A stretch of DNA of 39,597 nt from Deltaproteobacteria bacterium (GTDB taxonomy: Bacteria; Desulfobacterota; GWC2-55-46; DRME01): NCBI GenBank assembly GCA_011375175.1, contig DRME01000121.1, positions 1 through 39,597 on the forward strand. The letters run 5' to 3'. Positions 1 through 39,597 of the stretch are shown piece after piece. How positions within the stretch are numbered: the first letter of the stretch is position 1; each line of letters begins with the position of its first letter. Made by a program: the position numbers and the translations under genes. Below the pieces are notes generated by a model that was not told the origin of the DNA, searched no databases, and worked only from the letters and a program-made list of their open reading frames with translations.

Positions 1-151
1 CCCCCAGCCCCCCTTCAAAGACTTTCAATACGAGTTGGTTTCCCCCTGTTTTGCTTGGCAAAACAGGGGGAAACCAACTCGCATTAAAAGTTTTTGGAGG
101 GAGTCTGAGGGAACCTTTTTACAAAAAAGGTTCCCTCAGGGTAATTAATCA
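1..151. repeat. R-family hairpin repeat, copy R1 (cut by window edge)
   Basis: Begins inside the element. It holds the right end of the first hairpin, then the central hairpin (about 33-80; stem starts GAGTTGGTTTCCCCC and returns as GGGGGAAACCAACTC), then a third hairpin (about 105-139; CTGAGGGAACC pairing with GGTTCCCTCAG), ending in the terminal motif GGGTAATTAATCA. The same order occurs in copies near 21.3 kb and 27.6 kb. It stops about 9 nt beyond the stop codon of the minus-strand gene at 160-663, so it would form that transcript's 3' end. No transposase is present. Function unknown; terminator, mRNA-stabilising or mobile palindromic element are the options. Confidence 0.85.
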
Positions 152-159
152 GAGCTTTC

Positions 160-663
160 CTAAGAGCTCTTTGCGATGCCGAGCAGGTTGTCCTCGTCGC
201 CGTCGCGCACCTTGCGGTGCTCGAGCATGAGGAGGAAGAGGCTCACAAGGGTTATGCCAATGCCGGAAAGGAGGATGAGGGTGCCGATGCCTGAACTCGC
301 CCCGCCCTCTATGTAGTGGACCGAGGGCATGAAGGAGAGGTAGGCGGCCTTGATCTCGTCTCCGTCATGGGAGTTTCTGAAGAAGGTCTGCCCCACCGGC
401 GTCTCGCCCTCGTGAATGCGGCCGTTTCGATCCTCGAAACGGTAGATTATGCGGTAGGCCACGCTCTTTCTCGACACCTTGACGGCCTTCTTCTCCACGA
501 TGCTGCCCGTGGTCTCCACTCCGAACTTCTTCGGCAGCTCCGTCAAGGCGACCATGTAGCCTCCCACCACGAGGTGGATGAAGCCGAAGACGAATATGGC
601 CCCGCCCCAGTGGTTCGTCAAAAAGGCCCTGAGAAGCCCGGAAGGCTTTTTCTGCTGCGCCAT
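160..663 (-). CDS. DUF3592-like two-helix membrane protein
   Basis: 167 residues. A first membrane helix lies at about 18-40 (GGAIFVFGFIHLVVGG), a soluble extracytoplasmic segment at about 45-120, and a second helix at about 125-146, followed by a charged cytoplasmic tail. The middle segment (TTGSIVEKKAV, YRIIYRFEDRNGR, GETPVGQTFF) resembles the DUF3592 family, whose function is not established. The ATG at 663 has GGAGG seven bases upstream. It is the last minus-strand gene before repeat R1, and 127 bp separate it from the GGDEF/EAL gene upstream. Family assignment is by pattern only; function unknown. Confidence 0.6.
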   Translation of the reverse strand: MAQQKKPSGLLRAFLTNHWGGAIFVFGFIHLVVGGYMVALTELPKKFGVETTGSIVEKKAVKVSRKSVAYRIIYRFEDRNGRIHEGETPVGQTFFRNSHDGDEIKAAYLSFMPSVHYIEGGASSGIGTLILLSGIGITLVSLFLLMLEHRKVRDGDEDNLLGIAKSS

Positions 664-790
664 GTCGGCACCTCCTCACATATCGGATGGACGGCATCAA
701 TGATACCAGAAATCCACGGAGGTATCCACTGTTTTGTCTGTCGCGGAGGGAGCAGCGGCAAGAGCGCGGCGCTCTCACGGCCCGGGGCGC

Positions 791-3700
791 TCAGTCGGAA
801 TTGGCCCGCTCGGCAGGGCGCGGGAAGGGGGAATGCTCTATATGGGGAGCCGGCCTTCCTATGAGATACCCCTGGGCGTAGTCGACGCCGTAGGTCCTGA
901 GCAGCTCGAAGGTGGCCTCCTTCTCGACGAACTCGGCCACGGTCTTTATGTGTAGTCCCCGGGCCACGTCCACTATGGCCTTGACGAAGAGCTGGTCCTC
1001 GGGGTTCTCGTCGAGCCGCTTTATGAAGGAGCCGTCGATCTTTATGAAATCCACGGGAAGCTCCTTGAGGTAGAAGAAGGAGGTGAAGCCCACGCCGAAG
1101 TCGTCGAGGGCGATGAGGCAGCCCATGGACTTGAGCGCCTTTATGAACCTTATGGCCTTGTCCATGTCCTTGAGGGCCTCGGTCTCGGTGATCTCGAAGA
1201 CGATGCTGCTGGAGTCCACGTCCGTCTCGTCTATCTTTCGCTTGAGATAGTCGAGCAGTTTCTCGTCGCCTATGACCTTGCCCGAGAGGTTCATGGCGAA
1301 GCTCAGGTTCCTGCCCCTGCGCCTGAATTCGGCCAGCACGTTCAGGGCCTTCTCCTTTACGGCCTTGTCCACGGCGCCGATGTAGCCGAGGCGCTCGGCC
1401 ATGTTGATGAAGAGTCCCGGCAGCATCACCTTTCCGTGCTCGTCGCGCATACGGGCCAGCACCTCGTAATGGTTGACGGAGCCGTCCGACACGGTGAGGA
1501 TCGGCTGGAACCACGGCTCGAAGCTGTCCTCTTCGAGGGCCTTCTGGAGTCTCCTCTTCCATGTGAACCGGGACTGGACCTCCTCGAGGTAACGGTCGTC
1601 GCTGCGGTAGAGATGGGCCCTGTTGCGGCCCAGCTCCTTTGCCCGGTAGAGCGCCGCGCCGGCCCTCTTCAAGAGCTCCTTGGAGGACTCGCCGTGCCCC
1701 GGGTAGAGCGAGACGCCGATGCTCACCGTGGCCACCACGAGGCCCTGCACGGGGGGCATGGACTCGATCTTCCGGCATATCTCCTCGGCGACGAGCAGTC
1801 CGGCCTCCGCGTCGGCGAGAGGGACGAATACGGCGAACTCGTCGCCGCCGAGCCTGCCGACAAAGGGTCTGTTCGCCTCCTCGTCGGCCCCGGCGCCGTC
1901 GACGAGGTGGGAAAAGGTCTCCACCCGAAGCTGCATGGCCACCCTCTTGAGCAGGTCGTCGCCCACGGCGTGTCCGTACGTGTCGTTTATGAACCTGAAC
2001 TCGTCGAGACCGGCCACGAGGAGCGCTGCCGTGCTCGAGCGGCCCTTTGCCGAGGCGATCCACCGGTCCATCTCCCCTACGAACTTCCTTCTGTTGAGCA
2101 GTCCCGTGAGGCTGTCGTAGCTTGCGAGGCTGCGTATCTTCTCCTCCGTCCGCAGCTTGTCGGTTATGTCTTCCTGGACGGCCAGGAAGTGGGTGATCTC
2201 GCCGTTGTCGTCCATTATGGGCGTTATGATGCCGTTCGCCCAGTAGGGCTCGCCGCTCTTCTTCCTGTTCTTGAAGATGCCCCGCCAGGTCCGGCCGCTC
2301 TTTATCGTCTTCCACAGGTCCCTGTAGAAGACCTCGGGGGTTTCGCTCGACGAGAGTATGCGGGGGGTGCGGCCCACGGCCTCGCGGCGGCTGAAGCCGG
2401 TGACCGTCTCGAAGACGGGGTTTACGTACTCGATGATGCCGTCCCTGTCTGTTATGAAGACGATGTTTATGCTCTTGTCTATGACGGTGGAGAGCTTCCT
2501 GAGCTCCGCCTCCACGCGCCTGCGCTCGGTTATGTCCAGGCCGTAGACGTTGATATAGCCTGCCTCCGGCACGGGAGAGAGGGTGAACGAGTAGGTGCGC
2601 CCGCCGGAGCTCACCTCGAACTCCCTGGACTCCATGGCCTCGAAGACCTCCCTGAAGCGCTCGCGCCAGCCTTGCGGCACGGGCCTTCCGAGCTCGAAGC
2701 CCTCTTCCTCCATGAAGAGCCTGCTCGCGGCGTTGGCGTAGAGCAGCACCCCATCCTTGTCTACCCGCAGCACCGGCGACGGGCTCTCCTCGGGGATGCT
2801 CGCAAGCGTCCTTATCTTCTCCTGCGCCTCCACGTGCTCGGTGATGTCGTGGATCGTGCCCGACACCTTGACCGGCCTTCCGGCGGCGTCCCTGGTCACC
2901 TCGCCCTCGATGTGGACGTAGCGCATGGCGCCGCCGGGAAGATCGATGTGGACCTCCACGTCGAGGGGCTCACCGGCGAAGCGCGCCCTCTCCACAGCCT
3001 TTTCGAAACGGACCCTGTCGCAGGGGCGGATCATCTCCAGGCACTTCTCGTAGGTGGAGCCCCCCTCGCCGGGGCTGCAGCCGCAGATACGACGGCTCTC
3101 GTCGGAACAGACGAACTCCCCGCTGTCGATATGCCACTCCCAGGTGCCGAGCCCCGCTATGCGCTGGGCGTTGCGAAGCCGCGCCTCGCTCTCCCTCAGG
3201 GCCTCGGTGCTGCGCCTTATGGCCGCGGCCATGTCGTTGAAGGCGGCGCTCAGGGCGCCGATCTCGTCGCCGGGACCTGGCGGGAGCTCGACTTCGAAGT
3301 TGCCCCTCGATATCTCCGCCGTCGCCGCGGCCAGGGCGTGGAGACGGCGGACCACGTTTCTGTGGAAGAGGATGAAGAGCATGCCCACAAGCGAGGCCAC
3401 GACCACGGCGGCCGCGACGGCGTCGCGGAGCATGATCCTGCCGGCCGCAAGCAGCGAGGCGCTCTCGCCTTCGACGATGAGGACCCAGGCCGGTTCGTCG
3501 AGGCAGCGCGACGCCAGGGCCAGGGCCGACGAGCCCGGTCCGGCGTCGCCGAAGAAGCCGACGAGACTTCTCCCCTCGTCGATGCAGGCCCTCACGGCCC
3601 GCAGCTCCGCCCACCCGCCGTGCGGCCTTCGCCGTGGAGGCTCTCCTGCTACGAGCCCGCCGTCACGGTCGACAATGTAGACGTAGCGGCCCGCGCGAGG

Positions 3701-4282
3701 CCCGCCGCCACCGCCCGCGTGGGAGCCGATGAGTCCCTCGAGGTCGGCGGCCCTGAGCGCCACAACGAGCGTGCGTGGCGGGGCCCCCCCCCCCGCGCCG
3801 CGGCCCAGGGGAGCCGAAACGAGCAGCAAGAGACCGTCCGAGCCCACGCGCATCTGCGCAACGGCCGGCCCCTTGCCGGCGAGCGAGGCGACGACGGCCG
3901 CCATATCCTCCCCCGGGACTCCCCCGTTCCCGAGCGACGCCAGGACGGCGCCGTCGGCGTCCGCGACCAGTATCGTCTCCACGGAGTCGCCGAAGATGTG
4001 TGTCCCATGGCCGCCGGCCACTGCGTCGAACCTCCCGGGGCTCAGGGGATCGGGCGCGGAAGCGAGTTCCGCGGCCAGAAGCCGCGCCTTGTCCCTGTAA
4101 CCCTCCAGAGCGCGCGCGAGGAAGTCATCGTAGACAGCGGCGAGCGAGTCGATCTCCTCGAGCACGTGGCGCTCCATCTGCTCCCTGTTTCTTATGTAAC
4201 CTATTATGAAGACGACGAGGATGGGCAGGAGGATGAGGAGAAGTGCCGTAAGGGCCTTGACCGAAAGAGATTGGTTCTTCAT
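791..4282 (-). CDS. Membrane PAS-GGDEF-EAL cyclic-di-GMP phosphodiesterase
   Basis: 1163 residues. Order: helix about 11-31; periplasmic Cache-like sensor about 33-280; second helix about 288-307; HAMP about 308-358; three PAS-type segments (about 375-482, 498-588, 598-710); GGDEF about 720-885; EAL about 910-1145. EAL key positions are visible: EVLAR in place of EALLR (Glu kept), MNLSG, FEITETE, ALDDFGVG, IKIDGSF, AEFVE and AQGY, so c-di-GMP hydrolysis is expected. The GGDEF signature is intact, but the first metal-binding Asp of the usual DxD-FK-ND motif appears as Gly (GLDEFRFIND) and no RxxD I-site precedes it, so this domain may bind GTP without making c-di-GMP. The start is taken as the ATG at 4282, with GGGAG five bases upstream; a GTG at 4288 overlaps that Shine-Dalgarno. 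An 11-bp G run (coding strand) crosses the sensor domain near 3784-3794. Confidence 0.88.
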   Translation of the reverse strand: MKNQSLSVKALTALLLILLPILVVFIIGYIRNREQMERHVLEEIDSLAAVYDDFLARALEGYRDKARLLAAELASAPDPLSPGRFDAVAGGHGTHIFGDSVETILVADADGAVLASLGNGGVPGEDMAAVVASLAGKGPAVAQMRVGSDGLLLLVSAPLGRGAGGGAPPRTLVVALRAADLEGLIGSHAGGGGGPRAGRYVYIVDRDGGLVAGEPPRRRPHGGWAELRAVRACIDEGRSLVGFFGDAGPGSSALALASRCLDEPAWVLIVEGESASLLAAGRIMLRDAVAAAVVVASLVGMLFILFHRNVVRRLHALAAATAEISRGNFEVELPPGPGDEIGALSAAFNDMAAAIRRSTEALRESEARLRNAQRIAGLGTWEWHIDSGEFVCSDESRRICGCSPGEGGSTYEKCLEMIRPCDRVRFEKAVERARFAGEPLDVEVHIDLPGGAMRYVHIEGEVTRDAAGRPVKVSGTIHDITEHVEAQEKIRTLASIPEESPSPVLRVDKDGVLLYANAASRLFMEEEGFELGRPVPQGWRERFREVFEAMESREFEVSSGGRTYSFTLSPVPEAGYINVYGLDITERRRVEAELRKLSTVIDKSINIVFITDRDGIIEYVNPVFETVTGFSRREAVGRTPRILSSSETPEVFYRDLWKTIKSGRTWRGIFKNRKKSGEPYWANGIITPIMDDNGEITHFLAVQEDITDKLRTEEKIRSLASYDSLTGLLNRRKFVGEMDRWIASAKGRSSTAALLVAGLDEFRFINDTYGHAVGDDLLKRVAMQLRVETFSHLVDGAGADEEANRPFVGRLGGDEFAVFVPLADAEAGLLVAEEICRKIESMPPVQGLVVATVSIGVSLYPGHGESSKELLKRAGAALYRAKELGRNRAHLYRSDDRYLEEVQSRFTWKRRLQKALEEDSFEPWFQPILTVSDGSVNHYEVLARMRDEHGKVMLPGLFINMAERLGYIGAVDKAVKEKALNVLAEFRRRGRNLSFAMNLSGKVIGDEKLLDYLKRKIDETDVDSSSIVFEITETEALKDMDKAIRFIKALKSMGCLIALDDFGVGFTSFFYLKELPVDFIKIDGSFIKRLDENPEDQLFVKAIVDVARGLHIKTVAEFVEKEATFELLRTYGVDYAQGYLIGRPAPHIEHSPFPRPAERANSD

Positions 4283-4360
4283 CGACACTCCCGTGGAGAA
4301 AGCGGCCTTCAGAGACCAAAAAAGTCTTCAACTCCCTGCATGCATGACGGATGTTATTTC

Positions 4361-4409
4361 ATTATAGCACATAAATGCCGATTCTATACCGGCACAAATG
4401 TAATTGCAA
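4361..4409 (-). promoter_or_regulatory. Candidate tandem promoters for the GGDEF/EAL gene
   Basis: On the minus strand, the proximal signal is an extended -10, TGCTATAAT (4361-4369), giving a leader of about 70 nt. A second candidate has -35 TTGCAA (4404-4409), a 17-base spacer and -10 TAGAAT (4381-4386). Both lie just downstream of repeat copy R2 and are AT-rich compared with their surroundings. Seen by eye; no transcript evidence. Confidence 0.5.
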
Positions 4410-4410
4410 G

Positions 4411-4692
4411 GGATTAATTACCCTGGAGGAAACTTTCTGAAGAAGGGCCGTAGGCCCTCGTTTCCCATGCACCTCGATATGTCTTTCGGATGCCCGGCGG
4501 TACCCGGGGAGGTTCGGCCCGCGCCAGGCGGGGTCTTTACGCCTTTGCGGCCCGAACCTCCCCCGGCTACCGCCCCCCAAGGCAGCAAGCCCCCTCAAAG
4601 ACTTCCAATACCTTTCGGACTCACCTGATTTTGCAGGCAAAATCAGGTGAGTCCGAAAGCATTGAAAGTTTTTGGAGGGAGAGCTTCCCTCC
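4411..4692. repeat. R-family repeat R2 with a P palindrome nested inside
   Basis: Begins with the terminal motif GATTAATTACCCTGG, then a variant of the first hairpin with a GGGCC-GTA-GGCCC side arm, then the complete P palindrome at 4496-4574, then the usual flank CTCAAAGACTTCCAATA, the central hairpin, the other flank ATTGAAAGTTTTTGGAGGG and a short terminal hairpin. The central hairpin (4612-4659) is a perfect 23-bp stem starting CTTTCGGACTCACC. It shares almost no sequence with the GAGTTGGTTTCCCCC stem of the other copies, apart from the apical TTTTGC/GCAAAA. It fills most of the 460 bp between recJ and the GGDEF/EAL gene. Confidence 0.8.
4496..4574. repeat. P-family palindrome, copy P1
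   Basis: Arms starting GGCGGTACCCGGGG pair with CCCCCGGCTACCGCC at the other end, about 25 bp with few mismatches. The centre carries the conserved asymmetric core CGCGCCAGGCGGGG, a short spacer, then TTTACGCCTTTGCGG. A small inner GGCG/CGCC hairpin can form in the core. Arms differ from those of P2, P3 and P4 while remaining self-complementary. Confidence 0.8.
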
Positions 4693-4742
4693 ACGAGACG
4701 GCCGCTGAGAAGAAATGGAGAGGTAACGGGCGGAAGGGGGCT

Positions 4743-6455
4743 TCAGGCCGACGGTCTTCTTATGTCGCGCACCTTGAGGCGCAGCTCCTTTACGCCCTGC
4801 CACTCGCTCAGATAGGGGGAGAATGCGATGTCGAAACCGCCGCCGCTCATGGGGTGCATGTCGGCGAGGCCGAAGCCCATGGCGCTCCTGGCCGCGCCGT
4901 TCTGTCTGAGCGTCATCTTCAGGTGGCGCTCGCCGACGACCCGCGTCTGGATTATCTGCGCGTCGACGGCGCCGAGCACGGGCTCGCTGTTGGAGACGCC
5001 GAAGGGGCCGAGCATCTCTATCTCCGAGAGGAGGCGTCCGTTGAGCTCCTCGAGGGAGACGAGGGCGTCGACCTCCACGAGCGGCCTGAGGTCCTCGTCG
5101 TCGAGACGCTCGTTTGCGAAGGCCGTGAACTCCTCGCGGAAGCGCTCGACGAGCCCGCGCCTTATGGAGAGCCCCGCCGCGGCCCGGTGGCCGCCGTACT
5201 TGTCGAGGAGGGCCGAGCAGGAACGTATGGCCTCGAGGATGTCGAAGCCCCTTATGCTGCGGGCCGAGCCCTTGCCGACCTCGCCGTCGAACCCTATGAG
5301 CACGGTGGGCCTCGAGAACCTGTCGACGAGCCTGGAGGCGACGATGCCGATGACACCGGGATGCCAGCCTTCGCTGCCGAGCACTATGGCCCTGTCGTCG
5401 CAGCCTCCGGCGAGCATGGCGAGCGCCTCTTCGAGTATGGCGGCCTCGAGCCCCTGGCGGCGCGTGTTCTCGGCGTCCAGCTCCGAGGCGAGCCTCCTCG
5501 CCCGCTCCATGTCGGAGCAGACGAGCAGCTCAACGGCCGCGCCGGCGCTGCCCACGCGGCCGCCGGCGTTTATGCGGGGGGCGAGCTGGAAGGCCACGGC
5601 CCCGGCCGAGACCTTGTTGGCCGCGCCGAGACCCGCCACCTCCTTGAGGGCCCGAAGCCCCGGTCTCGCCGTCTCGGCGAGGACCTTGAGCCCGTGGCTC
5701 ACCATCACCCTGTTCTCCTCGACGAGCGGCACCATGTCGGCCACCGTCCCGACGGCGACCATATCGAGGTATCTGGCGAGGTTGGGCTCCCTTGCCGGCG
5801 GGCGGAAGCGGCCGAGCTCCCTCAGGCGCGACCTCAGGGCCATGAGAAAGAAGAAGGCCACGCCGACGCCGGCGAGCCCCTTGAAGGGGAAGGCGCAGCC
5901 GGGCTGCTTCGGATTCAGAAGGGCCAGGGCCGGCGGAGGCTCCGGCGGCATCTCGTGGTGGTCCGTCACTATCACGTCCACGCCGAGCTGCGCCGCTCTC
6001 CGTATCTCGTCGCCGTTGGAGACACCGCAGTCGGCCGTTATGAGAAGCTTAACGCCCCTTGCGGCGAGCTTCTCCACGGCGCCCGCGTTCAGGCCGTAGC
6101 CCTCGCCGAGCCTGTCCGGTATGTACCAGACCGTCTCCGCGCCTATGTCCCTGAAGAAAGAGTGCAGCAGCGCCGTGGCCGTGGCGCCGTCCACGTCGTA
6201 GTCGCCGTAGAGGGCTATCGTCTCCCCCCGCTCAACGGCCTCGACGGTGCGTCCCACGGCCCTGTCCATGTCCTTCATCAGAAAAGGGCTTCGCAGGTCC
6301 TTGAGCCGGGGTCTGAGAAAGGAAAAGGCCCTGTCGCTGTCGACAAGGCCGCGGTTTGCAAGTATCCGGGCGGTCACGGGGAGGACGTCGAGGTCCCTTT
6401 CGAAGAGACGCAAAAGCCCAGGGTCGGGCTCCCTCACCTCCCAACGCTTTTCCAT
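4743..6455 (-). CDS. recJ: Single-stranded-DNA-specific exonuclease RecJ
   Basis: 570 residues, the usual RecJ length. Degrades single-stranded DNA 5' to 3' in recombination and mismatch/base-excision repair. DHH-family motifs are visible: YGDYDVDG (83-90), ADCG (141-144), TDHHE (164-168) and GTVADMVPL (about 236-244). The DHHA1 glycine-rich motif GGHRAAAG is at 421-428, and a C-terminal OB-like region follows. The ATG at 6455 is chosen because AGGAGGAGG lies just upstream and the family N-terminus starts here; an upstream in-frame extension is Pro/Gly-rich and unlike RecJ. It lies 160 bp downstream of the HD-GYP gene. Repeat R2 follows its stop. Confidence 0.95.
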   Translation of the reverse strand: MEKRWEVREPDPGLLRLFERDLDVLPVTARILANRGLVDSDRAFSFLRPRLKDLRSPFLMKDMDRAVGRTVEAVERGETIALYGDYDVDGATATALLHSFFRDIGAETVWYIPDRLGEGYGLNAGAVEKLAARGVKLLITADCGVSNGDEIRRAAQLGVDVIVTDHHEMPPEPPPALALLNPKQPGCAFPFKGLAGVGVAFFFLMALRSRLRELGRFRPPAREPNLARYLDMVAVGTVADMVPLVEENRVMVSHGLKVLAETARPGLRALKEVAGLGAANKVSAGAVAFQLAPRINAGGRVGSAGAAVELLVCSDMERARRLASELDAENTRRQGLEAAILEEALAMLAGGCDDRAIVLGSEGWHPGVIGIVASRLVDRFSRPTVLIGFDGEVGKGSARSIRGFDILEAIRSCSALLDKYGGHRAAAGLSIRRGLVERFREEFTAFANERLDDEDLRPLVEVDALVSLEELNGRLLSEIEMLGPFGVSNSEPVLGAVDAQIIQTRVVGERHLKMTLRQNGAARSAMGFGLADMHPMSGGGFDIAFSPYLSEWQGVKELRLKVRDIRRPSA

Positions 6456-6615
6456 ACGCCAAAAGACCTCCTCCTGCGCGGCGCCCCCTCCGGGCGGCCC
6501 GGGCGGAGCTGCGCCGCAGGCCGGCCTGCAAGGAGCCGGCACGCTCCCGCAACTCTCCCCGCCGGGGAAGGGTCGGCCGGAAGCCCCTCTATGGTACAGC
6601 CAACGGCGGCGGCAG

Positions 6616-7989
6616 TCAAGAGTTGTGTGTGGGCCTCGCCGTCCCGGAGAGTCTCTTCTTCAGGTCGGCGAGGTAGCGCCTGGTGCGGTCGTTTCTTATG
6701 TCCTCGGCGAGAAAGGAGGTCACCGACGGCCTTTCGACCTTGCCGTCCAGCTCCTTTACGATGACCGAGACGAAGTGGACCACGACCATGGGGTCGAACT
6801 GGCGGCCGAGATTGTCCTCTATCTCCGCCATCGCCTCCTCGAAGGAGAGGCGTTTGCGGTAGGGCCTGTCGGTGGTCATGGCGTCGAAGGAGTCGGCCAG
6901 GGCGAGGACCTTGGCGCCCACCGGTATGGCCGGGCCCGCGAGCCTGTCGGGGTAGCCCGTGCCGTCCACCCGCTCGTGGTGGTGGCGGATGACCCTGGAG
7001 ATGCCCTTCCAGGGAAGCCTTATCTTGGAGAGGATCTCGTAGCCTATGACGGGGTGGCAGTTGAGCTGCGTGGATTCCACGCTGGTGAGCCTGGAGGGCT
7101 TGTTTATTATGGACTTGTCTATGGCGATCTTGCCCACGTCGTGGAGCAGGCCGGCTATGCCTATGCCTTCGGTCTCCTCGTCGCTCCAGCCCATCTCCTT
7201 GGTGACCGACGAGGCGTAGGCCGACACACGCTGGGAGTGCCCCTTGGTGTAGACGTCCTTTGCGTCGATGGCCGCCGAGAAGGCCAGTATGGTCTCGTAG
7301 TATATGAGGCTCAGGTTCTCGTAGAGGGTCTTGTTCTCCTGGTACTTGTGCATCAGCTTCTTGAGCAGCGAGTGGCTCTGGAGAGTGCTGGCCAGTTGCT
7401 GGGTCAGGATGGAGAGTATCTTGATCTCGCTTGCGCCGCTCGAGGAGAGCGGCTTCATGGGGCCGCACAGCAGAAGGAGGCCGAGGAACTCGTCACGCAC
7501 CACGAGGGGAGCAACGAGCCTTGCGCCGAAGATACTGGCGAGCCTGCGGGCGAAGCGTCCCGTCTGGGCCGTAGCGGCGCAGGGCCGATACGTCCGCGCG
7601 CCGTCGGGTTCCGACAGGTGCGCTACCTCCGTCTCGCCGGAGGCGTCCGGGGCGGGGGGGGCGGGGGGGGCGGGGGGGCCGCCGGGTTCGAGGGCGCCGC
7701 ACGCGACGGGACGCTTGTTCTCGAGGAACCAGCGCAGCACCTCCCTGTCGACCTCTATGTCCACATCGTCGACGCCCGTGCCCTTCGATGCGAGGGGATG
7801 GATGGACTTCTTCTCGTAGTCGTAGCGGAGCACCGCTCCGGCCGGGGCGGCGAAGGCGTCGAGTATCATGTGGAGCGACGAGTTGACGATGGTCGTGAAG
7901 TCGCGGTGCGAACTTATGAGCTCTCCGAGGTCGGCTATGAGGTCCAGGCTCGTTGCAAAACGTTTTTCGATGGGCTCGTCGGTCTTCAT
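6616..7989 (-). CDS. GAF-like/HD-GYP cyclic-di-GMP phosphodiesterase
   Basis: 457 residues, no membrane segment. The N-terminal half (about 10-205) reads as a GAF-type sensor, interrupted at about 102-113 by a Pro/Ala stretch (PPAPPAPPAP). The C-terminal HD-GYP domain (about 235-410) has HSQRVS, LLHDVGKI (His283-Asp284), HHHERVDGTGYP (GYP at 345-347) and LADSFDAMTTDRPYR, all expected for metal-dependent c-di-GMP hydrolysis. The ATG at 7989 has GGGAGGAG upstream at good spacing; a longer frame to 8031 lacks such a site. It sits directly downstream of a diguanylate cyclase gene, so the pair may make and break the same signal. The Pro stretch comes from a slippage-prone C/G tract. Confidence 0.9.
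   Translation of the reverse strand: MKTDEPIEKRFATSLDLIADLGELISSHRDFTTIVNSSLHMILDAFAAPAGAVLRYDYEKKSIHPLASKGTGVDDVDIEVDREVLRWFLENKRPVACGALEPGGPPAPPAPPAPDASGETEVAHLSEPDGARTYRPCAATAQTGRFARRLASIFGARLVAPLVVRDEFLGLLLLCGPMKPLSSSGASEIKILSILTQQLASTLQSHSLLKKLMHKYQENKTLYENLSLIYYETILAFSAAIDAKDVYTKGHSQRVSAYASSVTKEMGWSDEETEGIGIAGLLHDVGKIAIDKSIINKPSRLTSVESTQLNCHPVIGYEILSKIRLPWKGISRVIRHHHERVDGTGYPDRLAGPAIPVGAKVLALADSFDAMTTDRPYRKRLSFEEAMAEIEDNLGRQFDPMVVVHFVSVIVKELDGKVERPSVTSFLAEDIRNDRTRRYLADLKKRLSGTARPTHNS
7649..7678 (+). repeat. G-run tract, potential G-quadruplex and slippage site
   Basis: Four runs of 4-8 guanines separated by single cytosines on the plus strand, inside the HD-GYP gene, where the coding strand reads runs of C encoding PPAPPAPPAP. 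One-base loops between long G runs are a classic strong G-quadruplex pattern, and runs of this length are prone to replication slippage, which would shift the frame before the HD-GYP domain. Confidence 0.75.
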
Positions 7990-8093
7990 CAGGATGATCT
8001 CCTCCCTTCCCTGGGAAAGATGGCGCGTCATGCCGCCTCCGCCATGATGCCGGCGGTGCTGACGGAGAAAAAACGCTCAGCCGCCTTGTCGTC

Positions 8094-9611
8094 TCACTCG
8101 CTGACGACGACCCTGTTCTTGCCGCGGGCCTTCGCCATATACATCGCCTTATCGGCCTTGTAGAGAAGTTCTTCAATCGTCTCGGCGTCGCGGGGGAATT
8201 CGGCCACGCCGAGACTTATGGTGGGCCATTCCCTGAAGGGCATGCCCTTGATTACGGAGCCGTACTTTTCAACGCCCTTTCTTATCCTCTCGGCTATGAC
8301 AAAGGCGTCTATCTTGGACGTATAGGGGAGTATGACGCCGAACTCCTCTCCCCCGAAGCGCGCCACCACGTCTATGGAGCGCACGGCGTCCCTTATGGCC
8401 GTGGCCGTGCCCTTGAGGACCTCGTCGCCCACGAGATGGCCGTAACGGTCGTTGAGCGCCTTGAAGTCGTCGATGTCTATTATGAATATCGAAAAGTTCT
8501 CGCTGTGACGCTTGGCGCGCTCGGCCTCCTCGAAGAGCCTCTCCTGGAAGTAGCGCCGGTTGAAGATGCCCGTGAGCTCGTCGGTCACCGAGATGACCTT
8601 GAGCTCCTCTATCATGTTGTAGTAGACGCCCCGCTCGATGGCAATCGAGGCGTAGTTGGAGAGGGAGAGGAGGAGCTTGAGGTCCTCCTCGGAGAAGACC
8701 TCGCCGGTGATCTTGTCCGAGAGATTGAGCACGCCTATGACGCGCGACTCCATGCGGAGCGGGATGGAGACGAAGCTCTTTGTCTTGTAGCGGGGCCTGT
8801 TCTTGCGGGCCGGCCCCTCCTTCTCGATGTCGGTGACGATGACGGGCCTGCCGCTCTCCACTATGGAGCCGGCGATGCCCTCGCCGCAGCGTATCTTGAG
8901 GTTCTCCGCGATACTCTTGTCCATGCCCTTGGCGGCCTTGACCGACAGCGAGGTTCCGTCGTTTTCGAGCAGCAGCACCGAGCCCTGTTCGGCTCCGGCG
9001 AGTTCGATGGATTTGTCGAGAAGGGCCTTGAGAAGCTCTTCGCGGTCGGTGAGCGAGGCGAGCGTGCTCACGGCCTCGTCGAGCGAGTCTATGGACCTGA
9101 GCGGGCCCCTGCGCGACTCCCTGCGCCGCAGCTCGCTGGCGCACAGGCCCTTGGCGTGGAGCCCCCTGAGAACGGGCACGGCCAGCTTTTCGACGAAACC
9201 GGGGAGGGTGAAGAGTTCGTGGGGGGACATGGTCCTCACGTCGTCGGCTCCTCCGGCGCCCCTCGAGCTTGCGACGACACCGCTGAGGTGACACCGTCCG
9301 CCGACGATGGCGAGCGCGCTGGACGAGTCGAGGAAGACGGGGATTACGAAGCTGAAAAGCTCCTTATGGCACTTGAAGATATATATGCTCTTGGTGCGCA
9401 GCGCCTTTGCAACGGCCCGCGCACAGCTCTCCGCGCAACGGCGTCCGCCCTCGCTCTCGAGCTCGACCCTGCAGACGCGGTTCTCCACCGAAGGGGGGAC
9501 GATGATCTTGCCGTCGGCCCCGCTGAGAGAGATGGGGATGTTGAGGAGACCCGACAGCCCGGCCTGGAACTCACGCCATAATGTGAGGTCGAGATTCAAC
9601 GTTGAAGACAC
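8094..9611 (-). CDS. PocR-GAF-GGDEF diguanylate cyclase
   Basis: 505 residues. N-terminal PocR-type sensory domain (about 8-155) with its conserved cysteines (C47, C59, C63, C81, C107; motif FKCHKELF). A GAF domain follows (about 180-330; RCGEGIAGSIV, SIPLRMESRVIGVLNL), then GGDEF (about 340-505). The cyclase is intact: DIDDFKALND has both metal aspartates, ARFGGEEF carries GGEEF (420-424), and RSID (411-414) matches the inhibitory I-site. The start is taken as GTG at 9611, with GGAGAG nine bases upstream; an ATG at 9671 would add a poorly conserved extension. PocR domains are thought to bind small hydrocarbon derivatives; the ligand here is unknown. It is followed 104 bp later by the HD-GYP gene. 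Confidence 0.9.
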   Translation of the reverse strand: MSSTLNLDLTLWREFQAGLSGLLNIPISLSGADGKIIVPPSVENRVCRVELESEGGRRCAESCARAVAKALRTKSIYIFKCHKELFSFVIPVFLDSSSALAIVGGRCHLSGVVASSRGAGGADDVRTMSPHELFTLPGFVEKLAVPVLRGLHAKGLCASELRRRESRRGPLRSIDSLDEAVSTLASLTDREELLKALLDKSIELAGAEQGSVLLLENDGTSLSVKAAKGMDKSIAENLKIRCGEGIAGSIVESGRPVIVTDIEKEGPARKNRPRYKTKSFVSIPLRMESRVIGVLNLSDKITGEVFSEEDLKLLLSLSNYASIAIERGVYYNMIEELKVISVTDELTGIFNRRYFQERLFEEAERAKRHSENFSIFIIDIDDFKALNDRYGHLVGDEVLKGTATAIRDAVRSIDVVARFGGEEFGVILPYTSKIDAFVIAERIRKGVEKYGSVIKGMPFREWPTISLGVAEFPRDAETIEELLYKADKAMYMAKARGKNRVVVSE

Positions 9612-9857
9612 TCGATGGGGCTCTCCATGCACTATGATTCCGCAGCGACCCGCCGCCCGGCCGCCCGGCATGGGACGGCTACTTCATGGTATCACAAAAA
9701 CAGAAAAAACGCCACCTCCGAATAAAGCCCCCGCCTCGAAGCACGGGGCGCAGAGACGGTCGGGGCCGGCGCACGGGACGACGCCCGTCACGGCGGCCCC
9801 TTCGCAGACCTGCGGCGCGGCGGCGGCGTCCGCCCGGCCGGGCCGGAAGGCGGCGGG

Positions 9858-10769
9858 TCAGCGCTGCAGCAGCTTGCCCTTCCTCCCCTTCCACGCAAGG
9901 AGGATCGGGCTTGCCACGAAGATGGATGAGTAGGTGCCTACGAGCACACCGAGGAAGAGTGTGAGCGAGAAGTCGTGGATGACCTCGCCGCCCAGGAAGA
10001 GGAGGGCGACGAGGACGAGCAAGGTGGTGAGAGAAGTGACGATGGTGCGCCTCAAGACCTCGTTGATGGACCTGTTCACAAGAAGCGGGAGTTCTTCCCT
10101 GGTCTTGCGACGGAGGTTCTCGCGTATCCTGTCGAAGACGACGACCGTGTCGGTGAGGGAGTACCCTGCGATGGTGAGCAGCGCCGTCACGATGAGAAAG
10201 TTTATCTCCCTGTCCATGACGAAGAGCACGCCGAGCACGGCCAGCACGTCATGGAAGGTGGCGGCCACGGCGGCCACGCCGAAGCGCAGCTCGAAGCGCC
10301 ATGCCACGTACAGGAGTATCAGGGCCAGCGCTATGACGATGGCCGTCAGGGCGTCGCGCTGGAGCTTGCCTCCCACGGTGGGCCCGACCTCGGTGGTCTG
10401 TTCCACCTCGAAGGGGTTGCCGGCGAGCCCGGACTTGAAGACTTCGCCTATGGCCGCCGAGACACCGCGCAGGTCGCCTCCTTCGGGCTTGACCTTGACC
10501 AGAAGCCTCGTGGGATCGGCGAACTGCTGCAGGTCGGCGTCCACGTAGCCCGACTCCTTGAGGAGGCTTCTCACCTCTTCGATGGCGTAGGGCTTCTCGA
10601 AACGGAACTGGATCGCTATGCCGCCGGAGAAATCGGTGCCGAGCTTGGCCTTGCCAAGCGGTATGGCCACGGCGGCCGCCAGTCCCACCAGGACCATGAC
10701 GGTCGAGAATACAAGGGCTATCCTGCTCTTGCCGAGAAAGTCGAACCTGCTCTCCCCTAAGATGTCCAT
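9858..10769 (-). CDS. secF: Protein translocase subunit SecF
   Basis: 303 residues. Inner-membrane RND-type partner of SecD that uses proton-motive force to help preprotein translocation through SecYEG. Helix 1 is at about 17-37, followed by the periplasmic P1-like segment with GTDFSGGIAIQF, then five more helices (about 130-290) including the conserved TIAGYSLTDTVVVFDRIREN region. The ATG at 10769 has GGAGG four bases upstream. It is the last gene of lipoprotein-tgt-yajC-secD-secF, 67 bp after secD. The 246 bp downstream hold only GC-rich sequence and no supported gene. Confidence 0.97.
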   Translation of the reverse strand: MDILGESRFDFLGKSRIALVFSTVMVLVGLAAAVAIPLGKAKLGTDFSGGIAIQFRFEKPYAIEEVRSLLKESGYVDADLQQFADPTRLLVKVKPEGGDLRGVSAAIGEVFKSGLAGNPFEVEQTTEVGPTVGGKLQRDALTAIVIALALILLYVAWRFELRFGVAAVAATFHDVLAVLGVLFVMDREINFLIVTALLTIAGYSLTDTVVVFDRIRENLRRKTREELPLLVNRSINEVLRRTIVTSLTTLLVLVALLFLGGEVIHDFSLTLFLGVLVGTYSSIFVASPILLAWKGRKGKLLQR

Positions 10770-10836
10770 CGAGCCTCCACGAGCGATGCACGGGGCCGCC
10801 GTCCCATGGGGCGGCGGCCCGCCCGTCCTTTCATAT

Positions 10837-12423
10837 TCATATGCTCAGCCTGCTGACCCTGAGCTTGTCGTTCTGGATGTCGAGCGCCACCTTGGTGCCC
10901 ACCAGGGCGGTAAAGAGGTTTATGAGGATGCCGAGACCGAGGGTCACGGCAAAGCCCTTTATGGGGCCGCTTCCGTACTGGTAGAGGACGGCCGCCGTTA
11001 TGAGGGTCGTCACGTGGGAGTCGACGATGGTCCACCATGCGTGGTCGTAGCCGGCGTCCACGGCCGAGCGCGGCGTCCTCCCGGCCCGCAGCTCCTCCTT
11101 TATCCTCTCGAAGATGAGCACGTTGCTGTCCACGCCCATGCCTATGGTGAGTATTATGCCCGCTATACCGGGCAGCGTGAGCGTTGCGTTGAAGCAGGCC
11201 ATGGCGCCGAGCAGCATGATGATGTTGAGCATCACGGCCACGTCGGCGATGACGCCGGCCACCCTGTAGTAGAGGACCATGAAGACCAGCACGAGCAGCC
11301 CTCCTATGGTGACGGCCCTTATGCCGGCCTCGATGGAGTCGTGGCCGAGCGTGGGGCCGACGGTGACGTTCTGGATGATCGTCACCGGAGCGGGCAGCGC
11401 GCCCGCGCGGAGCACTATCGCCAGGTCCGTGGCCTCCTCGTGGGTGAAGCCTCCCGATATCTGGGCCCTGCCGCCGGCTATCCTCTCCCGTATCTGCGGG
11501 GCCGAGTGGACGTTGCCGTCGAGGATGATGGCCAGCCGCTTGCCCACGTTGCGGGCCGTTATCCTCTCGAATATGCGCGAGCCCGTGGAATCGAAGGTGA
11601 GGGAGACGTAGGGCTCGTTGAACTGCGTGTCGATCTGGACGCGGGCGTCGGAAAGGGTATCGCCCGTAAGGAGCGTTTCCTTCTTCACGAGGTAGGGCTC
11701 CTCGACGACCCGCCCGCTCGCCGGGTCCCTGGCGCGCTTGTAGAGGATCTCCGTGCCCGGAGGCGGTCCCTTCTCGAGCGCCTCGTAGACGTCGTGCTCC
11801 TCGTCGAGGAGCTTGAACTCGAGGACGGCCGTCTTGCCTATGAGCTTTATGGCCCGCTCCGGGTCCCTGAGCCCCGGGAGCTGCACCACTATCTGGCGCG
11901 TGCCCTGGCGCTGGATGACGGGCTCGCGCACGCCGAACCTGTCTATCCTGTTGCGTATCGTCTCCAGGGCCTGGGAGCTCGCCCACTCCTTGATGCGCCT
12001 TGCCTCGGCATCCATGAGGGAGAAGGCCAGGCGCCCCGGCGACTCGGCGGGCCTGTCGAACTGGGGGAACCGTTCGGCCACGAGCTGGTTTATCCTGCCG
12101 CGGTCCCCGTCGTCCTTGTAGGTGACGACCACCGTGTCGTTGCCCTCGAGCTTCACGGTCACCTGGCGCAGGCCCTTTTTCTTCAGCTCCGCCTCCATGG
12201 AGCCCGCAAGCCTCGCCGTATAGTTCTCGACGGCCTTTTCCTGGTCCACGTCGAGCACCAGGTGCATGCCGCCCTGGAGGTCGAGCCCGAGGGTTATCTT
12301 CGGTATGTAGTCGACCCAGAAGTCCGGCAGATACCGGGCGTACTTGGTCGACGGCAGAAAGAGCGCCAGCGCCAGCACGGAGAATGTGCCAAGCAGCACG
12401 AGACGCCAGAATATGCTTTTCAT
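10837..12423 (-). CDS. secD: Protein translocase subunit SecD
   Basis: 528 residues, six-helix RND-like topology: helix 1 at about 8-24, a large periplasmic region with LGLDLQGGMHLVLDV (about 46-60), then helices from about residue 355 onward with GIAGIILTIGMGVDSNVLIFERIKEE and AVTLGLGILINLFTALVGTK. Works with SecF and YajC to drive late steps of Sec export. It lies 76 bp after yajC and 67 bp before secF on the same strand. A GGAG lies ten bases before the ATG. Confidence 0.97.
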   Translation of the reverse strand: MKSIFWRLVLLGTFSVLALALFLPSTKYARYLPDFWVDYIPKITLGLDLQGGMHLVLDVDQEKAVENYTARLAGSMEAELKKKGLRQVTVKLEGNDTVVVTYKDDGDRGRINQLVAERFPQFDRPAESPGRLAFSLMDAEARRIKEWASSQALETIRNRIDRFGVREPVIQRQGTRQIVVQLPGLRDPERAIKLIGKTAVLEFKLLDEEHDVYEALEKGPPPGTEILYKRARDPASGRVVEEPYLVKKETLLTGDTLSDARVQIDTQFNEPYVSLTFDSTGSRIFERITARNVGKRLAIILDGNVHSAPQIRERIAGGRAQISGGFTHEEATDLAIVLRAGALPAPVTIIQNVTVGPTLGHDSIEAGIRAVTIGGLLVLVFMVLYYRVAGVIADVAVMLNIIMLLGAMACFNATLTLPGIAGIILTIGMGVDSNVLIFERIKEELRAGRTPRSAVDAGYDHAWWTIVDSHVTTLITAAVLYQYGSGPIKGFAVTLGLGILINLFTALVGTKVALDIQNDKLRVSRLSI

Positions 12424-12499
12424 ATGGCTAAGACTCCGTTTTCCATGACCTTTTCCCGCCCCCGCGGACCTCGGCGCAACCTCCCCCTCAGGCGCCGGT

Positions 12500-12823
12500 T
12501 CAGCCCTCGTGGGGCTTTCTCACGGCGATGGCCTCCTTGGCGACCTTCACCCTCACGTTCTCCGATATCTCCATGGTCACCGTCTCCTCGCCCACCGAGG
12601 TGAGGCGGCCGTGGAGTCCGCCCTGGGTTATGACGCTGTCGCCCTTTGTGAGCTTGCCGAGCATCTCCTTGTGCTCGCGGGCCTTCTTCTGCTGCGGCCG
12701 GATGAGAAGAAAGTAGAAGATGACGAAGAGTATGATGAGCGGGACCATGCTGATGATCCCCGAGGCCGCGGGAGGCGGCCCCTCCTGGGCATGGGCCAAT
12801 GTGGGTCCGAAGATAAAAAACAC
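12500..12823 (-). CDS. yajC: Sec translocase accessory protein YajC
   Basis: 107 residues. A short N-terminal segment (MFFIFGPTLAHAQEG) resembles a signal sequence. It is followed by one helix (about 22-42; SMVPLIILFVIFYFLLIRPQQKK) and the conserved cytoplasmic part (GDSVITQGGLHGRL). The IRPQQKK boundary is typical of YajC. The start is GTG at 12823, with AGGAGG nine bases upstream. It lies between tgt and secD, the usual arrangement. Confidence 0.95.
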   Translation of the reverse strand: MFFIFGPTLAHAQEGPPPAASGIISMVPLIILFVIFYFLLIRPQQKKAREHKEMLGKLTKGDSVITQGGLHGRLTSVGEETVTMEISENVRVKVAKEAIAVRKPHEG

Positions 12824-12855
12824 GTCGAGTTACCTCCTTTGTGTGCGTAATGGCG

Positions 12856-13986
<1,131 letters not shown>

Positions 13987-14454
13987 TCAGAGGAGTTCTG
14001 CCGCGCCGATGGGCTCCCAGGCGGCGCTTCGCACGAGCCATCGGTCGTCTCTGCGGACGAAGACCACCGAAAAGCGAAGGGCCGAGGCCTCGTCCGGTAT
14101 GACCTCGGAGAGCGAGACGCGCCCGCCGCCCCTCACAAAGAGGACCCTCGCGTCCACCAGGGCCCGCTCGCCCTCGACCTCTATGTCCACGTCGCGCAGG
14201 AAGACGGTGAGCCTCTCGCCCGTCAGAAGCCGCCGCAGCAGAAGCGCCCGGAGGGAGCGGCGGTCGTTGCCGGCGTCGTCACTGTAGTCGTCGGCCACAT
14301 AGCCCATGAGGGACTTAACGTCGTTGTTCTCGGCGGCTTCGGCGCCGAGACGGACGATGTGGCGGATCACGTCCTCGTCAGGCAGGGAGCGCGACGTGCA
14401 GCCCCACATGAGCACCGCCAGCAGCAAAACCCAGAACTTCCCAAAAGCTCTCAT
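13987..14454 (-). CDS. Predicted lipoprotein, possible NTF2-like fold
   Basis: 155 residues. Signal peptide MRAFGKFWVLLLAVLMWGC ends in a lipobox, with Cys19 the predicted lipidated residue. The mature part (VRLGAEAAENNDVKSLMGYV, then alternating strands ending in VVFVRRDDRWLVRSAAWEP) has the helix-then-sheet pattern of small NTF2/SnoaL-like proteins; this is a fold guess, not a function. The ATG at 14454 has GGGAGG six bases upstream; a longer reading frame runs into repeat R3 and is rejected. It heads the tgt-yajC-secDF operon. Confidence 0.75.
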   Translation of the reverse strand: MRAFGKFWVLLLAVLMWGCTSRSLPDEDVIRHIVRLGAEAAENNDVKSLMGYVADDYSDDAGNDRRSLRALLLRRLLTGERLTVFLRDVDIEVEGERALVDARVLFVRGGGRVSLSEVIPDEASALRFSVVFVRRDDRWLVRSAAWEPIGAAELL

Positions 14455-14470
14455 ACGAAACCTCCCATAG

Positions 14471-14660
14471 CCGGGGGAAACCTTCTGTAGAAGGGCCATA
14501 GGCCCACGGTTCCCTCATACTCCCTCCAAAAACTTTTAATGCGAGTTGGTTTCCCCCTGTTTTGCCAGGCAAAACAGGGGGAAACCAACTCGTATTGAAA
14601 GTCCTTGAAGGGGGTCTGGGGGAAACTTTCTTCAGAAAGTTTCCCCCAGGGTAATTAATG
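14471..14660. repeat. R-family hairpin repeat, copy R3 (inverted orientation)
   Basis: Carries the same modules in reverse order to R1/R5/R6: a hairpin variant with a GGGCC-ATA-GGCCC side arm, the flank CTCCAAAAACTTTTAATGCGAG, the 26-bp central stem, the flank TATTGAAAGTCCTTGAAGGGGG, then a hairpin CTGGGGGAAACTTTC with its complement, and GGGTAATTAATG. It ends 17 bp from the ATG of the lipoprotein gene, so it must lie in that operon's leader or promoter region. Palindrome P2 abuts it directly. Confidence 0.85.
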
Positions 14661-14732
14661 GCGGCGGCCAGGGGGTCGGACCGCGCCAGGCGGGGTTGTT
14701 ACGCCTTTGCGGTCCGACCCCCTGGCCGCCGC
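14661..14732. repeat. P-family palindrome, copy P2
   Basis: Arms GCGGCGGCCAGGGGGTCGGA and their complement are perfect over about 24 bp. The centre is the shared core GCGCCAGGCGGGG, spacer, TTACGCCTTTGCGG. It abuts R3 on one side and lies 79 bp from the stop codon of the SLC13 gene on the other. No T-run follows on either strand, so it is not a standard intrinsic terminator. The rest of 14733-14811 holds nothing I recognise. Confidence 0.8.
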
Positions 14733-14811
14733 GCAAGCACTCTCACATGCAACGGAGTCCGAGGCGGCCCCGGACATCCGCCCCTTACACGGAAAGGCTC
14801 CACGGCAAAGG

Positions 14812-16344
14812 TCAAGTCCATCCCATGAGCGGGCACAGTATCATGAGTCCCGCCATGATGACGGCGAACCCCCCTATATCGAAGAGTATGCCCTTTCGCA
14901 CCATCGTGAGGATCGGCACGAGTCCCGACCCGTAGACGATGGCGTTGGGCGGCGTGGAGACGGGGAGCATGAAGCCGAAGCTCGCGCCGAGACAGGCGCC
15001 GAGCGCGGGCGGCATGGCCGGCACGCCGGCGCCCTGGGCCACGGCTATGACGACGGGGATGACCATGTTGGCCGAGGCCGTGTTCGATGTCGTCTCGCTG
15101 AGTATGATGGCGAGGAGGGTCCCTATGGCCGTTATGGCCCAGAGCTCGGATGCGCCCGTAAGTCCCGTGAGTCCGCGGCCGAAGGCCTCGGCCAGTCCCG
15201 TCGAGAACATGAGCTTTCCGAGGCTCAGTCCCCCGCCGAAGAGGAGTATGGTGCCCCAGTCTATGCGCGCGGCCCTCCCCCAGTCCATGGTGAAGCGGCG
15301 CTCCTTCCAGGAGACGGGCAGCACGAAGAGGAGGGAGGCGGCGGCGACGGCGACGATGCCGGAGTTGAGCCGCGAGGCGAGGAGCCTGAATATCTCCGAG
15401 TCCTTGCCCGCCGCAAGGCCCACGATGCTGGGCAGGACCCAGAGGACGACGGCCGCGGCGAAGGCGGCGGCCGTGTTCTTCTCGCCGCGGCTCATGGGGC
15501 CGAGCCGCGCGCGGGCCCCGGCCACGTAGCCGGCCACGCCGCTGACGGCCCCGTCGGAGCGGCTGTAAAGGGGGCCGACGATGAGGAAGAGGTAGAGGAA
15601 CATGGCGGCCGTAATGGGGAGGGCGAAGACCATCCACTCGAAGAAGGTCACCTTCACGCCTATGAGCTCGTTCATCATGCCGATGCCTATGATGTTGGGA
15701 GGCGTGCCTATGGGCGTCGCTATGCCGCCCACCGAGGCGCCGTAGGCTATCATGAGCATCATGGCCGTGGAAAAACGGTCCCGTCTCGGCCCGCCGCCCG
15801 CGCCGCTTCTCATCTCGCCCATGGCTCCGAGCACGCCCACTCCTATGGGCAGCATCATGGCCGTGGCGGCCGTGTTGCTTATCCACATGGAGGCGACGGC
15901 CGAGATGAGGCCGAAGGTGAAGAGAAGGCGCAGCGGACTCTCTTCGAGGAAGCGGATAGAGAAGATGGCGAAGGCGAAGCGGCGGTCGAGACCGTGGTGT
16001 GTTATCGAGGCTGCCAGTATGAAGCTACCTATGAAGAGGAAGACCAGGGGGTCTGCGAAGGGGGCGAGCACCGTCTTCGCCGGCGCCACGCCGAGCATGA
16101 TGTTGAGCACCGCCCCTATGAGCGCGGCGGCCGGGAGCGGCACGGCCTCGCTGAGCCAGAGCACGAGCACGGCCCCCACGACGGCGAGGAGCTTGTGGGC
16201 CTCGGCGGAGAGGGAAGGGGCCGGCATGAGGTAGAGAACGAAGAAGACGAGCGGGGCGAGCACGAATCCCGCGGCGCTTCTCATCCTCTCGAAGCGCTCC
16301 TCGGCCTCCGTTAGGACCTCCTCTATGGGCGCCTCCCGGCCCAA
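14812..16344 (-). CDS. SLC13/DASS-family sodium-coupled anion transporter
   Basis: About 510 residues, with roughly 11-12 hydrophobic segments. Both Ser-Asn-Thr signature loops of the divalent anion:sodium symporters are present: WISNTAATAMMLPI and SETTSNTASANMVIPV, plus GTPPNIIGIGM and STPPNAIVYGSG. Substrates in the family include dicarboxylates, citrate, sulfate and phosphate; sequence alone does not decide. The frame begins at TTG 16344, four bases after the stop of the small upstream gene, suggesting translational coupling. An internal ATG at 16284 would cut into the conserved N-terminal stretch EERFERMRSAAGF, so the upstream start is preferred but unproven. Confidence 0.88.
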   Translation of the reverse strand: MGREAPIEEVLTEAEERFERMRSAAGFVLAPLVFFVLYLMPAPSLSAEAHKLLAVVGAVLVLWLSEAVPLPAAALIGAVLNIMLGVAPAKTVLAPFADPLVFLFIGSFILAASITHHGLDRRFAFAIFSIRFLEESPLRLLFTFGLISAVASMWISNTAATAMMLPIGVGVLGAMGEMRSGAGGGPRRDRFSTAMMLMIAYGASVGGIATPIGTPPNIIGIGMMNELIGVKVTFFEWMVFALPITAAMFLYLFLIVGPLYSRSDGAVSGVAGYVAGARARLGPMSRGEKNTAAAFAAAVVLWVLPSIVGLAAGKDSEIFRLLASRLNSGIVAVAAASLLFVLPVSWKERRFTMDWGRAARIDWGTILLFGGGLSLGKLMFSTGLAEAFGRGLTGLTGASELWAITAIGTLLAIILSETTSNTASANMVIPVVIAVAQGAGVPAMPPALGACLGASFGFMLPVSTPPNAIVYGSGLVPILTMVRKGILFDIGGFAVIMAGLMILCPLMGWT

Positions 16345-16348
16345 GGCT

Positions 16349-16672
16349 TCAGTCTTCTGCGGCGTCAGCGCCGCCGGCCTCCCCGGCCTCGCGCCGCCTT
16401 GCGCCGCTGTGCTCGGCGACCATCCTCGTGGTCCGAAGCGCCCCGCCCGCGGCCTGCCCTATGAGCACGGCCGTGACGACGAGCGGGATGACCTCGTAGG
16501 AGAAACCCATGAGCCTGCGCATGGCTATGTTTATCAGTATGGGCACGTAGAGACACCGGGCCCAGGGCCGCGAGAGCTTTCTGTACCCCCTGCGCAGGTA
16601 ACCGAAGGGGACGTTCACCGCCGCGGCGGTGAGCAGAAAAAGCATGAGCTGTACGTTGTATGAATGGAGCAA
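16349..16672 (-). CDS. Small conserved membrane protein paired with the SLC13 gene
   Basis: About 107 residues from TTG at 16672, which has GGAGG nine bases upstream, or 98 from the ATG at 16645. Two or three hydrophobic segments: LMLFLLTAAAVNVPFGYLRR, LYVPILINIAMRR and VIPLVVTAVLIGQAAGG. The middle NVPFGYLRRGYRKLSRPW looks like a conserved cytoplasmic loop. It ends four bases before the transporter start, so a subunit or accessory role is plausible. I do not recognise a named family. The frame opens further into repeat R4 but without support. Confidence 0.6.
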   Translation of the reverse strand: MLHSYNVQLMLFLLTAAAVNVPFGYLRRGYRKLSRPWARCLYVPILINIAMRRLMGFSYEVIPLVVTAVLIGQAAGGALRTTRMVAEHSGARRREAGEAGGADAAED

Positions 16673-16689
16673 CGGCGATGACCTCCGAC

Positions 16690-16730
16690 TGGTTTTCCCC
16701 TGTCTTGCTTGGCAGAACAGGGGAAAACCA
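16690..16730. repeat. R-family central hairpin only, copy R4
   Basis: An isolated hairpin: TGGTTTTCCCCTGT (16690-16703) pairs with ACAGGGGAAAACCA (16717-16730), with a TGC/GCA apex. It is the central arm of family R with one base pair shifted relative to the common GGTTTCCCCCTGT form, and lacks the outer hairpins. It overlaps the likely leader of the small membrane-protein gene. Confidence 0.65.
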
Positions 16731-16815
16731 AAGAAAGCAAGAGGAAGAAAGATGAAGGCCGCTTGGCGCAGACGCGACGCTACGGCGTCCATCAAGATTC
16801 ATCAGTTTTTCTTTG

Positions 16816-16846
16816 CTTACTTTCTTTTTCCCAAAAAGAAAGTAAG
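16816..16846. repeat. AT-rich hairpin at the pfkA stop codon
   Basis: CTTACTTTCTTTTT, a CCC loop, and AAAAAGAAAGTAAG form a perfect 14-bp hairpin ending one base before the pfkA stop. No clean T-run follows on the minus strand, so termination is only possible. The approximately 170 bp between this gene and the next hold only this hairpin and R4. Confidence 0.5.
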
Positions 16847-17875
16847 TCAGCCGAAGAAGACCTCGGCTATGCGGTAGAGTTCGAGGTCCACGGTCTTGGT
16901 CTTGCTGGTGGCCTCTTCGAGCGTCACGTCGACGATGGTGTTGCCCTGGAGGGCGACCATTCTACCAAACTTTCCCTCGTTTATCAACTCCACGGCCTTG
17001 ACGCCGTACCGGGTGGCGAGTATCCGGTCGTGGGGCGAGGGCGTGCCTCCGCGCTGGAGGTGGCCGAGCACGACGAAACGGGTCTCGTTGCCCGTGCGCT
17101 CCTCGATCTCTTTTGCCAGAAACTCGCCCACTCCGCCGAGGCGGGCATGTCCGAAGGCGTCGAGTTCCTTGTCCTTGGTGATTATGCCGCCCACTTCCTT
17201 GGGGAAGGCCCCCTCGGCGGCGACGATTATGCTGAAGTTCTTGCCCTGGGACTTGCGCTTTCTCACCATCTCGCAGACGTCGTCTATGTCGAAGGGTTTT
17301 TCCGGGATGAGAATGACGTCGGCGCCGCCGGCGATGCCGCCGTAGACGGCTATCCAGCCCGCGTGGCGGCCCATGACCTCGACGACCATGACGCGGTGGT
17401 GGGCCTCGGTCGTCGAGTGGAGCCTGTCGAGCGCCCATGTGACGATGCTTACGGCCGTATCGAAGCCGAAGGTGAAGTCCGTGCCCGAGAGGTCGTTGTC
17501 GATGGTCTTGGGTATGCCTACGACCTTTATTCCCTTGCCGTGGAGCCTTGCCGCCACGCCGAGGGTGTCGTCACCGCCTATGGCTATGAGGGCTCCGATA
17601 CCGAGACGCTCTATGTTGGAGAGGACGCGGTCCGCGTCGCCTTCGTTCTTGAAGGGGTTGGTGCGTGATGTGCCGAGGATGGTGCCGCCGCGTGGCAGAA
17701 TGCCCGATACGGTCTCGCGCGTCAGCGGTGTAACGTTGCCCTCGATCAGTCCCTTCCAGCCGTCCCTTATGCCGGTGAACTCGTAGCCGAACTGGTAGCC
17801 CCGCTTGACGACCGCCCTTATTACGGCGTTGAGCCCCGGACAGTCGCCACCGCCGGTGAGAATACCGATGTTCAT
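16847..17875 (-). CDS. pfkA: 6-phosphofructokinase, pyrophosphate-type signature
   Basis: 342 residues. Phosphorylates fructose 6-phosphate to the 1,6-bisphosphate. ILTGGGDCPGLNAVIRA opens the phosphoryl-donor site; PKTIDNDLSGTD holds the catalytic Asp; VMGRHAGWIA and the remaining fold match the family. The two donor-specificity positions read GGDDT (Asp103) and PKTIDND (Lys123). ATP enzymes such as E. coli PfkA have Gly at both, while PPi-dependent enzymes have Asp and Lys, so pyrophosphate is the predicted phosphoryl donor and the reaction would be reversible. GAGGAGG before the ATG lies inside the end of the histidine-kinase gene, three bases away. Confidence 0.93.
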   Translation of the reverse strand: MNIGILTGGGDCPGLNAVIRAVVKRGYQFGYEFTGIRDGWKGLIEGNVTPLTRETVSGILPRGGTILGTSRTNPFKNEGDADRVLSNIERLGIGALIAIGGDDTLGVAARLHGKGIKVVGIPKTIDNDLSGTDFTFGFDTAVSIVTWALDRLHSTTEAHHRVMVVEVMGRHAGWIAVYGGIAGGADVILIPEKPFDIDDVCEMVRKRKSQGKNFSIIVAAEGAFPKEVGGIITKDKELDAFGHARLGGVGEFLAKEIEERTGNETRFVVLGHLQRGGTPSPHDRILATRYGVKAVELINEGKFGRMVALQGNTIVDVTLEEATSKTKTVDLELYRIAEVFFG

Positions 17876-17878
17876 CGT

Positions 17879-19327
17879 TCAGACCTCCTCGTGGCTTGTT
17901 TCGCACCCTGGCGAGCGCTCGGCGCCGGCAAGAGGTAGCCGCACGGTGAAGACGCTCCCCTTGCCGTAGACGCTCCTCACCTCTATGGTGCCTTTCATGG
18001 ACTCCACTATCTCCTTGCATATGCTCAGGCCCAGCCCCGCTCCGCCGACCTCCCTTGTCCGCGCCTTGTCGACGCGGTAGAAGCGGTCGAAGACGTGGGG
18101 CAGGTCCTCCTCGGCGATGCCGCAGCCCGTGTCCCTTACGGTAAGTATAGCAGAACCGTTCTTTTCTTCCAGGCAAACGTTGACCATGCCGCCGGCCGGC
18201 GTGTACTTGACGGCGTTTTCGAGGAGGTTGTAGACGAGCTGGCCGAGCATGTAGGCGTCGCCCATGACCGTCACGGGCGCGAGCGAGTCGCCGGTTATGG
18301 AGACTCCCCTGTCGGCGCCGCGTTTCTTGATGTTCTCGACGACGCTTGCCACGGTGGCGTCGAACCTCACCCTTGCGGCGAGCATGTGGCCGTTCTTGTC
18401 GGAGCGGGCGAGCATGAGCAGATTCTGCACGATGTGGCTGAGGCGGTCTATCTCCTCGAGGGCGCTCTCCAGGATGGTGCGGAGCTCGGCGGCCGAGGCG
18501 TTGGAGCGAAGGGCCACCTCGATCTCGCCCTTGAGCACGGTGAGCGGCGTTCTGAGCTCGTGGGAGGCGTCGGCGGTGAACTGTTTTATCTGGCGGAAGG
18601 AGCGCTCGAGCCTGCCTATCATGTCGTTGAAGGTCTCGGCGAGCCGGCCGATCTCGTCCTTCGGGCCGTCGATGTGGAGCCGTTCGTTGAGGTTCTCGGC
18701 CCCGATGCGCCGCGCCATGGTCGTTATGGCGTCCACGGGCCTGAGGGCCTTGCCCGAGAGGAACCACCCCACCCAGCTCGCCACGATGATCGAGGCGGCC
18801 ACGCCGAAGATGAACATGTAGACCATGCCGTGGAAGAGTTTTTCGCTCCCCTCCAGGGAGGTGCCGACCTGGACTATGGCCGCCACACCCTTGCGTTTCA
18901 CGATGATGGGCTTGGTGACCACCCGCACGGGATAGCGGCCGAACCCCTCGATGATCCCGTAGTGGGTGCGGCCGCGCAGGGCCTCCTTTAGCGCCTCTTG
19001 CGACACGGGCAGCGACATCTCCTCGAGCGACGTGGAACGGCCCTTGATCTCACCGGACGGGTCGAGGACCTGTATGTAGTTGCCCGTGGTCCTTATGCCG
19101 AAAAAGCGCTCCAGTATGACGTCGAAGTGGCTCGGCAGGATGAGCTCGCCCGAGCTCTTGACGACGAGATGCCCCATCATCTCGGCTATGGAGCCGAGCT
19201 GCTTGTCGATGCTGTCCATGTAGACCTTGGAGAGGGTGTAGAAGAAGACCACCGCCGAGGCCACGAGCGTGACCGTGAGCAGCGAGACGTACCAGAGGGT
19301 GAGCCTTGTGCGGATCGACAGGGTCAT
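17879..19327 (-). CDS. Membrane sensor histidine kinase (no response regulator adjacent)
   Basis: 482 residues. Helix 1 about 10-31, periplasmic sensor about 32-165, helix 2 about 168-190, HAMP about 191-245. The kinase core has the H-box FTADASHELRTPL (His256), the N-box NLLENAVKYTPAGG, G1 DTGCGIAEEDLPHVFDRFYR and G2 GGAGLGLSICKEI. This resembles the heavy-metal/envelope-stress group of EnvZ/CusS-type kinases. The start is the ATG at 19327 (GGAAGG upstream); an upstream in-frame Pro/Arg-rich extension is rejected. No response regulator occurs nearby. It is followed after three bases by pfkA. Confidence 0.9.
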   Translation of the reverse strand: MTLSIRTRLTLWYVSLLTVTLVASAVVFFYTLSKVYMDSIDKQLGSIAEMMGHLVVKSSGELILPSHFDVILERFFGIRTTGNYIQVLDPSGEIKGRSTSLEEMSLPVSQEALKEALRGRTHYGIIEGFGRYPVRVVTKPIIVKRKGVAAIVQVGTSLEGSEKLFHGMVYMFIFGVAASIIVASWVGWFLSGKALRPVDAITTMARRIGAENLNERLHIDGPKDEIGRLAETFNDMIGRLERSFRQIKQFTADASHELRTPLTVLKGEIEVALRSNASAAELRTILESALEEIDRLSHIVQNLLMLARSDKNGHMLAARVRFDATVASVVENIKKRGADRGVSITGDSLAPVTVMGDAYMLGQLVYNLLENAVKYTPAGGMVNVCLEEKNGSAILTVRDTGCGIAEEDLPHVFDRFYRVDKARTREVGGAGLGLSICKEIVESMKGTIEVRSVYGKGSVFTVRLPLAGAERSPGCETSHEEV

Positions 19328-19403
19328 GAAGCCTTCCGTTTCCGGCCGGACGGTATCCGGTTCATCGGTCCTCGGCTGCTGGCGAGGAGGCGGCGCGGGC
19401 AAG

Positions 19404-19447
19404 CGGAAAAAGATTACGCCGGACATGCCCCGAGGACATGTCCGGCG
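19404..19447 (-). terminator. Intrinsic terminator after the Ser-rich lipoprotein gene
   Basis: On the minus strand, an 11-bp perfect stem (CGCCGGACATG, 9-base loop, CATGTCCGGCG; 19417-19447) is followed within four bases by TCTTTTTCC. It begins 30 bp after the lipoprotein stop codon and separates that gene from the histidine kinase. Confidence 0.8.
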
Positions 19448-19477
19448 TCTGGATCGTCGGTTTCAAGGGTGAGGTCT

Positions 19478-20482
19478 TTACCAGGTCTGCACGCCGGAGT
19501 CGTACTCGTAGGTGCCGTCGCCGTCGGCGTCGACCTCGACGCGGTACTGGGTGGACGAGACGAAGGTGAGTCTCGCCTTGGAGCCGCCGGAGCCGGTGAC
19601 GACGATAACGCCCGCCGAGGGCCAGGTGTCGGAGTCGTTGATCCGGATGGCCTCGGTGGTGGCTATGTCCACGTAGCCGTAGTCCGGGTGGTAGAAGCGG
19701 CCGCTCGTGATGTTGATCTCCATGTAGCTGCCGGCGTCGTTTATGGTGAGCACGAGGTTTTCGACCTTGTAGACCTTGCCGGTCGCATTGTCGCGCAGGA
19801 CCATGCTCGATATGGTGGCCGTAGTCGGCGTGGCCGTGTAGTCGTAGGAGGCCGTGGCGTCGACGGTGAAGGACGAGCTGCCCTGGCTGAAGGAGACGGA
19901 CGAGAGCGTCAGCGAGAGGGTCTTTATGCTGAGGTCGGTGAGGTCGATGGAGCCCGTGAAGGAGCCGCTGCCCGTGGCGGTGACGCCGGAGGCGCAGAAG
20001 TCGTTGAAGGTTATGGTGCCGGAGAAGGTGCCGTCTATGTTGTAGGATATGGAGAGGGTGGCGGAGCCTGGATCGGTTTCACACTTGCCGTTCACCGTCC
20101 TGTCTATGGTGACCGCCGCGGCGGCCGACGGCGGGCCGGCCGTGGAGAAATCGACCTGCGAGAAGGCCTCCTCGATTACGGCCGATATGGCCAGGTGGGC
20201 GGGCCTTGCGCCGCCTGAAGAGGGAGCGGTCACGTAACCGCCGGCCGAACCGGTGCCGGCCGCCGTGTTGCCGCTCTGGTAGGCGCTGGTGGAGATGGTC
20301 GAGCCGTTGCTCGAATCGACCGTGGCCTGCGATGAGGAACCCGAGTATGTGAGCGACGACGTTGACGATGAAGACGACGATGACGACGTGTTGTTGCTGT
20401 CGCCTCCGCCGCAGGCGGTAAGCGTCACGGCCAGTGCCGCCGAAACGGCCCATGAAAGAGATCGATGCAAGATGGTCTTCAT
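19478..20482 (-). CDS. Secreted Ser/Thr-rich lipoprotein, function unknown
   Basis: 334 residues. Signal peptide about 1-23 ends in a lipobox (LTAC, Cys24), followed by GGGD and a long Ser/Gly linker (about 25-80). The rest is strongly beta-rich with repeated Thr/Ser patterns (GTFSGTITFNDF, GSGSFTGSIDL), and ends in DADGDGTYEYDSGVQTW, an Asp-rich loop that could bind calcium. Probably a surface or periplasmic beta-sandwich protein anchored to a membrane. No family is recognised. AAGGAGAGGG precedes the ATG. It starts 57 bp after the crp/fnr-type gene and ends at a good terminator. Confidence 0.75.
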   Translation of the reverse strand: MKTILHRSLSWAVSAALAVTLTACGGGDSNNTSSSSSSSSTSSLTYSGSSSQATVDSSNGSTISTSAYQSGNTAAGTGSAGGYVTAPSSGGARPAHLAISAVIEEAFSQVDFSTAGPPSAAAAVTIDRTVNGKCETDPGSATLSISYNIDGTFSGTITFNDFCASGVTATGSGSFTGSIDLTDLSIKTLSLTLSSVSFSQGSSSFTVDATASYDYTATPTTATISSMVLRDNATGKVYKVENLVLTINDAGSYMEINITSGRFYHPDYGYVDIATTEAIRINDSDTWPSAGVIVVTGSGGSKARLTFVSSTQYRVEVDADGDGTYEYDSGVQTW

Positions 20483-20539
20483 TTGCCCTCTCCTTTCGTG
20501 CTTTGCCGGGAATTGCTCGGCGGACCGGGGCCTCGCCGC

Positions 20540-21253
20540 TCAGGCCATGCTCTCGCCGACGGCCTTGAGCCTCTCCACGGACTTTATGATTATCTCCTTG
20601 CGCCTTATGTCTATGATTCCGTCGTCCTTGAAGGCCTTGAGCAGCCTTATGGAAGTCTCCTGGGTTATGCCGAGAAGCTCGGCTATCTCCAGGCGCGACA
20701 GCGTGAGGTTCAGCCTCACCTGGCCGTCCACCTTCTCGCCGTACTCGTCCGCCAGGGTGCAGAGAAGGTGCGCAAGCTTCTCGCGGGCGTTCATGAGGCC
20801 GAGCGTGCCTATGCGCTCGTAGGCCTGGTTGAGCTCCCTGCCCAGCGCGAAGATGAGCTTTCTGGCCACGCCCGGCGACCTGTCCAGTATAGCAAGAAAG
20901 GACTCCCTCTTTATGTAACAGAGCTCACAGTTGTCCATGGCCACCGCCGTATTGGCGTACACGGCACCGTCGTAGAGGACCTCCATGCCGAGCAGGTCCC
21001 CGGGATAGAGTATCCTTATAATCTGCTCCTTTCCGGCCGCCGAACTGCGCACGAGCTTGACCCTGCCGGTGCGGACCACGTAAAGGCCCGTGCAGGGATC
21101 GCCCTCCAGATAGACGATGTCGCGCTTCCTGAAGGACGAAATGACAACAACATCCTTGAAGTCGTCAAGCTGCTCTTCCGTAAGATCGGCAAACAGCGTG
21201 TTTTCTTTAATGTAACAGTGACAAATGGCGCACAGTGAATTTTTCGACTTCAT
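20540..21253 (-). CDS. Crp/Fnr-family transcription regulator with N-terminal cysteines
   Basis: 237 residues. An N-terminal Cys group, CAICHC (C8, C11, C13), precedes a cyclic-nucleotide-binding-type beta-barrel (about 20-135; LYPGDLLGMEVLYDG), a dimer helix (about 138-165) and a winged helix-turn-helix (about 175-225; LSRLEIAELLGITQETSIRLLKAF). C53, C110 and C113 are additional. FNR binds an oxygen-sensing [4Fe-4S] cluster through an N-terminal Cys group plus one internal Cys, but the spacing here differs, so a cluster is possible and unproven. AAGGAG lies five bases before the ATG, with repeat R5 immediately upstream. Targets unknown; the cytochrome operon is a reasonable guess. Confidence 0.88.
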   Translation of the reverse strand: MKSKNSLCAICHCYIKENTLFADLTEEQLDDFKDVVVISSFRKRDIVYLEGDPCTGLYVVRTGRVKLVRSSAAGKEQIIRILYPGDLLGMEVLYDGAVYANTAVAMDNCELCYIKRESFLAILDRSPGVARKLIFALGRELNQAYERIGTLGLMNAREKLAHLLCTLADEYGEKVDGQVRLNLTLSRLEIAELLGITQETSIRLLKAFKDDGIIDIRRKEIIIKSVERLKAVGESMA

Positions 21254-21274
21254 CGAAACTCCTTGGGGAAAGTC

Positions 21275-21477
21275 TGATTAATTACACTGGGGGAAACTTT
21301 CTGTAGAAAGTTTCCCCCAGACCCCCTTCAAAGACTTTCAATGCGAGTTGGTTTCCCCCTGTTTTGCCAGGCAAAACAGGGGGAAACCAACTCGCGTTAA
21401 AAGTTTTTGGAGGGAGTCTGAGGGAACCGTGGGTCTGTGACCCTTTTACAAAAAGGTTCCCTCAGGGTAAATAATCA
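21275..21477. repeat. R-family hairpin repeat, copy R5 (complete)
   Basis: The clearest complete copy. It is bounded by TGATTAATTAC on the left and its near complement GTAAATAATCA on the right. Inside: hairpin CTGGGGGAAACTTTC with complement (21287-21320), a linker, central 26-bp stem (about 21341-21394), a linker, and a third hairpin with a GGGTC-TGT-GACCC side arm. The left half is an imperfect complement of the whole right half. It sits 10 bp after the stop of the TPR/PgaB-like gene and about 21 bp before the start of the crp/fnr-type gene, filling the whole gap. Confidence 0.88.
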
Positions 21478-21487
21478 AAGCTTTCTT

Positions 21488-23065
21488 TCATCGGGGTGGT
21501 TTGGAGCGGCCGGTCGTCGGCGGTTCGAGGAGCGCCATGCCTGCCGGGGCGCCGAGTTCACCGAAGGGGAAGCCCGCGCGGTAGGGGACGACGGCTATGC
21601 TCACTTTTTTACGGGCCTTTATCCACCTGATGAGTTCCACCACCCTGTGTTCCGGCAGGGGTTCGCGGGTCTTCCAGTCTATGGTCTGGAGCTTTATGAG
21701 GACCCGTCGCGGCTCGCCCACCAGACGCGAGGCCTCCTCGACCATCCACTTGATGAGTCCCTCGACCTCCTCGGGCGCGAGGCCGAGTTCCTTTTCCATC
21801 TGGCGCTGGTAGGCCATGATGGAGAAGTAGTCGAAGCCCGCCTCGATGGCGGCCGGGAGATTCTGGGAGAGCCAGGCGAGGGCGTAGGGCGGATTGGTCA
21901 CCGACTCGTACATGAGGTTGACGGCGAAGCTGACCCCCGGATTGCGCTCTCTGACCGTGTCCATGAGCCTGCGTGCAACGGCCAGAAGCCTTGCGTTCTT
22001 CCACGAGGCCCACTCCCAGAACTCGCCGCCGTATGCGGGGCTTGAGTCGCGGTAGCCCACGAAGAGCCTCTTGGGGTCGAGCGTCTTTCCCGTCTCGCGC
22101 CGGAAGAGCCGCTCCGCGTGTTTGCCGAAGCCCTCGTTGTGGCGCAGCACAAGGTCGTCCTGGAAGAGTATGCCGTCTATGTCGTAGGCCGCCAGGTCGG
22201 CGTAAAGGGCCTCGAGGTGGGCCACCGCCTCGTCGTTGAAGAGGTCGAGTCCCTTGCAGGCCGTGACGGCGCCTCTGCCGATGTCGTAGGCCCGGCAGGC
22301 GAGGTCCTTTCTCCCCTCCAGCCCGTAGTCTGCGTAACGGGTCGTCATCCAGGCGAAGACCTTCAGTCCCCTGGCATGGGCCATGGAGAGGATGGGACCG
22401 AGCACGTCGGCCACCACCGGCGCGTGCGACGTCCTGAAGTAGACGCCCGAAGGCCCATTCCCCGCCGCGCGGAGGTGGAAACGGTCGCCGCGGTTGTGGA
22501 AGACCCGGACGATGATCGTATTGACGCCCGAAGAGCCGAGCCTTTCGAGCTCGGCGTCGATCTCACCGAGGCTGCGGCCGTCAAAGAGCATGACCTGCAC
22601 GGCCCGAAGCGCCTCCACCTTGCTGTCGAGGGCGGAGCCGCCACGGGGGCCCGTCGGCGTCGAGACGGCCGGCTCGGCGTGGCGGCCCTTGTACTTGTCG
22701 TTGTCCAGCGCCGCCACGTATCGGCGCAGGGCCTCTTCGACGAGCGGGCTGTCCGGGAAGTTCCTGATGAAGAGCTTATATTCCGACGCGGCCTCCCTGT
22801 AGCGGCCCCGGCCCATGTAACATTCGGCCAGCCCGAACTGGGCGCCCTCGACGTAGGAGCTTGCCGGGAAGCGCTCTATGACCCGCTGGAACTCGCGGGC
22901 CGCCATGGCGTAGTGGCGCTGCTCGAAGAGCAGGCTCGCGTACTTGAACTGGGCGCGCGCCGAGTAGAGCGCCGAGGGCGCCGTGTCGGCCCGGGCCGAC
23001 ACGGCGCACAGAGAGAGCATCACGCCCAGAACGGCCGGAGCGAGTCTTTCAAGCCCCCTGCTCAT
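21488..23065 (-). CDS. TPR protein fused to a PgaB-like glycosidase domain
   Basis: 525 residues. Signal peptide about 1-26, three TPR-like repeats about 33-130 (YSARAQFKYASLLFEQRHY, VEGAQFGLAECYMGRGRY), a short linker, and a (beta/alpha)8-type domain about 150-505. Motifs FAWMTTRYADYG and DIDGILFQDD match the C-terminal glycoside-hydrolase half of PgaB (GH153-like), which cleaves poly-N-acetylglucosamine; the paired aspartates after ILFQ are the likely catalytic residues. The N-terminal deacetylase half of PgaB is absent, and no pga genes lie nearby. The start overlaps the radA stop by four bases (ATGA), so the two are translationally coupled. Substrate unknown. Confidence 0.78.
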   Translation of the reverse strand: MSRGLERLAPAVLGVMLSLCAVSARADTAPSALYSARAQFKYASLLFEQRHYAMAAREFQRVIERFPASSYVEGAQFGLAECYMGRGRYREAASEYKLFIRNFPDSPLVEEALRRYVAALDNDKYKGRHAEPAVSTPTGPRGGSALDSKVEALRAVQVMLFDGRSLGEIDAELERLGSSGVNTIIVRVFHNRGDRFHLRAAGNGPSGVYFRTSHAPVVADVLGPILSMAHARGLKVFAWMTTRYADYGLEGRKDLACRAYDIGRGAVTACKGLDLFNDEAVAHLEALYADLAAYDIDGILFQDDLVLRHNEGFGKHAERLFRRETGKTLDPKRLFVGYRDSSPAYGGEFWEWASWKNARLLAVARRLMDTVRERNPGVSFAVNLMYESVTNPPYALAWLSQNLPAAIEAGFDYFSIMAYQRQMEKELGLAPEEVEGLIKWMVEEASRLVGEPRRVLIKLQTIDWKTREPLPEHRVVELIRWIKARKKVSIAVVPYRAGFPFGELGAPAGMALLEPPTTGRSKPPR

Positions 23066-24471
23066 CGGACCCCGCGCTTCCCCGCGGCCGGCTCCACGCT
23101 CTCCCTCGACCCGGCGAAGAGCCGCTCCATGGCCTCGGCCACCGAAGCCACGCCCGTGAGCGTCATCTTCGCGCCGTCGGCGTCCTTGAGGCGCCGCAGG
23201 TTGTCGCTCGGCAGTATGCAGCTCGTGAAGCCGAGCTTTTCGGCCTCGCGCACGCGCTGGCCGGCCTGGCTCACGGCGCGCACCTCGCCGGCGAGCCCCA
23301 CCTCGCCGAAGATGACGGCGCCGGGGTCGACGGCCCTGTCGAGAAAGTTGGAGGCCACCGAGGCGATTATGCCGAGATCGGCGGCCGGTTCGTCGACCCG
23401 TATGCCGCCCGTTACCTTCACGTATATGTCGTGGCCCGCCAGCATGATGCCCGCCTTTTTCTCCAGCACCGCCACCATGAGCGAGACCCTGCTTGCGTCC
23501 ACCCCCACGACCGTGCGCCGCGGCACGCCGAAGACGGTGGGACAGACAAGGCTCTGGACCTCGACGAGTATGGTCCTCGTGCCCTCGAGGCAGGAGAGCA
23601 CGGCCGAGCCCGACGCGCCCACGGGCCTCTCGGCGAGGAAGAGCCGCGAGGGGTTGGTCACCTCGTCGAGCCCCGAGCCCGTCATCTCGAAGACCCCTAT
23701 CTCCATGGCCGAGCCGTAACGGTTCTTCACGGCCCTCAGGACCCTGAAGGGATGACCGCCCTCGCCTTCGAAGTAGAGGACCGTGTCGACCATGTGTTCG
23801 AGCACCCTCGGACCGGCTATGACCCCCTCCTTGGTGACGTGGCCCACGAGAAAGACCGGCACGTCGAGGCCCCTTGCAAGGGCGGTGAGCCGGGCCGTGA
23901 CCTCGCGCAACTGGCCCACGCTGCCGGGCGCGGCGTCGAGCGAGTCGGAGAAGACGGTCTGGACCGAGTCGACCACCACGGCCCGCGGTGATGTCTGCTC
24001 GATGGTGGAGAGGATCGGTCCGAGCGAGGTCTCGGTCTGAACGAGGAGCCTGTCGGAGAGGACGCCGAGGCGCTCGGCCCTGAGCCTTATCTGGCGCCGG
24101 GACTCCTCGCCCGAGACGTAGAGCACCGGCGCTCCCTTTTCCGCCATGCGCCCGCAGGCCTGGAGCAGCAGCGTGGACTTGCCTATGCCCGGGTCGCCGC
24201 CGACGAGCACGGCGGAACCCCTCACGAGCCCCCCGCCCAGCACCCTGTCGAGCTCGCCCAGACCGGTCGAGACCCTCTCGTCGCCGCCTGAGCCGAGCGA
24301 GGTGACCGGCGCGGGGGCCGTGGATACGGAGAGGACGGCGGGACGGTCCCCGCCCTCAGTCTCCTCGACGAAGAGGTTCCAGCCGCCGCACTGGGGGCAG
24401 CGGCCGAGCCACTTTGCCGAGCCGTGGCCGCAGCCCTGGCACCTGTAAACGGTCCTTGCCCTGCCGCTCAC
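23062..24471 (-). CDS. radA: DNA repair ATPase RadA/Sms
   Basis: 469 residues. Helps branch migration during homologous recombination. The N-terminal zinc finger is CQGC and CPQC (C11, C14, C25, C28). The RecA-like core has Walker A GGDPGIGKST (91-100) and the RadA-specific KNRYGS motif. The C-terminal Lon-protease-like domain (about 290-455) includes VGLAGEVRAVSQAGQRVREAEKLGF. All family hallmarks are present. It is the first gene of a minus-strand pair and is divergent from the HEAT-repeat gene across about 100 bp. Confidence 0.97.
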   Translation of the reverse strand: MSGRARTVYRCQGCGHGSAKWLGRCPQCGGWNLFVEETEGGDRPAVLSVSTAPAPVTSLGSGGDERVSTGLGELDRVLGGGLVRGSAVLVGGDPGIGKSTLLLQACGRMAEKGAPVLYVSGEESRRQIRLRAERLGVLSDRLLVQTETSLGPILSTIEQTSPRAVVVDSVQTVFSDSLDAAPGSVGQLREVTARLTALARGLDVPVFLVGHVTKEGVIAGPRVLEHMVDTVLYFEGEGGHPFRVLRAVKNRYGSAMEIGVFEMTGSGLDEVTNPSRLFLAERPVGASGSAVLSCLEGTRTILVEVQSLVCPTVFGVPRRTVVGVDASRVSLMVAVLEKKAGIMLAGHDIYVKVTGGIRVDEPAADLGIIASVASNFLDRAVDPGAVIFGEVGLAGEVRAVSQAGQRVREAEKLGFTSCILPSDNLRRLKDADGAKMTLTGVASVAEAMERLFAGSRESVEPAAGKRGVR

Positions 24472-24513
24472 CGGGAGCCCCGCCCCGCCAAAGGCTTCAG
24501 GGGAGCTTTACAA

Positions 24514-24541
24514 TTGACAAAAGTACGTCTTTTGCTATGAT
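24514..24541 (+). promoter_or_regulatory. Sigma70-type promoter for the HEAT/HD-GYP operon
   Basis: TTGACA (24514-24519), a 16-base spacer and TATGAT (24536-24541) form a near-consensus promoter in the 101 bp between divergent radA and the HEAT-repeat gene. The predicted start lies near 24548, giving a leader of about 25 nt. Confidence 0.75.
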
Positions 24542-24572
24542 GAAACCCATAGCGTAACCTTGCGGAAACGGC

Positions 24573-26180
24573 ATGTCTACCGAACTTGCGAGCCACACAA
24601 ACATACTAATTGAACTCAATAAAGCTGTCAAGACACTTCATTTCTACCCCAAGGGGCACCCCAACCTCTCGGCCATCCTCTCCAACTGCTTCACCACTCT
24701 GAAGGAGGCCGCGTCCGCCGGGGGCGGGATGAAATGGAGGGTCGACCAGAAGCGCTTCTACGTGGACGGCCGGCCCGTCGAGGCGGCCCAGGCCAGGCTC
24801 GAGCCCCTGGCGCGCCAGTTCTTTCTCAGACGCATCCGCGAGATCACCTACCTGCCCGGACTCACCGAAAAGGACCTCTCCATACTCCTCTCCATACTCA
24901 CCACCGACGCCGAGGCCGTGGAAGACAAAGGCGGCGTTGAGCGTATGCTGGCCGAGATGGGGGCAAGGGGCATACTCTTGAACGAGATGCGCTACGAAGA
25001 CCTCGAACGCCTCGGGGAAGAAGGGGGGGACGAGGGGGGCGGAGAAGAGGGCGACGACGCCGACAGGGTCGTGGACGGGGCCGCCGAAAAGGCGCAGCCC
25101 CCGCAGGCCGAAGAGCCGGACGGGGAGGCGGGCGGGGAGGCGGCCACGGAGGCGGACGGCGAGAGCGGCGAGTCCGTGGAAGGGCTTCTGGAGAGGCTGG
25201 CCGCGGAAGAGGACCTCCATGCCTACACGGAGATCACGGTGAAACTCAAGGAGAGAACACTGCCCCTTCTCGCCGCAGGCGGACTCGACGAGGCCATGGC
25301 CGTGCTCTCGGCGCTCGCCGCCGAGAGCCTGCCGGGCTCTTCAAAGCCCGTGGAGTTCAAGGGCGCGGCTTCCCTCGCGCTCGGCGAACTCCTGACGGTC
25401 GAGACCGTGGCGGAGCTCGTCGGGCGCCTTGCAACGACCGACGAAGCCGAAATCTCCGCCGTCGGCGACATACTCAGGGCCGGCGACAACCGCACGGTCA
25501 ACGAACTCTTGGTGGCCATGACTTCGGCCCGGGACCTCCATGTGAGACGCCACGTATACAACATCCTCCTCTCCATGGGCGAGCGCATACGGGGCGAGCT
25601 CGAAGAGAGGCTCAACGCCGACGACCCCCTGGTCGTGCGCCAGGTGGTCTCGCTGCTCGGCGACATGGCGCTTCCCCATTCGCTCGACTCCCTAACGGCC
25701 GCCTACGGCCACCGGGACGTGAAGGTCAGGAAAGAGGTCCTCAAGGCCGTTGCGCGCATCCCCTCGCCCCGGTCCGTGGAGCTTCTTCTCGGCGCGCTCC
25801 ACGAGGGCGATGACGAGCTTGCGCTCCAGGCCGTCATCTCCCTCGGCGCGCTGCGCGAGAGCTCGGCCGTCGATGCGCTCGGAGAGATCGCCCTGAGGAA
25901 GGACTCCTTCTCCGACAACCCCGCCCTGAGGAAGGAGGCCGTCAAGGCCCTCGGCGCCATCGGCGACCGCTCGGCCGTGCCCTACCTTGCAAGGCTACTC
26001 GAAAAAAGACGCTTTCTCTTCGGCAGGAAGACCAACGAGGAGCTGAAGGTGGCCGCCGTCCTCGCCCTTGGAAGGATAGGCGGGGACGAGGCGGCCGAGG
26101 TCGTGAGGGCGGCGGCCGGGGACGCCGAGGGGGAACTGTACAGGACCTGCAGGAAGGTCCTCGAAGGGATGGACCGATGA
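24573..26180 (+). CDS. HEAT-repeat protein with a domain shared with its neighbour
   Basis: 535 residues, no signal peptide or helix. The N-terminal domain (about 8-150) contains NKAVKTLHFYPKGHPNLSA, closely patterned like the start of the next gene (LNAALISRKLYPPGHPSTT). Then comes an acidic, low-complexity linker (about 150-210; runs of Gly/Glu/Asp), then at least seven HEAT/PBS-lyase-type repeats (about 215-530; VRRHVYNILLSMG, LVVRQVVSLLGDMALPHSL, ALRKEAVKALGAIGD). Such repeats are protein-protein scaffolds. The last bases overlap the next start codon (ATGA), so the two proteins are probably made together and may bind each other. No catalytic motif is visible. Confidence 0.85.
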   Translation: MSTELASHTNILIELNKAVKTLHFYPKGHPNLSAILSNCFTTLKEAASAGGGMKWRVDQKRFYVDGRPVEAAQARLEPLARQFFLRRIREITYLPGLTEKDLSILLSILTTDAEAVEDKGGVERMLAEMGARGILLNEMRYEDLERLGEEGGDEGGGEEGDDADRVVDGAAEKAQPPQAEEPDGEAGGEAATEADGESGESVEGLLERLAAEEDLHAYTEITVKLKERTLPLLAAGGLDEAMAVLSALAAESLPGSSKPVEFKGAASLALGELLTVETVAELVGRLATTDEAEISAVGDILRAGDNRTVNELLVAMTSARDLHVRRHVYNILLSMGERIRGELEERLNADDPLVVRQVVSLLGDMALPHSLDSLTAAYGHRDVKVRKEVLKAVARIPSPRSVELLLGALHEGDDELALQAVISLGALRESSAVDALGEIALRKDSFSDNPALRKEAVKALGAIGDRSAVPYLARLLEKRRFLFGRKTNEELKVAAVLALGRIGGDEAAEVVRAAAGDAEGELYRTCRKVLEGMDR

Positions 26181-27538
26181 CGGAGCGCGGAATAAGAGAG
26201 TCGGTCCTGAGAAGCCTCAACGCGGCGCTCATAAGCCGCAAGCTATACCCCCCGGGACACCCTTCCACCACGGCCCCGGCCGTCAAGGCCCACGACCAGC
26301 TCAAGGCGCTGCTCGAAAGCTCCGGCACCGTGACAGTCGGCTTCGTCGACGACACGCTCGTCTTCGACGACACGCCCATGGTCGACGCCGAGCAGTCCTT
26401 CCCGGACCTCGTCGGGCTGCTGAGGGAGCGGCGCATCGCGACGATCCGTTTCAAGAAGGGTCTGGAAGCGGCCGAGCTCCGGGGCTTCGTCGAGAAGGTC
26501 ACCGCCGCGCAGGCGCCGGAGGGGGAGGAACTCGCCCACGCCCTCCGCGCAGCGGGGATCGCGCACGTAGAGGTCAAGGGCGAAGAGGAGACGGGCAGCC
26601 TGCTCAGGGTCTACAACGAAGCCATCGAGCTCGTCAGGGACGTGATGGCCCAGGTGCGGCTTGGCCGCATCCCGGAATCGGCCCCCGTAAAGGCCCTGGC
26701 CGACGAGATGGCGCGGGCCGTCTTCTCCGACCACAGCGCCATGCTCGGCCTGGCCATGATAAAGAACTACGACGATTACCTCTACAACCACTCGGTAAAC
26801 GTCTCAATCGTGGCCCTCTCCCTCGCCAACTACATGGACCTGGCCGACGACGAGGTCCACATGGTCGGCGTGGGCTCCCTGCTCCACGACATAGGCAAGA
26901 CCGGCGTGGCCGAGGAGATCATAAAGAAGGCCGGCAACCTGAGCAGCGAGGAGTGGGAACTCGTAAAACAGCATCCCGTTCTGGGCTCGCGCATAACCGA
27001 ACAGATGGAGAACGTGGACGAGACGGTGGCGAGGATAATCTACGAGCACCACATAAACCACGACCGCTCCGGCTACCCGGCGGCCCGCGGGACCGTGCAC
27101 CCGCTGAGCATGTTCGCCTCCATCGCCGACGTCTACGACGCCCTCACCACGCTTCGCGTCTACCAGCGGCCATACACGCCCCACGAGGCCGTGAAGATAA
27201 TGAAGGGCCTGGCGGGCAGGAAGTTCGAACCCGCCAAGCTGCGCGCCTTCCTCGACCTCATCGGCATATATCCGGTGGGCACCATGGTGAGGATATCGAC
27301 GGGAGAGGTGGCCGTGGTCACGGCCGTAAGCCACCTGGCGAGCGAGGCGCCGTCGGTGAAGGTCATCTACGACAGGGAGGGAAAAGAGCTGGAGAGGCCG
27401 GCGCAGATGGAGCTGCGTCCGCGAAACGAGGGCGGGCCCTACGTGGTCTGCGCCGTCGAACCCATCTCGCGCAACATCGACATAGGCGCCTTCTTCGAGA
27501 AGGAAAGCGGCGAAGACGACGCGGGAGAGCCACGCTGA
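26177..27538 (+). CDS. HD-GYP cyclic-di-GMP phosphodiesterase, coupled to the HEAT protein
   Basis: 453 residues, cytoplasmic. N-terminal domain about 5-135 is related to that of the upstream HEAT protein (YPPGHP motif). HD-GYP domain about 190-370: NHSVNVSIVALSLANYM, SLLHDIGKTG (HD pair), HPVLGSRI, HHINHDRSGYP (GYP triplet) and ADVYDALTT, so metal-dependent c-di-GMP hydrolysis is expected. The C-terminus (about 385-453) looks like the small beta region often found after HD-GYP. The start codon overlaps the upstream stop. Repeat R6 starts 12 bp after its stop. Confidence 0.92.
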   Translation: MTERGIRESVLRSLNAALISRKLYPPGHPSTTAPAVKAHDQLKALLESSGTVTVGFVDDTLVFDDTPMVDAEQSFPDLVGLLRERRIATIRFKKGLEAAELRGFVEKVTAAQAPEGEELAHALRAAGIAHVEVKGEEETGSLLRVYNEAIELVRDVMAQVRLGRIPESAPVKALADEMARAVFSDHSAMLGLAMIKNYDDYLYNHSVNVSIVALSLANYMDLADDEVHMVGVGSLLHDIGKTGVAEEIIKKAGNLSSEEWELVKQHPVLGSRITEQMENVDETVARIIYEHHINHDRSGYPAARGTVHPLSMFASIADVYDALTTLRVYQRPYTPHEAVKIMKGLAGRKFEPAKLRAFLDLIGIYPVGTMVRISTGEVAVVTAVSHLASEAPSVKVIYDREGKELERPAQMELRPRNEGGPYVVCAVEPISRNIDIGAFFEKESGEDDAGEPR

Positions 27539-27550
27539 GCCGCCGAGGGG

Positions 27551-27730
27551 ACCCTGGGGGAAACTTTCTGTAGAAAGTTTCCCCCAGACCCCCTTCAAAG
27601 ACTTTCAATGCGAGTTGGTTTCCCCCTGTTTTGCCAGGCAAAACAGGGGGAAACCAACTCGCATTAAAAGTTTTTGGAGGGAGTCTGAGGGAACCTTTTT
27701 ACAAAAAGGTTCCCTCAGTATAATTAATCA
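27551..27730. repeat. R-family hairpin repeat, copy R6
   Basis: Hairpin CTGGGGGAAACTTTC with complement (27554-27587), flank CTTCAAAGACTTTCAAT, perfect 26-bp central stem with one-base loop (27610-27662), flank ATTAAAAGTTTTTGGAGGG, third hairpin CTGAGGGAACC with complement (27685-27718), and the terminal TAATTAATCA. Nearly identical to R1 and R5. It lies between convergent genes, 12 bp beyond the HD-GYP stop. Confidence 0.88.
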
Positions 27731-27971
27731 GGGTTTCCTAATATTATCGGGCGGTCGGTGAGAAACTTTACACCAGGCGTTTGGTCTCTCAACAGGCGGC
27801 GGCGTGGGCGTAGAGGCGGGAGGTGCGTCGGCTGGTGTGACGGGAGGCGGTCTTTGTGAAGTGTCGATGGGCGGTCGGGCCCGGCGCAAGGGGGGAGTCC
27901 GTAGATGGGGGTCCCGGGCTACATCGGCGGGAGGGCGGCGGCGTCTCTGCTCCGGCGCCGCCGCCCTCGTC
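27731..27971. other. Non-coding gap with a GC hairpin after the cytochrome operon
   Basis: About 240 bp between repeat R6 and the last cytochrome gene with no convincing gene. A perfect 13-bp hairpin (GAGGGCGGCGGCG at 27931-27943 and its complement at 27956-27968) lies three bases beyond the cytochrome stop codon. It lacks a T-run, so it may protect the operon's 3' end or assist Rho-type termination rather than act alone. Confidence 0.5.
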
Positions 27972-29510
27972 TCACCTATTCTTCCTTGCGCTCCAGAGCC
28001 AGGCCACCTCGACACCGAGGACCACCAGCGCGATGATGGCCGGCCAGAGGTAGAGTTCGGCCCCCACCGTGGGCTTGAGGAGGAGCCAGTACCAGGTGGT
28101 CATGACGTGTTTGGAGCCCTCTTCCTGGTTGGAGCCGTCCCATGCGGCGAAGGCGATGGGGATGTACTTGCCCGGCGTGAACTGAAGATCTTTCTCCTTG
28201 TCGTCGGTCTGTAGCGGCCGTTTCATCACGACCCGCCACGTGCCCTTGTCGTAGGCGCTCTTGAAGGTGAGGCCCGCCTCTGCGGGGTCGCGTTCCTCGA
28301 GGTTGTCTATGCCCGTTCCGTTGAGGAGCTTCAGCGTCGGAGACTCTCCCTCGCCGGCGGCGCTCTGCCAGAACCAGATGTTGACCGGGTTGGAAGGGTC
28401 TCCCATGCCGAAGTAGGGCTTCTCGCTGCTCTTTACGGTGACGGGGAACTGCACGGCCACGCCGTCGACGAAGACGTCGCCGTCGGCTATCTCAATGGCC
28501 TTGGCGTCGCCGGGCAGGCTCCTGGTCCTGTCGTCCCACTCGATGAGCAGCGCAATCTCCTTCTCGTTGAAGAGCGCCTTGGCCGAGATGGAGTTGAGCG
28601 ACGGCGTGAAGTGTCTCTCCTCGGCGATTATCTGGGGGACCATGTAGAAGCTCACGTACTGGGCCTGGTCCCATGCCGGGTCGTTGGGGTCATCGGGCAG
28701 GGGCCCCTCTACGAGCGTGCCCTGGATGACCGTGTTGTCGCCGGGCTTCTTGTAGGGGGCGTCGAGCGAGGCCACATAGTTGGCCACGTGCCAGCGGTCC
28801 TCCTCGGAGAGCTTCTTGGTGCTCGCCGGGTCGGCGAAGCTTGGCATCTGGGTGCCGGGGATGCCTACGGTCACGCGGTAGAATATGTCCTTGGGGTCGT
28901 TGCTGACCCTGAAGGACCAGCCCTTGGTGAGGTTTCGGGGCCAGGTGCGGAAACCGAGGTCGTCCTTGAGTTTCTTGGTGGCGTCGCCGCGGCCGGCCTC
29001 GCCGTGGCACTCGGCGCAGAGGTCCTTGAATATCTTCTCTCCCTTTGCTATGGACTCCGGCGAGCTCGGTATCTGGCCGCTCACGTCGACCGGCGGCTTC
29101 TCCGGGTCCTCGAACTCGGCGAAGGTCTTGATATAGGCGATGACGTCCCATATCTCCTGGTCGGTGAGCATGTCGCCCCAGCCGGGCATGGAGGAGTCGT
29201 TCATGCCCGTCCAGCCGACGATATGGTTCTTTGCCATCTCGCCCTTGACCATGTTGTAGAAGTCCTGGTCGCTGGGGACCATCTCGTCGAAGGGCGTGGT
29301 CTTGAACTTGTAGAGGCCGAAGGTGAAGTCCCGCGGCGGGGGGTTGAGCGTCTCGGCCGCCGGACCGTCGCCCATGCCTTCCTCGCCGTGGCACCACCAG
29401 CAACGCTTGTCGTATATCTCCTTGCCCCTGTTTACGTCGCCCTTGGCCGCCAGAGCCAGCCCGGGAAGCACCGTCAGTATAAAGGCGAGTATGATGACTC
29501 TATTCTTCAT
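27972..29510 (-). CDS. Dihaem cytochrome c with C-terminal EB_dh-type haem-b domain
   Basis: 512 residues. Signal peptide about 1-22. Two class I-like cytochrome c domains: CWWCH at 37-41 with distal candidate Met in SSMPGW (about 108), and CAECH at 165-169 with QMPSF (Met222). Residues about 265-475 resemble the ethylbenzene-dehydrogenase/DMSO-reductase type II gamma-subunit fold that binds haem b (LLIEWDDRTR, AVQFPVTV, WFWQS, WRVVMKRPL). A C-terminal helix (about 486-506) anchors it, with the domains outside. It is the last gene of the CydA-like operon, 50 bp after its neighbour. No molybdoenzyme subunit lies nearby, so the domain may serve as an electron wire to the oxidase; inference. Confidence 0.85.
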   Translation of the reverse strand: MKNRVIILAFILTVLPGLALAAKGDVNRGKEIYDKRCWWCHGEEGMGDGPAAETLNPPPRDFTFGLYKFKTTPFDEMVPSDQDFYNMVKGEMAKNHIVGWTGMNDSSMPGWGDMLTDQEIWDVIAYIKTFAEFEDPEKPPVDVSGQIPSSPESIAKGEKIFKDLCAECHGEAGRGDATKKLKDDLGFRTWPRNLTKGWSFRVSNDPKDIFYRVTVGIPGTQMPSFADPASTKKLSEEDRWHVANYVASLDAPYKKPGDNTVIQGTLVEGPLPDDPNDPAWDQAQYVSFYMVPQIIAEERHFTPSLNSISAKALFNEKEIALLIEWDDRTRSLPGDAKAIEIADGDVFVDGVAVQFPVTVKSSEKPYFGMGDPSNPVNIWFWQSAAGEGESPTLKLLNGTGIDNLEERDPAEAGLTFKSAYDKGTWRVVMKRPLQTDDKEKDLQFTPGKYIPIAFAAWDGSNQEEGSKHVMTTWYWLLLKPTVGAELYLWPAIIALVVLGVEVAWLWSARKNR

Positions 29511-29560
29511 AGGCCCGTAACCATCCTTAAGAATTTTTTAAAGTTCCTTGCTGGAGGCCG

Positions 29561-30319
29561 TCACTCCCAGGCCCTCGGCACGTTGCCGGTGTAGTCGTAT
29601 ATGAAAAGAATGGCCTTCCATATCTCTTCCTCGCTGAGGAAGTCCTGCCATATGGGCATGGAAGACATCCAGGGGGTCGACTCCTTGGGCAGCCCGGGAC
29701 CTCCGGTGGCTATCCTCCAGAAGACGAAGGACTCCTGGAGCTGGGCTATGGTGTCCTTGCCCTGGAAGGGGAGCGGCAGGGGATTGAAGCCCTGTGCGTA
29801 GTGGCCCTTGCCGCCGAGCTTGTCGCCGTGGCAGAAGTAGCAGTTCTTGAAGTAGATCTCGCCGCCCTCGCGCACGAGCTCCTTGAAGCGCTCGGGGTCT
29901 TCCTTCTCGACCTTGCGCAGCGGGTTCTCGAGCTTGGCGAGGTTGTAGGACTTGCCGTAGGCCTTCATCGACGACGGCGGCGCCGGATGGGTGGAGCGCA
30001 GCTCCACCGGCGCCTGGTAGGTGGGCTTGACCTGGTTGTAGGTGATGTAGGCGGCCACGAGCGGCACTATGATGAAGACCACGTTGCGAATGAGCCACTT
30101 GTCGGGGTCCTCGACGAGCGCCTTTATGGGGCCGAAGAGCTCGCGGGTGCTCTCCTCGGTGGCCGTCATGGCCAGGAGGATGGTGATCACCGCGAAGAAC
30201 ATGTACATGAGTATGAGGCTCGACGGGATGGGTTTGCCCATCAGGTAGTAAGGCGCCTGGAAGATCCCGTATGCGATCAGGACGTATATTACGAACTGGA
30301 GCAGTTTCGGTATTTTCAT
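29561..30319 (-). CDS. Membrane-anchored monohaem cytochrome c
   Basis: 252 residues. Three N-terminal helices (about 7-26, 33-51, 78-96), then a periplasmic cytochrome c domain with CYFCHGDKLGGKG (haem Cys160, Cys163, His164) and a distal candidate Met in WMSSMPIW. The multi-helix anchor differs from simple cytochrome subunits and suggests a structural role in a membrane complex. It lies 13 bp after the dihaem gene and 50 bp before the EB_dh gene. No named family is recognised. Confidence 0.85.
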   Translation of the reverse strand: MKIPKLLQFVIYVLIAYGIFQAPYYLMGKPIPSSLILMYMFFAVITILLAMTATEESTRELFGPIKALVEDPDKWLIRNVVFIIVPLVAAYITYNQVKPTYQAPVELRSTHPAPPSSMKAYGKSYNLAKLENPLRKVEKEDPERFKELVREGGEIYFKNCYFCHGDKLGGKGHYAQGFNPLPLPFQGKDTIAQLQESFVFWRIATGGPGLPKESTPWMSSMPIWQDFLSEEEIWKAILFIYDYTGNVPRAWE

Positions 30320-30332
30320 ATGGGACCTCTCT

Positions 30333-31148
30333 CTACTTTGATTGCGCCAGGAGCTGCACGACGAGTTCGAGCTCTCCTGCCGTCATCTGATCCTTGTAGG
30401 TGTCGGGCATCATGCCCGCAGGGTAGCCTTCGGCCACATCGGCGTTGGGGTCGATGATGGCCCGCCTGATGTAGGACTCGTCCCTCTCGGCGCCTATGGA
30501 GCTGAGGTCGGGTCCTATCTCCCCGCCCTTGCCCCCTATCTTGTGGCAGGCGTTGCAGCCGTACTTGGCCACGGCCTCCTCGCCGGTGGCGGCCGGCGCC
30601 GCAGCGGCCTCTTCCTCGCCGCCGCCTTCTTCGGGTGTCCCCTCCGGTATCTTGACGGTCACCTCCTGGCCCGCCATGTCCTGGAGGTAGGCTATGACGG
30701 CCCGCAGCTCGGCCTCGTTGAGCCCGATGGCCCCGGTGGAGACGTCGGGCATGGGGCTCTCCGTGTCGTTGGTGCCGGTGACGCCGAAGCCGGCCACCAC
30801 GTAGGCCGAGGGGTTGACCATGGATTCGTAGATGTACTCTTCGGCGTTGGTGGCCTCGCCCTTGTAGCGCTCGTCGGCGAGCCTCTCGGCCGCCACCACC
30901 GCCACCTGATCCAGGAGCGGGGCCCTCCCGCCCACGGGGTTGTGGCAGAGCTCGCAGGTGCCCTTGCCGTGGTATACCTTCTCGCCCAGGGCTATGAACT
31001 GGTCCATGGTCATGGCCCCGAGGTCGAGGACCTCCTCCTTGGGCGGCGGCGCGGGGTTTATGGGCGGAATGTACTTGTCGGCGAATATCGTGTAAAACCA
31101 GATTACGACGACACTGAAGATTATTACCTGAAGGAAGTTCTTCATCAA
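30333..31148 (-). CDS. Membrane-anchored dihaem cytochrome c
   Basis: 271 residues. One N-terminal helix (about 5-22), then two haem domains: CELCH at 65-69 with PMPDVS, and CNACH at 198-202 with a distal candidate Met in AGMMPDTY. They are joined by an acidic Ala/Glu linker (about 170-190). It resembles the dihaem electron-input subunits of membrane oxidases (CcoP-like layout). It starts six bases after the CydA-like gene stop, so it is most likely the direct electron donor to that protein; inference from position. Confidence 0.87.
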   Translation of the reverse strand: MMKNFLQVIIFSVVVIWFYTIFADKYIPPINPAPPPKEEVLDLGAMTMDQFIALGEKVYHGKGTCELCHNPVGGRAPLLDQVAVVAAERLADERYKGEATNAEEYIYESMVNPSAYVVAGFGVTGTNDTESPMPDVSTGAIGLNEAELRAVIAYLQDMAGQEVTVKIPEGTPEEGGGEEEAAAAPAATGEEAVAKYGCNACHKIGGKGGEIGPDLSSIGAERDESYIRRAIIDPNADVAEGYPAGMMPDTYKDQMTAGELELVVQLLAQSK

Positions 31149-31154
31149 CGCCCC

Positions 31155-33017
31155 CTACTGCTCGGCCTGCTTAGTGGCGCTAAGCTGGCTCAGCCAGAAT
31201 ATGAATATGACTATGGCCATGAATATTATGGTGCTCACCGAGACGACCTTGGCCGCGTAGCCGATGGTGGGAGTGAAGGCGTCGGGCGAGTTGTCCCTCA
31301 TGACCGTGTAGACGTGCCAGTGCTGCCTTATGCCCGAGCGGACAAAGCCCATAAGCCCCATGAGCCAGGTGAAGGAGACGGCCAGCAGAAAGAGCGCGTA
31401 CTGGCTGCGGGCCGGCATCTTGCCCCAGCGCAGCGGCCCCACTTCCTTGGCGCCCTTGTACATGAGGACGTCGATGACCATGACCGATATGATCACCACC
31501 AGGGTCGAGAGGACCTGCGGCACGCTGGAGGCGACCTTGTAGACCGTGTTCGTGAAGTAGCCGTAGTAGACGCCGAGCATCATGATGTTGATGATGGCGG
31601 CCGTGAAGATGCCTATCTGCAGGCCGTTTCCAAAGGGGGCCCAGCCCACGGTGGGCACCTTGTTGGTCCTGCGGTAGAGGAGGAAGCTCAGGAAGGTGAA
31701 GAGTATCATGACGTTGACGGCCGTGTTCTTGGCGGGCATGATGCCGAGGGGGCCGAGGAAGGGATGGTACTGGCCTCCCAGGGCCTTGAGCTCCCAGGGC
31801 TTGAGAATGAGCGTGTGGGGGGTGAACCAGACGAGGAAGCAGACGACGATGGTGAAGGCGATGTACTTTATGAACTTCGTGTAGCGGTAGGCGCCCTCGC
31901 TCCTCTCCATGCCGCACCAGAGGTAGTAGTTGGCCGACAGGAAGAGCGCGCCGATGAGCACGGCCTGGATGATGAAGAGCCAGGCGAAGACACCTCCCAT
32001 GAGCGTTATGCCCATCTGCTGGCTGTATGCGTAAATCTCGGCCGTGAGCCAGTAGCCGGCGAAGGGCAGCGGCAGGAGCGCCGCGATGGCTATGAAGTTC
32101 GCCGTGTAGCCCATCCAGTCGTAGTGGGCCCTCTGCTCCTCGGTGCGGGCCGCGAGGAACTTGTAGGCCGCGTAAGCGCCCACTATGGAGCCGCCGTAGG
32201 CCACGTTGGCCACCACGCGATGGAGGTTTATGGGGTTCCAGAGGTGGTTGTGTATGGCGTGCCAGACGTTGCCCTCGAAGGTCCCGTCGGCGGCCACGCC
32301 GTGGGGGCTCATCATGAAGGTGACCCAGGCGTTGGCGAAGAACATGAGCATGGTGCCCACGGCGTTGAGCAGAAGTCCGATGGTCAGGTGGACCCACTTG
32401 CGGAAGCCGTACTTCAAGGCGTGCCAGCCGTAATAGTATATGTAGAGACAGGCGCTCTCGCCGAAGAAGAGGAAGGCGTAGGCCAGCATGGTGGAGCCGA
32501 AGATATCGGTCATGTACCCCATGAACTGGGGATAGAAGACGAAGAGGGTGAATGCGAGAAGCCCTCCGAGGATGGCCGTCACCGAGTAGGCCGTAAGGCT
32601 CACCTTGATGAACTCGTAGGCCATCTTGTCGTACCGCTCGTCCTTGGTGGCCATGCCTATGGCCTCAATGATGAAGACGAAGATGGGGACGGCGAGCACG
32701 AAGGCGGCGAACCACAGATGAAGCTGCGCCACCACCCAGGCGAGCACCCTGCCGTTTATGCCCTTTATCTGGGGATAGTCCTCGGGCTTGAGTTTGGGCG
32801 CGGGGCCGTAGACCCGTTCCACCGGCTCGGCCGGATGAGCGGCCTCCACACCGGCGTCGCCGCCGCCGCCACCGCCGGCCCAGGCGTATCCGGAAGCCGA
32901 GTCCGGCGTCGGCGCGGACGGCATCATCGCCGGCGCGACAAGGCAGGCGAGCAGGACGAAGAGGGCCGTGAGGGCGAGCTTCTTCTTCGCGAGTTTTGCT
33001 GTGAAGGGCAGATTCAT
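31155..33017 (-). CDS. Divergent CydA-superfamily oxidase subunit (no CydB partner)
   Basis: 620 residues, longer than E. coli CydA (522), with an extra N-terminal helix and a Gly-rich linker (about 48-53). By-eye alignment to CydA: His100 (AQLHLWFA) fits the b595 ligand His19; Glu187 (FFGESAC) fits Glu107; His266 (NLHRVVANVAYGGS) fits the b558 ligand His186; RQHW (564-567) fits the RQPW motif. The positions of Glu99 and Glu445 appear as Ala and Ser, and no clear Met393 equivalent was found. Extra histidines cluster at WHAIHNH (252-258). This fits the cytochrome-c-associated CydA clades rather than quinol oxidases. The ATG at 33017 has AAGGAG seven bases upstream. Reaction unproven. Confidence 0.82.
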   Translation of the reverse strand: MNLPFTAKLAKKKLALTALFVLLACLVAPAMMPSAPTPDSASGYAWAGGGGGGDAGVEAAHPAEPVERVYGPAPKLKPEDYPQIKGINGRVLAWVVAQLHLWFAAFVLAVPIFVFIIEAIGMATKDERYDKMAYEFIKVSLTAYSVTAILGGLLAFTLFVFYPQFMGYMTDIFGSTMLAYAFLFFGESACLYIYYYGWHALKYGFRKWVHLTIGLLLNAVGTMLMFFANAWVTFMMSPHGVAADGTFEGNVWHAIHNHLWNPINLHRVVANVAYGGSIVGAYAAYKFLAARTEEQRAHYDWMGYTANFIAIAALLPLPFAGYWLTAEIYAYSQQMGITLMGGVFAWLFIIQAVLIGALFLSANYYLWCGMERSEGAYRYTKFIKYIAFTIVVCFLVWFTPHTLILKPWELKALGGQYHPFLGPLGIMPAKNTAVNVMILFTFLSFLLYRRTNKVPTVGWAPFGNGLQIGIFTAAIINIMMLGVYYGYFTNTVYKVASSVPQVLSTLVVIISVMVIDVLMYKGAKEVGPLRWGKMPARSQYALFLLAVSFTWLMGLMGFVRSGIRQHWHVYTVMRDNSPDAFTPTIGYAAKVVSVSTIIFMAIVIFIFWLSQLSATKQAEQ

Positions 33018-33114
33018 ACAAACACTCCTTGTATTGATAAATGACATCTGCTGCCGTCTCCGGACGCGTCCGGCCTGCGGGCCGCCCGAGCGCAGGCGCC
33101 GCCCGAGCACGCCT

Positions 33115-33228
33115 TCACCCGTGATAGATGAAGGTGAGCCCCTGGGCGTTGAAGAGCGCCACGTTGAGAAGCAGGAAAGCCACCAGCGAAGCCCCGAGGC
33201 CGATGAGAAATCCGATAATGGTCTTCAT
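33115..33228 (-). CDS. 37-residue single-helix protein upstream of the CydA-like gene
   Basis: MKTIIGFLIGLGASLVAFLL opens one hydrophobic helix (about 3-26), followed by FNAQGLTFIYHG and a stop. AGGGAG lies six bases before the ATG. It is 97 bp upstream of the CydA-like start on the same strand. Size and position recall the micro-subunits CydX/CbdX of bd oxidases, though no sequence relation is claimed. Codon use and Shine-Dalgarno support a real gene. Confidence 0.7.
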   Translation of the reverse strand: MKTIIGFLIGLGASLVAFLLLNVALFNAQGLTFIYHG

Positions 33229-33254
33229 TCGTCTCTCCCTGGAATGTTCTTTGT

Positions 33255-33353
33255 TTAGTGGTGTCCGAGAAACCAGTAAAACAGGTAGATGACCGCGACG
33301 AGGACCGTCACGAACAGGATCGGACCGGCTTTACCCGAGCTGTTTTCAGCCAT
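33255..33353 (-). CDS. 32-residue single-helix protein, first gene of the oxidase operon
   Basis: MAENSSGKAG, then a helix (PILFVTVLVAVIYLFYWFLG) and HH at the end. GGGGGAGAG precedes the ATG. It lies 26 bp upstream of the 37-residue gene, so the two small proteins appear to open the operon. In the leader, a GC hairpin (CCGGGCC at 33375-33381, GGCCCGG at 33386-33392) precedes it. Possible oxidase micro-subunit; function unknown. Confidence 0.68.
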   Translation of the reverse strand: MAENSSGKAGPILFVTVLVAVIYLFYWFLGHH

Positions 33354-33422
33354 CGGCTCTCCCCCTTTGCAGGACCGGGCCGCTCGGCCCGGCTATGGTT
33401 GGAATGGAGCTAAAGCTTGCTA

Positions 33423-33461
33423 TTGACAAGAGCATGCCGATGGATTAGCTTATTGGCATGC
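33423..33461 (+). promoter_or_regulatory. Palindromic regulatory region of the divergent 35-residue gene
   Basis: GCATGCC (33432-33438) and GGCATGC (33455-33461) are inverted. As plus-strand RNA they extend to a 12-bp stem through three G-U pairs, with a six-base loop, and the start codon of the 35-residue gene lies within the right arm. TTGACA (33423-33428) with a 17-base spacer leads only to a weak -10 (TAGCTT). The same DNA may be an operator between this gene and the oxidase operon. The two readings (RNA hairpin or operator) cannot be separated here. Confidence 0.35.
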
Positions 33462-33565
33462 TTAAAAACTGGAAACCGGGACCGGTGGACGTCGTGATTA
33501 TTGTCGGGGCGGTGGTGAACCTGATAGTGATAGCACTGATCGTGGTGTACCATTTCACGAGGTGA
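33458..33565 (+). CDS. 35-residue single-helix protein, divergent from the oxidase operon
   Basis: MLKNWKPGPVDVVIIVGAVV begins a protein with one helix (about 10-31) and a short basic tail (YHFTR). There is no clear Shine-Dalgarno, and the ATG lies in the palindrome at 33432-33461. The residue pattern (WKPGP followed by a clean helix) looks protein-like, but at this length chance cannot be excluded. If real, it is the only plus-strand gene in the last 12 kb. Confidence 0.45.
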   Translation: MLKNWKPGPVDVVIIVGAVVNLIVIALIVVYHFTR

Positions 33566-33642
33566 GGCGCATATCCGCCACCGATAAAGACGACCCCCTC
33601 CTCCGAAAAGCCCCTTTCGTATAACAATCGGACAATCCGATG

Positions 33643-34797
33643 TCAAGGCTTTTTTTGCGCCGTCGACGAAACGCCGGCCGAACGGTCGGTTTTTTTTCCG
33701 AAGGGGGAGAAGTCGAGTCTCAGGGAGTCGGCCACGCCGCGGTGGGTCACGCGCCCGTCGTGGACGTTCACGCCCGAGGCGAGGGCGGGGTTTGCGTTCA
33801 GGGCCCCGACGGCTCCCCTGGCGGCGAAGTCGAGGAGGTAGGGGAGTGTTGCGTTGGTGAGGGCGAAGGTCGATGTGCGCGGCACGGCGCCCGGTATGTT
33901 GGCCACGCCGTAATGGAGCACGCCCTCCTCTTCGTAGACGGGCTCCGAGTGGGTGGTGGGCCGTATGGTCTCGACACAGCCGCCCTGGTCCACGGCCACG
34001 TCGACGACGACGGCCCCCTTTCTCATCTGCGAGACCAGCTCCCTCTTGACGAGCACGGGCGTTCTCGCTCCGGCGCGGTGGACCGCTCCGATGAGAAGGT
34101 CGCAGCCCCTGACGGCCCGTTCGATGTTGTAGGCGTTGGAGACGAGGGTTTTGACCCTCGCGCCGAAGACCTCTTCTATGCGGCGGAACTTCTCCACGTC
34201 CACGTCGAGGACCGTCACGTCGGCGCCCAGGGCGGCGGCGACCCTCAGGGCGTTCACGCCCACCGTGCCGGCCCCTATGACGGTTATCTCTCCGCGCTCG
34301 ACGCCGGGCACTCCGCCGAGCAGCACACCGCGCCCGCCCCGGGGCCTGGTGAGGTAGTGGGCCCCTATCTGGACGGCGAGCCTGCCCGCCACCTCGCTCA
34401 TGGGCTTGAGCACGGGCAGCCCCCGCCCCGGCTCCTCGATGGTCTCGTAGGCCACGGCCGTGACGCCGCGCTCGACGAGCTCCTCCACGAGCCTTCTCTT
34501 GGCCGCCAGGTGGAGGAACCCGAAGAGCACCAGGCCCGGACGAAGCATCCCGTACTCCGAAGGCTGGGGCTCCTTGACCTTGCAGACGAGATCGGCCCTG
34601 CCGTAGACCTCGGAGGCGTCGCCGGTGAGCTCGGCCCCGGCCCCGGCGTAGAGGTCGTCGGCCAGGGCGCTGCCCTCTCCGGCTCCGCGCTGGACCAGAA
34701 CCCGCGCACCGGCGTCGACGAGCGCCTTCACGCCCGAGGGCACGACCGCCACGCGGTACTCGTTGTCCATCACCTCTTTGGGCACTCCGATTATCAC
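33643..34797 (-). CDS. ald: Alanine dehydrogenase
   Basis: 384 residues; interconverts alanine with pyruvate and ammonia using NAD. The N-terminus [25 protein letters not shown] (catalytic Lys region), LFGFLHLAA (catalytic His region) and the Rossmann motif [19 protein letters not shown] are all typical. The start is taken as GTG at 34797, matching the family N-terminus and preceded by GGAG; the frame stays open far upstream through palindrome P3 but that extension is not protein-like. The last about 15 residues are unusually basic. Palindrome P3 lies 40 bp upstream. Confidence 0.93.
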
Positions 34798-34836
34798 TGT
34801 GTCAACTCCGTTCTCGGTCCGTCGTTCGTTATGTTC

Positions 34837-34912
34837 GGCGGTCCCTGGGAGGCTCGGCCCGCGCCGGACGGGACTGTTACGCCCTTGCGGCCCGAGCCTC
34901 CCAGGGACCGCC
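34837..34912. repeat. P-family palindrome, copy P3
   Basis: Arms GGCGGTCCCTGGGAGGCTCGG and the complement ending AGGGACCGCC pair over about 26 bp with one mismatch. The core is a variant, CGCGCCGGACGGGA then TTACGCCCTTGCGG. It lies 40 bp upstream of ald. The outside sequence CCCCCACGAAGGCA continues as in P4, so the repeated unit is longer than the palindrome. Confidence 0.78.
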
Positions 34913-34940
34913 CCCACGAAGGCATACGGCGCGGGCAGGG

Positions 34941-35010
34941 CGTCAAAGGTCTTTGAAGGCGGTCCGGGGGAAAACCTGGGCCTGCGCCGAAGACGGCCCT
35001 TTCCCGGGAC
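34941..35010. repeat. Degenerate R-family fragment next to P3
   Basis: CAAAGGTCTTTGAAGGCGG and CCGGGGGAAAACC correspond to the linker and outer hairpin of family R in the inverted orientation, but diverged, and the central stem is missing. It joins P3 to the region after the cold-shock terminator. No gene is present in 34798-35070. Confidence 0.45.
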
Positions 35011-35070
35011 CCGCGCCTCAGGATACCCGCCGACGCTGTGCCGTGTCAAGGGGATAGAGGCCCCTGAACC

Positions 35071-35104
35071 AAAAAAAGGCCCCCGTCTTGCGACGGGGGC
35101 CTTT
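35071..35104 (-). terminator. Intrinsic terminator of the cold-shock gene
   Basis: On the minus strand AAAGGCCCCCGTC, loop GCAA, GACGGGGGCC is followed by seven T. It lies 48 bp after the csp stop codon. A second hairpin (GAAGAAG/CTTCTTC, about 35105-35135) lies between it and the gene. Confidence 0.92.
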
Positions 35105-35151
35105 GAAGAAGCTGTAAGGGGTTTCCCCCCTTCTTCGGCCGGTGTGATCTC

Positions 35152-35352
35152 TCACCTGGCCACTACGTTTACAGCCTTGGCGCCCTTCACATCCTGAGTG
35201 ATGTCGAACTCGACGAGCTGACCTTCGCTCAGGGTCTTGAAGCCTTCGCTCTGGATCGCCGAGTAGTGGACGAAGACGTCGTCGCCGCCGTCCTGCTCGA
35301 TGAAACCGTAGCCCTTGGACTCGTTGAACCATTTTACCCTACCTGTCGGCAT
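35152..35352 (-). CDS. Cold-shock domain protein (CspA family)
   Basis: 66 residues, normal length. Single-stranded nucleic acid chaperone with the OB fold. RNP1 KGYGFIEQ and RNP2 DVFVHYSAI are intact, as are [11 protein letters not shown] at the start and [10 protein letters not shown] at the end. AGGAGG lies nine bases before the ATG. It is monocistronic: own promoter about 100 bp upstream, strong terminator downstream. The long leader is usual for temperature-regulated csp mRNAs. Confidence 0.97.
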
Positions 35353-35450
35353 GAGACAAAACCTCCTTTCTGCAAATTGTACGTCGTCGAGGTTTTGTTC
35401 AACCAACGGGTACTGGGCCCTGCTGACAAACCTGCTACGAACATACAACA

Positions 35451-35479
35451 AAAATACATCAGAAACGACAGCGTGTCAA
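35451..35479 (-). promoter_or_regulatory. Promoter of the cold-shock gene
   Basis: TTGACA (35474-35479), a 17-base spacer and TATTTT (35451-35456) on the minus strand. The predicted transcript would start near 35444 and carry a leader of about 90 nt before the ATG. Confidence 0.7.
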
Positions 35480-35500
35480 CATCTTTTTTTCAGAAGACCC

Positions 35501-35538
35501 TGATTTATTACCTGGGGGAAACTTTCTAGGGTAATTCA
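35501..35538. repeat. R-family mini-copy R7: two ends joined
   Basis: Left terminal TGATTTATTACC and GGGGGAAACTTTCT run directly into the right terminal AGGGTAATTCA, with the whole interior missing. This 38-bp unit shows that the ends of family R are recognisable units. It lies 23 bp after the stop codon of the DUF167 gene. Confidence 0.65.
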
Positions 35539-35561
35539 TTTTTCCGGCTTTCCCGCGGCGC

Positions 35562-35888
35562 TCACGAGCCGCCTCCCTCGCGGCTTCCGCCTCCACGCTC
35601 AAGGCCGAGCCTGCGCGCCGCCTCACCGGCCGTGAGTCCCCTTACGTAAAGCCGCTTTGTCCGCGACCTGGGTCCCCCGGCAAGCTCCACCTGCGAGCGC
35701 CTCACCCCCAGGACCGAGGCGATGAAGTCGACGAGGCGGCGGTTGGCCCCGCCGTCCACGGGCGCCGCGGCGATACGCACCCTCAGCGCGCCGTCGCTGG
35801 CGCCGTCGACGCTGTCGCGGCTTGAGCGCGGCCGGACCCGCACCGTTACGACCACGCCGCCGTCGGCGTCCCGGAGCACGGCGGCCAT
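35562..35888 (-). CDS. DUF167 (YggU-family) protein
   Basis: About 108 residues. The conserved DUF167 core VRVRPRSSRDSV, LRVRIAAAPVDGGANRRLVDFIASVLGV and VELAGGPRSRTKRLYV is complete; the last about 12 residues are Gly/Arg-rich. The function of the family is not established. Its start overlaps the divIVA stop (TGATG). It ends the yggS-proC-yggT-divIVA-DUF167 run. Confidence 0.92.
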   Translation of the reverse strand: MAAVLRDADGGVVVTVRVRPRSSRDSVDGASDGALRVRIAAAPVDGGANRRLVDFIASVLGVRRSQVELAGGPRSRTKRLYVRGLTAGEAARRLGLERGGGSREGGGS

Positions 35889-36385
35889 CACTTGCCGGAG
35901 AGGAAACGGAGCTCGAACTGGCCGGCGTCGTCCCTTTCGGCCGGCGCTTCCTCGTCGATGAGCCTGCGGTAGTAATCCAGCGTGGAGCGCAGGGCGGCGC
36001 AGAGCTCTCTGCGGCGCCTGTCGAGACGCGATATCTCGTCCTGGATCCGCATGGCCCGGTCGTGGGCCCTCGCCGTGAGCTCCTCGGCCTTTCCGCGGGC
36101 CTCGGAGACGATGAGGGAGGCCTCCTTGCGGGCCGCCTCCCTCAGGTCGTCGGCCATCTTCTGGGCCGTCGTCACGGCGTCACGGAGCACGGACTCCCGC
36201 TTTTCATGCTCGCTCAGTCTGGCGGCCGTGGCGCGCAACTGCTCGTCGAGCTCCGAGATCCTCGCAAAGGCGTCCTCCAGGGCCTCGGCGGCGAACTCGC
36301 GCAGCGCCTCGACCTCGTGGACGTCGTAGCCCAGGAGCCTCTTCTTGAGCTGCATCTCCCTTATCTCTATGGGGGTTCTCTTCAT
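35888..36385 (-). CDS. divIVA: DivIVA-domain protein
   Basis: 165 residues. The N-terminal DivIVA membrane-curvature-binding segment is clear (TPIEIREMQLKKRLLGYDVHEV, about 4-25), followed by a long coiled coil (about 25-145). Family members mark cell poles or division sites and recruit partners. GGAGG lies eight bases before the ATG at 36385; a GTG nine bases earlier overlaps that Shine-Dalgarno. It lies between yggT and DUF167, a common arrangement. Confidence 0.9.
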   Translation of the reverse strand: MKRTPIEIREMQLKKRLLGYDVHEVEALREFAAEALEDAFARISELDEQLRATAARLSEHEKRESVLRDAVTTAQKMADDLREAARKEASLIVSEARGKAEELTARAHDRAMRIQDEISRLDRRRRELCAALRSTLDYYRRLIDEEAPAERDDAGQFELRFLSGK

Positions 36386-36419
36386 GACGACCACCTCCAG
36401 CTTCTTGTCGGCGCCGCCG

Positions 36420-36716
36420 TCAGCGCAGGGTGACGGCGATGTCGTGGAGCGTCCTTACGAGGAAGGACTGGAGAAAAAAGATGGCCAGAAGCACGACGAT
36501 GGGCGAGATGTCGAGCCCGCCCATGAAGGGCAGCCTGCGGCGCACCTCGTAGAGCACGGGCTCGGTGGCCTGGTAAAGGAACCTGACTATCGGGTTGTAG
36601 GGGTCGGGATTGACCCACGAGAGCAGCGCCCTTATGATTATTATCCACATATAGATGGTGAGGCCGTAGGAGAGGACCACGGCCAGCGCCTCGAGCAGAT
36701 TCGCCAGTACGAACAT
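36420..36716 (-). CDS. yggT: YggT-family membrane protein
   Basis: 98 residues with two hydrophobic segments (about 5-27 and 68-88). The conserved stretch IIIRALLSWVNPDPYNPIVRFLYQATEPVL is the YggT signature. Family members have been linked to osmotic tolerance and cell-envelope growth, but the mechanism is unknown. The start has only a weak GGCGG. It lies between proC and divIVA. Confidence 0.92.
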   Translation of the reverse strand: MFVLANLLEALAVVLSYGLTIYMWIIIIRALLSWVNPDPYNPIVRFLYQATEPVLYEVRRRLPFMGGLDISPIVVLLAIFFLQSFLVRTLHDIAVTLR

Positions 36717-36865
36717 GAACCGCCTTGCTTCCTTTCTTCACGTTTCGGGGAAGGTCCGCGCCATCTCCCCGGGCCGTATGTGACCTTATCGGAGAACCTA
36801 TGTCTTTGCCGAGGGTCTCGTAGCCCCGTTTCGCGCGGCCGAAGAGGAGTCACGGCCACCGGCGC

Positions 36866-37690
36866 TCAGGGCTTCGTCTTCGAGAGCTCTCCGGCCCGCC
36901 TTACGGCGGCCTCCACCGCCCGCTTCACCGACGCCCTCACCCCCCCCTCCTCGAGCTTGAAGAGGGCGCTCGCCGTCGTGCCCCCCGGCGATGTCACCAT
37001 GTGGCGCAGCTCGGCCAGGTCCCGCTCCCCCTCCATGGCGAGCCTTGCCGTGCCGAGCGCGGTCTGGAGCACGAGGGTCCTCGCCTTGTCCCTGCCCAGC
37101 CCCACGAGCACGCCGGCGTCGACGAGGGCCTCGAGGAAGAGGAGTATGTAGGCCGGCCCGCTTCCGGCAAGGCCCGTGACGGCGTCGAGAAGCTGCTCGG
37201 TCTCGACGACCACCACCTTTCCCACGGCCTCGAAGAGCGCCCTCACAAGCCCCACCTGTCCGCCCGTCACCTTCTCCGAGGCATAGAGCCCTATGGCCCC
37301 CTCCATGACCAGCGCCGCCGTGTTGGGCATGGCGCGCACGACGGGCACGTCCGGTCCCACGCGCCTGCTGATGGCGGCCGTCGTAACGCCGGCCGCCGCC
37401 GACACTACGAGCTTGCCCTCGCCGAGCCCCGGGGCGGCCTCGGCGAGGGCCGAGTCCACGTCGCCGGGCTTCACGGCGACGATGACCATGTCCGATAGAG
37501 AGGCGAGCTCGGCGTTGGTGGCGCAGAGCCCCACGCCGTAGCGCCCGGCCACATCCCTTGCACGCCGCGCCGAGCTGTCGCACACGTACACCTGCGAGGG
37601 CTCGACCCTGCCCGAGGCGACAAGCCCCTTGACCAGCGCCTCGCCCATGTTGCCGACGCCGATGAAACCTATCTTCCTGTCCGTGAGCAT
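36866..37690 (-). CDS. proC: Pyrroline-5-carboxylate reductase
   Basis: 274 residues. Last step of proline synthesis, reducing pyrroline-5-carboxylate with NAD(P)H. Rossmann motif IGFIGVGNMGEALVKGL (about 7-23), then VIVAVKPGDVDSAL, VVRAMPNTAALVMEG, and the C-terminal dimer domain with DAVTGLAGSGPAYILLFLEAL and MVTSPGGTTASAL. All family hallmarks are present. The upstream Shine-Dalgarno is poor. Confidence 0.96.
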   Translation of the reverse strand: MLTDRKIGFIGVGNMGEALVKGLVASGRVEPSQVYVCDSSARRARDVAGRYGVGLCATNAELASLSDMVIVAVKPGDVDSALAEAAPGLGEGKLVVSAAAGVTTAAISRRVGPDVPVVRAMPNTAALVMEGAIGLYASEKVTGGQVGLVRALFEAVGKVVVVETEQLLDAVTGLAGSGPAYILLFLEALVDAGVLVGLGRDKARTLVLQTALGTARLAMEGERDLAELRHMVTSPGGTTASALFKLEEGGVRASVKRAVEAAVRRAGELSKTKP

Positions 37691-37700
37691 ACCGCCATAT

Positions 37701-37729
37701 ATTCTACAACAACGGCGAGCGCAAGTTAA
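37701..37729 (-). promoter_or_regulatory. Candidate promoter immediately before proC
   Basis: TTAACT (37724-37729), a 17-base spacer and TAGAAT (37701-37706) on the minus strand. The predicted start would be only about four bases before the proC ATG, giving an almost leaderless mRNA, which fits the lack of a strong Shine-Dalgarno. Confidence 0.4.
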
Positions 37730-37848
37730 GGAAAGTTTTTCGCCGGCGGAGACTTCCGCGCGCCGGGAGGCCGGGAGTAACGCCGCAGGGGCCGAGCGGC
37801 TTCACAGTCGTAAGGGAGAGCCGGTCCGTGAAAGGCCGGGGAGCACGC

Positions 37849-38568
37849 TCAGGCGCGGCCCCTGGAGGCGCTCCCGCCTTTCGGCGGACGCTCGCCGAAT
37901 ATGGCCGTGCCGATGCGCACTATGGTGGCCCCCTCTTCTATGGCCACCTCGAAGTCGGCCGACATGCCCATGGAGAGGTCCTTGAGCACCACGCCCGGTA
38001 TCTTTTCCCTGTTTATGCGCTCGGCTATGCGTCGAAGCGTAACGAAGTAAGGTCTCGACATCTCGGGGTCCTCGGGCTGCGGCGGGATGGCCATCAGTCC
38101 CCTCAGCCTCAGGTTCTCGAAAGAGGCGATCTCACGGGCGAGCTCCACCGCTTCGGAGGGGTGGACGCCGTGCTTGGACGCCTCGCCGCCGAGATTGACC
38201 TCGATGAGCACGTCCATCGGGGCCTTGGCCCGCTTGTTTATCTCCTTTGCAAGGCCCGCGCTGTCCACGCTCTCTATCATGTCGAAGAGCTCCACGGCGA
38301 ACTTGACCTTGTTTTTCTGGAGATGGCCTATGAGGTGCCAGCGCACCGAAGAGCGCCTTATCTTCGGTATCTTCTCCTGGGCCTCCTGCACGTAGTTCTC
38401 GCCGAAGACCCGCGCTCCTGCGGCTATGGCCCTGCGTATCTCCCTCGGCTCGCGCGACTTGGTGGCCACCACGAGCGTTATCTCCCCGGGGTCCCGGCCC
38501 GCCCTCTTGGCGGCCTTCTCGATCCGCTCCATAACGGCTGCGAGGTTTTCGCCGACAGTGCCTGCCAT
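37849..38568 (-). CDS. yggS: PLP-homeostasis protein YggS/PROSC
   Basis: 240 residues. Binds pyridoxal phosphate in a TIM barrel and balances vitamin B6 pools; no enzymatic activity is known. LVVATKSREPREIRRAI holds the PLP lysine, FGENYVQEAQEK and WHLIGHLQKNK are signature motifs, and LSMGMSADFEVAIEEGATIVRIGTAIFG closes the phosphate site. The ATG at 38568 has a G-rich Shine-Dalgarno eight bases upstream. A frame reaching 38712 would include the promoter and leader hairpin and is rejected. Confidence 0.96.
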   Translation of the reverse strand: MAGTVGENLAAVMERIEKAAKRAGRDPGEITLVVATKSREPREIRRAIAAGARVFGENYVQEAQEKIPKIRRSSVRWHLIGHLQKNKVKFAVELFDMIESVDSAGLAKEINKRAKAPMDVLIEVNLGGEASKHGVHPSEAVELAREIASFENLRLRGLMAIPPQPEDPEMSRPYFVTLRRIAERINREKIPGVVLKDLSMGMSADFEVAIEEGATIVRIGTAIFGERPPKGGSASRGRA

Positions 38569-38610
38569 CTGCATGCCCCCTGAGCTTGGATTCGCCCGGC
38601 TCAAGACGAG

Positions 38611-38644
38611 AAAACGGCCTTTTTCCACCGGAAAAGACCGTTTT
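38611..38644 (-). promoter_or_regulatory. Leader hairpin upstream of yggS, attenuator-like
   Basis: On the minus strand AAAACGGTCTTTTCC and GGAAAAAGGCCGTTTT form a stem of about 15 bp with one bulge and one U-G pair, three-base loop, ending in a short T-run. It lies between the predicted promoter (38684-38712) and the ATG, 43 bp from the start codon. It could be an attenuator or, with A-runs on the other side, a terminator of the upstream gene. Confidence 0.45.
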
Positions 38645-38683
38645 GCCACCAGATACGACATGTCTTGCCCCGGCTCGTGTGAC

Positions 38684-38712
38684 CTTATAGCACATCGGCG
38701 GGGGCGATCCAA
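38684..38712 (-). promoter_or_regulatory. Candidate promoter of yggS
   Basis: TTGGAT (38707-38712), a 17-base spacer and TATAAG (38684-38689) on the minus strand. Predicted start near 38677, leader about 110 nt. The approximately 110 bp further upstream to the Cys-rich gene hold nothing recognised. Confidence 0.55.
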
Positions 38713-38823
38713 GGGAAATTTACGGAAATCACCGTGTTAGACGGCGCGGCGGAGGGGACAGGGCCCTGGGGCGGACGGCGCGCCGGGCATGGAAGGCGGC
38801 TCTCCCGGCGAAAAGACGCCTGC

Positions 38824-38994
38824 TCAGCCGCCCCCGCCTCTCTCCCCGTCTTCCATGTGACAGGTGTCGTACTTGCCCACCACCCGCCCCAGGGGGACGC
38901 ACCACAGCCCGCCCGTCTTGTAGCAGATCTCCTTGGAGGGGTCGAGGAACTCCGAGTGGGGGCACTGCAGACACAGGACTTCCTTTTCCTTCAT
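38824..38994 (-). CDS. 56-residue cysteine-rich protein
   Basis: Begins MKEKEVLCLQCPHSEFLDPS and has five cysteines (C8, C11, C24, C32, C45), a CxxC pair and a His after C45, ending in a Gly-rich tail. The pattern suggests a zinc- or iron-sulfur-binding mini-domain. It starts 12 bp after the DUF2905 stop, with only a weak Shine-Dalgarno, so it may be translationally coupled. I do not recognise a named family. Confidence 0.65.
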   Translation of the reverse strand: MKEKEVLCLQCPHSEFLDPSKEICYKTGGLWCVPLGRVVGKYDTCHMEDGERGGGG

Positions 38995-39006
38995 GACACC
39001 ATGGAC

Positions 39007-39228
39007 TCACTTTCTCAGCAGATAGAGTATGAGAGTGGCCAGAAGACTTATGACCACCGACGTGGCCAGCGGAAAGTAGAAGGTGAAGTTGTCGCGCTTT
39101 ATGAGTATGTCGCCCGGCAGCCTTCCGAGAAGGGGTATGCGCGGGGCGAGCACGAGCACCAGGCCGATGACGACGAGCGCCGCACCGACGACTATAAGGG
39201 TCCTGCCCAGAGAGCCGAGTTCTTCCAT
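39007..39228 (-). CDS. DUF2905 two-helix membrane protein
   Basis: 73 residues: helix about 7-27 (RTLIVVGAALVVIGLVLVL), the conserved loop PRIPLLGRLPGDILIKRDNFTFYFPLATS and helix about 50-70. The loop LGRLPGDI-x-I-x-R-x-N is diagnostic of DUF2905, whose function is unknown. The ATG at 39228 has GGGAGG upstream at slightly long spacing; the longer frame to 39339 has a basic non-conserved start. Confidence 0.9.
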   Translation of the reverse strand: MEELGSLGRTLIVVGAALVVIGLVLVLAPRIPLLGRLPGDILIKRDNFTFYFPLATSVVISLLATLILYLLRK

Positions 39229-39347
39229 GGCGCGATGACACCTCCCCTCCCGGCCGCGCCGCGCGGTCCGTAAATGGAGGATACACGAAAGGACCGGAAT
39301 TTTCAAGGGCCCACGCCCCTGCCGGGAAGCTCCGTTCAAGGAAGCTC

Positions 39348-39597
39348 TGATTGGTTACCCTGGAGGAAACTTTCTGTAGAAGGGCCACAGGCCCGCGTTT
39401 CCCCCTGTCCCATCGTATGTTGTTCGGCTCTTCGGCTGTACCGGGGGTTCGGCCCGCGCCAGGCGGGATCCTTTTACGCCTTTGCGGCCCGAACCCCCCG
39501 GTACAGCCCCCACGAGGCAGCCGCCGCGGGCAGCCTGGGGGAAACTTTCTGTAGAAAGTTTCCCCCAGACCCCCTTCAAAGACTTTTAATTCCCTGC
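39348..39597. repeat. R-family repeat R8 with nested P palindrome (cut by window edge)
   Basis: Starts TGATTGGTTACCCTGG, then the first-hairpin variant with a GGGCC-ACA-GGCCC side arm, then palindrome P4, a linker (CCCCCACGAGGCAGCC), then a standard outer hairpin (CTGGGGGAAACTTTC and complement, about 39535-39568) and the linker CCTTCAAAGACTTTTAAT before the window ends. The order matches composite R2. The 39229-39347 gap upstream of DUF2905 holds nothing recognised. Confidence 0.8.
39434..39508. repeat. P-family palindrome, copy P4
   Basis: Arms GGCTGTACCGGGGGTTCGG and their complement ending GGTACAGCC pair over about 22-24 bp, around the core CGCGCCAGGCGGGATC then TTTACGCCTTTGCGG. Located inside R8 at the same relative place as P1 in R2. 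Confidence 0.8.

Follow-up and report, generated by a model that had tools for sequence, protein, structure and literature searches.

The locus described here raises the question of where a cytochrome bd-like core that is encoded among c-type cytochromes obtains its electrons, and whether it passes them to oxygen. The window, positions 1 to 39,597 of contig DRME01000121.1 (assembly GCA_011375175.1, Deltaproteobacteria bacterium), carries an operon of six ORFs on the minus strand (33353→27972), in the order micro2, micro1, CydA-like subunit, cyc271, cyc252 and EB512. The source organism is an uncultured groundwater-type bacterium.

The two leading ORFs encode one-helix micro-proteins of 32 aa (micro2, 33255..33353, minus strand) and 37 aa (micro1, 33115..33228, minus strand); homologues of the former hold the same position in six related loci, and homologues of the latter occur in five. 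The resemblance of micro1 to CydX is one of size only. They are followed, all on the minus strand, by the 620-aa CydA-like subunit (31155..33017), the membrane-anchored dihaem cytochrome c cyc271 (30333..31148; PF00034/PF13442; CELCH at residue 65, CNACH at 198), the monohaem cytochrome c cyc252 (29561..30319; PF13442/PF00034; CYFCH at 160), and EB512 (27972..29510), a dihaem cytochrome c (CWWCH at 37, CAECH at 165) with an EB_dh domain and a C-terminal membrane helix. Intergenic gaps are short (cydA-cyc271, 6 bp; cyc271-cyc252, 13 bp; cyc252-EB512, 50 bp). Sigma-70 and terminator scans at the operon ends returned nothing convincing. This layout agrees with the first-pass annotation in coordinates and gene order, in the count of five CXXCH haem sites and in the three-helix monohaem cytochrome, whose membrane helices span residues 5-27, 33-51 and 72-97 of the AlphaFold2 model of cyc252.

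Domain analysis of the CydA-like protein yielded a PF01654 match (E 1.3e-21) confined to the N-terminal half. The gene starts with ATG, an alternative GTG at 33110 would extend the product to 651 aa, and the N-terminus bears a signal-like helix. The AlphaFold2 model (pLDDT 84) retrieved only CydA/bd chains from the PDB at E <= 0.001. In quinol bd oxidases, H19, E99 and E445 serve the high-spin haems, H186 and M393 are the ligands of the low-spin haem, and K252 and E257 lie in the Q-loop. Like canonical CydAB(X), the window system combines the CydA fold with small one-helix operon proteins and with equivalents of H19 (H100), H186 (H266, by profile alignment) and E107 (E187). M393 was paired with M427 by motif only, and M427 is invariant in 44 sequences. 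Unlike canonical CydAB(X), the system has five c-type haem sites and no CydB, E99 and E445 are replaced by Tyr180 and Ser561, and the Q-loop positions K252 and E257 are not conserved in the profile alignment. The replacement of E99 and E445 implies that the binding of one or more active-site haems departs from that in quinol bd oxidases.

In a phylogenetic tree made here, the canonical quinol oxidases (qOR) split off with a support of 100, and the window protein fell into a separate clade, clade B, together with a Nitrospinota orthologue. Placement within the canonical quinol bd oxidases, which would have undercut the first-pass proposal, was thus not observed. The proposed lack of CydB was likewise borne out: PF02322 had no match in the operon or elsewhere in its genome, which is 98.6% complete and encodes no other CydA-family gene. 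CydB was also absent from 58 of 59 relatives, among them every carrier of a B-type protein; in the one relative that does encode CydB, no B-type protein is present, and the CydA match is only weak and of canonical-like character.

The cytochrome partners are conserved in turn. The first haem site and M133 of cyc271 are near-invariant in 76 homologues, the second site being missing in some, and C160, C163, H164 and M221 of cyc252 are invariant in 53 homologues. Pfam assigns to EB512 an EB_dh domain (E 4.9e-25) and a pair of cytochrome c domains, and NCBIfam matches it to TIGR03477, the haem-b subunit of type II DMSO reductases (E 5.3e-38); in the PDB it matched the gamma subunit of ethylbenzene dehydrogenase and subunit C of nitrite oxidoreductase. 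It shares with EbdC/NxrC the EB_dh fold and the candidate haem-b ligands, M369 and K467, both present in the window, but differs in carrying a membrane anchor and two fused cytochrome c domains, and in belonging to an operon without a molybdenum subunit. In sulfur-oxidising Gammaproteobacteria, cyc252 and EB512 are fused into one gene of ~800 aa, indicating that these two parts work together. As conserved operon partners, one pair of which is fused in Gammaproteobacteria, the c-type cytochromes support the earlier claim that such proteins are built in.

A survey of gene order recovered this gene set with its order unchanged in ~80 named loci from Deltaproteobacteria, Pseudomonadota, Nitrospinota and Nitrospirota, in addition to class relatives, which is more than chance would produce; a match is present in 37 of 42 good genomes. 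The suggestion that the arrangement with EB_dh might be an uncharacterised complex found no support in the form given, as in sequence terms the arrangement is not new. The same four genes occur in Nitrospira, Nitrospina and Kuenenia, where a bd-like oxidase, two cytochromes c and an alternative NxrC lie next to or near the nitrite oxidoreductase NXR (PMC3578206, PMC6606698). Compared by description, both systems have a CydA-like protein of ~14 helices that lacks quinol-binding residues, two cytochromes c (a monohaem and a dihaem one), and an NxrC-like protein that has a membrane helix and two motifs for haem c; all four genes (CydA-like, monohaem, dihaem, two-haem EB_dh/NxrC-like) are present side by side in the window. 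The published cluster is tied to NXR as well as to several paralogues of the bd-like protein, whereas the operon in the window is free-standing, with one CydA-family gene in a genome that gave no strong NXR/NarG match (best type II DMSO reductase match, E 8.8e-21); a tie to nitrite oxidation in the source organism was rejected on this last ground. TO_1, a terminal oxidase of Ca. Manganitrophus (PMC9040806), is similar by description in that its bd-like protein has a periplasmic cytochrome b as partner, and it is found in other Nitrospirota too.

The closest published family is OR-N of the cytochrome bd superfamily (Murali et al. 2021, cited in PMC10839748 and PMC12342949), a biochemically uncharacterised group in which OR-N1 and OR-N2 are proposed to pair as CydAA'. 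Nitrospinota CydA proteins are mostly OR-N1/OR-N2, and for the OR-N enzymes of this phylum cytochrome c has been put forward as the electron donor (PMC10839748). The window protein resembles this family in lacking a quinol site and CydB and in having Nitrospinota orthologues. As against the CydAA' pair, its genome holds no second CydA; a heterodimer as a requirement was rejected for this reason, though tandem A-type plus B-type CydA operons occur in 21 of the 80 other loci.

Taken together, these features suggest, with moderate confidence, that the operon encodes a membrane complex with a bd-like (CydA) core that trades electrons with the periplasm through c-type haems rather than with quinol, and that it is probably an O2 reductase. 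A periplasmic donor would reduce EB512, which would contain a pair of c haems and probably a b haem. From there electrons would pass through cyc252/cyc271 to a low-spin haem, with H266 and probably M427 as its ligands, and on to a high-spin haem at H100, the proposed site of O2 reduction with cytoplasmic protons. The core may form a homodimer or, where an A-type paralogue exists, pair with it as a heterodimer, and the micro-proteins may be small stabilising subunits. The complex would then count as an oxygen reductase linked to cytochrome c and of the OR-N type already published, standing alone and with a single CydA.

Several observations, the replacement of E99 and E445 among them, count against O2 as the acceptor. 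The genome already contains PF00115 oxidase-type genes, two of them above 400 bits, so a further oxidase is not needed, and a role as sole terminal oxidase was rejected. Anammox bacteria, themselves anaerobes, also retain the equivalent cluster (PMC3578206). Furthermore, related operons adjoin three different periplasmic enzymes: L-NosZ (the clade III N2O reductase) in five cases, one with the order cydA-cyc-cyc-EB-Usp-LNosZ-b6; CCP-CCP-Rieske-AioA-like (iodate-reductase-like) genes in six loci, and beside an A-type operon in one further genome; and, beside another A-type operon, a type II DMSO reductase accompanied by a 16-haem cytochrome. N2O reductase and iodate-reductase-like neighbours need an electron source, not a sink.

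The main rival to the O2 reductase is accordingly a quinone- or reductase-coupling role, in which the operon would be no terminal oxidase but an electron-coupling module between the membrane (the quinone pool, possibly driven by the proton motive force) and periplasmic Mo/Cu enzymes, feeding reductases or driving reverse electron transport. We regard this as possible but doubtful. It draws on these neighbours, on the L-NosZ encoded in the window's own genome, on the E99/E445 changes and on a published suggestion that the nitrifier cluster acts in reverse electron transport (PMC3578206, PMC6606698). Against it, the CydA-like protein has no quinol-site residues, and among four PF00033 cytochrome b genes of this genome a bc-type one lies beside L-NosZ, which places another quinol dehydrogenase at hand; a role as the cell's sole quinol:cytochrome c reductase was rejected on the same genes. 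The window operon moreover stands alone, and most relatives without L-NosZ keep theirs, so an obligatory link to L-NosZ was rejected. The cytochrome-c-fed enzyme of the first-pass annotation holds in part: the lack of CydB and of quinol-site residues, the position outside qOR and the conserved c-type partners speak for it, whereas an oxidase fed by cytochrome c is something we still infer, with E99 and E445 replaced and relatives located beside both reductases and oxidising-type enzymes.

A broader and more tentative proposal, which we consider rather unlikely, is a portable redox module paired with NXR-type, iodate-reductase-type and clade III N2O reductase enzymes, which at least in N2O reducers would send electrons to the reductase, not to O2. 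Less probable still is the reduction of NO, or the scavenging of NO/O2 to protect N2O reductase, with periplasmic cytochrome electrons. Consistent with it are L-NosZ, which this genome encodes and some relatives have adjacent to the operon, the altered active-site residues, and record titles placing several carriers in oxygen-minimum-zone samples, but the CydA-like protein showed no signature specific to NO, and several further PF00115 matches in the genome, three together on one contig, could be NO reductases. An ordinary quinol bd oxidase with a missed CydB, to which the PF01654 match and CydA fold might point, is highly improbable, being refuted, as far as 98.6% completeness allows, by the absence of PF02322 from the genome and from all B-type carriers among 59 relatives, the absent Q-loop residues and the separation in the tree.

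Relative to the systems already described, three aspects are new: the occurrence of the operon by itself, with a single CydA, in a genome that gave no strong NXR/NarG match; the location of related operons next to genes for clade III N2O reductase, iodate-reductase-like proteins or type II DMSO reductases; and, in sulfur oxidisers, the fusion of the cytochrome and EB_dh genes. Ecologically important nitrifiers are often assumed to use OR-N-type bd-like proteins as their main oxidase or as an extra one, and we found no purified member in the literature consulted. The stand-alone operon, common in genomes without CydB and mostly without a second CydA, offers a simpler system in which to probe the core, with the N2O reductase and iodate-reductase-like neighbours as concrete, testable partners. 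The occurrence of the same operon type beside these genes challenges the assumed tie of the family to nitrite oxidation, and if the portable-module reading were true, the bd superfamily would gain a second job beyond oxygen reduction.

The operon occupies positions 33353 to 27972 on the minus strand and comprises six ORFs, whose order, five CXXCH motifs and EB_dh domain had been described correctly by the first-pass annotation. Two micro-proteins of 32 and 37 aa, with one helix each, come first, followed by the CydA-like protein (620 aa, ATG at 33017), the dihaem cytochrome cyc271 (271 aa), the monohaem cytochrome cyc252 (252 aa, three membrane helices) and, as the last gene, EB512 (512 aa), which combines two cytochrome c domains with an EB_dh domain and carries a membrane helix at its C-terminus. 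The four larger genes are separated by gaps of 6, 13 and 50 bp. The Pfam CydA match (E 1.3e-21) is confined to the N-terminal half of the CydA-like protein, and EB512 strongly matches EB_dh (E 4.9e-25) and TIGR03477 (E 5.3e-38). The flanking genes, named by eye, are a convergent HD-GYP-like gene and an alanine-dehydrogenase-like gene; no redox partner gene lies beside the operon in the window. Immediately downstream of the operon (27555-27715) is a palindromic repeat of ~160 bp that contains several nested hairpins. It is dispersed, with further copies in the window near 11-135, 14475-14645, 21290-21460 and 39360-39560 and on additional contigs of this genome (L168, L178-L181).

Three lines of evidence bear out the earlier proposal that this is not a quinol bd oxidase: the lack of CydB, the absence of quinol-loop residues and the phylogeny. 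The genome (2.49 Mb, 98.6% complete; the window is its contig C121) holds one PF01654 gene, and a search found no CydB in it. Of 59 genomes from the order and class, 58 likewise lacked CydB, and the single positive genome (G038) had only a weak, canonical-like CydA match. Phylogenetic analysis (short search) placed the window's CydA type (B), a longer paralogue (A) and related types apart from canonical quinol oxidases with a support of 100. Types B and A each formed one group (supports of 72 and 87, respectively), which makes the division between them plausible but without strong support.

Profile alignment with canonical CydA, including that of E. coli, equated H19, E37, E107 and H186 with H100, E118, E187 and H266, and revealed that K252 and E257 of the quinol loop are not conserved. 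By motif match, H266 is probably partnered by M427. E99 is replaced by Y180, and E445 by S561 in both A- and B-types; a third CydA-like type (D; L050, L051, L064) retains the Glu. In canonical CydA, H19, E99 and E445 are the residues at the high-spin haems, and the two replacements imply that one such haem is either missing or held in another way. The histidine and glutamates of the high-spin haems in bd oxidases are described in a structure review (PMC8951039). An AlphaFold2 model of the CydA-like protein (pLDDT 84) matched only bd oxidase subunit I chains in the PDB at E <= 0.001, with low overall TM-scores (<= 0.44 by query length) and no close structure. In EB512, M369 and K467 are candidate haem-b ligands, by analogy to EbdC; both are present in the window but vary elsewhere (35/42 and 23/42, respectively), so that some homologues may lack the b haem.

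Within the order and class, 37 of 42 good genomes carry a CydA-like match, mostly B-type as in the window, with a few genomes having paralogues only. The gene-order survey in relatives covered 80 named loci (59-83% identical), from 'Deltaproteobacteria' groundwater MAGs, Rhodospirillaceae-type and other Alphaproteobacteria, Gallionellales, Mariprofundus, sulfur-oxidising Gammaproteobacteria (Thiomargarita, Sedimenticola, Thiodiazotropha, Venteria), Nitrospinae and Nitrospirae. The order CydA-like, cyc271, cyc252, EB512 held on every sufficiently long contig, with rare insertions (L067), and micro-protein homologues occupy the equivalent position in many relatives. In the sulfur-oxidising Gammaproteobacteria, cyc252 and EB512 form a single fused gene of ~800 aa, a direct hint that these proteins belong to one complex. 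Furthermore, 21 of the 80 loci encode the A-type CydA (~730 aa) together with three cytochromes of its own, immediately upstream of the B-type operon.

The arrangement with EB_dh is not without precedent in sequence terms: judged from published descriptions, the four-gene content is that of clusters in Nitrospira, Nitrospina gracilis and Kuenenia (PMC3578206, PMC6606698). These encode a 14-helix bd-like oxidase that lacks quinol-binding residues, two cytochromes c (a monohaem and a dihaem one) and an alternative NxrC carrying two haem motifs and a membrane helix; reverse electron transport or NXR anchoring was the proposed role (PMC3578206, PMC6606698). OR-N proteins of Nitrospinota and Nitrospirales are regarded as putative, uncharacterised cytochrome-c-oxidising O2 reductases with a proposed CydAA' pairing (PMC10839748, PMC12342949), and TO_1 of Ca. 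Manganitrophus is partnered by a periplasmic cytochrome b (PMC9040806). The window's form is stand-alone, has a single CydA and occurs outside nitrite oxidisers.

With middling confidence, we favour a bd-like complex fed with periplasmic electrons and probably, if putatively, reducing O2. Its main rival, a role in electron coupling toward periplasmic enzymes, appears distinctly less probable, and the neighbouring genes bear on it. L-NosZ, the clade III lactonase-type N2O reductase, lies ~3.7 kb downstream of the CydA-like gene in L096, L104 and L108 and upstream of the operon on the same contig in L097; in G002 the operon runs directly into genes for Usp, L-NosZ, cytochrome b6 and then a cytochrome c. 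About half of the loci also contain a gene for a universal stress protein (Usp) whose C-terminal domain is of the protochlorophyllide-reductase kind (PCP_red), for example at L089:14163-15661. Operon and L-NosZ occur independently in the order and class, most L-NosZ-free genomes still carrying the operon. In six loci of sulfur-oxidising Gammaproteobacteria (L130, L132, L134, L141, L143, L145), genes for two di-haem peroxidase-like proteins, a Rieske protein and an AioA-like protein lie downstream of the operon, a set that we take to resemble the iodate-reductase operon idrABP1P2. Genes of the same kind lie upstream of an A-type operon in G048, another A-type operon of which directly follows a type II DMSO reductase alpha-beta-gamma set and a 16-CXXCH cytochrome (L047:3-5773); G054, G055 and G058 combine an AioA-like gene and a CydA-like fragment on one contig. 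These associations are suggestive of shared electron carriers and are compatible with electron flow in either direction.

Searches of the window's own genome found no strong NXR/NarG-type enzyme, nor any AioA-like one at E 1e-80; its L-NosZ is encoded on a separate contig (L168; G000:C55:38203-39651, 722 bits against a cut-off of 700), adjoined by a cytochrome b6-like gene. Seven PF00115 matches (two > 400 bits) and four cytochrome b (PF00033) genes indicate that the operon is not the sole route for terminal or quinol oxidation.

Collectively, what this analysis adds is the stand-alone single-CydA form outside nitrite oxidisers and its wide spread, the fusion evidence for cyc252 and EB512, the changes in active-site residues, and the repeated occurrence of such operons next to genes for three different periplasmic enzymes.
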